Positions 1 through 64,000 of a DNA stretch of 64,000 nt are shown one piece after another. The number at the start of each line of letters is the position of its first letter. Within the stretch, counting starts at the first letter, position 1. The position numbers were made by a program, and so were the translations under genes. Origin of the DNA: an uncultured Aliiroseovarius sp. GTDB taxonomy: Bacteria; Pseudomonadota; Alphaproteobacteria; Rhodobacterales; Rhodobacteraceae. The stretch spans positions 62,001 to 126,000 of the forward strand of contig NZ_CANMFT010000005.1 of NCBI RefSeq assembly GCF_947497285.1, written 5' to 3'. The notes below the pieces were generated by a model that searched no databases, was not told where the DNA came from, and worked only from the letters and a program-made list of their open reading frames with translations.

Positions 1-2
1 CG

Positions 3-788
3 AAGGCGGGGCAGGGGTCGATTCACTTGCCTTTCCTGCTTGGTGGCGCGGTGTCACCCCTAACCATGGCGGGATCGGCGGCGCAGTGTTTGGCCGAAAG
101 CATGGTGTCTTGCGCAATCGCCCAGCTTGAACGCCCCGGCGCGCCAGTGGTCTTGGCAAGTTTCCTAAGCTCCATGTCATTGCGATCCGGCTCGCCCACA
201 TTTGGCACGTCCGAGGCAGCGGTGGGCAGTCTGGTCTTTGGCCAACTTGCGCGCCGTCTGAACCTGCCCCTACGCTGTGCAGGCAACTTCTCGACCTCGA
301 AACTGCCGGATGCGCAGGCGATGCAGCAAGCCATGATGTCGATGATGTCGGCCATCCATTGCGGCGCGAATTACCTGCTGCATTCAGCAGGGTTCCTCGA
401 TGGGCTTCTGTCGATGTCTTACGAGAAATTCATGCTCGACCTCGATCTGTGCGGCGCGCTTCATTCCTATCTGGACGGGGTGGCGGTGAACGAGGATACT
501 TTGGGCTTCGACGCGCTGGCCGAAAAGGGGCCGGGCGAGCATCTGTTCTCAACCGCCCACACGATGCGCCACTACAAAACCGCCTATTACGACAGTGCCT
601 TGGACGACCATCAACCATGGGAAACGTGGGATGAGCAGGGCGAGGTTGATATGGCCGCTCGTGCCAATTTGCGCTGGAAGGCCCAACTGGCGGCCTATGA
701 GGCGCCGCCCATCGACGCCGCCGTTGACGATGCCCTGAAAGAATTCATAGCCCGCAAAAAAGCGTCCATGGACGATGCTTGGTATTGA
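3..788 (+). CDS. MttB-superfamily (trimethylamine/betaine-type) methyltransferase, C-terminal part; open to window edge
   Basis: ORF is open upstream of the listed start (no in-frame stop from base 3). Motifs such as KLPDAQAMQQAMMSMMSAIHCGANYLLHSAGFLDGLLSMSYEKFMLDLDLCG resemble the MttB family C-terminal half. No in-frame amber codon in the visible part. Confidence 0.8.
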   Translation, partial: KAGQGSIHLPFLLGGAVSPLTMAGSAAQCLAESMVSCAIAQLERPGAPVVLASFLSSMSLRSGSPTFGTSEAAVGSLVFGQLARRLNLPLRCAGNFSTSKLPDAQAMQQAMMSMMSAIHCGANYLLHSAGFLDGLLSMSYEKFMLDLDLCGALHSYLDGVAVNEDTLGFDALAEKGPGEHLFSTAHTMRHYKTAYYDSALDDHQPWETWDEQGEVDMAARANLRWKAQLAAYEAPPIDAAVDDALKEFIARKKASMDDAWY

Positions 789-812
789 TGCTTGGTTTTA
801 AGGAAGACGACC

Positions 813-2855
813 ATGTCCACTGATCCCCTTTTGCAGCCCTATCAACTGGGACACCTGACCCTTCGCAACCGGATCATGACCACCAGCCATGAACCGGCCT
901 ATCCCGAAGATGGAATGCCCAAGGAGCGCTATGCGGCTTATCACGCAGAACGGGCCAAGGCTGGCGTCGCGATGGCGATGACGGCAGGGTCGGCCGCGGT
1001 GTCGAAGGACAGCCCACCCGTGTTCAACAACATCCTCGCCTATAAGGATGAGGTCGTTCCGTGGATCAGAAATCTTACCGATGCTGTCCATGAACATGGC
1101 GCGGCCTGCATGATCCAGCTGACCCATCTTGGGCGGCGCACGGGTTGGAACAAAGGCGACTGGTTGCCGCCGGTCTGTTCTACGCCACACCGTGAACCGG
1201 CCCACCGCGCTTTTCCAAAATTGGCAGAGGACTGGGATATCACCCGTATCATTTCCGATTTTGCCGACGCGGCTGAGCGGATGAAAGAGGGTGGCATGGA
1301 TGGGGTCGAGATTATGACCCATGGGCATCTGCTGGATCAGTTCATTTCGCCCCTGACCAATCGTCTCGATGGACCCTACGGCGGTGATCTGACAGGGCGG
1401 ATGCGACTGACGATGGACATCATTGATGCCGTGCGTGGACGCGTCGGCAATGAATTTATCCTCGGCGTGCGTTTTGCCCCGGACGAAGCTCAGGACGGTG
1501 GCATTGACCCGGAAATGGGCATGGAGATTGCCAAGATGCTGCGCGATAGCGGGCAGGTGGATTATCTGAACATCAACCGCGGGCGCATTCATACGGACCC
1601 GGCGATGACAGATATGATCCCCATTCAGGGCGCGCCCTCGTCGCCGCACCTGGATTTTGCCGGGCGGGTGCGTGCCGAAATCGGCATGCCCACTTTTCAC
1701 GCCGCCCGTATCCCTGACGTGGCAACGGCGCGTCATGCAATTTCCTCGGGCCAACTCGACATGGTGGGCATGACGCGCGCGCACATGGCTGACCCCCATA
1801 TCGTGCAGAAGATCATCGAAGGGCGCGAGGATGACATTCGCCCCTGTGTCGGCGCGACCTACTGTCTGGACCGTATCTATCAGGCGGGCGATGCGTTGTG
1901 CATCCACAATGCCGCCACCGGGCGCGAATTGACGATGCCGCATGTGGTCGAAGCGGCCCCCGAGAACCGTAGAGTCGTGATCGTCGGCGCTGGGCCTGCC
2001 GGTTTGGAGGCCGCCCGCGTGGCCGCCGAGCGTGGGCATGATGTGACCGTCTTTGAGGCGCAACCCAACCCCGGTGGGCAGGTGCGCCTGACCGCCCAAA
2101 CCCCGCGCCGGCGCGAGATGATCGGGATCATCGACTGGCGCATGGCGCAATGTGCCGCGCGGGATGTGACGTTTCATTTCAACACATGGGCCGAAGCCGA
2201 AAATGTGACTGCGCTAAACCCAGACGTGGTGATTGTCGCCACCGGCGGTCTGCCGAACCTTGAGCTGTTTGAAAGCAAGGGCGATCAGGACTTGGCTGTC
2301 AGCGCGTGGGACGTGATCGCGGGCGACGTGAAATGTGCGGGCGATGTGCTGATCTATGACGAAAGCGGGGACCACCCCGCACTGCAAGCCGCCGAAATTG
2401 CCGCCGAGGCTGGGGCGCAGGTCGAGGTCATGACACCCGACCGCGTCTTCGCCCCTGACATCATGGCGATGAACTTGGTGCCCTACATGCGGTCGCTCCA
2501 ACCCAAAGGCGTGCGGTTCACCGTGACCGAGCGGCTGCTGGACATCGCACGAGATGGCAACCGCCTGCGTGTGACCCTTGGCACGGACTATTCAGATTAC
2601 ACCCGCGAAGCGACCTATGATCAGGTGGTGGTCAACTACGGCACGTTGCCGATGGCGGACCTTTATTTTGATCTGAAAGAGACGTCCGTGAACCGTGGCG
2701 AAGTGGATCAGGCCGCCCTGATCGAGGGTCGCCCGCAGTCGATCCGCACCAATCCAGACGGCGCGTTTCAGCTTTTCCGGATCGGTGATGCGGTATCTGC
2801 GCGCAACACCCATGCGGCGATCTATGACGCGCTACGGTTGGTCAAGGATATCTAA
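813..2855 (+). CDS. OYE-family NADH:flavin oxidoreductase with C-terminal FAD/NAD(P)-binding domain (dimethylamine dehydrogenase / N-methylproline demethylase-like)
   Basis: N-terminal OYE barrel (LLQPYQLGHLTLRNRIMTTSHEPAY), Cys cluster region (CVGATYCLDRIYQAGDALCIHN), then GAGPAGLEAARVAAERGHDVTVFEA Rossmann motif. ATG at 813 preferred over upstream 792. Confidence 0.82.
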   Translation: MSTDPLLQPYQLGHLTLRNRIMTTSHEPAYPEDGMPKERYAAYHAERAKAGVAMAMTAGSAAVSKDSPPVFNNILAYKDEVVPWIRNLTDAVHEHGAACMIQLTHLGRRTGWNKGDWLPPVCSTPHREPAHRAFPKLAEDWDITRIISDFADAAERMKEGGMDGVEIMTHGHLLDQFISPLTNRLDGPYGGDLTGRMRLTMDIIDAVRGRVGNEFILGVRFAPDEAQDGGIDPEMGMEIAKMLRDSGQVDYLNINRGRIHTDPAMTDMIPIQGAPSSPHLDFAGRVRAEIGMPTFHAARIPDVATARHAISSGQLDMVGMTRAHMADPHIVQKIIEGREDDIRPCVGATYCLDRIYQAGDALCIHNAATGRELTMPHVVEAAPENRRVVIVGAGPAGLEAARVAAERGHDVTVFEAQPNPGGQVRLTAQTPRRREMIGIIDWRMAQCAARDVTFHFNTWAEAENVTALNPDVVIVATGGLPNLELFESKGDQDLAVSAWDVIAGDVKCAGDVLIYDESGDHPALQAAEIAAEAGAQVEVMTPDRVFAPDIMAMNLVPYMRSLQPKGVRFTVTERLLDIARDGNRLRVTLGTDYSDYTREATYDQVVVNYGTLPMADLYFDLKETSVNRGEVDQAALIEGRPQSIRTNPDGAFQLFRIGDAVSARNTHAAIYDALRLVKDI

Positions 2856-2862
2856 GGACGCG

Positions 2863-3192
2863 CTAGCTGCCCTGTTGGACCCGCTCGATATAGGCGCGCA
2901 GTTCGCCCGCCTCGTGCCGCGCATCGCGCAGACCGTCCATGGCAGCGCTCAACTCGGCCTCGGTCTGGTGCAGTTGGTTCGACATCTCTGCTTCGCGCTG
3001 CTGAAGATAGGTTATCGCTTGATCGCGCGTCTCTTCCGCCTCGTGCAGCGCTTGTGCCATCTTGTCCAGTTCGCCCATCTCTGACCCGGAAACCTGTACG
3101 AAGCGGTGGATCAGCCAATGAGCAAACCACCCCAAAACAAAGGCCACGAACAGGATGATGGCGGTCACGATGATAAACTCGGTTCTGTTCAT
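2863..3192 (-). CDS. Hypothetical membrane-anchored coiled-coil protein
   Basis: N-terminal TM helix followed by Glu/Gln/Ala-rich helical segment. Confidence 0.65.
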   Translation of the reverse strand: MNRTEFIIVTAIILFVAFVLGWFAHWLIHRFVQVSGSEMGELDKMAQALHEAEETRDQAITYLQQREAEMSNQLHQTEAELSAAMDGLRDARHEAGELRAYIERVQQGS

Positions 3193-3215
3193 CGGCTTTG
3201 GTCCTTGTGTATCGC

Positions 3216-5342
3216 TCAGCGTTCAGGGCGCGGCTTGGGGCGGGTGTCTTCGTCTTCAGGTGTCAGGGAGGCTGGCCCGGCAAAAGGAGGGCCGCTTGCC
3301 GCGTCGCCTTCGGCGGTGTCGTCTTCCTGTGGTGTTTCAGAGGCATCGGTGTCAGTCGCTGCCGGATCGTCGCTACCGCCGGTCGGGTCAGCCTGCGTGG
3401 CCGGATCCCCCTCGCCTGTTTCGTCCGCAGCGCCCTCAGCTTCAGGATCTTGGGTGTCGTCGGCCTCTAGCAATTTAAACTCGATGCGACGGTTGGCTTC
3501 GCGACCGTCTTCGGTGCCGTTGTCGGCAATGGGATCGTCTTCGCCATAGCCTTTCGCCGTCAAGTTCGTCGTCAGAATGCGCCGGGTCAGAAGCGCGTTC
3601 AGGACGGCCTGTGCCCGGTTCTGCGACAGGGCCTGGTTCATTTCTTCACGACCCTGACTGTCGGTATAGCCTGCAATCTCCATACGCACGTCAGCGCAAT
3701 CTTTCATAATCTCAGCGATCTTGTCGATTGTGCCCGCTGCCGAGGTTTCGATATTCGCAGATCCGGGGGCAAAGGTGATCTTGGCCTCGTTCATGACCGC
3801 GTTGATGTTGGCCGCACATTGCTGAGGGCTGGGCAAGTCGTGACGCGGGTCAAGTTCTTCCTTGTAGACGACATTGACCCGGAAGTTCTCGGACGCCCCC
3901 AGCTTTCCGCTCAGCACACGTGACACCATCGCACTGGCGTCCGGGTCACCGGTCATGCCACGCAGGTCGACGACTTCTGGTTGCACCACTGCGGCGCCGC
4001 TGGACAGCAGTGACAAAGCCTCAAGCGCGGCCAGCACGCGGGTCGGCCAGTCGGCAGGCAAATCCGGGTCCAAACGGGTCGCGGGATACACGTTGGTCGA
4101 TCCGAATCTTGCGCGTGCATAGTTTTCCGCGGCACTTCGCAGGGTTTCATCGGTCAGACGTCCACGCAGCTGCACCGTGCCTTCCGGGCTTTTCGTGGCC
4201 ACGAATTCCGGTGGTCCCTGTCCGTCGCCACTGCCGTCGATCTTTACGGGTTCGGGCAACACGGAGTGCAGCGAATAGAGGTCGGGCAGATCGTTTTCAA
4301 GTTCTCCTACGATCCGGTCGAACGTCGCCTGTGGGGTCGTGTCGGGGGCGACCAGCGTCACATCGGCATCCGAAAAAGTGATCGAGCCGCCTTCAAGCGC
4401 CTTGATCGCGCGAATGCCCAGTTCGACGGCCTCTGGCCAATCTGGCGAGGGAACACCCAAGCCGATGGTGCAGTTCGCACTGCCCTCTAGCCCGGCGTCG
4501 GTCGCCGCCGATACAATCTTTGCGCGCCCCACTGTGTCATGCGCCGAACACGCATCGAAACGCGCGCCTTCTTCGTCGATCAGAAAACGCAGCGTGAAGG
4601 GGGTGATGACCGGGCGCGGGGCCGCGATGTCGATGGCCAGCAGCGCCGATCTGGGTGCCTCGCGCTTAAGCTCCCGTGCCCAGGTCGCCTTTTGTTTTTC
4701 ACTGTCGGCCAACGCCGTAATGGCCACCTTTCCGGCGTCCATCGAAATCTTTGACCGCGGCAGCTTTTCAAGCGCGAACATTGCAAATTCCAGCGCCTCT
4801 GCCCAATTGGCGGGCACCGGGTAGTCCGCGACTTCTAGAAGGTCGGTGACATGGCTGCCGCGTGCGATCTGCTGGACATCTTCGTTCAGGGCTTCGCGGT
4901 CGGTTTGTGCCGGAATGAGACCGATCATCGAAATGCCCGCGTCGTTTCGCAAAATCTCGATGGAAAAGCGGGGCGGCTCGATCGCTTCCGTCGCCGGGAT
5001 CGAGATATTGTCGATCACACGCGCCGCATCGACCACCGAACCTGCAGCAGACAAGGCGCGAAACCTTGCTGCTTCGCTGGGGGCCGTGCCGGACAGCACC
5101 ACCTGCAATCCATCGGATTGCACGCTTGCCCATTCATATCCGTGCAGGATCAGTTGTCCTTCCACCGCGTCTTGCGAGCTCGTTTCAATAGCTGTCACCG
5201 ACAGCGTTGCCGCCAGCAGGGACACCAGGGCTGCAATGGCGAACGAGGCAGGAACCAGAATGATGTGCGAAAGGCGCATGCGTAAGGGCATCCGTTTGCT
5301 TGTTGACTTGTGCTTCTTAGGGCGTGTCTTTGCCCGGTGCAA
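3216..5342 (-). CDS. OmpA-family protein with BON-like repeats and acidic C-terminal tail
   Basis: OmpA-C motif ITFAPGSANIETSAAGTIDKIAEIMKDCADVRMEIAGYTDSQGREEMNQALSQNRAQAVLNAL; N-terminal TM helix; long Asp/Glu/Thr-rich tail. Confidence 0.85.
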   Translation of the reverse strand: MHRAKTRPKKHKSTSKRMPLRMRLSHIILVPASFAIAALVSLLAATLSVTAIETSSQDAVEGQLILHGYEWASVQSDGLQVVLSGTAPSEAARFRALSAAGSVVDAARVIDNISIPATEAIEPPRFSIEILRNDAGISMIGLIPAQTDREALNEDVQQIARGSHVTDLLEVADYPVPANWAEALEFAMFALEKLPRSKISMDAGKVAITALADSEKQKATWARELKREAPRSALLAIDIAAPRPVITPFTLRFLIDEEGARFDACSAHDTVGRAKIVSAATDAGLEGSANCTIGLGVPSPDWPEAVELGIRAIKALEGGSITFSDADVTLVAPDTTPQATFDRIVGELENDLPDLYSLHSVLPEPVKIDGSGDGQGPPEFVATKSPEGTVQLRGRLTDETLRSAAENYARARFGSTNVYPATRLDPDLPADWPTRVLAALEALSLLSSGAAVVQPEVVDLRGMTGDPDASAMVSRVLSGKLGASENFRVNVVYKEELDPRHDLPSPQQCAANINAVMNEAKITFAPGSANIETSAAGTIDKIAEIMKDCADVRMEIAGYTDSQGREEMNQALSQNRAQAVLNALLTRRILTTNLTAKGYGEDDPIADNGTEDGREANRRIEFKLLEADDTQDPEAEGAADETGEGDPATQADPTGGSDDPAATDTDASETPQEDDTAEGDAASGPPFAGPASLTPEDEDTRPKPRPER

Positions 5343-6311
5343 TCACACGAGCAGCGCGATGGCAAGAAATAGCACAGGAATTAGGCCTGCATCGCGGTTG
5401 GATCTAAACAGACGCAGGCAGGTCTCGGAGCTGTCCGTGTCAAGTTGCCTGAGCTGCCACATCAGGTGCCATCCCATAAACCAGACCCCGCCAAGCACCA
5501 CTGCAAGAGAAAGAACGTTTTCACCCGGTGCAAGGGCCAAAATAAAGGCCAATGCAAGCAAGGCAACTGTGGCGATCTGGAAGAAAAGCAGCCACTTACG
5601 GCTGTTGTCACCGAAGAGCCGTGCGGTGGACTTAACCCCGATCAGGGCATCATCCTCGGCGTCTTGGTGTGCATAGATCGTGTCATAAAACAGTGTCCAC
5701 GCGATACCTGCGGCATATAGCACCAAAGCGGGCCAGCCAAGGCTCCCGGTATGTGCGGTCCAAGCCAGCAACGCGCCCCAGTTGAAGGCGATGCCCAGAA
5801 AGACCTGCGGCCACCATGTGAATCGCTTGGCGAAGGGATAGATCGCGACCGGGGCCAGCGACACAATGCCCAGCAAGATGGTTGCGCCGTTGAACGTCAG
5901 TAAAATCCCGAAGGCGATCAATGCCTGCAGGGCCATCCATATCGCAGCCTGTTTTGCGGTGACTTGCCCGGACGGAATGGGCCTGCTGCGGGTGCGTTCG
6001 ACCTGTGCATCAATGTCGCGGTCGGTGATGTCGTTCCACGTGCAACCCGCACCACGCATCAGCCATGCCCCGATGGCGCAGCCCAGTATGATCCACAGAT
6101 CGAACCAGCCGAACCGCCCGGTCGCATTGGCGGCGAGAAGCAGCCCCCACCAGCACGGCAGCAGCAACAGCCAGGTGCCAATGGGCCGGTCCGCGCGACT
6201 GAGGCGCAGGTAAGGGCGGCTCCAACCCGGTGCGCGACGATCGACCCAATTGCCGGTATAGGCATCGGCGACTTGCCCTTTTGGCTCTGGCATATTGGCG
6301 TTTTGGGTCAT
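5343..6311 (-). CDS. ubiA: 4-hydroxybenzoate octaprenyltransferase
   Basis: Prenyltransferase motifs MRGAGCTWNDITDRDIDAQVERTRSRPIPSG and YDTIYAHQDAEDDALIGVKSTA; multiple TM helices. Confidence 0.92.
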   Translation of the reverse strand: MTQNANMPEPKGQVADAYTGNWVDRRAPGWSRPYLRLSRADRPIGTWLLLLPCWWGLLLAANATGRFGWFDLWIILGCAIGAWLMRGAGCTWNDITDRDIDAQVERTRSRPIPSGQVTAKQAAIWMALQALIAFGILLTFNGATILLGIVSLAPVAIYPFAKRFTWWPQVFLGIAFNWGALLAWTAHTGSLGWPALVLYAAGIAWTLFYDTIYAHQDAEDDALIGVKSTARLFGDNSRKWLLFFQIATVALLALAFILALAPGENVLSLAVVLGGVWFMGWHLMWQLRQLDTDSSETCLRLFRSNRDAGLIPVLFLAIALLV

Positions 6312-6322
6312 AGGTTTCCCTC

Positions 6323-7048
6323 ATGAAACAGGCGAAAGTCAGGCTCTATGTAGATCACCCCTTGGCCGAGGGGCAAACCGTTTCGCTGTCACGCGAACAG
6401 GCGCACTACCTTTTTGGGGTGATGCGGTTGGGCGAAGGCGACCTTGTGGCACTGTTTAACGGGCGGGACGGAGAGTTTCCGGCGCAGATCGTCGAGGCTG
6501 GCAAACGCAAGGGTGTTCTGGAATGTCAGACCCAGTCGCGGCCATTGCACATGCCGCCCGATCTGTGGCTGTGCTTTGCGCCGATCAAGAAGGCGCGCAC
6601 CGATTTCATCGTCGAAAAGGCCGCCGAGATGGGGGCGGCGCTGATCCAGCCCATGTCGACCGAATACACCAATTCCGAACGTATCCGCCGTGACCGGCTG
6701 CAGGCCCATGCCATCGAAGCCGCCGAGCAATGCGGTGGCACCTATGTGCCCGACGTGGTCGATCTGATGCGCATGGACAGGCTGTTGGACGCATGGCCAG
6801 ATGATCGCCAGATCATGTTTTGTGACGAAGCGCTTGTGGGTGCGGCCGAGACACTCTCTGCCGCCAGTGGGCACCGCTGGGCCATCTTCATCGGCCCCGA
6901 AGGCGGGTTCTCTGACCGGGAACGGGCGCGCCTGCATGCGATGGAAAACGCCCACCCCGTTAGCCTTGGTCCGCGCATCCTGCGCGCCGATACTGCCGCC
7001 GTGGCGGCCATGACCATGTGGCAGCAGGTGTTGGGAGATTGGTCTTGA
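6323..7048 (+). CDS. rsmE: 16S rRNA (uracil-1498-N3)-methyltransferase
   Basis: RsmE signature IFIGPEGGFSDRER...LGPRILRADTAAVAA. Confidence 0.92.
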   Translation: MKQAKVRLYVDHPLAEGQTVSLSREQAHYLFGVMRLGEGDLVALFNGRDGEFPAQIVEAGKRKGVLECQTQSRPLHMPPDLWLCFAPIKKARTDFIVEKAAEMGAALIQPMSTEYTNSERIRRDRLQAHAIEAAEQCGGTYVPDVVDLMRMDRLLDAWPDDRQIMFCDEALVGAAETLSAASGHRWAIFIGPEGGFSDRERARLHAMENAHPVSLGPRILRADTAAVAAMTMWQQVLGDWS

Positions 7049-7053
7049 TCCGC

Positions 7054-7917
7054 ATGGCGAGGCCTGGTGATGAGGGCGCTATAGATGCGTTCCTGAAGCC
7101 CCATTCGGCAAGCTCCATGTTCTTGCGATCCAACCTTGCGCAATTCGGGCTGGGACTTGGCCCGGATCGGTCCGACGACCCGCGCGCGACAACGTTTTGG
7201 CTGGCCAAGAATGGTGCTATGCGCGCGGTCTTTGGGCTGAGCAACGCCGGGTTTGTGATGGGTCAAGCACCAGACAACGACCCCGATGACTGGATCGCTT
7301 TTCGCGACGCGCTGAAAGGCGCAACGGTGGCAGGCATCACGGGGGCCACGCCTCAGATCAAGACTGCAATAGAGGTTCTGGGGCTACAGAATGCGCCATA
7401 TTCGGTGATGCGCGATGAGCCGCATTACAGGCTGGACCTTCACGATCTTGAAGACCCCGCCAGCAACGCGCGGTTGCGTCCCGCCAAGCCTGACGATCTT
7501 GACCTGCTGGTCGACTGGATCATTGACTATGACACCAGTGTTTTGGGGTCTCCTTTGAACGACGTGACCCGCGCGCGCGCCAGTGCAAATGCGCAGGCGC
7601 ACATGAATTCAGACAGCCATCGTATTCTGGAGGTCGACGGCATGCCCGTCGCGAAGACCGCGTTCAACGCGTCCTTGCCGGACATGGTGCAGATCGGCGG
7701 CGTCTACACGCCCCCGGAACACCGGTCGAAAGGCTATGCCCGAACCGCTGTCGCGCTTCACCTATTGGAAGCGCGCGAACGCGGTGTGAAAACCGCGATC
7801 CTGTTTGCCAGCGGCAAACCCGCCTGCCGTGCCTATGAAGCCATCGGGTTTCAGAGGATCGGAACCTATACGCTTGGCATCCTTACCGAACCACACGTGA
7901 TCGGAGCGACCTCATGA
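7054..7917 (+). CDS. GNAT family N-acetyltransferase
   Basis: C-terminal GNAT-like PPEHRSKGYARTAVALHLLEARERGVKTAILFASGKPACRAYEAIGFQRIG. Start uncertain (7045 TTG or 7054 ATG). Confidence 0.75.
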   Translation: MARPGDEGAIDAFLKPHSASSMFLRSNLAQFGLGLGPDRSDDPRATTFWLAKNGAMRAVFGLSNAGFVMGQAPDNDPDDWIAFRDALKGATVAGITGATPQIKTAIEVLGLQNAPYSVMRDEPHYRLDLHDLEDPASNARLRPAKPDDLDLLVDWIIDYDTSVLGSPLNDVTRARASANAQAHMNSDSHRILEVDGMPVAKTAFNASLPDMVQIGGVYTPPEHRSKGYARTAVALHLLEARERGVKTAILFASGKPACRAYEAIGFQRIGTYTLGILTEPHVIGATS

Positions 7918-8426
7918 GCTTCGTGCGTCCCGAAGCGGGCAAAGCGCTAATCCGCTATCGCGAAGCCATGGTGGGCGGCGCGGTGGTTTTTCTGGGTCTT
8001 TGGTGGGCGATTGGCTCGCTTGGCCTGATCAAGTGGATCGGCCTGACCGTCGCGGCGTTCGGCGCTGCGATCCTGTGGTCAGGCTTGCGTCATGCGCGCA
8101 TCCGTGCGGGCCATGGTGGCGTTGGTGTGGTGCAGGTGGATGAACGACAAATCACCTATCTGGCGCCCGTCGGGGGCGGGTTCGCTTCGCTTGACGATGT
8201 GGGCCGGATCGAGATCGCAAAAGACCGCGCGGGCATGGCTGTTTGGCGCTTTCGCACAGGCAACGAGATTTTGTTCATCCCCGCGCGCGCAGAAGGGGCC
8301 GAGGCGCTGTTTGACGCGCTCACCGCTCTGTCTGGCGCAGACATTGATGCGGCCATCCGTGCCGCCAATACGCCACCCAATGAAACCGTCGTGATCTGGC
8401 AGCGCGCTGTCGTTAAGCTGCATTGA
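7914..8426 (+). CDS. Hypothetical membrane protein
   Basis: Two TM helices near the N-terminus; overlaps the GNAT stop (translational coupling). Confidence 0.65.
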   Translation: MSFVRPEAGKALIRYREAMVGGAVVFLGLWWAIGSLGLIKWIGLTVAAFGAAILWSGLRHARIRAGHGGVGVVQVDERQITYLAPVGGGFASLDDVGRIEIAKDRAGMAVWRFRTGNEILFIPARAEGAEALFDALTALSGADIDAAIRAANTPPNETVVIWQRAVVKLH

Positions 8427-8489
8427 CAGTCCCGGCCCATTGGACCACCACTGAATGACCCTGCAAGGCGCGAACAGTAGGAGACGCCC

Positions 8490-9860
8490 ATGTCCATCCC
8501 TCAGTCCGGCGGCGGACCGATCACCCACCAAGACCAGTTGGCCCAGTATTTGTCAGACGGCTGCAAGCCACGCGATGCGTGGAAGATCGGCACCGAGCAT
8601 GAGAAGTTCGGCTATTGCAAGGACACGCTAAAGCCGCTGCCTTATGACGGGCCGCGGTCGATTCTGGCGATGCTGGAAGGACTGCGCGACCGTTTCAACT
8701 GGACCGAGGTGCGCGAGGCGGGCAACCTGATCGGGCTGGAGCGTGACGGCGCGAATATCAGTCTTGAGCCGGGCGGGCAGTTTGAACTGTCCGGCGCGCC
8801 CTTGGATAGCATCCACCAGACCTGTGACGAGGTGAACGAACACCTGCGCGAAGTGCAGGAGGTCGCGGATGGGATCGGTGCGCGCTTCATCGGCCTTGGC
8901 GCAGCGCCCGACTGGACGCATGAGCAGATGCCGGTGATGCCCAAGGGCCGTTACAAGCTGATGACCGACTACATGGACAAGGTCGGCACGCACGGCAAAC
9001 AGATGATGTATCGGACCTGCACGGTGCAGGTGAACCTCGACTTCGCGAGCGAGGCCGACATGGTGCAGAAATTCCGCGTGGCGTTGGCCTTGCAGCCCGT
9101 TGCCACCGCGCTTTTCGCCAATTCGCCGTTCTTTGAAGGCAAACCCAACGGCCACAAGTCATGGCGGTCGCGCATCTGGCGCGATCTGGACCCGGCCCGC
9201 ACCGGAATGCTGCCCTTCGTGTTCGAAGACGGCATGGGGTTTGAGCGCTATGTGCAATACGCGCTCGATGTGCCAATGTATTTTGTCTACCGCGACGGGC
9301 AGTATATCGACGCGCTGGGCCAGTCCTTCCGTGACTTCATGCAAGGCAAACTGCCCGCGCTGCCCGGCGAGACGCCGACGCTGTCCGATTGGGCTGATCA
9401 CCTCACAACGATCTTCCCTGAAGCTCGTATCAAGCAATACATGGAGATGCGCGGTGCTGATGGTGGCCCGTGGCGTCGTCTCTGCGCGCTGCCGGCGTTC
9501 TGGGTCGGGTTGATGTATGACGCCAGCAGCCTTGATGCGGCTTGGGACTTGGTCAAACACCTTGATGCCGAAACGCGCGAGGGGCTGCGGGTTGCGGCAT
9601 CAATCAAAGGCTTGCAAGGCGAGGCTGGCGGCGTGAAGCTGCACGACCTTGCGCGCGAGGCCGTGAAGATCGCTGAAGCTGGCCTGAAAGCGCGTGCGCG
9701 GGCAGGCAATGCCGGCTTGGTGCCGGACGAAACCCACTTCCTGAACGCCGTTCAGGAGAGTGTCGAGGAAGGCCGGTCCCCCGCGTGTGAATTGCTGGCC
9801 AAATACCATGGCGAGTGGGATGGCGATCTAAGCCGGATTTACGCCGAATACAGTTACTAG
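8490..9860 (+). CDS. gshA: Glutamate-cysteine ligase (class II/plant type)
   Basis: KIGTEHEKFGYCKDTLKPLPYDG, NISLEPGGQFELSGAPLDSIHQT, RTCTVQVNLDF motifs. Confidence 0.92.
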   Translation: MSIPQSGGGPITHQDQLAQYLSDGCKPRDAWKIGTEHEKFGYCKDTLKPLPYDGPRSILAMLEGLRDRFNWTEVREAGNLIGLERDGANISLEPGGQFELSGAPLDSIHQTCDEVNEHLREVQEVADGIGARFIGLGAAPDWTHEQMPVMPKGRYKLMTDYMDKVGTHGKQMMYRTCTVQVNLDFASEADMVQKFRVALALQPVATALFANSPFFEGKPNGHKSWRSRIWRDLDPARTGMLPFVFEDGMGFERYVQYALDVPMYFVYRDGQYIDALGQSFRDFMQGKLPALPGETPTLSDWADHLTTIFPEARIKQYMEMRGADGGPWRRLCALPAFWVGLMYDASSLDAAWDLVKHLDAETREGLRVAASIKGLQGEAGGVKLHDLAREAVKIAEAGLKARARAGNAGLVPDETHFLNAVQESVEEGRSPACELLAKYHGEWDGDLSRIYAEYSY

Positions 9861-9956
9861 AGGCAGCTACGTGCTGGGTGGCGCGGGATGATGGACGACT
9901 GCTGAGCGGACAATGCACGCTTTCGTTGAGAAATTTCTTGTTTTAGTATTTCCGCC

Positions 9957-10424
9957 ATGAAAACCGTAGAAATTTCCACCCACTTGAACGCGCCTGTGGA
10001 TCAGGTTTGGAGTGAGGTGAACAAACCGCAATTGCTAATGTTCGTAGCGCATCCGGTTTTGCATTTCATACCCATTGAACCTGAAAGGCTCCCCGACCGA
10101 TGGGCGGACGGCGATTACATTTTCAAACTGAGATGGCATAACATCGTGCCATTGGGAAAGCTGGTTATTAGTATTTCGCGACCAGCAACAGAAGGCAAAT
10201 TGAGGCTTCTTAGAGATAACGGACACGGCGCATTGGTAAGACGCTGGGATCATTTGATATCACTGGAACCAGATGGCAACGGCACACGTTATACGGATCG
10301 AGTAGCGCTTGATGCTGGCATTGCTACACCTGTCGTCGCTGCCTTTGCTCGAAGTTTCTATACACATCGACAGAGACGCTGGCACAGACTTGTGGAATCG
10401 AACTTCAACTATATCCTTTCTTGA
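9957..10424 (+). CDS. SRPBCC-like (START/Bet v1 fold) protein
   Basis: MKTVEISTHLNAPVDQVWSEVNKPQLL start typical of SRPBCC proteins; visibly lower GC than neighbours. Confidence 0.6.
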   Translation: MKTVEISTHLNAPVDQVWSEVNKPQLLMFVAHPVLHFIPIEPERLPDRWADGDYIFKLRWHNIVPLGKLVISISRPATEGKLRLLRDNGHGALVRRWDHLISLEPDGNGTRYTDRVALDAGIATPVVAAFARSFYTHRQRRWHRLVESNFNYILS

Positions 10425-10506
10425 ACGCGTTTACAGACGAAAGACCCGCGTTGTGGCGCGGTCAAAAAGGGCTCTGAACCACCATCTGCCCTTTCTCCGC
10501 CCGGCC

Positions 10507-11913
10507 TCAAACCGGCAAAAGTTTCCCGGGGTTCATAATGCCCTTCGGGTCCAACGCCTGCTTGATCTGAGCCATCACGGTCAAAGCAACTTTGTCCTTG
10601 CGTCGCCGCATTGACGGCAGTTTTGACAGCCCAATACCGTGCTCTGCCGAAAAGCTGCCGCCCATCGAAATGGTCACGTCCTCGACCCGTTGCATGATGG
10701 GATCAACCAAGTCCGGGGCGCTGGGAAATACGGTATAGTGGATATTGCCGTCGCCCAGATGCGCGACCTCGATCACCTCGGCGTCGGGGTCCACCTGCCG
10801 CAACACGTCGCCCATGCGGGTCAGGAACGGTTCGACCTTGTCCAGCGGCAGGGCGATGTCGTTGTTGACCAGCGGATCGCGGGACAAGACGACTTCGGCT
10901 ACGGATTCGCGCATATGCCACATTCGTGCGCGTTGGGCGTCGTTCTGGGCGATGTTCGCGTCAAGGATGACGCCATCGTCCAGAAAGCCCGCCAAAACCT
11001 CCTCGAGCCGGTTGGTCAGGGGGATCGAGCCGTCATCGCCGGGTGTGGCGTCCTGCTCGATCGTCGATCCGATTTCGGCCAGAACATTGATGGCGTGGCT
11101 GTCCGCAAAGGGCGGGCGTTGGTCAGGGTGCTTTTCACGCAAGGCATCGAAATAACGGTCGGGCATGTATTCAAATGCCTCGACCGCGCCGCCGGTGGCA
11201 TCTTGCAGCCGGTTCAGGATGGACAGCGCATCGGCCAGAGATCCGACCGCAAGCATGGCCGTGGCACGGGCTTTGGGGGCAGGCACCAGCTTCAGAACCG
11301 CGCCCGTGATCACCGCCAGCGTGCCTTCGGATCCGATCAGCAGATTGCGCAGGTCATAGCCGGAATTGTCCTTGTGAAGCTCGCTCATCAGGTCAAGGCG
11401 GTCGCCGTTGGGCAGGACGGCCTCGATCCCGATGCACAGGTCACGGGTGTTGCCGTGGCGCACGACGTTTGACCCGCCTGCGTTGGTGGCCAGCATTCCC
11501 GCGATCATACACGATCCCTTGGCGCCGAAACTCATCGGGAACTCCAGATCATGCGCGGCGACGGCGGTTTGCAGGTTTTCCAGCACGACGCCCCCCTCAA
11601 CGATGGCAATGCGGGCGTCGGGCCGGATGTCGCGAATGTGGTTCATACGCGATAGGGAAAGCATCAAGCTGCCCTTGGGCGCGTGGGCGCCGCCTGCCAA
11701 ACCGGTATTGCCCGACACGGGAACGACCGGGGTGCCCGTGTCATGGGCGATGGCCATCACAGCCTGCACATCGCGTGTTGATCCGGGGCGCAAAACAGCA
11801 AGAGGGTCGTTGCGATACTTGCCCAGCCAGTCGCTGGCCCAAGGCGCGGTATCTGCGCCGGTCAGAACATGCGCAGCCCCGATGGCGCCTCGCAATTGGT
11901 CAAGCAATTCCAT
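10507..11913 (-). CDS. FAD-binding oxidoreductase (D-lactate dehydrogenase/GlcD type)
   Basis: PVVPVSGNTGLAGGAHAPKGSLMLSLSRMN (PCMH FAD site), LLIGSEGTLAVITGAVLKLVPAP, HLGDGNIHYTVF, GGSFSAEHGIGLSK. Confidence 0.9.
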   Translation of the reverse strand: MELLDQLRGAIGAAHVLTGADTAPWASDWLGKYRNDPLAVLRPGSTRDVQAVMAIAHDTGTPVVPVSGNTGLAGGAHAPKGSLMLSLSRMNHIRDIRPDARIAIVEGGVVLENLQTAVAAHDLEFPMSFGAKGSCMIAGMLATNAGGSNVVRHGNTRDLCIGIEAVLPNGDRLDLMSELHKDNSGYDLRNLLIGSEGTLAVITGAVLKLVPAPKARATAMLAVGSLADALSILNRLQDATGGAVEAFEYMPDRYFDALREKHPDQRPPFADSHAINVLAEIGSTIEQDATPGDDGSIPLTNRLEEVLAGFLDDGVILDANIAQNDAQRARMWHMRESVAEVVLSRDPLVNNDIALPLDKVEPFLTRMGDVLRQVDPDAEVIEVAHLGDGNIHYTVFPSAPDLVDPIMQRVEDVTISMGGSFSAEHGIGLSKLPSMRRRKDKVALTVMAQIKQALDPKGIMNPGKLLPV

Positions 11914-12066
11914 GTTATTCTGTTCCTGTTTCGATTGCGTCAGGATAAGTCCTGCAGCTGCCAAGGTATAGCCACGATGCATACGGGCGTGACAGGTCAG
12001 CGTCTGGGTGTTAGCGATATCTAACCGCTTACGGGCGGCAGATCACCACGACGACCGGAGTTTTTC

Positions 12067-13533
12067 ATGACCTACATCCTTGCGATTGATCAGGGAACCA
12101 CATCTTCCCGTGCCATCCTGTTTGATGAAAAGATGCGCCCGACGCGCACGGCGCAACAGGAATTCAAGCAGCATTTCCCGGCATCGGGTTGGGTCGAACA
12201 TGACCCGGAAGAGATTTGGAAAACGGTTCGTGAAACCTGCCTTGAGGTTGCTGCTGGCACAGACGTCGCGGCAATCGGTATTACCAACCAGCGCGAAACG
12301 ACGCTGGTGTGGGACCGCGCGACAGGCAAGCCCATTCACAATGCCATCGTTTGGCAAGACAGGCGCACCGCCGCCACCTGTGCGGCGCTGAAAAAGACCG
12401 GGCACGAGGCGTTTGTGACTGATCGCACCGGGCTGTTGCTGGACCCCTATTTCTCGGCCACCAAACTGGCGTGGATCTTGGACAATGTGGATGGTGCCCG
12501 CGCCCGGGCTGAAGCAGGCGAGCTGGCATTCGGCACGGTCGACACGTTCCTGATCTGGCGCTTGACGGGCGGGGCGCGGCATGTGACCGACGCCACCAAT
12601 GCCGCGCGCACCATGCTCTACGACATCAAGATCGGCGCGTGGGATGCCGATATCTGCCGCCTTCTGGACATTCCGATGTCTCTGCTGCCCGAGGTGCTGG
12701 ATTGCGCCGCCGACTTCGGCACGACCGATTTGCTGGGCGGCGCGACGCCGATCCTTGGCGTGGCGGGCGACCAGCAGGCGGCCACGATCGGGCAGGCGTG
12801 CTTCAAGCCGGGCATGATGAAATCGACCTATGGCACTGGTTGCTTTGCGCTGCTCAATACAGGCGACAAGCCAGTTGCCTCGACCAACCGATTGCTGACC
12901 ACCATTGCTTATCAGCTGGACAGCACGCCGACCTATGCGCTGGAAGGGTCCATCTTCATCGCGGGGGCTGCCGTGCAATGGCTGCGTGACGGGCTGGGGA
13001 TCATCGAGGATGCGGCGCAGACCGGTGAACTGGCCCAAGCCGCTGATCCCGAACAAGAGGTCATCCTTGTCCCGGCCTTCACAGGTCTTGGTGCGCCCTA
13101 TTGGGACGCGGAATGTCGCGGCGCGATGTTTGGCCTGACGCGTGGATCCGGCCCCAAGGAATTCGCCCGTGCGGCGTTGGAAAGCGTCGGATTTCAGACC
13201 CGCGATTTGCTAGATGCGATGCAGGCGGATATGGGCCATGCCAGCGATACCGTGCTACGCGTCGACGGCGGCATGGCGGCGTCTGACTGGACCATGCAGT
13301 TTCTGGCCGACATCACCGGGGCGGCGGTGGATCGCCCGACTGTTCTGGAAACCACCGCGTTGGGCGCGGCTTGGTTGGCGGGAATGAAAGCGGGAATTTA
13401 CCCTGATCAGGACGGGTTTGCCGCGCGCTGGGCACTTGACCACCGGTTCGAGGCCCAGATGGACGAAGCCACGCGCAACCGCCGCTACGAAGCATGGAAA
13501 GATGCCGTCAGACGGACTCTTACGCACCCGTAG
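12067..13533 (+). CDS. glpK: Glycerol kinase
   Basis: [59 protein letters not shown]. Confidence 0.96.
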
Positions 13534-13762
13534 ATTTGGTCGAATGATAAATCCCTTCGGGCAGGTTTAGTGCCGCTGTCAGGTCGCCAAGCTGCGCGGG
13601 CGACAATGTAATTCGATGCACCTGATCGGTGCGCGGATCCCATTGTTCCAGCGTGACGCAATCGTCAAACGCGTTGATGGTGACATCCTCGTTCAAATGC
13701 TCGCGCCCTTCGTCCACAAGGGTGACGACGGTGGCGTCAAATTCGTGCTCAATGGTAAACAT
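13520..13762 (-). CDS. Conserved-looking hypothetical protein (80 aa)
   Basis: Balanced acidic composition; convergent with glpK, short overlap at the 3' end. Confidence 0.55.
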
Positions 13763-13855
13763 GGGTCGAGTTTACGCGATCACACGCCAAAGGCCAGTGC
13801 ATCCTATGGTCGCGGCGGTTTGCGGCGGATATACAGGGGCGATCAGCGGGGGCAT

Positions 13856-14242
13856 ATGCAACAGTTCACTGGATTCCTTACCGACCGAGGGTCGAAATAC
13901 GCCGTATCCGGCGGCCCCGTCGCGTCGCGCGAAGAGGTGAAGGCGTTCTTGAAAACGCTGACGCGCGACAAACGGTTCGCCAAGGCATCTCATAATACAT
14001 GGGCGGCGATAATACCCGAGGATGGCCCGTCAAAAGGTGATGACGGAGAAGCCGGGGCAGGGCTGGTCATCCTACGGATGCTGGAGCGAGAGGGGTTGCA
14101 GGGTCACATCATCGTTGTCACCCGTTGGTTTGGTGGCACGAAATTGGGGGGTGACAGATTTCGCCGCGTGCAGGACTGCGTGGACCACTATATCGCCCAC
14201 GCCGATCTGGCCGCGCACGGGTTGTCGACCAAAGCTAAGTGA
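13856..14242 (+). CDS. YigZ/IMPACT-family protein
   Basis: KASHNTWAAIIPEDGPSKGDDGEAGAGLVILRMLEREGLQGHIIVVTRWFGGTKLGGDRFRRV is the IMPACT core (TRWFGGxKLG). Confidence 0.85.
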   Translation: MQQFTGFLTDRGSKYAVSGGPVASREEVKAFLKTLTRDKRFAKASHNTWAAIIPEDGPSKGDDGEAGAGLVILRMLEREGLQGHIIVVTRWFGGTKLGGDRFRRVQDCVDHYIAHADLAAHGLSTKAK

Positions 14243-14256
14243 CCGACACACGGTGG

Positions 14257-14715
14257 TCAGGTGCCGCTTTCTTCTTCCAGATGCAACTTCATGTCGATCA
14301 GCACATGTTGCAGCGCCAGTGTTTCACGCAACAGGCGTTTGGCTTCGTTGATGGTGATAACGCCATCCTCGATCGATTGCTGATACTCGGCCATCAACAT
14401 GGCAAACCGCTGCGATAAGGCAATCACGTCCGAGTTCACGCCGCCACCAGGGGCGTTCTTGCGATCTGCATCATAGGACATCGACGCGCCGCGCAATTCT
14501 GCCAGCGCGCTGGTGACATGGGGATAGCTTGCGGCTTTTTCCAACGCCGCGACCGCGTCAACGGGCATGAACCGGTCGGTGTGCTCGTCACTGTCTGAAT
14601 AATACCGCCCAAGTGTTGCCTTCGACTTGCCGGTCAAAGAGCACGCGGTCTCAAGTCCGACATCCTTGACCAAGGCCTCGGTGTGCTTTTTCAGGTAGTT
14701 TCCAATACTCGACAT
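14257..14715 (-). CDS. Hypothetical protein with possible phage-regulator-like HTH at the N-terminus
   Basis: MSSIGNYLKKHTEALVKDVGLETACSLTGKSKATLGRYYS... looks like a helix-turn-helix; C-terminal helical region. Confidence 0.55.
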   Translation of the reverse strand: MSSIGNYLKKHTEALVKDVGLETACSLTGKSKATLGRYYSDSDEHTDRFMPVDAVAALEKAASYPHVTSALAELRGASMSYDADRKNAPGGGVNSDVIALSQRFAMLMAEYQQSIEDGVITINEAKRLLRETLALQHVLIDMKLHLEEESGT

Positions 14716-15099
14716 ATACCAAACCTCTTTCCTCAGCACGGCGCTGTGGGGAATTGCGTCATTCTTTTCCCATTATTCGGCGCGCAAGGGAATGGCTTAA
14801 TTGTTTCATAGCGAGTTGGTGAGTTTCAAGAGTGCAAGGCGCATGTTGCGCCAGCACGTGAAAAGGGTCCACGGCGTGTTTCGCGGTGGAGTGTTGGGGC
14901 AGGTGTCCCGGCGCAAGTCGGTAAGCAGTTGTAATGAGTTTGAGGTCCGTTCCATCCCCAAGGGCCAAGCGCCCGCAGACCTCGTTTCCGGTTTTGCTTA
15001 CCGACCCCTTTTCATATGCTAACCCACGCCCGCCGTTTGCCTGCGTGGTTGATGGCAACAACACTTGATCCTGCACGTCGGGCGGCGTAATGCGTCGAT

Positions 15100-15693
15100 A
15101 TGGCCAAGCTCTATTTTCAATATTCGACGATGAATGCGGGGAAATCGACCCTGCTGCTGCAAGCCAGCCATAACTATGGCGAACGCGGTATGGAGACCTA
15201 TCTGATCACCGCGAAGCTTGATCATCGGGCTGGTTCCGCTCGTATCGGAAGCCGGATCGGTATCGGGTCAGATGCCGACACGTTCGCGGTGGGCGAGGAT
15301 CTGTTTGCGAAAATCCAATCACGACTGAATGCCAGCCCGTGTGCTTGCGTGTTCATTGACGAAGCCCAATTTCTTGAACCCGATCAGGTGTGGCAACTGG
15401 CGCGTGCGGTCGATGACCTCGGCGTGCCTGTCATGTGCTACGGATTGCGCGTTGATTTTCAGGGCAATCTGTTTCCGGGATCGGCGGCGTTGCTGGCGCT
15501 GGCAGATGAAATGCGCGAGGTGCGCACGATTTGCCATTGCGGCAAGAAAGCCACGATGGTGGTGCGGCAAGACGATGCCGGTAACGTGCTGACCGATGGT
15601 GATCAGGTGCAGATCGGTGGGAACGAGACCTATGTTTCGCTCTGCCGCCGTCACTGGCGCGAGGCGGTCGGGGATCCTGACACCGGCGCTTAG
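15100..15693 (+). CDS. tdk: Thymidine kinase
   Basis: MAKLYFQYSTMNAGKSTLLLQASHNY, CVFIDEAQFLEPDQV, CHCGKKATMVVR. Confidence 0.95.
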   Translation: MAKLYFQYSTMNAGKSTLLLQASHNYGERGMETYLITAKLDHRAGSARIGSRIGIGSDADTFAVGEDLFAKIQSRLNASPCACVFIDEAQFLEPDQVWQLARAVDDLGVPVMCYGLRVDFQGNLFPGSAALLALADEMREVRTICHCGKKATMVVRQDDAGNVLTDGDQVQIGGNETYVSLCRRHWREAVGDPDTGA

Positions 15694-15694
15694 G

Positions 15695-16648
15695 TCAGAC
15701 AGGGCTAACCAAATCGTCACCCGCCGCGAAGGCTTCCAGGTTTTCTACGGCCAACATGCCCATCGCGGTGCGCACCTCTAACGTCGCGGTGCCCAGATGG
15801 GGCAGCAGGGTGACGTTTTCGCGGGCAATCAGCGCGTCGGGCACTTTGGGTTCAAACTCGTAAACGTCCAGCCCCGCGCCCGCGATTTGCCCTGCGTCCA
15901 GCGCGTTGATCAGGGCGGCCTCATCCACAATCTCTCCGCGCGCGATGTTCACGAAGATGGCGTGGTTTTGCATGGCTGCGAAGGTGTCAGCGTTGATCAG
16001 GTGACGGGTGTCAGCCCCGCCCGGCACGGCGACGACTAGGATATCACAGGCGGCGGCAACGTCCCCAATGCTGTCCATCTGGCGCGCCGGGAAAGACGGG
16101 GATTTCGGGGAGCGGTTGTAGAACACGACGTCCATCCCGAACCCATGATGACACCGCGCGGCAATCGCCTCGCCAATCCGCCCCATGCCAATGATGCCGA
16201 TGGTCTTGCCGGTGACGTGCATTCCCAGCATTTGTGTCGGGTGCCATCCCTCCCATTGACCTGCGCGCACCAGCCGTTCGCCTTCACCCGCCCGGCGCGC
16301 GGTCATCAGGATCAGCGTCATCGCCGTGTCGGCGGTGGCGTCTGTCACCGCGCCCGGTGTGTTTGAGACTGCGACGCCATGCGCGCGGGCGGCGTCCACG
16401 TCGATATGGTTGTAGCCCACACCGAAATTGGCCAGCAACTTGGCGCGGATAGTCCCTGCCGCCTTGAACACCTCGGCCGAGTAGAAATCGCCCAGCGTGG
16501 GCAGCACCAGGTCGAAATCACGCAGGCTCGTCACCATCTCGTCATGCGACATGGATGTGGTATCCTCGCGCAGAGTCACATCGAAACCGGCACGGGCGCG
16601 GTCGATCACGGCGTCGGGCAGGGGGCGAGAGATAAAGAGCTTCATCAA
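15695..16648 (-). CDS. D-2-hydroxyacid dehydrogenase (glyoxylate/hydroxypyruvate reductase-like)
   Basis: ANFGVGYNHIDVDAARAHGVAVSNTPGAVTDATAD, GKTIGIIGMGRIGEAIA, FVNIARGEIVDEAAL. Confidence 0.9.
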   Translation of the reverse strand: MMKLFISRPLPDAVIDRARAGFDVTLREDTTSMSHDEMVTSLRDFDLVLPTLGDFYSAEVFKAAGTIRAKLLANFGVGYNHIDVDAARAHGVAVSNTPGAVTDATADTAMTLILMTARRAGEGERLVRAGQWEGWHPTQMLGMHVTGKTIGIIGMGRIGEAIAARCHHGFGMDVVFYNRSPKSPSFPARQMDSIGDVAAACDILVVAVPGGADTRHLINADTFAAMQNHAIFVNIARGEIVDEAALINALDAGQIAGAGLDVYEFEPKVPDALIARENVTLLPHLGTATLEVRTAMGMLAVENLEAFAAGDDLVSPV

Positions 16649-16989
16649 TACATCCTTGCGCCGTTGGGCACAGATTTATCCGGGGTCAACAGCACGATAT
16701 CTTCGTTCTCGTCAGGTAGGCCAAGCACCAGAACCTCGCTCATCACCGGGCCGATCTGGCGAGGTGGGAAGTTGACGACGGCCAGAACCTCTTTGCCCAC
16801 CAGCATTTCGGGGTCGTAATGCGTGGTGATCTGGGCCGAGCTTTTCTTCTCGCCAAGCTCTGGCCCGAAATCGACCCAAAGCTTGATGGCGGGCTTGCGG
16901 GCCTCGGGGAAGGGTTCGGCGCGGGTGATGGTCCCCTTGCGAATGTCCACTTTCAGGAAATCGTCGAAGCTAAGATCACCCATTTGCAA
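16645..16989 (-). CDS. tRNA-binding (CsaA-like) protein
   Basis: VDIRKGTITRAEPFPEARKPAIKLWVDFGPELGEKKSSAQITTHY, VLAVVNFPPRQIG. Confidence 0.85.
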   Translation of the reverse strand: MQMGDLSFDDFLKVDIRKGTITRAEPFPEARKPAIKLWVDFGPELGEKKSSAQITTHYDPEMLVGKEVLAVVNFPPRQIGPVMSEVLVLGLPDENEDIVLLTPDKSVPNGARMY

Positions 16990-17803
16990 GCTCCTTGGAT
17001 CGGTTGGCGGCGGCTGCGACGGCGCGGTTCAGCAGGGCGGGGAAGCCGTCTGTTTCGTTCATCAACACCTCAAGCGCGGCTGCCGTGGTGCCGCCGGGGC
17101 TGGTCACGTTGACCCTCAGTTGCGCGGGATCATCATCCGATTGCATCGCCAGCGCGCCTGCACCGGCGACGGTGGCCTTGGCAAGCTGCAATGATAGCTC
17201 TGGTGCCAGACCCTGCGTCGCCCCTGCAGCGGCCAGCGTTTCAATCAGGTGAAAGACATAGGCGGGGCCAGAGCCGGACACGGCGGTCACGGCGTCCATC
17301 TGATGCTCGCCGTCCAGTTGGACAACTTGCCCGACGGCGGACAATAGCGCCTCGGCCATATCCAGATGGGCGGGGGTCGCTTGATCGTTGCCGCAGATCG
17401 CCGTGATGCCGCGCGCGATGGCGGCGGGGGTGTTGGGCATGGCGCGGATGATCGGGGTTTGGTCCCCCAGCATCGCCTCGTAGGTGGCGATCGAGGTGCC
17501 CGCCGCGACCGACAGAAACAGCGTGTCGCCATTGCCGAATCCGGCCAGTGTGGGCAGCGCATCTGCCATCATCTGCGGTTTAACGGCGACCAGAACGATC
17601 GCCGGGTTGTCGGGCAGGTTCACGTTCAAGTTCAGACCCTCCTGCGCAGACAGCCAGTCCGATGGATAGGGATCGTTCACCCAGACCGACCCGGCGGGTA
17701 GACCTTGTGCCAGCCAACCTTCCAGCATCGCCGACCCCATTTTTCCGCAGCCCAGAAGCACAAGACCGCGTGCTTCCAGATCCTTCATATCACCAGCGCC
17801 CAT
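16976..17803 (-). CDS. proC: Pyrroline-5-carboxylate reductase
   Basis: LVLLGCGKMGSAMLEGWL, IRAMPNTPAAIARGITAI, AVSGSGPAYVFHLIETLAAAG, VTSPGGTTAAALEVL. Confidence 0.95.
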   Translation of the reverse strand: MGAGDMKDLEARGLVLLGCGKMGSAMLEGWLAQGLPAGSVWVNDPYPSDWLSAQEGLNLNVNLPDNPAIVLVAVKPQMMADALPTLAGFGNGDTLFLSVAAGTSIATYEAMLGDQTPIIRAMPNTPAAIARGITAICGNDQATPAHLDMAEALLSAVGQVVQLDGEHQMDAVTAVSGSGPAYVFHLIETLAAAGATQGLAPELSLQLAKATVAGAGALAMQSDDDPAQLRVNVTSPGGTTAAALEVLMNETDGFPALLNRAVAAAANRSKELANG

Positions 17804-17860
17804 GATGCGTCCTCCGTTGTTGAGGTCATGGATAACGCGCGGCTTGGGCGTGGGGCCAGC

Positions 17861-17888
17861 AAAAAAGCCCGGTCATCGACCGAGCTTT
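17861..17888 (-). terminator. Rho-independent terminator for the ybjN-like gene (minus strand)
   Basis: On the minus strand GCTCGGTC-GAT-GACCGGGC followed by TTTTTT. Located between proC and the YbjN-like gene. Confidence 0.7.
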
Positions 17889-17913
17889 TCTGATGGAATG
17901 TCGAAAGTTGGGT

Positions 17914-18417
17914 TCAGGCGCGGCCGTAAGCTTCCGCGATGGCAACCTGAAGCGCGTCGTCTATGGTGCGATCGGTCCAGCAGACCAGTTGGAAGGCGGG
18001 ATAGAACCGCTCGGACGTGGCGACTGCACTAGAGATCAGTTGATCGATCTGTTGCGGGCTGACGATCTGCCCGCCGTTCAGCGCAAGACCATAGCGATAG
18101 ACCATGAGGCGCTGGTCGTGCCAATAGGTGAACGCCCCCGTCCAGCACATGTCGTTGGTGCGGTTCAGGGCTTCGTAAAGGCGCGGCAGACTGTCCTCGG
18201 GTGGCTCCATCTCGAACGTGCAAATCAGGCGCAGGGTTTCGTCATAGGGCGACCAAGCCAAGGTGATCGAATAGGTTCGCCATTGCCCCTCGACCGCCAT
18301 TGCGATCTGATCGTCCGCGACGCGGTCAAACTCCCATGCGTGATGTTGCGCAATGGTCTCGACGACGTCGATGGGGTGAAGGTCTTCACTCTCGATGAAT
18401 TGCTCGGTCGCGGACAT
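17914..18417 (-). CDS. YbjN domain-containing protein
   Basis: LICTFEMEPPEDSLPRLYEALNRTNDMCWTGAFTYWHDQRLMVYRYGL pattern typical of YbjN-family alphaproteobacterial proteins. Confidence 0.75.
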   Translation of the reverse strand: MSATEQFIESEDLHPIDVVETIAQHHAWEFDRVADDQIAMAVEGQWRTYSITLAWSPYDETLRLICTFEMEPPEDSLPRLYEALNRTNDMCWTGAFTYWHDQRLMVYRYGLALNGGQIVSPQQIDQLISSAVATSERFYPAFQLVCWTDRTIDDALQVAIAEAYGRA

Positions 18418-18728
18418 GATATTGTCCTTCCATTCGTTTCAGCTTTGCGACCGGAAGAGAACCCGATTTGGCCACTAAAGCTTGATGCCTGTACTAGGTT
18501 CGGCGTTCTACGCACCTTACCCTTACTAGATATGGTGTCAGGTCACTGAGTCGCTGTAAAGACAAACTTTCCCATGTGAAGGAGTTGTCCACAGAAAACA
18601 TTTGGTTCTCCACAGGTTAGGCCGAGTGGCCGCGAAGGGCGGAACAAAGCCGTCATTGCGTCGCCCGCTTGACCTTGCTTGCGCGAAGCCCCAGTTTGCG
18701 GCCATTGCGCAGGAGCCAGGAGCAGCAG

Positions 18729-20015
18729 GTGTCCAATCACACAACCCCGTTTTCGCGATTTGAATGGCAGATCGCGTGGCGATATCTTAGGGCGCGGCGC
18801 GCAGATGGCGGCGTCAGCACAATGACGTGGATCAGCCTGATCGGCATCACGCTGGCGGTCGCAGCCCTGATCATCACGCTGGCCGTGCGCACCGGGTTTC
18901 GGGACGAATTCGTCGATACGATCCTTGGCGCCAATGCTCATGTCGAGGTCTTCGCCCAAAGCCATGTGAATGAAACCGGTCAGGTTGTCAGCACGATTTC
19001 GGACTACGAAGGATGGGCTGACCGCATCGCCAAAGTGCCCGGTGTCACGCGCGCGGCCCCCTTGATTAAGGGTCAGGTCATGGCCAACCGCGGTCAGGCC
19101 AACGCCGGTGTCGAGGTGTTCGGCATCAGCTATGACGACCTTTTGACCATCCCGCGGATTGCCCGCCCTGAAAGCTTTCTGGGCGATATCTCGGCGTTTG
19201 AACAAGGCATCGCCATCGGGTCAGGTGTGGCCGCTGAGTTGGGGATTGGTCTGGGTGACAAGATCAAAATCATCTCGCCCAACGGGGTCAAGACAGCCTT
19301 TGGCACCAGCCCGCGGGTGAATGCCTATGAGGTGACCTATATCTTCACCGCCGGGCGCTGGGACATCGACCGCACGCGCGTCTATCTGCCCTTTGCCGAG
19401 GCGCAGAGCTTTTTCAACCGCGAAGGCACCGCAGACCAGATTGAGGTCATCGTCGAAGAGCCCGAAAAGGTGGATCGCTTGATCGAGGACATTCTGACCG
19501 CAACCGAAGAACCGTCATCCTACTGGACGTGGCGCAACCGCTCGGGCGCGTTCTTGCGGGCGTTGGATATGGAAGACAACGTGATGTTTATCATCTTGTC
19601 TGTGCTGGTGCTGATTGCGTCCATGAACATCACCTCTGGCCTGATCATGTTGGTCAAGAACAAGGGGCGCGATATTGGCATATTGCGGACGATGGGGCTG
19701 ACCGAGGGGTCGATTTTGCGCATCTTCTTTTTGTGTGGGTCGCTCACCGGGATTGTTGGAACCATTCTGGGCGTTGTCGTTGGGTGCCTGTTCGCGCTCA
19801 ACATTGACAGCATCTTTTCACTGGTAAACTTCATCGCCGGTGGGGGCGTTTGGGATCCGTCAATCCGCGGTATCTATCGGCTGCCAGCCAAGCTTGAATT
19901 CTGGGATGTCGCATCAGCGGTCGGTTTGTCACTGTCCCTGTCCTTTCTGGTGACCCTGTTCCCGGCGCGCAAAGCGGCCCGGATGAACCCGGTGGAGGCC
20001 TTGCGCTATGAGTGA
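18729..20015 (+). CDS. lolC: Lipoprotein-releasing ABC transporter permease
   Basis: [67 protein letters not shown]; followed by lolD. GTG start at 18729. Confidence 0.92.
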
Positions 20016-20685
20016 TCCGGTTTTGCGCCTGTCGGGCATCGAAAAGACCTATAACGAAGGCACGCCGGGCGAAATCCGGGTGCTTCGCGGGGCCGACCTT
20101 CAGATCGCGCGCGGCGAGGTCGTGGCGCTGGTCGCGCCCTCGGGATCGGGCAAGTCGACGCTTTTGCATATCGCCGGACTTCTGGATACGGCCGATGCAG
20201 GTCACGTGTCGATCAAAGGGCAGGACATGGGCGCGCAATCTGACCGAAGGCGCACGACCACCCGCCGCAACGAAGTGGGGTTCGTCTATCAATTCCACCA
20301 CCTGCTGCCGGAATTTACCGCGCTTGAGAACATCGTGCTGCCGCAACTGGCCAACGGTATCAGCGACAAGGCCGCACGCGATCACGCGATGTCGCTGATG
20401 GCGCGTGTCGGTGTGGACGGTCGCGCCACTCACCGCCCGGCCGAAATGTCGGGCGGCGAACAGCAGCGCGTTGCCTTCTGTCGGGCGCTTGCCAACCGGC
20501 CCGCGCTTTTGTTGGCAGACGAGCCGACCGGCAACCTTGATCCTGATACCGCCGACACGGTGTTCAACGCGCTGATGGAGCTGGTGCGCGATACTGGCCT
20601 GTCCGCTCTGATCGCCACCCATAACCTTGAGCTGGCATCACGGATGGACCGCACGTTGCGGCTGGACGGCGGTGTCATCGCATGA
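20008..20685 (+). CDS. lolD: Lipoprotein-releasing ABC transporter ATP-binding protein
   Basis: Walker [13 protein letters not shown], signature [32 protein letters not shown]. Confidence 0.93.
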
Positions 20686-20790
20686 CCGCTCGCGGTGGCT
20701 AACAATCCCGTGTGGTCTGGCGAAGTGGGATTGCGCCCAGCACAGGGATTGGCAAAGTCGGATCAACGTTCACCATGCTGAGCCTGCGAC

Positions 20791-21438
20791 ATGCGTTCCT
20801 TGATCAAGCCAATCACCCTGGCCCTTGTGCTGAGTGCACCCCCTGCCTTGGCCGGACCGGTTGGCTTCGGTGATTGGCGGCAGCACTGGTTTGCGCGCTT
20901 CGCGGATGTGGATTTCACCTATTCAACCGGGTCGCTGGCGGTGCAGGCCAATGCAGCCGTGTCGATCACCTATAAGCTGCTGGACCAGAGCCACTGGGAG
21001 GCTCGGGCGGCGCGCTGGTCTTGGTCGGTGGACCAGACCGTGCCCGGAACGGATTTGCGACTAAAGGGCGGGGATGACCGCAACCTTGCGCTCTATTTCG
21101 CGTTTCTACCCAAGGCCGAGGCGCAACGCTCGGGCGCATCGCGCAACCTTCGCAAATTGCTAAAGCATCCAGAGGGGCGGGTTCTGGTCTATGTCTGGGG
21201 TGGGGATCACGGGCGCGGTGCGGTGCTGCCTTCGCCCTATCTGGGCGCGCGCGGCAAGACCGTGGTGCTCAGGCCATCTGGCACCGGGGCGCATGCGGAA
21301 AAGGTCGATCTGGTTGCGGACTATCGCCGGGCCTTCGGCGAGGCACCCCAGGCGCTGGTCGCGCTGGCCGTGTCGTCTGACAGCGATGACACCAATACGG
21401 TCACGCGCGGACAGATCACGGATTTGGTTTTGAACTAA
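20791..21438 (+). CDS. DUF3047-type secreted protein
   Basis: Signal peptide; WSVDQTVPGTDLRLKGGDDRNLALYFAF and LVYVWGG motifs typical of DUF3047. Confidence 0.7.
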   Translation: MRSLIKPITLALVLSAPPALAGPVGFGDWRQHWFARFADVDFTYSTGSLAVQANAAVSITYKLLDQSHWEARAARWSWSVDQTVPGTDLRLKGGDDRNLALYFAFLPKAEAQRSGASRNLRKLLKHPEGRVLVYVWGGDHGRGAVLPSPYLGARGKTVVLRPSGTGAHAEKVDLVADYRRAFGEAPQALVALAVSSDSDDTNTVTRGQITDLVLN

Positions 21439-21543
21439 CCCCTCATGATCGCAGGAGGAAACCCGCCCGCTCACCGCGTTTTGGTTGAACCTGCCGGGCG
21501 GCGTGCTAGGTTGGCGCAACGCCACTTACAGCTGCGAGGTCCC

Positions 21544-21957
21544 ATGCTGCGTGCCCCCTTGATCCTTCCGCTTCTGATTTTGCCCCTTGCCGCGTGCGAG
21601 CCCAGCGGCCCCTTTGCCGCGAAAGCGACGGGGCCGGACCTGTCCAGCATGACCGGGGGCGAGATCTTTGCCGAAAACTGCGCCGCGTGCCACGGGACGG
21701 ACGCCAAAGGCGGCCCACTGCCAGACGCACCCGACCTGACCACGCTGACCGCCCGCCACAGCGGCAAATTCCCCACCCGCTACGTCATGTCCACCATCGA
21801 CGGCTATGCCAAAGCCGACACCCACGGCCCCATGCCTGAATTTGGCGCCCTTCTGGAGGGCGAAATGGAGGTTTGGGTGGACGAGAAAGGCGTTCAGACG
21901 CCAACACCGGCTGCGCTGATCAGGCTGGCGGAGTATTTGGAGTCTGTGCAGGGGTGA
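21544..21957 (+). CDS. Lipoprotein c-type cytochrome
   Basis: Lipobox LPLAAC; haem motif CAACH in GGEIFAENCAACHGTDAKGGPLPDAPDLTTL. Confidence 0.85.
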   Translation: MLRAPLILPLLILPLAACEPSGPFAAKATGPDLSSMTGGEIFAENCAACHGTDAKGGPLPDAPDLTTLTARHSGKFPTRYVMSTIDGYAKADTHGPMPEFGALLEGEMEVWVDEKGVQTPTPAALIRLAEYLESVQG

Positions 21958-21976
21958 GATTTCGCGGACCTTCCGT

Positions 21977-22159
21977 CCGGTCGATAGACCGGGCAGCGCC
22001 CCGTCGACCTCTCGGTGTTTGCTTGCAATCATCGAGAGGTAATCCGCCCCACGGGAGGGCGCTTTTGCAACGCATCAACATGCGGAACGGGATCAGGTGT
22101 GGTGAGCGGGTGCCTCACGAGAGGGATACGTGCGCCGACCCAGGGTCGGGCGCTGCCCG
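21977..22159. other. Multi-hairpin non-coding element (candidate structured RNA or intergenic repeat)
   Basis: Hairpin CCGGTC-GATA-GACCGG (21977-21992); perfect 12-bp outer stem CGGGCAGCGCCC (21990-22001) / GGGCGCTGCCCG (22148-22159); inner stems ACCTCTCG/CGAGAGGT (22007-22014/22033-22040), CGCAT/ATGCG (22071-22075/22080-22084), CCGAC/GTCGG (22135-22139/22145-22149). Confidence 0.6.
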
Positions 22160-22233
22160 TCCCTTTAGCACGCAAAGATGCCAGAAACGGACATCGCGGT
22201 TAGTTGGTTTAGTCATAGTCCAAAATGCAACCC

Positions 22234-22641
22234 CTAATTTCTGGGCCGTAAAAATGTCTGCCCGCTGGAATTGGTGACTAGATCAAAACTTGGGGTGCTA
22301 GCAGCCCATTCAGTGCAGGTCTTGTCCAAACGCTTTCGCACTCCGTGGTTATCTAGAAAACTAACAGGTACTTCGCCATCTGGGAGTAATGCCGATAGGG
22401 CCCAAATCATCGCTTCAAACGTTCTTTGCCGGTCCCGGTTTGGGGGATAGGCTTTTGTCGGCGCCTCAACTTCCCAGGAATGATCAGGGCGCCAGGTAGA
22501 AATTGGGACGGAGGCAGGCCTGCCGCTATCGCCAGCGAATAAGAATTGAATTCGATTGCCGCCGATCTGAACTGTGACGGTTTTCACAGGCTCATCTCTC
22601 TCGCCCTCTATAATAAGGTCTAGCCTCTGGAGATTACACAT
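22234..22641 (-). CDS. Orphan hypothetical protein immediately downstream of parE
   Basis: ORF MCNLQRLDLIIEGERDEPVKTVTVQIGGNRIQFLF...; lower GC than neighbours; start overlaps the parE 3' end. Confidence 0.55.
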   Translation of the reverse strand: MCNLQRLDLIIEGERDEPVKTVTVQIGGNRIQFLFAGDSGRPASVPISTWRPDHSWEVEAPTKAYPPNRDRQRTFEAMIWALSALLPDGEVPVSFLDNHGVRKRLDKTCTEWAASTPSFDLVTNSSGQTFLRPRN

Positions 22642-24592
22642 CCAACTCCTCCACAAACCGCGCGTTCTCTTGGATATACTGGAACCGCAATTCCGGCTTC
22701 TTCCCCATCAACTGCTCGACCAAAGCCGCTGTCTCACCCGGTTCATCCTCGTCAATCGTGACGCGGATCAGCTTGCGGGACGCCGGGTCCATCGTGGTTT
22801 CTTTCAGGTCTTTCGCGTCCATCTCGCCCAGACCCTTGAACCGGCTGACGTCGATCTTGCCTTTGCCGCCCAGACCTTTCTCCAGCCACTCATCCCGCTC
22901 GGCCTCGTCAAGACAATAGACGCGTTTGGCGCCTTGGGTCAGGCGAAACAGTGGCGGGCAGGCCAGATACAGGTGGCCGGTGTCGATCATCGGGCGCATT
23001 TGGGTGAAGAAGAACGTCATCAACAGCGCCGCGATATGCGCGCCGTCGACGTCCGCGTCGGTCATGATGATGATTTTGTCATAGCGCAGGTCGTCGACGT
23101 TGAACCTTGTGCCCAGCCCGACGCCAAGGGCTTGGGTCAGGTCGCTGATTTCGGCATTGGTGCCGATTTTTGAGCCTGCCGCGCCCAGCACGTTCAGGAT
23201 TTTCCCGCGCAGGGGCAAAAGCGCCTGCGTCTTACGACTGCGCGCCATTTTGGCCGACCCACCGGCCGAGTCGCCCTCGACAATAAACAGCTCGGTGCCT
23301 TCGCGGTTGGTGGCGGAGCAATCGACCAGCTTGCCGGGTAGGCGCAGTTTCTTGGTGGCGGTCTTGCGCTGCGTCTCTTTTTCCTGCCGGCGGCGCAGGC
23401 GTTCTTCGGCGCGCAGGACGAGGAAATCAAGGATTGCACCGGCGGATTTCGTGTCCGCCGCCAGCCAGTTGTCAAAATGGTCGCGCACGGATTGTTCGAC
23501 CATCTTGGTGGCGCTTTCCGTGGACAGTCGGTCCTTGGTTTGCCCCACGAAAGACGGGTCGGCGATGAAGCACGACACCAGCGCGCAGCCGCCTGTCATC
23601 AGGTCGTCGCGGGTGATATTGGCGGCCTTCTTGTTGCCCACCAGCTCTCCATACGCCTTGATGCCCTTCAGCATCGCGGCCCAGAACCCGGTGACATGGG
23701 TGCCGCCTTCTGGTGTCGGCACGGTGTTACAGTAGGATTGCAGGTAGCCATCCATCGACGGCGTCCAGTTGATCGCCCATTCGACATAGCCGGGTTGGTT
23801 AAACCGCTCCTGAAACGTGACTTTGCCGGCAAACGGCGCATCGGCATAGACCGACGCGCTGCCCAGTGTTTCTTTTAGGTAATCGGACAGGCCCCCGGGG
23901 AAGTGGAACACCGCCTCGGTCGGGGTTTCGCCGTCGTCGATATGGGATTTCCAGCGGATTTCAACGCCCGAGAACAGATAGGCCTTGGACCGCACCAGCG
24001 TGAACAGCCGTTTGGGCTTGAACCTGTGGTGGCCAAAGATTTCCTCGTCCGCATGGAAGGTGATGTCGGTGCCGCGTCGGTTGGGGGCCGCGCCGATTTT
24101 CTCAACCGGGCCAAGAGGGATGCCGCGCGAAAAGCGTTGCTCGAACAGTTCTTTGTTCTTCGCCACCTGCACGACCATCGTGTCTGACAGAGCGTTCACC
24201 ACGGACGAGCCAACGCCGTGCAGACCGCCTGATGTCTGATACGCCTTGCCCGAAAACTTGCCGCCCGCGTGCAGTGTGCACAAGATCACCTCAAGCGCGG
24301 ATTTGTCGGGGAACTTCGGGTGCGGATCAATCGGGATGCCGCGCCCGTTGTCGCGGACCGTCACGGCGTAATCTTCGTGCAGCTCAACCTCGATCCGGTT
24401 GGCGTGACCCGCGACCGCTTCGTCCATCGAGTTGTCAAGGATTTCTGCCACCATATGGTGCAGCGCGCGTTCATCCGTGCCGCCGATATACATGCCGGGC
24501 CGTTGGCGAACGGGTTCAAGGCCCTCAAGCACCTCGATGGACGAGGCGTCGTAGTCGTCAGGCCCTTGGCCGGCCAGAAGGTCTTGGCTCAT
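22634..24592 (-). CDS. parE: DNA topoisomerase IV subunit B
   Basis: GHJK ATPase motifs, GLHGVGSSVVNALS, FIVEGDSAGGSAKMARSRKTQALLPLRGKILNV, MTDADVDGAHIAALLMTFFF. Confidence 0.95.
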   Translation of the reverse strand: MSQDLLAGQGPDDYDASSIEVLEGLEPVRQRPGMYIGGTDERALHHMVAEILDNSMDEAVAGHANRIEVELHEDYAVTVRDNGRGIPIDPHPKFPDKSALEVILCTLHAGGKFSGKAYQTSGGLHGVGSSVVNALSDTMVVQVAKNKELFEQRFSRGIPLGPVEKIGAAPNRRGTDITFHADEEIFGHHRFKPKRLFTLVRSKAYLFSGVEIRWKSHIDDGETPTEAVFHFPGGLSDYLKETLGSASVYADAPFAGKVTFQERFNQPGYVEWAINWTPSMDGYLQSYCNTVPTPEGGTHVTGFWAAMLKGIKAYGELVGNKKAANITRDDLMTGGCALVSCFIADPSFVGQTKDRLSTESATKMVEQSVRDHFDNWLAADTKSAGAILDFLVLRAEERLRRRQEKETQRKTATKKLRLPGKLVDCSATNREGTELFIVEGDSAGGSAKMARSRKTQALLPLRGKILNVLGAAGSKIGTNAEISDLTQALGVGLGTRFNVDDLRYDKIIIMTDADVDGAHIAALLMTFFFTQMRPMIDTGHLYLACPPLFRLTQGAKRVYCLDEAERDEWLEKGLGGKGKIDVSRFKGLGEMDAKDLKETTMDPASRKLIRVTIDEDEPGETAALVEQLMGKKPELRFQYIQENARFVEELDV

Positions 24593-24750
24593 TTACATAC
24601 TGCCCTGAATGCTGCTCTGGTTTGTTCTGCTGTGTTCTGAGCGGGCATTATGGCAGAGCCAGCACACGGGGAAAAGAGCGTGTCGGCCTTGGGCTTTCTT
24701 TTCTGCCCTTTTTCACTACGCTCTGCACGAAGAGTGAAAGGGACGCGACC

Positions 24751-26199
24751 ATGAGTGAACCCCCAGAGCAGCCCGGATCTGAGCGCCAATCAGATGGCGC
24801 TGCGCTTACGCCAGACGATTGGGAGGCGTTTCGCAACGGCGCGCACCAGCTTTTGGATCGATGCATCAACCAAATGCGCGACAGCGAGGATCACCCGTGG
24901 CAGGCACCCCCTTCAGATATCGCCAAGCGATACGCGATTGGCCCGGACCGTGACCTTTTGAGCAGCCTCACCGATGACGTGTTGCCCTTTCATGGCGGTA
25001 ATACCCACCCGAAATTTTGGGGCTGGGTGCAGGGCAGTGGGCTGGCGTCGGATCTGTTGGCGGGGATGGTCACCGCGACGCTGAACGCCAACCTTGGCGG
25101 ACGCCACCATGGTGCGAATGAAATGGAACGGGCCGTCGTGGACTGGACCCGGCAGCAAATGGGGTTTGGGCCGCAGGCAAGTGGCGTGCTGGTCACCGGC
25201 AGTTCGCAGGCGACAGTGATCGCGCTTCACGCTGCGCGAGTGCACTGCCAGCCGGATACCCGAAGCGCCGGCAGCGCCCAAGGCCTGACAGTTTACGCCG
25301 GTGAAGGGGTGCACAATGCGACGCTGAAAGCGGTCGAACTGCTGGGTCTGGGGCGCAGCGCGTTGCGCCTTGTGCCGCAGCATGAGGGCGCGATTGATAC
25401 AGGAGTGCTGCGACAGACGATTGCGCAGGACACAGCGCTGGGGTTACGCCCGATGGCGATTGTCGCAACGGCCGGGTCGGTCGATACCGGCAGTTTTGAC
25501 GACCTGTCCGCGCTGGCAGATACTGCGCGCGACACAGGGGTCTGGCTGCATGTTGATGGGGCGTTTGGGGCGTGGACCCGGCTTGCCGCGGACCCCTGGC
25601 ATGCGCTGACCAACGGCATAGAGCGCGCCGACAGTATCGCGCTGGATTTTCACAAGTGGATGTATGTGGGTTATGATTGCGCAATGGCGTTGCTCGCAGA
25701 TAAAGGCGCGCATCGTGCGGCCTTCGCGACGCGCCCGGCCTATCTGAAAGGCGCCGAAGGTGGGTTGGCCGCCGGAGAGCCTTGGTTTTGCGACTACGGC
25801 ACCGATCTGTCACGCGGCAATCGGGCGCTTAGGGTCTGGTGCGCGCTTCAGATGTTCGGGCGCGATGCCTTTTGCACGGCGATCACGCGCAACTGCGCTC
25901 AGGCCAAATTGATGGCAGATCTGGTTGAGGCGCGCGGCATGGAACTGATGGCCCCTGTCGTGTCGAATGTTTGTGTTTTCAACGCCGCTCCACACCTGCC
26001 CGCCGATGAACAATCCGCCCTGAACAGCAAAATCGCCACGGCGCTTCAGATCGAACAGCAGACGGTCTTTTCGACCACAACGCTTGCGGGGGTCACATGC
26101 CTGCGGGCGGCGATTACCAACCACCGGACAGACGACCACCATATTCGTGAGGCAATCAACGCTGTTCAGGCCATCGCGCAGGCCGTGCCTAGTCCTTGA
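24751..26199 (+). CDS. Group II PLP-dependent decarboxylase (aromatic amino acid/tyrosine decarboxylase-like)
   Basis: [51 protein letters not shown] (PLP lysine). ATG at 24751 used; the longer listed ORF runs antisense through parE. Confidence 0.88.
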
Positions 26200-26959
26200 A
26201 CGGGTCGTCGGGATAGGTGACACTGGCAAGGTAAAGCCCATCGGGCGAGCACACCGGCCCGCAGGCCGCGCGGTTGCGCGCCTCTAGCGCGCGACTGACA
26301 TCATCGGGCACCCATGCACCGATCCCCACCCGCTCCAGCGTGCCAACGAAGCTGCGCACCTGGTTGTGCAGAAACGACCGGGCGCGCACGTGAAAGCGAT
26401 ACTCGGTGCCGTTGGGGATCTCGACCTGCTCTACGCGCAATTCGCCCAGCGTCTTGACCGGGCTGTCTGCCTGACAAACGGTTGAGCGAAAGGTGGTGAA
26501 GTCATGGCGCCCCAACAAACGATCCGCACCGGCCTGCATGGCGTCCGCGTCCAGCTTGTGTTTGATATGCCACGCCAGCCCGCGATCATGGGTCAGTGGG
26601 GCGCGGCGGGAAATCAGGCGATACAGATACCGTCGCTCTAGCGCCGAGAAGCGCGCGTGGAAATCATCGTCAACGCGGGCGCAATCGACAATCGCGACCC
26701 GCAACCCGCGTAGATGAAAATTCAGTGCCTCGGACAGCCGGAAGGCATCCCAATCTTTTGTTAGATCGCAATGGGCCACCTGTGCCAGCCCATGCACACC
26801 TGCATCGGTGCGCCCAGCCGCCGCGATATTGTGCGCGCCGGGTTCAAGTTTCGCCAGCGCAGCCTCGATCGCCCCCTGAACCGAGGGTTGCTCTTTCTGG
26901 CGCTGCCAACCGGCAAAACCTGCGCCGTGATATTCGATCTTCAAAGCGTATCTGGGCAT
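26189..26959 (-). CDS. truA: tRNA pseudouridine synthase A (positions 38-40)
   Basis: [58 protein letters not shown]. Confidence 0.95.
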
Positions 26960-27091
26960 GGCATTCCGCATACCGCGCGATGACGGTGCGGGCAAGGCGC
27001 GACTCCAAGGGGAGAGCGCATTGAAAGCTCCCCTCTGGCACATGGGTGTCCGCGCGCCTATGTTCAGCCTAATTGAAAGACGGAGGCACCT

Positions 27092-28507
27092 GTGGGGCTA
27101 GGCGATATCGCAGACAGTATCACGCGTCAGATCGAAGCGATCGGCGACGCGACCAGCGAGGCGCTGTTCGAACCGGTGATCCGCTTGGGCGTGACCGGGT
27201 TGTCACGCGCGGGCAAGACCGTTTTCATTACGTCGCTGGTGGCAAACCTGATGAACAGGGGGCGAATGTCCGGCCTGATGGCAGCGGCCGATGGGCGTAT
27301 TCAAACGGCGTTTCTGCAACCTCAGCCAGACGATACGGTGCCGCGTTTCGATTTCGAAACACATCTGGCGGCGATGACCGGGCCGACCCCGCATTGGCCT
27401 GCCTCAACCCGCGCGACGTCGGAGTTGCGGCTGTCGTTTCGGGTTCAGCCCTCGGGTCTGTTGGGTGGGCTGCGTGGGCCGCGCACCGTGCATCTGGATA
27501 TCGTGGATTACCCCGGTGAATGGCTGTTGGATTTGTCACTGCTGGACCTCAGCTATACCGATTGGGCCGCGCAGGTGTTGGACCGGATCGCGGACCGCCC
27601 CCAGGCGGACAGCTATCTGGGCATGCTTCAGGGCATCGATGGGGCCGCACCGCTTGACGAAATGGAGGCCAAGCGCCTTGCTGGCGGATTTGCCGGCTAT
27701 CTGACCGCCGCGCGCGAGGATGGATATAGCGACTGCACGCCGGGGCGTTTCCTGCTGCCCGGCGATATGGAGGGAAGCCCGGCCCTGACCTTCGCCCCGA
27801 TCCCGCATCCCGACACCACCCCGCGCAAAAGCTTGTGGCGCGAGATGGAGCGCCGGTTCGAGGCCTATAAATCCCGCGTGGTAAAACCGTTCTTCCGCAA
27901 TCATTTCGCCAAGATCGACCGTCAGATCGTGCTGGTGGATGTGCTGGGCGCGATCCATTCCGGCCCCGCTGCGCTGGAAGACCTGCGCCGCGCGATGGCC
28001 GAGATCCTGACCGCCTTTCGCCCCGGCGCGAATGCGTTTCTCAGCTCGATCTTCTTGGGGCGGCGGGTCGAACGCATCCTCTTTGCCGCCACCAAGGCCG
28101 ACCACCTGCATCACAGCCAGCACCCCCGCCTGACCGCGATCACCGAGGCGCTTTTGCGCGAAGCCCGTGATCGCGCAGATTTTGCGGGCGCCAAGACCGC
28201 CGCGATGTCCATCGCCGCGCTGCGCACCACGGTCGAGGAACGGTTGGAGCATGACGGCCAAACGCTTGACTGCGTGCGCGGGACGTTGCTGGACAGCGGC
28301 AAGACGGCCGCGTTCTATCCCGGCGCGCTGCCCGATGACCCATCCCGCCTTCTGTCGCCCGCGCGTGACGGGGCCGAGGCGTGGTTGGATGCAGATTACC
28401 AGATCATGCGGTTTGCGCCTGCCGCTGTCACGCTCAGACCCGGCGAGGGGCCGCCGCATATCCGGCTGGACAAGGCCGCGGAATTTCTGATCGGGGATCG
28501 CCTGTGA
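27092..28507 (+). CDS. YcjX family (DUF463) GTPase-like protein
   Basis: [26 protein letters not shown] (P-loop), [32 protein letters not shown]. Confidence 0.88.
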
Positions 28508-28938
28508 TGATCGCGCCAGCAACCCCGGCGGACGTGCCCGCGATTGCCAATATCCTGACCGGTTGGGTGGCCGCGACGCCGTGGATGCCGCGCGTCCACA
28601 GCCGCGCGGATGAAAAGGGGTTCGCGCGGATGCTGGTGGATCGCGGCTGGACCGTGGTCGCGCGTGAACGGGGCCGCGTGCGGGGGTTTCTGGCCCGTGA
28701 CGGGGGCGAGGTTCATGCGCTCTACCTGTCGCCTGCCGCGCGTGGTCGGGGCATGGGCAAGGCGCTGCTGGATCAGGCTAAAACCGCCCGCGCCGATCTC
28801 GCGTTGTTTGCGTTTCAAGCCAACGAAGGCGCCTGTCGCTTCTATCGGCGCGAGGGCTTCACCGAGGCGTTTCGCACCGATGGCGCGGGCAATGACGAAA
28901 ACCTGCCGGACATACGGTTCATCTGGAGGGCCGCGTGA
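28507..28938 (+). CDS. GNAT family N-acetyltransferase
   Basis: ALYLSPAARGRGMGKALLDQAKTAR...LFAFQANEGACRFYRREGFTEAFRTDG. Confidence 0.85.
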   Translation: MIAPATPADVPAIANILTGWVAATPWMPRVHSRADEKGFARMLVDRGWTVVARERGRVRGFLARDGGEVHALYLSPAARGRGMGKALLDQAKTARADLALFAFQANEGACRFYRREGFTEAFRTDGAGNDENLPDIRFIWRAA

Positions 28939-29954
28939 TGGCTGACACCCCAAAGAAGTCCACGGGCCCGGTCCTGATCGAATTGGGTGATGCGCCACGG
29001 GCCACGCCCGCCGACGCCCCGCCGGTGCCCGAGTTGGCCGCGGTCGATGCCACGGGGACCGCGATGCAAGGCGCGATCAGTTTTGCGGGCCGTAAACGGT
29101 CGCGTCTGGCGCGTTGGTTCTGGTCGCTTCTCATGGCGATCATGGGGTTTGTGCTGTCGGTCGCCGCCTACGACTTCGTGACGGGTCTGATCGAACGCCA
29201 GCCTCTGCTGGGATATGCAGCGCTGGGTCTGGTCGCGGCGTTCATTCTGGTTCTGCTGGTCATTGCGCTGAAGGAATGGGTGGCCTTCGCCCGGTTGCGG
29301 CGCGTCGACAGCCTGCACCGCGCGTCTGAAGCTGCGATTGCCCATGGCGACCTGACCGAGGCGCGGCGCGTGGTGGACCGCCTGAAGCAGCTTTACCACG
29401 GGCGCGACGATCTGCGCTGGGGGCTGGAACGCATGACCGAGCGCGAAGGCGATGCTTTCGACGCCGACACACTGTTTGCTTTGGCTGAGGCCGAGTTGAT
29501 GGCCCCGCTGGACGCCGCCGCCTTGAAAGAGGTCGAAGCCGCCGCCCGTCAGGTCGCGACCGTCACCGCCATCGTGCCGATCGCACTGGCCGATGTAGCA
29601 ACAGCCCTGACGGCCAATATCCGTATGATCCGCCGCGTGGCCGAGATCTATGGCGGTCGCTCTGGTGCGCTGGGCAGTTGGCGGCTGACCCGCGCTGTGA
29701 TGGCGCATCTTGTCGCCACCGGGGCCGTCGCGGTGGGGGATGACATGATCGGGTCGCTGGCTGGCGGTGGGATGCTGTCCAAGCTCAGCCGCCGGTTTGG
29801 CGAAGGCGTGGTGAATGGCGCGCTGACCGCCCGCGTGGGTGTGGCCGCGCTTGAGGTCTGTCGCCCGCTGCCCTTCGGCCCCAAGAAACGCCCAAGCGTC
29901 ACCGGAATTGTGAAACGTGCCCTGACAGGGCTGTTCGGGACGAAGTCAGAATAG
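28935..29954 (+). CDS. YcjF/TIGR01620-like membrane protein
   Basis: Two TM helices, then TALTANIRMIRRVAEIYGGRSGALGSWRLTRAVMAHLVATGAVAVGDDM; linked to the YcjX homologue. Confidence 0.82.
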   Translation: MMADTPKKSTGPVLIELGDAPRATPADAPPVPELAAVDATGTAMQGAISFAGRKRSRLARWFWSLLMAIMGFVLSVAAYDFVTGLIERQPLLGYAALGLVAAFILVLLVIALKEWVAFARLRRVDSLHRASEAAIAHGDLTEARRVVDRLKQLYHGRDDLRWGLERMTEREGDAFDADTLFALAEAELMAPLDAAALKEVEAAARQVATVTAIVPIALADVATALTANIRMIRRVAEIYGGRSGALGSWRLTRAVMAHLVATGAVAVGDDMIGSLAGGGMLSKLSRRFGEGVVNGALTARVGVAALEVCRPLPFGPKKRPSVTGIVKRALTGLFGTKSE

Positions 29955-30371
29955 TTTGGGCGGGGCAGAGGCAGGCCTGCGCGTATCCTCCATCTGGAAC
30001 TTGAAGGCCCGTCCGATGCGCTGCGCCAAGGCGATCCACGTATTGGCCAGATCTTCGGGTAGTTCCTGACGCAATACCTCCTCGAACATCTCAAGCCACG
30101 GGGCGAAATGCTCCAGCCGGATGTCGGGCGACCCAACATGAACGCGCATCGGGTTCCCGTCATACCCTTTCTCACGCAAGATCGCGTTGCGCCAAAAGCT
30201 TTCAATCTTGTCGATATGGGCGGCCCACTCGGCGTCGGTTTCGCCTATATGGGCGTTGAACACCGGGCCAAGCTCGGGGTGGCGTCGAATGCGCGTATAA
30301 AACACCTGCATGACCCGCGCGATCTGGTCGCCGGACACGGGAAAGCGGGCAAGGGGGTTGAGGTCAGTCAT
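29946..30371 (-). CDS. Group III truncated haemoglobin
   Basis: FYTRIRRHPELGPVFNAHIGE...WAAHIDKIESFWRNAILREKGYDGNPMRVHVG...HFAPWLEMFEEVL. Confidence 0.85.
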   Translation of the reverse strand: MTDLNPLARFPVSGDQIARVMQVFYTRIRRHPELGPVFNAHIGETDAEWAAHIDKIESFWRNAILREKGYDGNPMRVHVGSPDIRLEHFAPWLEMFEEVLRQELPEDLANTWIALAQRIGRAFKFQMEDTRRPASAPPKLF

Positions 30372-30382
30372 GGTGGCTCCTG

Positions 30383-30409
30383 CTAATCTGATGCTTTTAG
30401 TCAGATTAG
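30383..30409 (-). promoter_or_regulatory. Perfect inverted-repeat operator candidate upstream of the truncated haemoglobin gene
   Basis: CTAATCTGA (30383-30391) N9 TCAGATTAG (30401-30409), containing TGA-N9-TCA; about 12 bp from the start codon. Confidence 0.65.
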
Positions 30410-30643
30410 TGTGCGGGCGAAAGAGACAATTGCGCGCACCACGTCATGATCTTTGCCGGTCTGCCAAGTCTTTACGCCGCCGACCCACGCGCCTATAACG
30501 CGCCCATGATGCACGCCAAAGCCATCATTATTCGAATTATCAGCCCGGCGCTCTGACCCACTGAGCCGCCGGGACAAGGCGTATGGACGACCCGCGCCGA
30601 CCCATCCGATAGATTGCGAAATATCCTGAAAAGGACCGGACAC

Positions 30644-33550
30644 ATGTGTGCCGACACCCCTGAATACAAAGACACTTTGACGCTTCCCGTCACCGAATTC
30701 CCCATGCGCGCAGGCCTGCCCAAGCGCGAGCCTGAATGGCTGGCCCGGTGGGAAAAGATCGGCGTCTATGACCGCCTGCGCGAAAAAGAAGGCCGCACGC
30801 CCTTCGTGCTGCACGATGGCCCCCCCTATGCCAACGGGCATCTGCATATCGGTCACGCGCTGAACAAGACGATCAAGGACATGATCGTGCGCAGCCACCA
30901 GATGATGGGGTTCGACGCGCGTTATGTGCCGGGCTGGGATTGTCACGGTCTGCCCATCGAATGGAAGATCGAAGAGCAGTATCGCAAGAAGGGCAAAGAC
31001 AAAGACGACGTCGACGTGGTCGATTTCCGTCAGGAATGTCGCAAGTTCGCGGAAGGCTGGATCGACATCCAGCGCGACGAATTCAAGCGGCTGGGCATCA
31101 CCGGCAACTGGGCCGATCCCTATCTGACGATGGATTTCCACGCCGAGCGCGTGATCGCCGAGGAATTCATGAAATTCCTGATGAACGGCACGCTGTATCA
31201 GGGGTCCAAACCCGTGATGTGGTCGCCGATTGAGCAGACTGCGCTGGCTGAGGCCGAGGTGGAATACCACGACAAGGAAAGCTTCACAATCTGGGTGAAA
31301 TTCCCGGTCGCGACAGATGGTGACCTGAAAGGCGCGAACGTGGTTATCTGGACCACGACTCCTTGGACGATCCCGTCGAACAAAGCCGTGGTCTATGGTG
31401 AAAACTACGATTACGGACTTTATGAAGTGACCGACACCCCGGCGGAATGCTGGGCCAGTAAAGGCGACCGCTTTCTTCTGGCGGACAAGCTTGCCGGTGA
31501 CGTATTCGCCCGCGCCCGCCTTGACGACAACCAGTGGACGCGCGTTCGGGACGTCAAGGCGGACGAACTGGCCACGCTGTCGCTGAACCACCCTCTGGCG
31601 GGTGCCGAAGGCGGGAATGGCGAATGGGATGATCAGCGTGACTTCCGCGCCGCCGATTTCGTCACCGATGAAGAAGGCACCGGTTTCGTCCATTGTGCGC
31701 CGTCTCACGGGATGGAAGAATTCGAGCTTTACCGTGACCTTGGGATGCTTGAGCAGGTCATTACCTACAACGTGCTTGATGACGGATCATTCCGTGCAGA
31801 TCTGCCCTTCTTTGGCGGAACATTCATTCTGTCGCGCAAAGGTGGCGAAGGCGATGCCAACAAGACCGTGATCGACAAGCTGGTCGAGGTTGGCGGGTTG
31901 CTGGCCCGTGGCAAGATCAAGCACTCCTATCCGCATTCATGGCGGTCGAAAGCGCCGATCATCTATCGCAACACGCCGCAATGGTTTGCGAGCGTGGATA
32001 AAGAGGTCGGTGACGGGCAGGACGAGATGGGCAAGACCATCCGCACCCGCGCGCTGAACTCGATCGACCAGTTGGTGAAATGGTGGCCGCAATCGGGGCG
32101 CAACCGACTGTATTCGATGATCGAGGCGCGGCCCGATTGGGTTCTGTCGCGTCAACGCGCATGGGGCGTGCCGCTGACCTGTTTCACCAAGAAAGGTGCT
32201 CTGCCGACTGACCCGGACTTCCTGCTGCGTGACGCAGGCGTCAACGCCCGTGTCGCCGAGGCGTTCGAGGCTGAAGGCGCGGACGCATGGTATAAAGACG
32301 GCGCCAAGGAGCGCTTCATCGGGGATGCAGCGAACCCCGACGACTATGACCAGGTGTTTGACGTGTTGGACGTGTGGTTTGACAGTGGCTCGACCCACGC
32401 GTTCGTCCTGCGCGACCGTGAAGACGGCACGCCGGACGGCATCGCGGATGTCTATATGGAAGGCACCGACCAGCACCGCGGTTGGTTCCACTCCTCGCTT
32501 CTGCAGGCCTGCGGCACCAAGGGGCGCGCGCCTTACAAGAACGTCGTGACGCATGGTTTCACGCTGGACGAAAAGGGCATGAAAATGTCCAAGTCACTTG
32601 GCAACACCATCGTGCCTGAAACGGTCGTGAAACAATATGGCGCGGATATCCTGCGCTTGTGGGTGGCCCAGACGGACTACACGGTCGATCAGCGGATCGG
32701 GCCGGAAATCCTGAAAGGTGTGGCCGACAGCTATCGTCGCCTGCGCAACACCATGCGCTTCATGCTGGGCAACCTGGCCGATTTCTCTGAGGATGAGAAA
32801 GTGGCCGCGGCCGACATGCCAGAACTGGAACGCTGGGTTCTGCACCGTCTGGCGGAACTCGATCACACGGTGCGCGAGGGGTATAAGACCTTCGACTTCC
32901 AAGGTGTCTTCTCGGCCGTGTTCAACTTCGCGACCGTGGACCTGTCGAGCTTCTATTTCGACATCCGCAAGGACGCGCTGTATTGCGATGGGGCCGACAG
33001 CCTGAACCGCCGCGCCGCGCGCACGGTGCTGGATATCCTGTTCCACCGTCTGACCACGTGGCTTGCGCCCGTTCTGGTCTTCACGATGGAAGAGGTTTGG
33101 CTGGAACGCTTCCCCGGCGACCAAAGCTCGGTGCATTTGATCGATTTCCCGAACACGCCCGCCGACTGGCTTGACGAACCGCTGGCCGCGAAATGGTCAG
33201 GCATCCGCAAGGCTCGTCGCGTGGTGACAGCCGCACTGGAAATCCAGCGCCGCGACAAGGTGATCGGGGCCTCGCTTGAGGCCGCGCCTGTCGTGCATGT
33301 GCGCGATAAGGATGTTCTGGCGACGCTGAAATCGGTGAACTTTGCCGATATCGCGATCACCTCGGCGGTGTCGCTGACCAACGACCCGCTGCCATCCGAA
33401 GCTTTCCGCCTGCCGGAAATCGAAGGTGTGGGCGTGGTGTTTGAAAAAGCGTCGGGCGAGAAATGCCAGCGTTGCTGGAAAATCCTGCCGGATGTGGGCA
33501 AACACAGCCACCCAGGCACTTGCGAACGCTGTGACGAGGCGCTTGGCTAA
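30644..33550 (+). CDS. ileS: Isoleucyl-tRNA synthetase
   Basis: HIGH-like PPYANGHLHIGHALNKTIKDM, KMSKS, C-terminal zinc site EKCQRCWKILPDVGKHSHPGTCERCDEAL. Confidence 0.97.
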   Translation: MCADTPEYKDTLTLPVTEFPMRAGLPKREPEWLARWEKIGVYDRLREKEGRTPFVLHDGPPYANGHLHIGHALNKTIKDMIVRSHQMMGFDARYVPGWDCHGLPIEWKIEEQYRKKGKDKDDVDVVDFRQECRKFAEGWIDIQRDEFKRLGITGNWADPYLTMDFHAERVIAEEFMKFLMNGTLYQGSKPVMWSPIEQTALAEAEVEYHDKESFTIWVKFPVATDGDLKGANVVIWTTTPWTIPSNKAVVYGENYDYGLYEVTDTPAECWASKGDRFLLADKLAGDVFARARLDDNQWTRVRDVKADELATLSLNHPLAGAEGGNGEWDDQRDFRAADFVTDEEGTGFVHCAPSHGMEEFELYRDLGMLEQVITYNVLDDGSFRADLPFFGGTFILSRKGGEGDANKTVIDKLVEVGGLLARGKIKHSYPHSWRSKAPIIYRNTPQWFASVDKEVGDGQDEMGKTIRTRALNSIDQLVKWWPQSGRNRLYSMIEARPDWVLSRQRAWGVPLTCFTKKGALPTDPDFLLRDAGVNARVAEAFEAEGADAWYKDGAKERFIGDAANPDDYDQVFDVLDVWFDSGSTHAFVLRDREDGTPDGIADVYMEGTDQHRGWFHSSLLQACGTKGRAPYKNVVTHGFTLDEKGMKMSKSLGNTIVPETVVKQYGADILRLWVAQTDYTVDQRIGPEILKGVADSYRRLRNTMRFMLGNLADFSEDEKVAAADMPELERWVLHRLAELDHTVREGYKTFDFQGVFSAVFNFATVDLSSFYFDIRKDALYCDGADSLNRRAARTVLDILFHRLTTWLAPVLVFTMEEVWLERFPGDQSSVHLIDFPNTPADWLDEPLAAKWSGIRKARRVVTAALEIQRRDKVIGASLEAAPVVHVRDKDVLATLKSVNFADIAITSAVSLTNDPLPSEAFRLPEIEGVGVVFEKASGEKCQRCWKILPDVGKHSHPGTCERCDEALG

Positions 33551-33556
33551 GACAGC

Positions 33557-33583
33557 AAGGGCGGGCCAATGGCTCGCCCTTTC
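33557..33583 (+). terminator. Terminator-like hairpin after ileS
   Basis: AAGGGCGGGCC-AAT-GGCTCGCCCTT (11-bp stem with one G:T), followed by a short T/C tract. Confidence 0.55.
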
Positions 33584-33600
33584 CGAAAGGGGACAGGTCG

Positions 33601-34371
33601 ATGGCGAAACGAACGCGCGAAACCAAGCTCCCGTCGCCTTATCTGAAACGGCTCTGGGTGCGGCTTGATGCCTTGCCGCTGCCGGAAGGATATCCCTTCA
33701 GCTTGCCGTGGGTGTCGGATGATTTTGAGTTGGAATTCGACAATCCGGTCACGATCTTTTGCGGTGAGAATGGGTCGGGAAAATCAACCCTGATCGAAGC
33801 CATCGCAGAGGTTTGCGGGTTTAGCGATACGGGCGGCAACCGGTCTGTTGGCGCGACATCCGACGATGGCGGGCTTGAGGTGAACGGGGCCGCACTGGGG
33901 CGCGTGATGCGTGGAAGCTGGCTGCCCAAAGTGACCAACGGTTGGTTTTTTCGTGCAGAGACATTCTTTTCGATGGCGCGCAGGCTTGATGCTTTGGGCA
34001 GTCCGAACGCCGATTTCCTGTCCAATTCCCATGGCGAGGGCTTCCTGCGCTTTTTCGGGGAACGTATGGAACGACAGGGAATTTACCTGTTCGACGAACC
34101 TGAAAGCGCGCTGTCGCCACGCAGACAAGTCGAGTTGTTGCAGTTCTTGATGAATGTGCAGCAGACGGGCAGTTCCCAGGTGGTTCTGGCGACTCATTCG
34201 CCCATCCTGATGGCAACACCCGGCGCAGATTTGCGGCGGATGACCCATCGCGGCATCGTCGCGTGCTCTTACCGCGAAACTGAGCATTTCAAGCTTTACC
34301 AGTCCTTCGCACAGGACCCGGAAGCGTTCTTGAAAGCGGCGCTTGAAGGGGATTGGGACGCCATTTCTTAG
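33601..34371 (+). CDS. AAA-family ATPase (compact ABC-ATPase/OLD-like head domain)
   Basis: Walker A VTIFCGENGSGKSTLIEAIAEVCGF, Walker B QGIYLFDEPESALSPRRQVELLQFL, H-loop VVLATHSPILMATPGA. Confidence 0.82.
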   Translation: MAKRTRETKLPSPYLKRLWVRLDALPLPEGYPFSLPWVSDDFELEFDNPVTIFCGENGSGKSTLIEAIAEVCGFSDTGGNRSVGATSDDGGLEVNGAALGRVMRGSWLPKVTNGWFFRAETFFSMARRLDALGSPNADFLSNSHGEGFLRFFGERMERQGIYLFDEPESALSPRRQVELLQFLMNVQQTGSSQVVLATHSPILMATPGADLRRMTHRGIVACSYRETEHFKLYQSFAQDPEAFLKAALEGDWDAIS

Positions 34372-34415
34372 GGTCTGCGGCCTGCTAGGCGCAGAATTCG
34401 GATTGCGGGCACTGC

Positions 34416-34895
34416 TTGGCTGGGCCAGTGTGCGGTATGCTTCAGATGTCATTCCATTCTCCTGTCGGACCTTTGGTCATCCACGAGGACGATGAGGCCA
34501 TAGTGCGGCTTGGTTGGGGGCGCGCCACCGACAATGCGGACACGCCTTTGCTGCAAGAAGCGCACGCGCAGCTCACGGCCTATTTTGGCGGAAGTTTGAA
34601 ACGCTTCGACCTGCCCACCTATGTAAACGGTTCGGATTTTCAGCGCGCGGTGTGCGACGTCATGTCGGCCATTCCGTATGGCGAAACTCTGACCTATGGC
34701 GACATCGCAAAGCTAACCGGAAACTCAGCCCAAGCTGTGGGTAATGCGTGTGGTGCCAATCCGATTCCGATCATCATCCCCTGCCATCGCGTGATGGGGG
34801 CCGGGGGCAAACTGGTTGGATTTTCCGGTGCCGGAGGGGTCGAAACGAAAGTTCATCTGTTGCGCCTTGAAGGCGCGGCCGGGCTTCTTATCTGA
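34416..34895 (+). CDS. ogt: Methylated-DNA-[protein]-cysteine S-methyltransferase
   Basis: IPYGETLTYGDIAKLTGNSAQAVGNACGANPIPIIIPCHRVMGAGGKLVGFSGAGGVETKVHLLRLEGA (PCHR active site). Start uncertain. Confidence 0.9.
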   Translation: MAGPVCGMLQMSFHSPVGPLVIHEDDEAIVRLGWGRATDNADTPLLQEAHAQLTAYFGGSLKRFDLPTYVNGSDFQRAVCDVMSAIPYGETLTYGDIAKLTGNSAQAVGNACGANPIPIIIPCHRVMGAGGKLVGFSGAGGVETKVHLLRLEGAAGLLI

Positions 34896-34961
34896 TTTTT
34901 TCGGCCGCTGGTCATTGCCGGCAAAATCAGGCAACGTGGCGGCGCGCAACAGGGGGACAAA

Positions 34962-35888
34962 ATGGCGACCATTCTGAACGTCAAGGGCGTGACCAAAACC
35001 TATGACGGTGGTCACGAAGCCTTGAAAGGCGTCGATCTTGAGATCGAAGAGGGCGAGATTCTTGCCCTGCTGGGTCCAAATGGTGCTGGCAAAACAACTC
35101 TGATTTCGATCATCTGCGGCATTGCGACCGCAAGCTCTGGGCAAATCACCGTCGGGGGGCATGATCATGTGACCCAATACCGGGCTGCACGCGAGATGAT
35201 TGGCCTTGTGCCGCAGGAAATCAATCTGGAGCCGTTTGAAACCGTGATGAACACCGTTCGGTTTTCGCGCGGTCTGTTCGGACGGCCGCGCAATGACGCA
35301 CGGATCGAAGAAATCCTGAAACTGCTCAGCCTGCATGACAAGAAGGACAACAGGATCATGACGCTGTCTGGCGGCATGAAGCGGCGTGTGCTGATTGCAA
35401 AGGCACTGTGCCATGACCCCAAGATCTTGTTTCTGGACGAACCCACCGCCGGTGTCGATGTCGAGCTGCGCAAGGACATGTGGGACATCGTGGCCAAACT
35501 GAAAGAGACGGGTGTCACAATCATCCTGACCACCCACTACATCGAAGAAGCCGAGGCGATGGCGGACCGGATCGGTGTCATCTCGAACGGTGAAATCCTG
35601 TTGGTCGAAGACAAAGCCGCCCTGATCAAGCGTTTGGGGCAGAAAGAACTATTGATCGAGCTGGATCATCCCATCGACGCAATCCCCGAAAGCCTGTCCC
35701 ACCATGCGCTGACCATCGGCGGCGTGCAGGAACTGGTTTACGCCTATGACGTTCAGGGTGACAGCACCGGGATCACCGGGCTGCTGGCGGACCTGCGCGC
35801 GGCCGGGCTTCACTTGGCGGACCTGTCCACGCGCCAAAGCTCGCTTGAGGATATCTTCGTCGACCTGGTGAAGGAAAAGACGGCATGA
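34962..35888 (+). CDS. ABC transporter ATP-binding protein (ABC-2 type exporter)
   Basis: [57 protein letters not shown]. Confidence 0.92.
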
Positions 35889-36646
35889 ACTGGAATGCAA
35901 TCACCGCGATTTATCGGTTTGAAATGGCGCGCACCTTTCGAACCCTGGTGCAGTCGATCATCTCTCCGGTCCTGTCAACGTCGCTATACTTTATCGTTTT
36001 TGGGGCCGCCATCGGGTCGCGCATCGAACAGGTCGAAGGTGTCAGCTATGGTGCCTTTATCGTGCCGGGGCTGATTATGCTGACCGTGTTGACGCAAAGC
36101 ATCGCCAATGCCTCGTTCGGGATCTACTTCCCGAAGTTTATCGGCACGATTTATGAACACCTCTCGGCGCCGATTTCCTTCTATGAAATCGTCATCGGCT
36201 ATGTCGGTGCGGCAGCCACGAAAGCCTTCCTGATTGGCATGATCATCCTTGCGACCGCACATTTCTTTGTGGATCTGACCATTGAACACCCGGTTTGGAT
36301 GATGGCGTTTCTTGTGCTGACCTGCATCAGCTTCGCGCTGTTAGGGTTTATCCTTGGCATTTGGGCGCAAAACTTTGAACAATTGCAGCTGGTGCCGATG
36401 TTGGTGGTCACGCCACTCGTATTTTTGGGCGGATCGTTCTATTCGATCTCGATGCTGCCACCCGTTTGGCAGACAATCACCTTGTTCAATCCGGTGGTCT
36501 ACCTGATCTCTGGCTTCAGATGGGCCTTCTTCGGGATGGCTGATGTGTCGCTTGGCTGGTCGGTGCTGGCGATCCTGTCCTTCATGGCCGCCTGCCTTCT
36601 GACGATCCGCTGGATCTTCCGCAGTGGCTATCGGCTGCGCAGCTGA
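35885..36646 (+). CDS. ABC-2 type transporter permease
   Basis: Six-TM ABC-2 membrane profile; [26 protein letters not shown]...; overlaps ATPase gene stop. Confidence 0.9.
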
Positions 36647-36716
36647 GGAGGGGTGTTTGCAACATGACGAAAAGCGTATGCCCCGCACCCTTGTTTGAGC
36701 CTGAAGGGCGGTCTAC

Positions 36717-37523
36717 ATGACAGCCATGACACCATTCATACCCTTTTTGAAGAAGCCGCCGCTGGTCAATGTTATCCGGCTGTCGGGAACAATTGCCACC
36801 GGGACGCGCGGTCAGTTGAATGACGCAAGTCTTGCCCCTTCGATCGAGCGGGCGTTTCGCAAGGGCAGGCCGAAAGCGGTGGCGCTGGTCATCAATTCCC
36901 CCGGTGGAAGCCCGGTGCAATCCAACTTGATCACTGCGCGCATTCGTCGGTTGGCGATTGAAAACAATCTGCCGGTCTATGCATTTGTCGAAGACGTTGC
37001 AGCTTCGGGGGGCTATTGGCTGGCGACGGCAGCTGACGAGATTTACGCTGATGAATGCTCGATCCTAGGCTCGATCGGGGTCATCTCGGCCAGCTTCGGG
37101 TTGACGGGGCTGATCGAAAAGCTGGGCGTCGAACGGCGGGTCTATACCGCGGGCAAGTCAAAATCCATGCTGGACCCGTTTCAGGCGGAGAAACCTGCGG
37201 ACGTAAAGCGATTGAAAGCCCTGCAAGAAGACATCCACGCGGCATTCAAAGCGCAGGTCAAATCGCGGCGCGGTGACAAGCTGCCGGAAGGCGAGGACCT
37301 GTTTACAGGTGACATTTGGCTGGGACGGGCCGCGATTGAAAAAGGGCTGGCTGATCGAATTGGCCATGTGGTGCCAACGATGAAAGAGAAGTTCGGGGAC
37401 AAGGTGCGCTTTCGCATCTACGGCCCGCGCCGCAACCTGATTGGCCGTTTTGGTCTTAGCTTTGCGGCCAATTCCCTTGCCGCCCTTGAGGAACGTGCGG
37501 AATACGCGCGGTTTGGTCTTTGA
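36717..37523 (+). CDS. S49 family peptidase (SppA-like)
   Basis: ALVINSPGGSPVQSNLITARIRRLA, EDVAASGGYWLATAADEIYADECSILGSIGVISASFG. Confidence 0.9.
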   Translation: MTAMTPFIPFLKKPPLVNVIRLSGTIATGTRGQLNDASLAPSIERAFRKGRPKAVALVINSPGGSPVQSNLITARIRRLAIENNLPVYAFVEDVAASGGYWLATAADEIYADECSILGSIGVISASFGLTGLIEKLGVERRVYTAGKSKSMLDPFQAEKPADVKRLKALQEDIHAAFKAQVKSRRGDKLPEGEDLFTGDIWLGRAAIEKGLADRIGHVVPTMKEKFGDKVRFRIYGPRRNLIGRFGLSFAANSLAALEERAEYARFGL

Positions 37524-37688
37524 ATGGTCATCAAGGTCGTCGTTCTGTTCCTTGTGGGCATGGGTGTCTTGGCAATGTTTGGCAAGTTGCGCTATCCCGG
37601 TCAGCAACGTATCGAGGCGTTGAAGTGTAAGCGTTGCGGGCGGTATCGCCTGGGGAAAGCCCCGTGTGATTGTAAAGGGAAGGGCTAA
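37524..37688 (+). CDS. Small membrane protein with C-terminal zinc-ribbon-like Cys motif (54 aa)
   Basis: Manual translation: MVIKVVVLFLVGMGVLAMFGKLRYPGQQRIEALKCKRCGRYRLGKAPCDCKGKG*. ATG directly follows the S49 peptidase stop; absent from the supplied ORF track because it is under 60 aa. Confidence 0.75.
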   Translation: MVIKVVVLFLVGMGVLAMFGKLRYPGQQRIEALKCKRCGRYRLGKAPCDCKGKG

Positions 37689-37691
37689 GAC

Positions 37692-38660
37692 TTGGATCTG
37701 ATCTATGCCTCGCTTGGCCTTGTGATCCTTTTGCTGGCGGGCGACAGCCTTGTGCGCGGTGCAGTCAACCTGTCGCTGCGCCTTGGGGTGCCCGCGCTGA
37801 TCGTCTCGCTGACGATTGTCGCTTTCGGCACGTCTGCACCCGAGTTGTTGATCTCGGTTCAGGCAATTGCGGAAAACGTGCCCGGTTTGGCGATGGGCAA
37901 CGTGGTCGGATCGAACACGGCCAACATCCTGTTGGTGCTCGGTGTGCCTGCGCTTATGGCAGGGTTGTCGACCGGCAATTGCGACACAAAGAAAAGCTAT
38001 TTGCAGATGATGGGCGCGACCGTGCTGTTCATCATCCTCAGCCTTCAGGGCGTCATCACATGGGTGCAAGGTCTGGTGCTTCTGGCTGCCTTGGGGCTGA
38101 TGCTAAGCTCTGCTTTTCGCGTGGCGCTGTCGCATCGCCGCGCGACAGCCAACGGGGCACTGGTCGCCCTGGACGACGAAGAAGAGGTCGAAGGCGCCGA
38201 CCCCGACATGCCGTGGTGGAAGGTCATACTGTTCCTTGTGCTGGGTCTGATCGGTTTGCCGCTGGGGGCAGATCTGCTGGTTGACGCTTCGACCAATATC
38301 GCGCGTCACTATGGGGTTTCAGAAACGGTGATCGGACTGACTTTGGTCGCGCTTGGAACGTCACTGCCGGAACTTGCCACGACCGTGATGGCCGCCTTGC
38401 GCAACCAAGCCGAGGTTGCACTGGGAAATGTCATCGGGTCGAACATGTTCAACCTGCTTGCCATCATCGGGATTGCCTCGTTGGTTGGCCCGATCCCGGT
38501 CGAGCCGGGCATCCTTAAGTTTGACCTGTGGGTGATGCTGGGGGCGTCGGCGCTTTTGGCGCCGTTCGTGTTCCTGAAATGGCATATGGGCCGCGTCTGG
38601 GGCATCATTCTTTCTGTGCTGTATGTCGCCTATATTCTGGCCGTTCTGGGAGGTGCATAA
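37692..38660 (+). CDS. Calcium/sodium antiporter (CaxA/YrbG-like)
   Basis: Two repeats TIVAFGTSAPELLISVQAI...NVVGSNTANILLVLG and TLVALGTSLPELATTVMAA...NVIGSNMFNLLAIIG. Confidence 0.92.
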   Translation: MDLIYASLGLVILLLAGDSLVRGAVNLSLRLGVPALIVSLTIVAFGTSAPELLISVQAIAENVPGLAMGNVVGSNTANILLVLGVPALMAGLSTGNCDTKKSYLQMMGATVLFIILSLQGVITWVQGLVLLAALGLMLSSAFRVALSHRRATANGALVALDDEEEVEGADPDMPWWKVILFLVLGLIGLPLGADLLVDASTNIARHYGVSETVIGLTLVALGTSLPELATTVMAALRNQAEVALGNVIGSNMFNLLAIIGIASLVGPIPVEPGILKFDLWVMLGASALLAPFVFLKWHMGRVWGIILSVLYVAYILAVLGGA

Positions 38661-39446
38661 GTGGTGCAGAAACGCGCATTGGTGACAGGCGCCGGCGCGC
38701 GGTTGGGGCGTGCCATGGCCTTGGAGCTTGCGCGCGCCGGATATGATGTTGCGGTGCATTTTGGCACCTCCGAAGATGGCGCGCGTGAAACCGCAGACGC
38801 CATTCAAGCGTTGGGGTGCAGTGCTGTGACCTTGCAGGCCGACCTGCTGGACATGGCGCAGGTCGACACGCTTGTGCCGCGCGCCGCCAAAGCATTGGAC
38901 GGACCGCTGAATGTGCTGATCAACAACGCTTCGATTTTCGAACATGACACTTTGGCCAGCGCGACGCAGGACAGTTGGGACCGCCACATGTCGTCGAACC
39001 TGCGCGCCCCATTCTTTTTGACGCAGGCTTTTGCGGCTCAGGCGCCCAGGGCGACGCTGGATGAGAGCGGCGAAAGCATGCCGCACGCTTTGGTGGTCAA
39101 CATGCTGGATCAACGGGTTCGGAAGCCGACGCCCGAGTTTATGACCTACAGCCTTGCCAAACACGCCTTGTGGGTGTTGACCCAGACCGCCGCACAGGGT
39201 CTTGCCCCGGATATTCGTGTAAACGCCATCGCGCCCGGATCCACTTTGATTGGGGCGCGACAATCTCCGGCCCATTTCCAAGCGCAGCGGGCCGCATCAA
39301 TCCTGAAGCGCGGCGCAAATAGCGATGATATCACGGCAGCGCTTGCCTATTTTCTGGCAGCACCTGCGGTCACGGGACAGATGATTGCGGTGGATGGCGG
39401 GCAACATTTGGGATGGGAAACGCCTGATATTCTGGGTGTCGAATAA
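38661..39446 (+). CDS. SDR-family oxidoreductase (pteridine reductase/FolM-like)
   Basis: ALVTGAGARLGRAMALELARAGYDVAVHFG, LINNASIFE, YSLAKHALWVLTQ. GTG start. Confidence 0.82.
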   Translation: MVQKRALVTGAGARLGRAMALELARAGYDVAVHFGTSEDGARETADAIQALGCSAVTLQADLLDMAQVDTLVPRAAKALDGPLNVLINNASIFEHDTLASATQDSWDRHMSSNLRAPFFLTQAFAAQAPRATLDESGESMPHALVVNMLDQRVRKPTPEFMTYSLAKHALWVLTQTAAQGLAPDIRVNAIAPGSTLIGARQSPAHFQAQRAASILKRGANSDDITAALAYFLAAPAVTGQMIAVDGGQHLGWETPDILGVE

Positions 39447-39666
39447 GGCAGGCTGCTTGTGCGAACGGTTGCTTGCAACAAAACCGACGCGAAAGTTGTG
39501 CACCTGTGAAATTGTCAAACGTCGATGGTCATATTTTCTGCAATGATTTCATTTATTTACAGTGTGTTCATATTTCTTTCCTTTAATAACAAGGGCTTAT
39601 ATATGTGCCTAAAAAATAGGCAGATCAACGAAGCAGACCGAAAACAAAGGATTTTTCTTGATGCGC

Positions 39667-39711
39667 AAAACATGTCCTCAGAGTTATCCACAGAAAATGT
39701 GGGCATGTTTT
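39667..39711. promoter_or_regulatory. Inverted repeat with a central exact DnaA-box sequence upstream of uvrC
   Basis: AAAACATGTCC (39667-39677) / GGGCATGTTTT (39701-39711), with TTATCCACA at 39684-39692 between the arms. Confidence 0.5.
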
Positions 39712-39768
39712 CTCTTGTGCAAGGCGCGGTAAGGTTGCAGACGCGCAGAGAATCGGAAATGTGCCGAC

Positions 39769-41652
39769 ATGAGCCAAGATGAACCGCAGGCGAACGCCGC
39801 AACAGCCGCCACACCAACCGGGTATGAGGTTGTCCAGACCTATCTGAAAACGCTCGACAATTCGCCGGGTGTTTACCGAATGCTCGATGCAAAGGGGCGG
39901 GTCTTGTATGTCGGCAAGGCGCGAAACCTGAAGAAACGCGTTTCGAACTATGCCAAGCCCACGGGGCATTCGGCGCGGATCGCGCGGATGATCAGCCAAA
40001 CGGCCTCGATGATGTTTCTGACGACGCGCACGGAAACCGAAGCCCTGTTGTTAGAGCAGAATCTGATCAAGCAATTGAAGCCTCATTTCAATGTGCTCTT
40101 GCGCGACGACAAAAGCTTTCCAAACATTCTTGTGACGGGGCACGACTATCCACAGATCAAGAAGCATCGCGGCGCGCGCAGGGAAAAAGGCGCCTATTAT
40201 GGACCGTTTGCCAGTGCAGATGCGGTGAATAGGACGCTGAACCAGTTGCAGAAGGTGTTCTTGCTTCGCAATTGCTCGGACGCGATGTTCGAAACCCGCA
40301 CCCGGCCTTGTCTGCAATACCAGATCAAGCGGTGTTCTGGCCCATGCGTTGGGAAAATAGATGCCGAGGGATACGCCACCCTTGTGCGCGATGCCGAGGA
40401 TTTTCTGTCGGGCCGCACAACAAAAATGCAGGAAAATCTGGCCGGTGAAATGCAAGCAGCCTCCGAGGCGATGGAGTTCGAAAAGGCCGCCATCCTGCGC
40501 GACCGTATCCGCGCGTTGACCCAGGTTCAGCAAGCACAAGGCGTCAACCCGCGCGGCGTGGCCGAGGCGGATGTAATCGCGTTGCACATGGAAGGGGGGC
40601 AGGCCTGTGTGCAGGTCTTTTTCATCCGCGCGCACCAGAACTGGGGCAACCGCGATTTCTATCCGCGCACAGGGGCGGGCGCTGGGCCGGGCGAGGTGCT
40701 GCAAGCGTTCGTCGGGCAGTTCTACGACCAAAAGGAACCACCGCGGTTGATCCTTCTGTCCGACCCGCTGGATGAACAGGACCTGATGTCACAGGCGCTT
40801 GGCGAAAAGCTGGGTCGCAAGGTTGAAATCTCGGTCCCGTTGCGCGGTGAGAAATCGGAACTGGTTGCCAACGCCCAACGCAATGCCCGCGAAAGCTTGG
40901 GCCGCAAGATGGCGGAAACGGCCACGCAAGCCCGTCTGCTGGAGGGGCTTGCGCAGGCCTTCGATCTGGTTGGCCCGCCACAGCGGATCGAGGTTTATGA
41001 CAACTCGCACATACAGGGGGCACATGCGGTGGGCGCGATGATTGTAGCCGGGCCGGAAGGCTTCATGAAAAGCCAGTATCGCAAGTTCAACATAAAGGGC
41101 GATGACCTGACCCCCGGTGACGATTTCGGTATGATGAAAGAGGTGCTGACCCGCCGTTTCAAGCGCCTTTTGAAAGAAGATCCCGACCGCGAGGGTGAAC
41201 ACTGGCCCGAACTGCTGTTGATTGATGGCGGTGCGGGGCAGGTCAGCGCGGTGCATCAGATCATGGAAGAGCTGGGTGTGACCGACATTCCGATGATCGG
41301 GGTGGCGAAGGGGGTCGATCGCGATCAGGGGAAAGAAGAATTCTACCGACGGAAAAAGCGCCCCTTCGCGTTGAAACGGAATGACCCGGTTCTGTATTTC
41401 ATCCAACGTCTGCGCGACGAAGCGCATCGCTTCGCGATCGGCACCCACCGCGCCAAACGCGCGAAAGCGCAGGGGGCGACACCGTTGGACGACGTGTCCG
41501 GCGTCGGGGCCGCGCGCAAACGCGCGCTTCTTGCTCATTTCGGATCGGCCAAAGCCGTCAGCCGCGCAGGGCTTGAGGACCTCAAGGCCGTGGATGGTAT
41601 TTCCGAAACACTGGCGGAAACCATCTATGGCTTCTTCCATGACAAAGGCTGA
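39769..41652 (+). CDS. uvrC: Excinuclease ABC subunit C
   Basis: GIY-YIG type N-terminus [48 protein letters not shown]-terminal HhH. Confidence 0.96.
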
Positions 41653-41670
41653 CGCGGTAAGGATAATCCC

Positions 41671-42345
41671 ATGAAATGGAACCTGCCAAATATCCTGACC
41701 GTTGCCCGGCTTGTTGCCGCGCCCTTGTTGCCGGTCATGTTTCTTTACTTCGCGCGTCCTTGGGCGGATTGGTACGCGATGATCCTGTTCATCGTGGCCT
41801 CGATCACCGACTACCTTGATGGCTACTTGGCGCGTGCGTGGAAGCTTGAAAGCCTGTTTGGCGCGGCGATGGACCCGATTGCCGACAAGGCGATGGTGTT
41901 GATCGCGCTGCTTGTCATCAATGGTTATGCGGGCGTGACGCCTTGGATCTTGCTGCCCTCGGCGCTGATCATCTATCGCGAAGTCTTTGTGTCTGGCTTG
42001 CGCGAAACCCTGGGCGACAAGGCACGTGCGCTAAAGGTCACCAATCTGGCGAAATGGAAAACGACAGTGCAGATGGTGGCGATTGCCATTCTGTTCTCGA
42101 CCGGGATTTTCCAGCACAGCTTCATTGATCGCATTCAAGGCATGGATCAGGCCACAATTGATGGCGTGTTTGACGGCACTGTCACTGACGAGGTCGGGCT
42201 TCTGTTTTACGAGGCTGCAGGCCGCTGGTCGGCATGGGTTGGGATCGCACTGCTGTGGATTGCAGGCGCCCTGACCGTCGTAACCGGATGGGATTATTTC
42301 CGAAAGGCGATGCCTTTTCTGAAAGAGGAGCAAGACCATGGTTGA
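41671..42345 (+). CDS. pgsA: CDP-diacylglycerol-glycerol-3-phosphate 3-phosphatidyltransferase
   Basis: MKWNLPNILTVARLVAAPLLPV; CDP-alcohol motif SITDYLDGYLARAWKLESLFGAAMDPIADK. Confidence 0.93.
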   Translation: MKWNLPNILTVARLVAAPLLPVMFLYFARPWADWYAMILFIVASITDYLDGYLARAWKLESLFGAAMDPIADKAMVLIALLVINGYAGVTPWILLPSALIIYREVFVSGLRETLGDKARALKVTNLAKWKTTVQMVAIAILFSTGIFQHSFIDRIQGMDQATIDGVFDGTVTDEVGLLFYEAAGRWSAWVGIALLWIAGALTVVTGWDYFRKAMPFLKEEQDHG

Positions 42346-42586
42346 GGTCATGTATTTCGCGTGGGTGCGTGAACGCATCGGTGAACCGCGTGAAAAGATC
42401 GAGACAAAGGCCGAAACAGTTGCCGAATTGGTGAGCGAATTGCGCGCGCGCGAACCGCGCTATGCTGCGGCGTTCGAGGATTTGTCAGCCCTGCGGGTGG
42501 CGTTGGATCAAGAGCTTGCAGATTTCGATGCGCCCTTGAAAGGGGTCAGAGAAGTCGCGTTCTTCCCACCGATGACCGGGGGATAA
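42338..42586 (+). CDS. moaD: Molybdopterin synthase small subunit
   Basis: MVEVMYFAWVRERIGEPREK...VREVAFFPPMTGG (C-terminal Gly-Gly). Confidence 0.93.
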   Translation: MVEVMYFAWVRERIGEPREKIETKAETVAELVSELRAREPRYAAAFEDLSALRVALDQELADFDAPLKGVREVAFFPPMTGG

Positions 42587-42587
42587 G

Positions 42588-43037
42588 ATGACCGTTCGGG
42601 TGCAGGCCGAAACTTTCGACCCCGGTGCTGAACTGTCCGCTTTCGGGCAAGGTCGCGCAGATCTGGGTGCGATCGTCAGCTTCACGGGTATCGTTCGGGA
42701 CGATGCGGGCTCGCTTGACCGGATGGTAATTGAGCACTACCCGGGCATGACGGAAAAGGCGATTTCGCAGATCGTTGCGCGGGCGGTTGACCGTTGGGCG
42801 CTGGCAGATTGCCTGGTGATTCATCGCCACGGCTCCTTGCAACCCGGCGAGCAGATTATGATGGTTGCCACGGCCTCCAAACACCGCGTCGCCGCGTTTG
42901 AGGCGGCAGAATATCTGATGGATTACCTGAAATCCCGCGCGCCGTTCTGGAAGAAAGAATTCACACGCGACGGCGCCACCGATTGGGTGGCGGCGAAGGT
43001 CGATGACGAAGACGCGCTGAAACGATGGTCTGACTAA
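42588..43037 (+). CDS. moaE: Molybdopterin synthase catalytic subunit
   Basis: GAIVSFTGIVRDDAGSLDRMVIEHYPGMTEKAI, LVIHRHGSLQPGEQIMMVATASKHR, KSRAPFWKKEF. Confidence 0.95.
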   Translation: MTVRVQAETFDPGAELSAFGQGRADLGAIVSFTGIVRDDAGSLDRMVIEHYPGMTEKAISQIVARAVDRWALADCLVIHRHGSLQPGEQIMMVATASKHRVAAFEAAEYLMDYLKSRAPFWKKEFTRDGATDWVAAKVDDEDALKRWSD

Positions 43038-43056
43038 GCGCTAAGTGCGTCGCGTC

Positions 43057-43788
43057 TCAGCTGGGTTGCGTGGTTTGTCGTTCAGGCAGGATCTGCTGCG
43101 CGATACCGGCCCCCAAAAGATAAACCGACGTCACGACCAACCCCCAATGCGCCCAGCTTTCCGGGTGGAAATCGACCCAAGCGGCCCACCCGGCAAAGAA
43201 CGTCCAGGCCAGGGCACAGGGCAAGCTGACCAGCCGCCACCGCTCGGTCCGCACAGGGTGGATGAACTTCAGTGGCAAGAACATCGCCACGGCCAGTGCT
43301 GACACCAACAACAGCAAGACCCAGAAATTTGGTTCGGTTGCGAACAAGACGATGACCAGCATATTCCAACAGCCCGGAAAGCCCGAGAAACTGTTGTCTT
43401 TGGTCTTCATCCGAGTGTCCGAGAAATAGATCGCGCTGGCGAAGGTGATCACGATGATCGCGAACCAGCCCGTCCAGCCCGGCATCAGCCCGGATTTGAA
43501 CAGCGCGTAGGCCGGTATGAAAACATAAGTCAGATAGTCGATGATCAGGTCCATCAATACGCCATCGTATTGTGGTGCGTTGACCTTGACGTGATAGCGT
43601 CGCGCCAATGGTCCGTCGATCCCATCCACCCCGAAGGCCACGACCAGCCAAAGAAACATCAGGCTCCACTTTTCATCTACTGCGGCCAGCATTGCCAACA
43701 TGGCAAACACGGCACCTGTCGCGGTCAGCAGGTGAACAAGAAGGGCTTTGGTCGAGATTTTCATGCGCGCTTTGTGCCGGAAATTCAC
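43057..43788 (-). CDS. pcs: Phosphatidylcholine synthase
   Basis: CDP-alcohol phosphotransferase motif DGIDGPLARRYHVKVNAPQYDGVLMDLIIDYLTYVFIPAYAL, typical of Pcs. Confidence 0.9.
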   Translation of the reverse strand: MNFRHKARMKISTKALLVHLLTATGAVFAMLAMLAAVDEKWSLMFLWLVVAFGVDGIDGPLARRYHVKVNAPQYDGVLMDLIIDYLTYVFIPAYALFKSGLMPGWTGWFAIIVITFASAIYFSDTRMKTKDNSFSGFPGCWNMLVIVLFATEPNFWVLLLLVSALAVAMFLPLKFIHPVRTERWRLVSLPCALAWTFFAGWAAWVDFHPESWAHWGLVVTSVYLLGAGIAQQILPERQTTQPS

Positions 43789-43829
43789 TTTGGGGGAAAG
43801 AAGAAACCTTGAACCTACATCATCGCGTG

Positions 43830-44765
43830 TCAGGCGCGCGGATGGGCGGACTGATAAACCTCCAGCAGGCGCGAAGTATCGACCGAGGTGTAGGCCTGTG
43901 TGGTCGACAGGCTGGCATGACCCAGAAGCTCTTGAATGGCGCGCAGATCACCGCCAGCAGCCAGAAGGTGCGTCGCAAAGCTGTGGCGCATGGCGTGCGG
44001 TGTCGCAGTGGCGGGCAGGCCAAGTTGCAGACGCACCTGCTCCATCACCTTTTGCACGATGCGCGGGCCAAGTGCGCCACCACGCACGCCCCTGAACAGT
44101 GGCGCGTCAGGTGTGGCAGGGTGGGGGCAGAGGCGACGGTAGGCTTCGACTGCGTCGTGCGCTGCGGGCAAAACGGGAACCAGCCGCTCTTTCCCGCCTT
44201 TGCCCTTGATCCGCAAGGTGTCGGGCAATGGGGCGTCCTTGCAGCGCAGGCTCAACGCTTCGGAAATGCGCAAACCACAACCGTAAAGCAGGGTCACAAC
44301 GGCGATGTCGCGCGCGCCAACCCAGTCCTGCCGTGCTTGCACACCAGCCGTTTTAATAACCGCTTTCGCAGCATCTGGCGCAAGCGGACGCGGTAGCTTT
44401 CGTGTGAATTTCGGGCTGCGTGTCGACAAAACGGCCGTCGCATCAAACCCATCGCGTTCGCTGAGCCAGCGGTAAAAGCTTTTCACGGCAGACAGGGAGC
44501 GGGCCAAAGACCGAGCGCCAACGCCCCGATTACGCTCGTTCGCCATCCATGCGCGCATGTCAGACAGGGTAACAGCGGCCAACGCGCCCCGCCCGGTCGC
44601 GCCACCGAGGTGACCAGACATGAAAGCCAGAAACCCGGCAAGGTCGGTTTGATAGGCGGAAATCGTGTTGACCGACGCGCCATCCAGCGCCCGGATGTGA
44701 TCAAGCCACGTGCAAAGCGCGTCGCGCGCGCCTTCGGAAATCATCGATGTGTTTGTGGCGGTCAC
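43830..44765 (-). CDS. xerC: Tyrosine recombinase
   Basis: LLYGCGLRISEALSLRCKD, HAMRHSFATHLLAAGGDLRAIQELLGHASLSTTQAYTSVD. Confidence 0.93.
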   Translation of the reverse strand: MTATNTSMISEGARDALCTWLDHIRALDGASVNTISAYQTDLAGFLAFMSGHLGGATGRGALAAVTLSDMRAWMANERNRGVGARSLARSLSAVKSFYRWLSERDGFDATAVLSTRSPKFTRKLPRPLAPDAAKAVIKTAGVQARQDWVGARDIAVVTLLYGCGLRISEALSLRCKDAPLPDTLRIKGKGGKERLVPVLPAAHDAVEAYRRLCPHPATPDAPLFRGVRGGALGPRIVQKVMEQVRLQLGLPATATPHAMRHSFATHLLAAGGDLRAIQELLGHASLSTTQAYTSVDTSRLLEVYQSAHPRA

Positions 44766-45469
44766 GACAACCAGCGGCGCATGGCCCGTTCGAAGACGCC
44801 ACCAAAGAAAGACAAAAGATCGGTGCCCTGTCCCGGCTTGAACTGGTCGGGGTCCTCTACGCCGAGAACCAGCATGCCCGGCAGGCGTCCCTCTCCCAAA
44901 TCAAGGCGGATACAGGCTTCGGACCGCATCCAGCATCCGGTATCGCCATAGATGGTTTGATCTTGTTCCAGCACCTGACGCAGGAAAACCTGCCGCGACG
45001 ATTGATCGGTTCCGACCCCCAGATAGTCAGCGATAAAGCCGGGTTCTGCGATCGAAAGCACCTTGCCCAACCGTTCGACAGCGCTGTTCTTTTCGTCCTG
45101 CAGGGTTTCAAGCACCAGACGCACGCAATCAACGCGCAAGATCTCGGCAACTTCGCCGCCGAGATCGTTCATGAACAGCTCGAAATCCGCGGGGTCCAGC
45201 ATTCTAAGCACAGCGCGGTGGATCAGATTCATCCCCGAGATGTTGTCATATGCAGCGGCAATCACTGATCGGTGGGTGTCTTCCAGCCGGTCAAGCCGGG
45301 CCTCAAGCCGCTCCATCGCGATGCCGCGCATATCGACGATATTCGCACCCATTGCGCGTTCATTCGCCGCGATCAGGGCGTGCATGATGTCGTGATCGTC
45401 CAGGATGGCTTCGGGTTGCGCGATTAACTGCTCGCGCAAATCTTCATTGATCGTAACCGGTACGCTCAT
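44762..45469 (-). CDS. DUF484 family protein
   Basis: ILDDHDIMHALIAANERAMGANIVDMRGIAMERLEARLDRLEDTHRSVIAAAYDN; adjacent to xerC as is usual for DUF484. Confidence 0.85.
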   Translation of the reverse strand: MSVPVTINEDLREQLIAQPEAILDDHDIMHALIAANERAMGANIVDMRGIAMERLEARLDRLEDTHRSVIAAAYDNISGMNLIHRAVLRMLDPADFELFMNDLGGEVAEILRVDCVRLVLETLQDEKNSAVERLGKVLSIAEPGFIADYLGVGTDQSSRQVFLRQVLEQDQTIYGDTGCWMRSEACIRLDLGEGRLPGMLVLGVEDPDQFKPGQGTDLLSFFGGVFERAMRRWLS

Positions 45470-45503
45470 GTTCTGCCTCGGGTTCGTTTTGTTATTTTTC
45501 CTG

Positions 45504-45553
45504 AATATACACCAAGCATTGGCCGATTGTTGTATATTTTTGGTTAACCAAAA
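45504..45553. promoter_or_regulatory. Two adjacent palindromes upstream of DUF484-xerC
   Basis: AATATACACCAA (45504-45515) / TTGTTGTATATT (45527-45538), 11/12 complementary; then perfect 16-bp palindrome TTTTGGTTAACCAAAA (45538-45553). Confidence 0.6.
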
Positions 45554-45556
45554 CAG

Positions 45557-45577
45557 AAAAAGGGGGCCGTGGCCCCC
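45557..45577 (-). terminator. Rho-independent terminator for the fructose-6-phosphate aldolase-like gene
   Basis: GGGGGC-CGTG-GCCCCC stem with AAAAA on the left, i.e. TTTTT after the stem on the minus strand. Confidence 0.75.
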
Positions 45578-45607
45578 TCGTAACAGTTCTGTCTGGATCG
45601 CGTTGCG

Positions 45608-46261
45608 TTACAGGATCTTGATGCCCGCTGCTTTGATGTCGGCCAAAAAGGCGTCCAGGCCTTTGTCGGTCAACACGTGTTTGGCCATCGCTTCGATCAC
45701 TGACGGAGGTGCGGTTGCAACATCCGCTCCTACCAGCGCGCAGTCTTTCATATGGTTGACCGACCGGATTGAGGCCGCCAAAATCTGCGTCTCATATCCA
45801 TAGTTGTCATAGATGGTGCGAATGTCCTCGATCAACTCTATGCCATCCAGATTGATGTCGTCCAAACGGCCGATGAAGGGCGAGATGAAGGTCGCACCAG
45901 CTTTGGCGGCCAGCAGGGCTTGGTTGGCGGAAAAGCAAAGCGTCACGTTGACCATGCTGCCTTCGTCGGTCAGCACCTTACAGGCTTTCAAACCATCCCA
46001 AGTCAGCGGCACCTTCACCGCGATGTTGTCGGCGATCTTGGCCAGTTTGCGGCCCTCGGCGATCATGGTGTCCGCGTCGATGGCGGTGACTTCGGCGGAC
46101 ACGGGACCATCCACGATGTCGCAGATCTCTTTGGTCACTTCCAGAATGTCCCGGCCCGATTTCTTGATGATCGAGGGGTTGGTGGTCACCCCGTCGATCA
46201 TGCCAAGGTCGTTCAGTTCCTTGATGGCGGGAATGTCGGCGGTATCAGCGAAAAATTTCAT
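45608..46261 (-). CDS. fsa: Fructose-6-phosphate aldolase / small transaldolase
   Basis: [66 protein letters not shown]. Confidence 0.92.
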
Positions 46262-46363
46262 AAGCGCGGCTCCTGCAGCTATTGAGCGTTTGCGCTCTCA
46301 TACCCCATGGGCGCGCGGGCAGAAAGCCCTTATGGTGCGCTTGATGACAGGGAATCTGGCTAT

Positions 46364-48559
46364 ATGAGCGACGTTGAGCAGTTTCCGGAAGGCGCAAGGG
46401 TCGGCGTGCTGACCACCCAGCCACTGGACCGAATCCTGACCTACCGCGCGCCCGAAGGCGGTTGCGTGCAAGGCGCGTATGTTGAGGTGCCGCTTGGCCC
46501 GCGCAAAGTGCTGGGCGTGGTGTGGGGGCCGGGCGAGGGTGGCTTTGACGCCTCCAAACTTCGCGCGGTGATCCGGGTGTTGGACGTGGCGCCAATGCGC
46601 ACCGAGATGGCAGAGTTTCTGACCCGCGTGGGCGACTACACCCTGACCCCGATGAGCCAGATGCTGCGCCTTGCCACGCGTGCACCAGGGCTGTCCGACC
46701 CGCCGTCGATGCGCAAGGTTCTGAAGGCGTCAGGCCACCGCCCCAATCGCCTGACAGATGCGCGTGCCAAGGTGATGGACGCGTTGATGGACCAGCCCGG
46801 CGTCGGGTTTACCCAAAAAGAGCTGGCGGATCTGGCGGGGGTCAGCGGGTCGGTCGTCAAGGGGCTGGTGAAGCTGGGGGCCATTCGCGAAGAAGATACC
46901 CCGCGCGACATGCCCTATCCGCGCCTTGATCCCGACTTGCCCAGCAAAGACCTGACCGAGGAACAGGCGGTCGCCGCCAAACAATTGACCGATGGGGTGC
47001 GCGGGGGGCGTTACGGCACGATACTTCTGCGTGGGGTCACCGGCGCGGGCAAGACTGAGGTCTACCTTGAAGCCGTCGCTGCCTGCCTGCGCAAAGGGCG
47101 ACAGGCGCTGGTGTTGCTGCCCGAAATCGCCCTGACCGCCGAGTTTCTGAAGCGGGTCGAGGAACGGTTCGGCGCGCGTCCCGCCGAATGGCACTCCGGT
47201 GTCACCATGACCGAACGCCGCCGTTGCTGGCGAATGGTGGGGCAAGGGGATGCCTCGCTGGTTGTCGGCGCGCGGTCCGCCCTTTTTTTGCCCTTCCGTG
47301 ACCTTGGATTGGTGATCGTGGATGAGGAACACGACAGTTCCTACAAGCAAGAAGACGGTGTGCTCTATTCCGCCCGCGACATGGCGGTCCTGCGCGCGTC
47401 CATCTGTGACGCGCAAGTGGTGCTTGCCTCTGCCACGCCCTCGCTGGAAACTTGGGCCAATTGCGAAGCGGGCAAATACAACCGGATCGAGCTGACCAGC
47501 CGCTACGGCCCCGCTGTCATGCCCGACATGCGCGCGATTGATATGCGGCAGGAGGACCTGCCGTCACAAAGCTGGATTTCGCCCACGCTGAAAGCGGCCG
47601 TGACCCTGCGCATTGCGAAGGGCGAGCAATCGCTGCTTTTCATCAATCGCCGTGGCTATGCGCCTGTCACGATCTGCCGGGCCTGTGGGCACCAGATTGG
47701 CTGTGACCATTGTGACGCACGCATGGTCGAACACCGCTTTCAGAAACGCTTGGTCTGCCACCAATGCGGCGAGACGAAACCGATGCCAGACGCCTGCCCG
47801 GAATGTGAGGTCGAAGGGAAACTCGCCCCTGTCGGGCCGGGTGTGGAGAGGTTGGCGGAAGAGGTCCGTGCCAGCTTTCCTGAAGCGCGCGTGGCGGTGT
47901 TGTCGTCCGACCTGTTTGGGTCGGCCCGCGCGTTGAAAGAGCAGATCGAACTGATTGCCGACGGTGGCGCGGACATCATCATCGGCACGCAGCTGGTCGC
48001 CAAGGGGCACAATTTCCCCAAGCTCACCCTTGTCGGGGTGATCGATTCAGACCTTGGCCTGCAAGGCTCCGACCTGCGCGCTGCTGAACGCACGTTTCAA
48101 CTGATCCGGCAGGTCGCGGGTCGGGCAGGGCGCGCAGAGACTCCGGGCGTCGCGCTGCTGCAAACTTTCCAGCCCGAGCACCCAGTAATCCGCGCGATTT
48201 TGGCGGGCGAGGAAGAGAAATTCTGGCGCGCTGAGGCGAGCGAGCGCCAAGCCGCAGGTGTGCCGCCATATGGCCGTCTGGCTGGCATTGTCCTGTCCTC
48301 GCCCGACATCCAAGCGGTCTTTGATCTGGGCGCCGAGATGGCGCGGCGATCAGAACCATTGATCCAGATCGGCGCACAACTTTATGGCCCCGCTCCAGCA
48401 CCCATCGCGCGTGTTCGAGGACGACATCGGGTGCGATTGCTGGTGAAGGCCGACAAGGGTGCGCCCATTCAAGCGGCGCTGAAACGCTGGCTTGCACAGT
48501 TCCAGATCAAAGGGGATATGCGCGTGTCCGTAGATATTGATCCGCAGAGTTTTTATTGA
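46364..48559 (+). CDS. priA: Primosomal protein N' (replication restart helicase)
   Basis: LRGVTGAGKTEVYLEAVAACL, VDEEHDSSYKQEDGVLYSARDMAVLRA, zinc-binding CRACGHQIGCDHCDARMV...CHQCGETKPMPDACPEC. Confidence 0.96.
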   Translation: MSDVEQFPEGARVGVLTTQPLDRILTYRAPEGGCVQGAYVEVPLGPRKVLGVVWGPGEGGFDASKLRAVIRVLDVAPMRTEMAEFLTRVGDYTLTPMSQMLRLATRAPGLSDPPSMRKVLKASGHRPNRLTDARAKVMDALMDQPGVGFTQKELADLAGVSGSVVKGLVKLGAIREEDTPRDMPYPRLDPDLPSKDLTEEQAVAAKQLTDGVRGGRYGTILLRGVTGAGKTEVYLEAVAACLRKGRQALVLLPEIALTAEFLKRVEERFGARPAEWHSGVTMTERRRCWRMVGQGDASLVVGARSALFLPFRDLGLVIVDEEHDSSYKQEDGVLYSARDMAVLRASICDAQVVLASATPSLETWANCEAGKYNRIELTSRYGPAVMPDMRAIDMRQEDLPSQSWISPTLKAAVTLRIAKGEQSLLFINRRGYAPVTICRACGHQIGCDHCDARMVEHRFQKRLVCHQCGETKPMPDACPECEVEGKLAPVGPGVERLAEEVRASFPEARVAVLSSDLFGSARALKEQIELIADGGADIIIGTQLVAKGHNFPKLTLVGVIDSDLGLQGSDLRAAERTFQLIRQVAGRAGRAETPGVALLQTFQPEHPVIRAILAGEEEKFWRAEASERQAAGVPPYGRLAGIVLSSPDIQAVFDLGAEMARRSEPLIQIGAQLYGPAPAPIARVRGRHRVRLLVKADKGAPIQAALKRWLAQFQIKGDMRVSVDIDPQSFY

Positions 48560-48608
48560 AGCACCAGTCGACTAAATCCACATTCTACATGTTTCCGATG
48601 TCGCCGAT

Positions 48609-49034
48609 CTAATCCGACTTTGGAGCGTATGCAGCAAAGAGCTCTGCTCCAGTCATCGTTTCTGTCTTGTCTGCCAAGGTATAGAAAGGTGGCTTTTCAT
48701 CGATGAAAACCTGCAATGTCAATTGAAGCTCCGATTGATCGTCAAGAAGCCCGGCGGCTATTTGGAACTCGTTGCTATCGAGAATGTGATAGAACAGATT
48801 TGAACCACATTTGTTGCAAAAACCACGTTCGGCCCAATCAGATGATCGTATCTTGCTGATATTGTTTTCGCCCTGAAACGATACGTTTTCGCAGGAAATC
48901 TCAAAAAACGGCCCAGAGGACCATCGGCGACACATGTCGCAATGGCACGCTGCCACTGTTGGTTTGTTCGCAGTGCCGGTGAACTTGACTGCACCGCACA
49001 TGCATTTGCCGGTTAGCTCAAACTTGGACTCCAT
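48609..49034 (-). CDS. GFA (glutathione-dependent formaldehyde-activating enzyme-like) family protein
   Basis: GKCMCGAVKFTGTANKPTVAACHCDMCRRWSSGPF...FCNKCGSNLFYH; lower GC than flanks. Confidence 0.9.
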   Translation of the reverse strand: MESKFELTGKCMCGAVKFTGTANKPTVAACHCDMCRRWSSGPFFEISCENVSFQGENNISKIRSSDWAERGFCNKCGSNLFYHILDSNEFQIAAGLLDDQSELQLTLQVFIDEKPPFYTLADKTETMTGAELFAAYAPKSD

Positions 49035-49198
49035 AGCTTAACCTCCCTACGTTCATTTCTACCAACGCCTCAGGCAATGTTATCACAGTTGGCCGTAGCC
49101 TACTTTAATGGCGAACGCCTAGTCCGCGAAAAGACGGAAAGCGCCAGGATTGGGTTCAAAGCCCGGATGAGCGAATGTAGTCGAGTTTTGGACAGACC

Positions 49199-50266
49199 TT
49201 ACTCTGCCGCCACGCCAACAGCTCCGCGCTGATCCACCAGCGCATCTGTCACTATCGCACCGATCCACATGCACAAAAGCGCAAGCCATGCGGTGCCGAC
49301 GAAGATGGAGCCACCCGTGACGCCCGCGCCAATCGCGCAGCCACCCGCCAGCATCGCGCCGAAGCCCATCAGGACGGCACCGAACATTGAGCGACGCATG
49401 ATGGCCTCATTATCGAACCCCTGGAACTTGAAATCACCCGCGAACCAACTGGCGGCGAAAGCGCCGATCACGACGCCCGGCACTAGGCCCACGTCGAACT
49501 CAAGCACGGGGTCGGGGATCAAAAAGAACATCAGCGTGTTGGCCGAGGGGCCAGAGAAGGTGGCCGAGGTGACAGACACCGGTTCGAACGCAGCCAGCGA
49601 CAGTTGATAGGTCAACACCCAGCCAAGCGCGACGGCGAAGCCTACTCCAGACCCGAAAACCAGTCGTTTATAACCCATACCCGACCGCCGCGCGATGTAG
49701 ATCGCAAGGATTGCCGTGATCAGGCCAAGGGCCAGACCTGACCATTCTGGAACACCGATTGCGGTCAAAAGGTTCACGTTTACGCCCCCTTCGGTCATCC
49801 AAAGACGGGCAAGATAGTCGCGGGTCGGCGATAGCCAGCCATGCAAGCTCATCTGGGCGACAACGGCGAAGATCAGGCCGGATACGACCGAGCGCAGGTT
49901 TCCCGTGGCCGCCAGCACCAGAAGGCGGCCCGAGCAGCCGCGCGCCAGCACCATACCAACCCCGAACATCAAACCACCGATGACAGCGCCCGACCAACTG
50001 CCGGTCACGGCCATCATGCGTGCATCTTCGGGTCGCAACAGGCCCAGAAGCGATGCACTCTGAACCCAGACCAGTGCGGTCGAGAAGGTCAAAAGCCAGA
50101 TCGCAACGGAACTGTCCATCATTCTTCGCGCGAACTCGACCGTTGCGGCACGCAGGCAAAAGCGTGAGCGCTGGGCAGACACGCCAAACACGATGCCGGT
50201 GATCAGGCCGAAAACGGCGGCTGTCGGTTGCTCTCCGATGCGGTCGATCAGGGGGACGATATCCAT
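49199..50266 (-). CDS. YeeE/YedE family membrane protein (two-domain)
   Basis: FGVSAQRSRFCLRAATVEF, GVGMVLARGCSGRLLVLAATGNLRS, GFGAMLAGGCAIGAGVTGGS. Confidence 0.88.
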   Translation of the reverse strand: MDIVPLIDRIGEQPTAAVFGLITGIVFGVSAQRSRFCLRAATVEFARRMMDSSVAIWLLTFSTALVWVQSASLLGLLRPEDARMMAVTGSWSGAVIGGLMFGVGMVLARGCSGRLLVLAATGNLRSVVSGLIFAVVAQMSLHGWLSPTRDYLARLWMTEGGVNVNLLTAIGVPEWSGLALGLITAILAIYIARRSGMGYKRLVFGSGVGFAVALGWVLTYQLSLAAFEPVSVTSATFSGPSANTLMFFLIPDPVLEFDVGLVPGVVIGAFAASWFAGDFKFQGFDNEAIMRRSMFGAVLMGFGAMLAGGCAIGAGVTGGSIFVGTAWLALLCMWIGAIVTDALVDQRGAVGVAAE

Positions 50267-50399
50267 TGGACCTCCTTTAATTGCAGGGGATTTTGCCAAT
50301 TCTGATGCGCGCCTGCCTTGACATATATCATAATCGCATCTTGTTGTGTGAATGCGTTTTGGCCTCGCCACCGGGTGAATTCAGGCTTATTGCGGGGGC

Positions 50400-51635
50400 A
50401 TGAGACACCAAATTCTGACCCTGGAGGAGGCCCGCGCCCAACCTTTTTGGCGCCGCCCCATCTTCCTGTTGATGCTGATGGCAGCGGCCATGCCGATTGC
50501 GTTTTTCACATGGTCGGCGCTGTTGAACAACTTCGTGATCGAAGCCGCAGGGTTCACCGGCGTCGAGATTGGCTGGCTGCACACCGTGCGCGAGATACCG
50601 GGCTTTCTGGCGATCGGGGTCATCGCCCTGTTGATGCTGTTTCGCGAGCAGGTTCTGGGGGTTGTAGCACTTGGGATGCTGGGGGCCGCCACTGCGATTA
50701 CTGCGTGGTTTCCAAGCTTTGGCGGGATTTTGACCATCACAATGTTGTCGTCGATCGGGTTTCACTATTTCGAGACGGTGAACCAGTCGCTTCAGCTGCA
50801 ATGGATCGACAAGAAACGCGCCCCGCAGATGCTGGGCTGGATCATGTCGGTCGGTTCGGCGGCGGCTTTGGTCAGCTACGGGCTGCTGGTGCTGACCTGG
50901 AAGGCCTTCGACCTAAGCTATAACCTTGTCTACATGATCGCCGGAGGCACCACGCTCGCCATCGCGATCTTCTGTTTCTTCGCCTACCCGCAGTTTGAAA
51001 GCCCTGAACCGCAGCTCAAGCAGTTTGTCTTGCGACGCCGCTATTGGCTCTATTATGCGCTGCAATTCATGGCAGGTGCGCGGCGCCAGATATTCACGGT
51101 CTTTGCGGCCTTCATGATGGTCGAACGATTCGGCTTTGAGGTGCACGAGGTCACCGCGCTGTTCCTGATCAACTATGTCGCCAACATCTTCTTTGCGCCC
51201 TTGATGGGCAAGGCGGTGGCCATTTGGGGCGAACGGCGCGCTTTGGCGTTTGAATATGTCGGGTTGATCTGTGTGTTTCTGGCCTATGGCGGCATCTATT
51301 TCTTCGGCTGGGGGGTCGTGCTGGCGGCAACGCTCTATGTGGTTGATCACCTGTTTTTTGCGCTGGCCTTTGCCCTGAAAACCTATTTCCAAAAGATTGC
51401 GGACCCGCAAGACATTGCGCCCACAGCGGCGGTCGCGTTCACCATCAACCATATTGCGGCCGTGTTCTTGCCGGCGCTTTTGGGGTATCTTTGGGTGGTG
51501 TCGCCGGGCGCGGTCTTTGGATTGGCGGCCGCCATGGCAAGCGTTTCGCTGATGCTGGCCTTGTTGATCCCGCGTCACCCGGAAAAGGGTAACGAGACTG
51601 TGCTTTCGCGCGTGGTTGCACACGCGGCCCAGTGA
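50400..51635 (+). CDS. MFS transporter
   Basis: 12-TM-like profile; [45 protein letters not shown]. Confidence 0.8.
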
Positions 51636-51672
51636 CGCCACCTTTAAAGGTGCGCAAACAGGAGGACGCAGG

Positions 51673-52317
51673 ATGTTTGGACGGAAAAAACTGACGATGG
51701 TTGATCGCAACGCGGCCCTGCCGGGGCGTGCAGACCCGATCCCGACAGCCTCGACCCATCATGTTTTTGGGCGCCCCCTGACGATGGATGTGCCAGACGG
51801 GTTCGACGTCGCCATATTCGGCATGGGTTGCTATTGGGGGGTCGAGCGGATTTTCTGGCAGCTTCCCGGCGTTTGGCTGACCATGGTCGGAAACGCGGGG
51901 GGTGTGACCCCCAATCCGACATACGAAGAGGTCTGCACCGGACAGACCGGCCACACCGAAGCGGTGCGGGTCGTGTATGATCCCGCGGTGACCAGTTATG
52001 ACGCATTGCTGAAAGTGTTTTGGGAAAACCACGACCCCACGCAAGGGATGCGGCAAGGCAACGATATGGGCACGCAATACCGTTCAGCGATTTATGCGAC
52101 GGATGCACAGCAACTGGATCTTGCGAAGGCGTCAGCCGCGCGCTACGCGCCGCAGCTTGCCGCAAAGGGCTTTGGCCCGATCACAACGGAAATCGCCCCT
52201 GCCGGACCGTTTTATCTGGCCGAGGCCTACCACCAGCAATACTTGTCGAAGAACCCGGCAGGGTATTGCGGCATCGGTGGCACAGGCGTCAGTTGTCCGA
52301 TCGGAACAGGCGCTTAG
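51673..52317 (+). CDS. msrA: Peptide methionine sulfoxide reductase A
   Basis: [80 protein letters not shown]. Confidence 0.95.
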
Positions 52318-52400
52318 CGACCGGTTTGAATGGGATCTGCGGTGGTTGACCCTTCACTCGCATGCGGCTAGGCCCCTTCTAGCATAGAAAGGATCCAGCC

Positions 52401-53270
52401 ATGCCCACATGGACCGCATTGACCACCATAGAAGGTCAGGACGCCGCCGACGCGCTGGGCGCGGCAATGGAAAACCTGACGCCCGAGCCGACCGGCATCG
52501 GCGTGTTCGAAGTCGAAGATGGCAGCGGACTTTGGGAAGTCGGCGGCTATTTCGTGGAAGAGCCGGATGCGGCGGGCTTGGCCCTTCTGACCAAGATGTG
52601 CAGCGCCAAGGATTTCGCCGTGTCTGAACTGCCCGAAATCGACTGGGTCGCCCATGTCAAACGAGAGCTCACCCCGGTCGAAGCCGGGCGTTTCTTTGTG
52701 CATGGCAGTCATGATGCCGACAAAATCCCGGAAGGCAGGATCGCCTTGTTGATTGACGCGGCAATGGCGTTTGGGACAGGCCACCATGGAACGACACTCG
52801 GCTGTCTCAGAGCGTTGGACCATTTGATCGACGACGGGTTTGTTGGGCGACGTGTTGTCGATATTGGCTGCGGCACGGCGGTGCTGGCCATGGCAGCGGC
52901 GCAGGTTTGGCCTGATCCGGTACTGGCCAGCGACATCGACGAAGTGGCGGTTGATGTGGCCCGTGCCAATGTCGACGCCAACGCGCTGTCCGATCGCGTC
53001 ACCTGTGTCGAGGCCGCAGGCTTTGCATCACCAACCCTTAAACGGGCCGCACCCTTCGATCTGGTGTTCGCGAATATCCTTAAGGGGCCGTTGATTGGAC
53101 TGGCCCCGGACATGACGCGGCATGTTTCAACCGGAGGTTATGCGATTCTTTCCGGCATCCTAAACCCGCAGGCCGACGAGGTGATTTCGGTTTATGCACA
53201 AAACGGGTTCAATCTGGTTAACAGAGATGAAATTGTTGACTGGACGACGTTAATTCTTGTGAAAAACTAG
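52401..53270 (+). CDS. prmA: Ribosomal protein L11 methyltransferase
   Basis: AMAFGTGHHGTTLGCLRALDHL, VVDIGCGTAVLAMAAAQVW, LVFANILKGPLIGLAPDMTRHV. Confidence 0.92.
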   Translation: MPTWTALTTIEGQDAADALGAAMENLTPEPTGIGVFEVEDGSGLWEVGGYFVEEPDAAGLALLTKMCSAKDFAVSELPEIDWVAHVKRELTPVEAGRFFVHGSHDADKIPEGRIALLIDAAMAFGTGHHGTTLGCLRALDHLIDDGFVGRRVVDIGCGTAVLAMAAAQVWPDPVLASDIDEVAVDVARANVDANALSDRVTCVEAAGFASPTLKRAAPFDLVFANILKGPLIGLAPDMTRHVSTGGYAILSGILNPQADEVISVYAQNGFNLVNRDEIVDWTTLILVKN

Positions 53271-53372
53271 ATAATTATTGCAATAAACAGTCGGTTTGCT
53301 GGAGTTTGTCACGTTTTTGCCTTATTCTGACGTGGGAAGGGTGTTTAAATAATTAGGGGGAAAGGGTCTATT

Positions 53373-53720
53373 ATGACTGATGCACAAGTTCAGGACTTTC
53401 AGAAGCGCGTCCGTAGTATTAGCAAGCAGCACCGCAAGCTGTCGCAGGGATATGTGCAACTGGTCGAACGTGACGGATTGTTGGTTCCGAAAACCTCGCG
53501 CCGTGCGCGTCGGGGCTTTCCGATCAAAGGCCTGATCATCACGGTTGTTGGCTTCATCGCTTTCAAGGCATTTCTGTTCGATCAGGTCGGGGCGATCAAT
53601 TACAATGATCGGGTTCAGGCTTTGTCGAAAGGCACCGCGCTGGAACAGGCCGGGGGCTGGGTGATGCAAGCCGATCCCCTGACACAACGACTTGCAGAGC
53701 TTCTTGCAGGGTACCTATAA
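53373..53720 (+). CDS. Hypothetical membrane protein (115 aa)
   Basis: Clear ORF with one TM segment (GFPIKGLIITVVGFIAFKAFLF) and a strong terminator downstream. Confidence 0.7.
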   Translation: MTDAQVQDFQKRVRSISKQHRKLSQGYVQLVERDGLLVPKTSRRARRGFPIKGLIITVVGFIAFKAFLFDQVGAINYNDRVQALSKGTALEQAGGWVMQADPLTQRLAELLAGYL

Positions 53721-53750
53721 GCGCAACTCAGCAGAAAGTTTACCATTTGG

Positions 53751-53775
53751 ACCCGCGCTTTTTGCGCGGGTTTTC
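53751..53775 (+). terminator. Rho-independent terminator
   Basis: ACCCGCGC-TTTTT-GCGCGGGT followed by TTTCTT. Confidence 0.85.
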
Positions 53776-54042
53776 TTATTGCGCCTTTGCATCTGCCAGC
53801 CGTTCAGGCATCGACCGATGCCGGGCCAATCTGGCGCGCATCTTTCGGCCCGTCACCTGGTGCCACCAGCGTCGGGCCCTTCGAAAGCTCGTTCTGTAAA
53901 TGACCGTTTCGGCGTAACGATTGCGGTTCTGAAGGGCGCCTCCTTGCCTTGAAGCGGATTGTCTCGGCACGAGCCTGGCTGTATCGCTTGGCCAAGCCGA
54001 TGAGCTTTGCGTCCCGGCGGCGCTTCAAGTTTCGTGTTTTAG

Positions 54043-54438
<396 letters not shown>

Positions 54439-54542
54439 TGGCCTTGGTGCACCGCGTCGACCCTCTCCCTTTTGGCGGTCGGTCGTGCGCGGTGCGTTAT
54501 ATCTGTTGCGCATGATGGCCCGCGCTTGGCGTCTTGCGCCTT

Positions 54543-55805
54543 TCAGAGCGCCCGCCACCCAATATCTGACCGATTAAACCCGCCCGGCCAATCAATCTTG
54601 TCGATCATCGCATAAGCACGGTCGCGGGCCTCTTGCAGGCTGTCGCCGCGTGCGGTGATATTCAGAACGCGCCCGCCGGTGGCTGTGATCTTGCCGTCCA
54701 CTTCGGTGGTGCCCGCATGGAAGATCATATTTTTCGAGTCTTCCGGCAGATCGTCCAACCCGTTGATGATTGACCCTTTCTGGTAAGCGCCGGGATAGCC
54801 ATTGGCTGCCATCACCACGGTGATCGCATGATCATCCGCCCAGTTCACTTGGGCCTCATCCAGCCGCCCCTCGGCACAGGCCAGCATCAGGTCCAGTGCC
54901 TGTGCGCCGAGCCGCATCATCAACACCTGACATTCCGGGTCACCAAAGCGCGCGTTGTATTCGACCAGCCGTGCCTGCCCGTCCTTGATCATGAACCCCG
55001 CATAAAGCACCCCTTGATAGGGTGTGCCACGCTTGGCCATTTCGGCCACGGTGGGTTCAATGATCTCGCGCATGGCGCGGGCGGCAATGTCGTCTGTCAG
55101 AACGGGGGCAGGGGAATAGGCACCCATGCCGCCGGTGTTCAGCCCTGTGTCGCCATCGCCCACGCGTTTGTGGTCTTGCGCCGTGCCGATGGGCAGGGCG
55201 GTCTTGCCGTCGCAGAGGATGAAGTAAGATGCCTCTTCGCCCTCCATGAACTCTTCGATCACGACTTCCGCGCCAGCCCCGCCAAACGCGCCACCGAACA
55301 TGTCGTCGATGGCGTCCAGCGCCGTCTGCTCGTCCATTGCAACGATCACGCCTTTGCCGGCTGCCAGACCGTCGGCCTTGACGACAATCGGTGCGCCGTG
55401 TTCGCGAATATAGGCCTTGGCGGCATCTGCGTCGGTGAAATGACCATAGGCAGCGGTTGGCGCGCCCGCGGCATCGCAGACCTCTTTCGTGAAGGACTTG
55501 GATGCCTCAAGCTTCGCGGCCTCGGCTGAGGGGCCGAAGACACTGACGCCCGCCTCGCGCAGACGGTCGGCCACGCCTTTGGCCAAGGGCGCTTCCGGCC
55601 CGATGATCACGAAATCAATGGTGTTTTGCTGGGCAAACGTCACGACCGCGTCACCGTCTTCGATGTCCAGCGATGCGCACTCCGCGATCTGCGCCATGCC
55701 GGCATTTCCGGGGGCCACAATCAGGCGGTCGCATTTCGGGTTTTGCATCACAGCCCACGCCAGCGCATGTTCACGCCCGCCGCTGCCCAGAATAAGGATG
55801 TTCAT
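54543..55805 (-). CDS. purD: Phosphoribosylamine-glycine ligase
   Basis: MNILILGSGGREHALAWA, VKADGLAAGKGVIVA, YNARFGDPECQVLMMRL. Confidence 0.96.
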   Translation of the reverse strand: MNILILGSGGREHALAWAVMQNPKCDRLIVAPGNAGMAQIAECASLDIEDGDAVVTFAQQNTIDFVIIGPEAPLAKGVADRLREAGVSVFGPSAEAAKLEASKSFTKEVCDAAGAPTAAYGHFTDADAAKAYIREHGAPIVVKADGLAAGKGVIVAMDEQTALDAIDDMFGGAFGGAGAEVVIEEFMEGEEASYFILCDGKTALPIGTAQDHKRVGDGDTGLNTGGMGAYSPAPVLTDDIAARAMREIIEPTVAEMAKRGTPYQGVLYAGFMIKDGQARLVEYNARFGDPECQVLMMRLGAQALDLMLACAEGRLDEAQVNWADDHAITVVMAANGYPGAYQKGSIINGLDDLPEDSKNMIFHAGTTEVDGKITATGGRVLNITARGDSLQEARDRAYAMIDKIDWPGGFNRSDIGWRAL

Positions 55806-55885
55806 GGCTCTTCCCCCGCTTGGCCTTCTGTCATCGGCGTTCTAAGGTCGGGGCGCTGAAATCACAAGGAAAGAGACACCGGCCC

Positions 55886-57394
55886 ATGTCCGACCTGATC
55901 GACGATCCACAGCCCGGCGAAAACGCACCGGAGTTCACCGTCTCGGAAATCTCCGGCGCGCTGAAGAAAACAATCGAGGGGGCATTTGGGCGTGTCCGCG
56001 TGCGGGGCGAAGTTGGGCGGGTCATGCTGGCGCGGTCCGGTCATCTGTATTTCGACGTGAAGGACGACCGATCTGTTCTGGCCGCGGTCAGTTGGAAAGG
56101 GCAGGTCAGCCGCCTGTCGATCAAGCCCGAAGAAGGCATGGAGGTCATCGTCACCGGCAAGCTGACCACTTTTGGCAGCCAGTCGAAATACCAGTTGAAC
56201 GTCGATGATGTCGTCGTCGCGGGCGAAGGCGCGTTGATGGCAATGTTGGAAAAGCGCAAGAAAACGCTGGCGGCAGAGGGACTTTTCGCGCCCGAACGCA
56301 AGAAAAAGCTGCCTTTCCTGCCCGAAGTGATTGGCGTTGTCACATCACCGTCCGGTGCGGTGATCCGCGATATCTTGCACCGCCTGCGGGACCGTTTCCC
56401 GCGCAAAGTGCTGATCTGGCCCGTCGCCGTGCAGGGCGAGGCGTGTGCGCCTCAGGTCGCCGCCGCAATCGAAGGTTTCAACCGTATGCAACCGGGCGGC
56501 GCGCTGCCGCGTCCTGACTTGCTGATCGTTGCGCGCGGTGGTGGTTCAATCGAGGATCTGTGGGGGTTCAACGAGGAAATCGTCGCGCGCGCCGCTGCTG
56601 CGTCGGATATTCCCCTGATCTCGGCGGTGGGGCACGAAACGGACACGACCCTGATTGATTACGTGTCTGACTTGCGCGCGCCGACGCCGACCGCGGCTGC
56701 CGAACATGCCGTGCCAGTGCGTCTGGAATTGCTAGCGTGGACCGAGGAACAAGGCACCCGCTTGACCCGTTCGTTGGAACAGGCGTTGACGCAACGCGGC
56801 CAGCGCCTGCGTGACGTGGCCCGCGCCCTGCCGCGCCCCGAGGCGTTGTTGGACACTCCACGCCAGCGGCTTGATACCGCCAGCCACAAACTGCCCTCAG
56901 CCCTGCGCAGCATGACGCAAGTGAGGCGAGTCAAGCTGACCGAGGCGTCCGCAGGTCTGCGCCCGCGCGTTTTGACCGCGCGACTGGCCCCGATGCGGGA
57001 CCGGCTAAATATGGCAAGCGCACGCTTGGACCCCGACCGCATCACAGACGCCAACAAACGCCGAACGGTTGAGATCACTGGACTGTCTGCGCGATTGGAT
57101 CGGGCCTTCTTGGCAAATACAAAGCGGCACGAGGATCGGCTGACCAGCCTTGAACGAATGCGCCAAACGCTGGGCTATACCGAGACGTTGAAGCGTGGGT
57201 ATGCGGTTGTGCGGGGCGACGGAGATGTGGTGACCAACCAAGCCGCTGCCGCAAAAGCCAAAGCGCTTGAGATCGAGTTCGCGGATGGTCGATTGGCGCT
57301 GGATGGGTCAGGGACATCGGCGGTGAAGCCGATCAAACCCGCAACAAAGCCCATGCCCAAAAAGGACGCCCCCGATCAAGGATCGCTGTTCTAG
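55886..57394 (+). CDS. xseA: Exodeoxyribonuclease VII large subunit
   Basis: FTVSEISGALKKTIEGAFGRVRVRGEVGR, GVVTSPSGAVIRDILHRLRDRFP, VARGGGSIEDLWGFNEE, AVGHETDTTLIDYVSD. Confidence 0.95.
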   Translation: MSDLIDDPQPGENAPEFTVSEISGALKKTIEGAFGRVRVRGEVGRVMLARSGHLYFDVKDDRSVLAAVSWKGQVSRLSIKPEEGMEVIVTGKLTTFGSQSKYQLNVDDVVVAGEGALMAMLEKRKKTLAAEGLFAPERKKKLPFLPEVIGVVTSPSGAVIRDILHRLRDRFPRKVLIWPVAVQGEACAPQVAAAIEGFNRMQPGGALPRPDLLIVARGGGSIEDLWGFNEEIVARAAAASDIPLISAVGHETDTTLIDYVSDLRAPTPTAAAEHAVPVRLELLAWTEEQGTRLTRSLEQALTQRGQRLRDVARALPRPEALLDTPRQRLDTASHKLPSALRSMTQVRRVKLTEASAGLRPRVLTARLAPMRDRLNMASARLDPDRITDANKRRTVEITGLSARLDRAFLANTKRHEDRLTSLERMRQTLGYTETLKRGYAVVRGDGDVVTNQAAAAKAKALEIEFADGRLALDGSGTSAVKPIKPATKPMPKKDAPDQGSLF

Positions 57395-57406
57395 CCGGTA
57401 ACCATG

Positions 57407-58399
57407 CTACTTGTTGCGCGAACCGGGGCGGCCTTGGGGCTTGCCGCCCGGACCTTTGCCGCCGGGGCCTTTTCCCGCCGGACGTTGACCTGGTTTCCCT
57501 CCGGGCCGCCCACCTTTGAATGCAGGCTTGGCCCCCGGTTTGCTTCCATGCTTGCCACGCGGGATCTCTTTGCGCGTCCGCACTGGCGCCGGCTTTGCGT
57601 CTTCCATCCCAAGCTGGTCGCGCACAACGCGTTGGCGGATTTCCTCCACCTCGCCGGGTTTCAATTCACCCAGTTGGAAGGGGCCGTAGCTGACGCGCAG
57701 CAGGCGGTTGACGGTCAGCCCGACTGCTTCCATCGCGCGGCGCACCTCGCGGTTCTTCCCTTCGCGCAGGGTCACGGTCAGCCACGCGTTCGCGCCTTGT
57801 TGCCGGTCCAGCGACACGGCCATCGGCTGGAACCGCTCGCCATCAATCGTCAAACCCTTGCGCACCGGCGCCAGTGTGTCCTCGGTGGGTCGCCCGTTCA
57901 CCCGCACGCGGTATTTGCGTGACCACCCGGTCGAGGGCAGTTCCAGCTTGCGCTTCACCTCGCCATCGTTGGTCAGAAGCAGCAGGCCTTCGGAATTGAT
58001 GTCGAGCCGCCCGACGCTGACCACGCGGGGCAGGTCGTCGGGCAGGTTTTTGAATACCGTGTCGCGCCCCTTCTCATCCCGCTCGGTCGTCACAAGGCCG
58101 ATGGGCTTGTAATACAACCACATGCGGGGCGGTTCCGGTTCTGCCAAAGGGGCTTCGTCAAACAGGATCGTGTCCTTGGCGGTGACGTTCAGCGCGGGGC
58201 TGTCGATCACTTTTCCGTTCACGGTTACGCGGCCCGCTTCGATCATCCGTTCAGCCTCGCGACGGCTGGCGACACCGGCGCGGGCCAGCACCTTGGCGAT
58301 GCGGTCGCCTTTGGACGGATCAGCCGTCGCGGCGTCCGGCTTTTTCGGGGCGGGCTTGCGGGCCGATTTGGGAACGGGGGGGCGTTTTTTGTCTGTCAT
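57407..58399 (-). CDS. Pseudouridine synthase (RluB-like) with basic Gly/Lys/Pro tail
   Basis: RIAKVLARAGVASRREAERMIEAGRVTVNG (S4), VSVGRLDINSEGLLLLTNDGE, REGKNREVRRAMEAVG. Confidence 0.9.
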   Translation of the reverse strand: MTDKKRPPVPKSARKPAPKKPDAATADPSKGDRIAKVLARAGVASRREAERMIEAGRVTVNGKVIDSPALNVTAKDTILFDEAPLAEPEPPRMWLYYKPIGLVTTERDEKGRDTVFKNLPDDLPRVVSVGRLDINSEGLLLLTNDGEVKRKLELPSTGWSRKYRVRVNGRPTEDTLAPVRKGLTIDGERFQPMAVSLDRQQGANAWLTVTLREGKNREVRRAMEAVGLTVNRLLRVSYGPFQLGELKPGEVEEIRQRVVRDQLGMEDAKPAPVRTRKEIPRGKHGSKPGAKPAFKGGRPGGKPGQRPAGKGPGGKGPGGKPQGRPGSRNK

Positions 58400-58470
58400 G
58401 CCTTCGCATAGCGCGGGGCGGGGCAAAGGGGAAGCCTTGGCAAGCGGTCGGCGCCAAGGCAAAAGGGGGC

Positions 58471-58923
58471 ATGAGCCGTTTTAAAAGCCATATGGATGCC
58501 GCAATGGCAGAAGCCCGTGCTGCCGCCGCGCGCGGTGAGGTGCCCGTGGGGGCGGTGCTGGTGTCGCCGGACGGCAAGGTGATCGCTGCGGCAGGCAACC
58601 GGACGCGCGAGTTGAACGACCCTACGGCCCACGCCGAAGTGTTGGTGATCCGCGAAGGCTGCGCTCAGGCCGGGTCGGAACGCCTGCCCGACCACGACCT
58701 TTACGTGACGCTGGAGCCGTGCGCGATGTGCGCAACCGCCATGTCGGCGGCGCGTATTCGCCGGGTCTATTACGGCGCTGCGGACCCGAAATCAGGCGGC
58801 GTGGCACATGGCGCGCGCATCTTCACGCATTCGCAATGCCACCATGTCCCCGAGGTCTATGACGGCATCGGCGCGGACGAGGCCGAGCGGATATTGAAGG
58901 ACTTCTTCGCGTCCCGGCGCTGA
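58471..58923 (+). CDS. tadA: tRNA-specific adenosine deaminase / nucleoside deaminase
   Basis: DPTAHAEVLVIREG, LYVTLEPCAMCATAMSAARIRRVYYGA. Confidence 0.93.
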   Translation: MSRFKSHMDAAMAEARAAAARGEVPVGAVLVSPDGKVIAAAGNRTRELNDPTAHAEVLVIREGCAQAGSERLPDHDLYVTLEPCAMCATAMSAARIRRVYYGAADPKSGGVAHGARIFTHSQCHHVPEVYDGIGADEAERILKDFFASRR

Positions 58924-58926
58924 TCC

Positions 58927-59625
58927 TTAGATCGTTATCGGCTTCAGAACCTCTGGTTCAATCACATTCACGTCGGGCAGTGCAGCGACCAATGCATCAG
59001 CGGACTGCGCCAGAACGGGGAAGGTCTTGTAGTGGCAGGGAATCACGGTCTTGAAATCGAAGTACCGTTTTGTCGCGTAAGCCACCCGCGCCATATCCAT
59101 CGTGTAATGCCCACCCGCGCACAGGATACCGATATCGGGTTTGTGCAGATCGCCCATCCACTCCATATCCGCCATGATGTCCGTGTCGCCAGAGACATAG
59201 ATCACGTGGCCTTCGCCTGCGATCATGAACCCGACCTCGGCGCCTGCGCAGAGTGGCCGATCGCCACCCAGATAATCGAAACTGGCGGAATGCGAGGCAT
59301 TCACCATCGTCACCTTCGCCCCGTTCAGGTCGATGGTGCCACCTTTGCCAAACCCCAGCGTCTTGATCCCATCTTCATTGCCCCAGAAAGTGGCAAGCTC
59401 GTGGATCGCCGCAATCGGAATGCCCTTCTCGCGCGCGATGGCCAAAGTGGAAGACGCGTGGTCGCCATGTCCGTGGGTGATCAGGATGTGAGTCGCGCCG
59501 GCGGTGGCCTCGTCCCGGCGACCCTCTGGAAACATCGGGTTACCATCCAGCCATGGATCGACCAGCAAGACCGCGCCTTCAATCTCGATCCGAAAACCGG
59601 AATGTCCAAGGAATGTGATTTTCAT
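58927..59625 (-). CDS. Metal-dependent hydrolase (UPF0173, metallo-beta-lactamase fold)
   Basis: [66 protein letters not shown]. Confidence 0.92.
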
Positions 59626-59774
59626 GGAAAGCCTCCCTTTTGATCGTTCATGGTCAGACTAGCAGCAAATCCGCCCCTGTCACCTGCGGGACGGCACCGC
59701 AACCCGCGCACATGGCTTGCGGGCGGGCCATGCGCGCGCTAAACGATCTGGCGAAACATACACGGGAGCCACCC

Positions 59775-60062
59775 ATGTCGATCGACATCGAAACCGCGCG
59801 CAAGGTTGCGCATCTGGCCCGCATCAAGGTCGAAGACGACCGCCTGCCGGAGCTGGCCGAAAACTTCAACGCGATCCTCGGCTTTATCGAGCAGTTGAAC
59901 GAGGTGGACGTCGACGGCGTCGAGCCGATGACCTCGGTCACGCCGATGCGCCTGAAGCGTCGCGAAGACGTGGTGACCGATGGCGACATGCAGGACAAGA
60001 TCCTGTCCAACGCGCCCGATGCGCGCGAAGGCTTCTTTGCGGTGCCGAAGGTGGTGGAATAA
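59775..60062 (+). CDS. gatC: Aspartyl/glutamyl-tRNA amidotransferase subunit C
   Basis: [55 protein letters not shown]. Confidence 0.95.
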
Positions 60063-61543
60063 TGGCTGACCTGAATAAACTGACGATTGCCGAGGCCCGC
60101 GATGCGATGCGCAAGGGCGATCTGACCTCGGCGGAATTGACCGAGGCGTGTCTGACCGAAATCGAAGGCGCAGGCGCGCTGGGCGCGTTTGTCCATAACA
60201 CCCCCGATTTGGCGCGCGAACAGGCCACGGCGGCGGACGCACGGATCAAAGCAGGTGACGCGCCTGATATGTGCGGCATTCCGTTGGGCATTAAAGATCT
60301 GTTCTGCACCAAGGGCGTGGCGTCGCAGGCGGGCAGCCGCATCCTTGAGGGCTTCATTCCGGAATACGAATCGACCGTCAGCCAGAACCTTCTGGACAAT
60401 GGCACCGTTATGTTGGGCAAGCTCAACATGGACGAATTTGCGATGGGGTCGTCGAATGAAACGAGCGTCTACGGCAACGCGGTGAACCCGTGGAAGGTGG
60501 ACGACCGCAAACTGACACCGGGCGGAAGCTCGGGCGGGTCGGCCTCGGCAGTGGCCGCTGACCTTTGTCTCGCTGCCACCGGCACAGACACGGGCGGGTC
60601 AATCCGTCAGCCTGCGGCTTTCACCGGTATCACGGGCATCAAGCCCACCTATGGCCGCTGCTCGCGCTGGGGTGTCGTGGCGTTTGCATCCTCACTGGAT
60701 CAGGCTGGCCCGATGACCAAATCGGTGCGCGACGCGGCGATCATGCTGGAGGCTATGTGCGGCCATGACCCTAAGGATTCGACCAGCGCAGACCTGCCAG
60801 TGCCGAATTTCGAGGCGATGCTGACAGGCGACATCAAGGGCAAGAAAATCGGTATCCCCAAGGAATACCGCATGGACGGCATGCCGGACGAGATCGAGGC
60901 GCTGTGGACCAAAGGGGCTGACATGCTGCGCGATGCAGGGGCCGAGATCGTCGATATCTCGCTGCCGCACACGAAATACGCGTTGCCTGCTTATTACGTG
61001 ATTGCACCGGCTGAGGCGTCGTCGAACCTCGCCCGTTATGACGGGGTGCGTTATGGCCACCGCGCCAAGCTCGCGGCGGGTGATGGCATTACGGAGATGT
61101 ACGAGAAAACCCGCGCTGAAGGGTTCGGCGACGAGGTGCAGCGCCGCGTGATGGTTGGCACCTACGTTCTGTCGGCGGGCTTTTATGACGCCTATTACAA
61201 CCGCGCCCGCAAGGTCCGCGCGTTGATCAAGAAAGACTTCGACGATGTGTTCGCGCAAGGCATCGACGCCATCCTGACACCTGCCACGCCGTCTGCCGCG
61301 TTTGGGTTGGGCGAGATGGAGAATGCCGACCCGGTCAAGATGTATCTGAACGACGTGTTCACGGTCACGGTGAACCTTGCCGGGCTGCCCGGTATCTCGG
61401 TTCCCGCCGGGCTGGACGCGCAAGGTCTTCCGTTGGGTCTGCAACTGATCGGACGTCCATGGGAAGAAGGCGATCTGCTGAATATCGCTCACGAGGTCGA
61501 AGCACGCGCCGGATTTGTAGCAAAGCCCCAGAAATGGTGGTAA
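60062..61543 (+). CDS. gatA: Aspartyl/glutamyl-tRNA amidotransferase subunit A
   Basis: [66 protein letters not shown] at 60062 immediately after gatC. Confidence 0.96.
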
Positions 61544-61585
61544 TCCGAGCGGATTAACCAATCAGCCTGCGAGGAAGAAGGTTCT

Positions 61586-62362
61586 ATGCGGTATCTAATG
61601 GGCTTTGTCGCCGTCGCGTCGGTTTCGGCTTGCGTCAGCAATGTTCCCGACAGCCGGGCGCCTTCCAATGTGGCACCCGCGACGGATCCAGTTTCCGGTG
61701 CGCCCCTGTCTGCCATGATTGAAGGCGGCTCTGTCACAAGCCAGTTGCTGGACGACGCGGGCGGCGCAAATGCCGCGCCCGGCATCTCGGACGAACAGGA
61801 TTTCAGCGCCGTGGCCGCCCGTGAGAGCATTGAAAGCGATGCGCAGCGTATCGAGAACTACCAGGCGGCTTACACACAAGTCGAGCCAGAGGCTGTGCCA
61901 GAGCGGCCCGCTGACAGTTCGGTGTCAATCGTGCAATACGCCCTGTCCACCACCAACAGTGTTGGGCAGCCAATCCATACCCGGTCAGCTTTGTCCGGAA
62001 CGGCAAGGGCTGAACGCAACTGCGCGCGCTACACATCCGCAGATTTCGCCCAGATCGCGTTTCTTGAAGCTGGCGGCCCCAAGCGCGACAAGAACGGGCT
62101 GGACCCAGATGGCGACGGCTTTGCCTGTGGGTGGGATCCCGCGCCTTTCCGCACAGCGCGCGGCGAGACCGCGCCCACCATTGTGACCGAGGAAACAGCC
62201 GTCAGCAAGGCTGAGCTTGAAGCGCTTGGCATCGAGACGGACACTCAGGTGCCTGTGGTCGATCCCGCGCTTGCGCCCGCTCCTGCGCCCACCCCCACCC
62301 CTCTTCCCGATCCGGACCCTGTGCCGCTGCCGGGTGCGACGCTGAACATCTCGAGCGAATAG
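61586..62362 (+). CDS. Excalibur-like Ca-binding lipoprotein/secreted protein with Pro-rich tail
   Basis: Lipobox-like SVSAC; GPKRDKNGLDPDGDGFACGWDPAPFR excalibur-type DxDxDG; tail APAPAPTPTPLPDPDPVPLPG. Confidence 0.75.
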   Translation: MRYLMGFVAVASVSACVSNVPDSRAPSNVAPATDPVSGAPLSAMIEGGSVTSQLLDDAGGANAAPGISDEQDFSAVAARESIESDAQRIENYQAAYTQVEPEAVPERPADSSVSIVQYALSTTNSVGQPIHTRSALSGTARAERNCARYTSADFAQIAFLEAGGPKRDKNGLDPDGDGFACGWDPAPFRTARGETAPTIVTEETAVSKAELEALGIETDTQVPVVDPALAPAPAPTPTPLPDPDPVPLPGATLNISSE

Positions 62363-63051
62363 TGCGGATCACGCCTTACCCGTCGCCCAATTGTGGACCG
62401 CGCCGGGACGGTTTGCGCCCTTCCTTTGTGGTGCTTCACTATACAGCGATGGCCGACCCCGACGACGCGCTGGATCGCTTGTGCGCACCAGAACATGAGG
62501 TGTCGGCGCATTACCTGATCCACCGCGCTGGCGGTCTTTTCCAAATGGTCGACGAAGACAAGCGTGCATGGCATGCGGGCGCTGGATCCTGGCGTGGACT
62601 GAACGATATCAACTCGCGATCCATTGGTATCGAGCTGGACAATGACGGGATGTCACCCTTTTCGCAGCCTCAGATGGCTTCGCTGGAGGCGCTGCTGCCA
62701 GAGATCATGACCCGTTGGGGCATTCCGCCCGAAGCCGTAATCGGGCATAGCGACTTGGCCCCCGATCGCAAGCGCGATCCAGGACGCCGGTTTGACTGGG
62801 CGCGTTTGGCGCAGCAAGGTTTGGCGGTTTGGCCGGATCGCGCGGATCATCGCGCGCCTGATGAACAGGCCTTTCTGGCTGACGCTGCGCGGTTCGGCTA
62901 TGCGTGCTCGGCCGGGTTGGAGGCGGTTCTGGATGCGATGCGCCAGCGCTTTCGCCCTTGGGCGACCGGGCCATTGGCGCCGCGTGACATGGGGATCATT
63001 GCAGACCTTGCCGCGCGCTTCCCCGTTGACCCGCCCTCTTCCATCGCCTAA
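62362..63051 (+). CDS. N-acetylmuramoyl-L-alanine amidase
   Basis: VLHYTAMADPDDALDRLCAPEHEVSAHYLIHRAGGLFQMVDEDKRAWHAGAGSWRGLNDINSRSIGIELDN, IGHSDLAPDRKRDPGRRFDW. GTG start overlapping the upstream stop. Confidence 0.93.
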   Translation: MRITPYPSPNCGPRRDGLRPSFVVLHYTAMADPDDALDRLCAPEHEVSAHYLIHRAGGLFQMVDEDKRAWHAGAGSWRGLNDINSRSIGIELDNDGMSPFSQPQMASLEALLPEIMTRWGIPPEAVIGHSDLAPDRKRDPGRRFDWARLAQQGLAVWPDRADHRAPDEQAFLADAARFGYACSAGLEAVLDAMRQRFRPWATGPLAPRDMGIIADLAARFPVDPPSSIA

Positions 63052-63061
63052 GCCGATCCTC

Positions 63062-63451
63062 GCGCGGATGGCTGGATGGCCGCGGGTGACTGGCAGGGCT
63101 TGCCCTGTCGTGACGCGAGGAAAGTCCGGACTCCACAAGGCAACGGTGCCGGGTAACGCCCGGCCGGGGAAACCCGAGGGAAAGCGCCACAGAGAAGAGA
63201 CGGCCCGCGCATGTCGCAGGCCACGGTGAAACGGTGGGGTAAGAGCCCACCGCGCGCTTGGCAACAAGGGCGGCACGGCAAGCCCCACCGGGAGCAATGC
63301 CTAATAGGGACCTTGCGGGGGCAACCCCAGGGCAGTCTTGGCCCAAAGGTCCGGGTTGGCAGCTTGAGGTGTCTGGTAACAGGCATCCTAGAGGAATGGT
63401 CATCCATGGTGGCAACACCTGGACAGAATCCGGCTTACAGGCCATCCGCGC
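63062..63451 (+). ncRNA. rnpB: RNase P RNA (bacterial type A)
   Basis: P1 stem GCGCGGATGGC (63062-63072) / GCCATCCGCGC (63441-63451); conserved GAGGAAAGTCCGGACTCC, AGAGGAATGGTCATC and ACAGAATCCGGCTTACAG. Confidence 0.95.
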
Positions 63452-63521
63452 ATAAATTCATGCCGCTTGGGCGCCGTTGCGCGCGTAGTTTCGGAACCCG
63501 CGCGAAAATCCCATTTGCCTG

Positions 63522-63549
63522 TTGACTCGGGGGCCAATGGCGGTAAAAG
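63522..63549 (+). promoter_or_regulatory. Candidate sigma70-type promoter of rpmG
   Basis: TTGACT - 16 bp - TAAAAG upstream of rpmG. Confidence 0.4.
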
Positions 63550-63606
63550 GCGGGTTCCAGAGATTTACCCGGGCGGGGTGCGCCCACCCGATGAGGAGCT
63601 GACGAC

Positions 63607-63774
63607 ATGGCGAAGCCGACCACTATCAAAATCCGCCTGAACTCGACCGCGGATACCGGCCACTTCTATGTGACCAAGAAAAACGCTCGCACCATGACCG
63701 AAAAAATGGTTGTGAAGAAATACGACCCGGTTGTGCGCAAGCACGTCGAGTATAAGGAAGGCAAGATCAAGTAA
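63607..63774 (+). CDS. rpmG: 50S ribosomal protein L33
   Basis: Manual translation [55 protein letters not shown]; too short for the ORF track. Confidence 0.96.
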
Positions 63775-63800
63775 GATCTTGTGACCCTGAACGAAAAAGA

Positions 63801-63827
63801 GCCGCGCTGAGATGCGCGGCTTTTTTT
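63801..63827 (+). terminator. Rho-independent terminator of rpmG
   Basis: GCCGCGC-TGAGAT-GCGCGGC followed by TTTTTTT. Confidence 0.9.
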
Positions 63828-63858
63828 GTTGTGCGATTGTAGAGCGAAATTGCCCGCC

Positions 63859-64000
63859 TCAGCGGTGCAGGATCTGCGTCGCCACTTTTTGCCCAATGAG
63901 GTAATAGGCATTCGGACCCGGGTGAAAGCCATCTTCGGCCATCATTTCAGGTGTAAGCGGAACATCGAATGGCATGTATTCCACACCTATTGCTTTAGCT
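63859..64000 (-). CDS. SGNH/GDSL-family hydrolase, C-terminal fragment (runs off window)
   Basis: Manual minus-strand translation AKAIGVEYMPFDVPLTPEMMAEDGFHPGPNAYYLIGQKVATQILHR*; DGFHPG is the catalytic Asp-x-x-His block. Confidence 0.75.
   Translation of the reverse strand, partial: AKAIGVEYMPFDVPLTPEMMAEDGFHPGPNAYYLIGQKVATQILHR

Follow-up and report, generated by a model that had tools for sequence, protein, structure and literature searches.

The Iron-Rhodo-box of the Rhodobacteraceae reportedly goes back to Rodionov 2006. This operator of the regulator IscR has a palindromic core of the GACTA...AGTC type that lies over or near the -35 and -10 elements, it is read by an IscR with a single cysteine, and its targets include hemP, irpA, a di-haem oxidoreductase and suf genes (PMC4618611; PMC6956336). 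Known IscR-box operons in R. sphaeroides include hemP, irpA (RSP_1548) and RSP_1545; in this species, IscR gel-shifts GACTATTTCTGTCGG at the internal isc-suf promoter P3 (PMC6956336) and also binds the hemP promoter (PMC4618611). Two related systems are relevant to a site upstream of a globin gene. In rhizobia, RirA, which like IscR is an Rrf2-family Fe-S protein, reads an IRO box with the sequence TGA-N9-TCA (PMC6386902), and NsrR, an Rrf2 Fe-S repressor, regulates flavohaemoglobin genes elsewhere with the consensus gATGyAT-N5-ATrCATc (PMC1274295).

We compared these systems with a perfect inverted repeat at positions 30383-30409 of the window (the whole 64-kb stretch of DNA analysed). The repeat reads CTAATCTGA TGCTTTTAG TCAGATTAG, or CTAATCTGA-CTAAAAGCA-TCAGATTAG on the minus strand, with 9-bp arms, a 9-bp spacer and no mismatches. 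The initial annotation had placed this palindrome, as an operator, before a group III truncated haemoglobin gene; we confirmed the repeat at exactly these coordinates, 11 bp from the globin ATG (30371), with a Shine-Dalgarno-like AGGAG (30377..30381, minus strand) in between, and the gene assignment was also right. The globin ORF (29946..30371, minus strand, 141 aa) aligned to the Campylobacter group III globin 2ig3 without gaps over 113 residues (phmmer E 6.9e-24), and searches of the same ORF against Pfam and NCBIfam gave no matches at 0.001.

The nearest public records to the window come from Aliiroseovarius, which are marine roseobacters, with globins that are 100% identical in S1339 and 85% identical in A. 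sediminis. A globin match was found in 21 of the 21 genomes of the genus group, and genome G137 had a distant homologue only. Residues Y25, H52, H78 and W92 were invariant in an alignment of 18 relatives. We take these to be B10, E7, F8 and G8, with the haem-pocket roles assigned in Ctb of Campylobacter jejuni (PDB 2ig3), in which the Tyr, His, His and Trp positions are kept. Ctb belongs to the NO-responsive NssR regulon, whereas the window globin instead has an IscR-type box, as described below. Under iron stress, the globin probably performs O2/NO or peroxide chemistry.

Taken alone, the palindrome and its TGA-N9-TCA core are not significant by count. Perfect inverted repeats with arms of at least 9 bp and spacers of 0-15 bp occurred 4 times in the window, compared to 3-12 times in shuffled sequence, and TGA-N9-TCA was present 30 times where 12.7 occurrences were expected. 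This core had been used to point to the regulator, for which it is too common on its own. The whole 27-bp pattern had a single copy in the 3.37-Mb genome when up to 3 mismatches were allowed. Because the palindrome and core are not significant by themselves, the case for an operator rests on position and conservation.

Conservation of the motif upstream of orthologous globins was indeed found: a yGACTA-N3-nAGTCr box, or a variant with GAGTA/ACTC, lies just before the ribosome site in every Aliiroseovarius globin promoter inspected (CCGACTATTTCAGTCGG, CCCGACTAATTTAGTCAGG, CCTGACTAATTAGGTCAGG and GTCGAGTATTTTACTCGG, among others). The core 19-mer of the window, TCTGACTAAAAGCATCAGA (30387..30405, minus strand), and its A. 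sediminis counterpart, TCTGACTAAACATATCGGA, fill the same alignment columns as the boxes of relatives, and the pattern GA.TA......TC.G is invariant across 14 species (the window and 13 other Aliiroseovarius), which are related and whose sites are not independent. These globin boxes resemble those in the hemP and sufB promoters of the same genomes. Outside the genus, the box was present in the globin promoters of Ruegeria pomeroyi, Ruegeria XHP0148 and Pelagimonas varians; it was absent from most globin promoters of Leisingera and Paracoccus and from those of many other Rhodobacteraceae, and the link between box and globin is thus patchy. The window box itself has diverged, with 7 of 10 bases matched in the core (GACTA-N3-TAGTC type) and GCATCA in the right half where TAGTCr would be expected.

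To score the globin boxes independently, we built a matrix from the hemP and sufB promoter boxes of the genus alone, leaving the globin boxes out. The best site for this matrix in the 64-kb window was 30387-30405 (score 9.5, with the runner-up at 6.7), and the matrix detected the globin box in 14 of 14 named Aliiroseovarius promoters. Per-site p values for these promoters were at most 7.3e-6 (412,696 background positions), the window site having the value of 7.3e-6. When upstream regions were shuffled, the globin-box score was equalled by 0-1 of 2000 shuffles in eleven species and by 9-19 of 2000 in three, including the window lineage (9/2000 for the window upstream region). At 9.5 compared to 10-25 in relatives, the window box is one of the lowest-scoring that we collected. 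By matrix rank and alignment, we propose the 19-mer as an Iron-Rhodo-box, a predicted IscR site.

A scan of 21 genomes with the sequence model that corresponds to this matrix returned hemP, sufB, imelysin, di-haem oxidoreductase and the globin promoter of genome G121 among its best matches, and the first four of these correspond to Iron-Rhodo-box/IscR operons of R. sphaeroides; the window box did not appear among the matches of its own genome at E values up to 5. A strict genome search with GACTANNNTAGTC yielded mostly non-promoter matches, fewer than the reversed control, and only the sufB site was convincing. A first alignment of 18 globin sequences contained no stretch conserved enough for scanning. 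In the globin locus of an uncultured Pelagimonas (L074), the matrix found a very strong IscR-type box, CCTGACTATTTTAGTCATT (3398-3416, score 23.2). This box lies outside the globin promoter, about 0.9 kb away from the start of the gene, and is near a minus-strand ORF resembling a membrane protein.

The genome encodes one Rrf2 protein above the Pfam cut-off, and three proteins of the Fur family. The sole Rrf2 protein has one cysteine, in LTPCPAVP, like R. sphaeroides IscR, and its nearest PDB chain is 7zpn (E 7e-74). Its best score is against IscR; this score falls short of the equivalog cut-off, and the rhodobacterial form is divergent. By these sequence features, this protein is the single-cysteine rhodobacterial IscR. 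The three-cysteine RirA was not found in the genome, the sole Rrf2 protein above cut-off being IscR-like, and a search with the Rrf2 profile did not find NsrR. The globin box of A. marinus, GACTATTTCAGTCGG, is one base off GACTATTTCTGTCGG, the sequence bound by IscR in R. sphaeroides.

The alignment of relatives also suggests a promoter beneath the box. A conserved TTGGC occurs about 17 bp upstream of TATTTC, which itself falls within the box, and TTGGC-N17-TATTTC may represent a -35/-10 pair with its -10 inside the box. The corresponding candidates in the window, both on the minus strand, are TAAAAG (30394..30399) as the -10, aligned with the TATTTC of relatives and inside the box, and TTTCGC (30417..30422) as the -35, 17 bp from TAAAAG and near the conserved TTGGC. 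A generic sigma-70 scan predicted no promoter at the window site. The box is probably positioned over the -10 element.

We consider it likely that the repeat represents the rhodobacterial IscR operator, the Iron-Rhodo-box, in a form specific to this lineage, and that IscR would repress the globin gene through it. Binding, repression and the inducing signal are here extrapolated from R. sphaeroides. A holo-IscR dimer would bind the TGACTA...TCA core, which is predicted to overlap the -10, and the bound protein would block globin transcription under iron-replete conditions. Once iron or Fe-S clusters run short, or the cluster is oxidised, IscR would release the DNA, and the globin would then be made alongside hemP, imelysin (irpA), the di-haem oxidoreductase and the suf genes. 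By this analogy, the globin is probably switched on by a shortage of iron or iron-sulphur clusters. It is plausible that the globin is a further, newly predicted target of a regulator already known and not part of a new kind of system. The locus differs from the described operators in two respects: its target, a truncated haemoglobin, is outside the published table of R. sphaeroides IscR targets, which lists no globin, and its box has the drifted right half together with longer outer arms. In the literature that we searched, no study connected the globins of this family in roseobacters with iron or with IscR.

The outer arms, AATC/GATT, are confined to the window lineage (G000 and S1339) and A. 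sediminis and occur in no IscR box that we have seen. They may extend the operator, serve a different factor or have arisen by chance, and selection on them cannot be shown because only two distinct sequences carry them. There is a modest chance that the globin is under the Fe-S sensor IscR with an operator since rebuilt into a longer 27-bp palindrome, to which IscR binds in another way than to the standard Iron-Rhodo-box or which a second regulator uses; if so, production of a haem protein would be coupled to cluster status. A small chance goes to another dimeric transcription factor that reads the full 27-bp repeat and, in the window lineage, has either taken over the ancestral IscR site or come to share it. 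The perfect 9-bp arms reach beyond the box of relatives, which spans 13-19 bp; A. sediminis has retained the arms through an outer C:G to T:A pair change; and the inner right half-site has moved away from the IscR consensus, all as such a factor would predict. However, the lack of a second 27-bp copy in the genome argues against it, as do the restriction of the arms to so few sequences and the ORFs listed for 26-35 kb, among which we saw, by eye, no regulator gene adjoining the globin.

The repeat could also act post-transcriptionally, as a hairpin in the 5' leader RNA that hides or presents the ribosome-binding site. The window RNA folds at -10.6 kcal/mol (z -2.8), and the A. sediminis stem retains 9 pairs via U-A and G-U changes (z -2.2); in contrast, shuffled sequences fold just as well as the A. 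marinus segment (z 0.1), and we judge an RNA hairpin quite unlikely for this reason. The same DNA motif moreover occurs at hemP and sufB, and the -10 aligned within the box would leave much of the stem untranscribed. An Rfam search returned nothing convincing. It is very unlikely that the palindrome is functionless and arose by chance: repeats of this length are expected in 64 kb, as the shuffles indicate, but its position, the genus-wide conservation of its core and its agreement with a motif trained on other promoters all speak against this. Control by RirA or NsrR in response to iron or NO is highly improbable, for although the window core fits the rhizobial IRO box letter for letter and NsrR likewise sits ahead of globin genes, as an Rrf2 Fe-S repressor is predicted to do here, that core recurs throughout the window, the NsrR consensus misfits the site by eye, and both proteins were rejected as regulators, the one Rrf2 protein above cut-off in this assembly, rated 99.97% complete, being IscR-like.

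Of the original proposal that an Rrf2 protein controls the globin by iron or NO, the Rrf2 protein and the link to iron are retained, given the repressor position and its conservation in the genus, and RirA and NsrR are set aside. With IscR as the likely regulator, the signal would probably be iron or Fe-S status and not NO, and control by NO is conceivable only indirectly, if the cluster of IscR is damaged. Little is understood about group III truncated haemoglobins, and an IscR-type box offers a clue to what this globin does in roseobacters: its conservation would link the globin to iron and Fe-S stress, with no obvious link to NO, and would point to iron limitation or deletion of iscR as the condition in which to seek that function.

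We made several further observations around the globin gene. Over the 3.4-kb globin-ileS locus, the window genome and G134 (loci L002 and L032) are 99.6% identical, compared to 94.8% for hemP and 82.8% for iscR, which suggests that the globin-ileS region recently recombined. The A. sediminis-like genome G128 carries a second, distant truncated haemoglobin (locus L164, 28-486) and, about 1 kb away, a gene for an NsrR-like Rrf2 protein with three cysteines (about 1450-1881), and this pair is possibly an NO-controlled counterpart.

Upstream of ileS, the window region 30471-30590 (plus strand) contains an Ile-rich leader ORF (30506-30556, MMHAKAIIIRIISPAL). This ORF is probably leaderless because its start lies 6 bp after a -10-like TATAAC. 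The leader peptide is kept in many Rhodobacteraceae as AIIIRIIxPAL, and a conserved CCCGGCGCTC/GAGCCGCCGGG hairpin is found 3' of the ORF. A leader CDS before ileS is known from Caulobacter (PMC4117421), and the Ile-rich leader and hairpin likely constitute an ileS attenuator.
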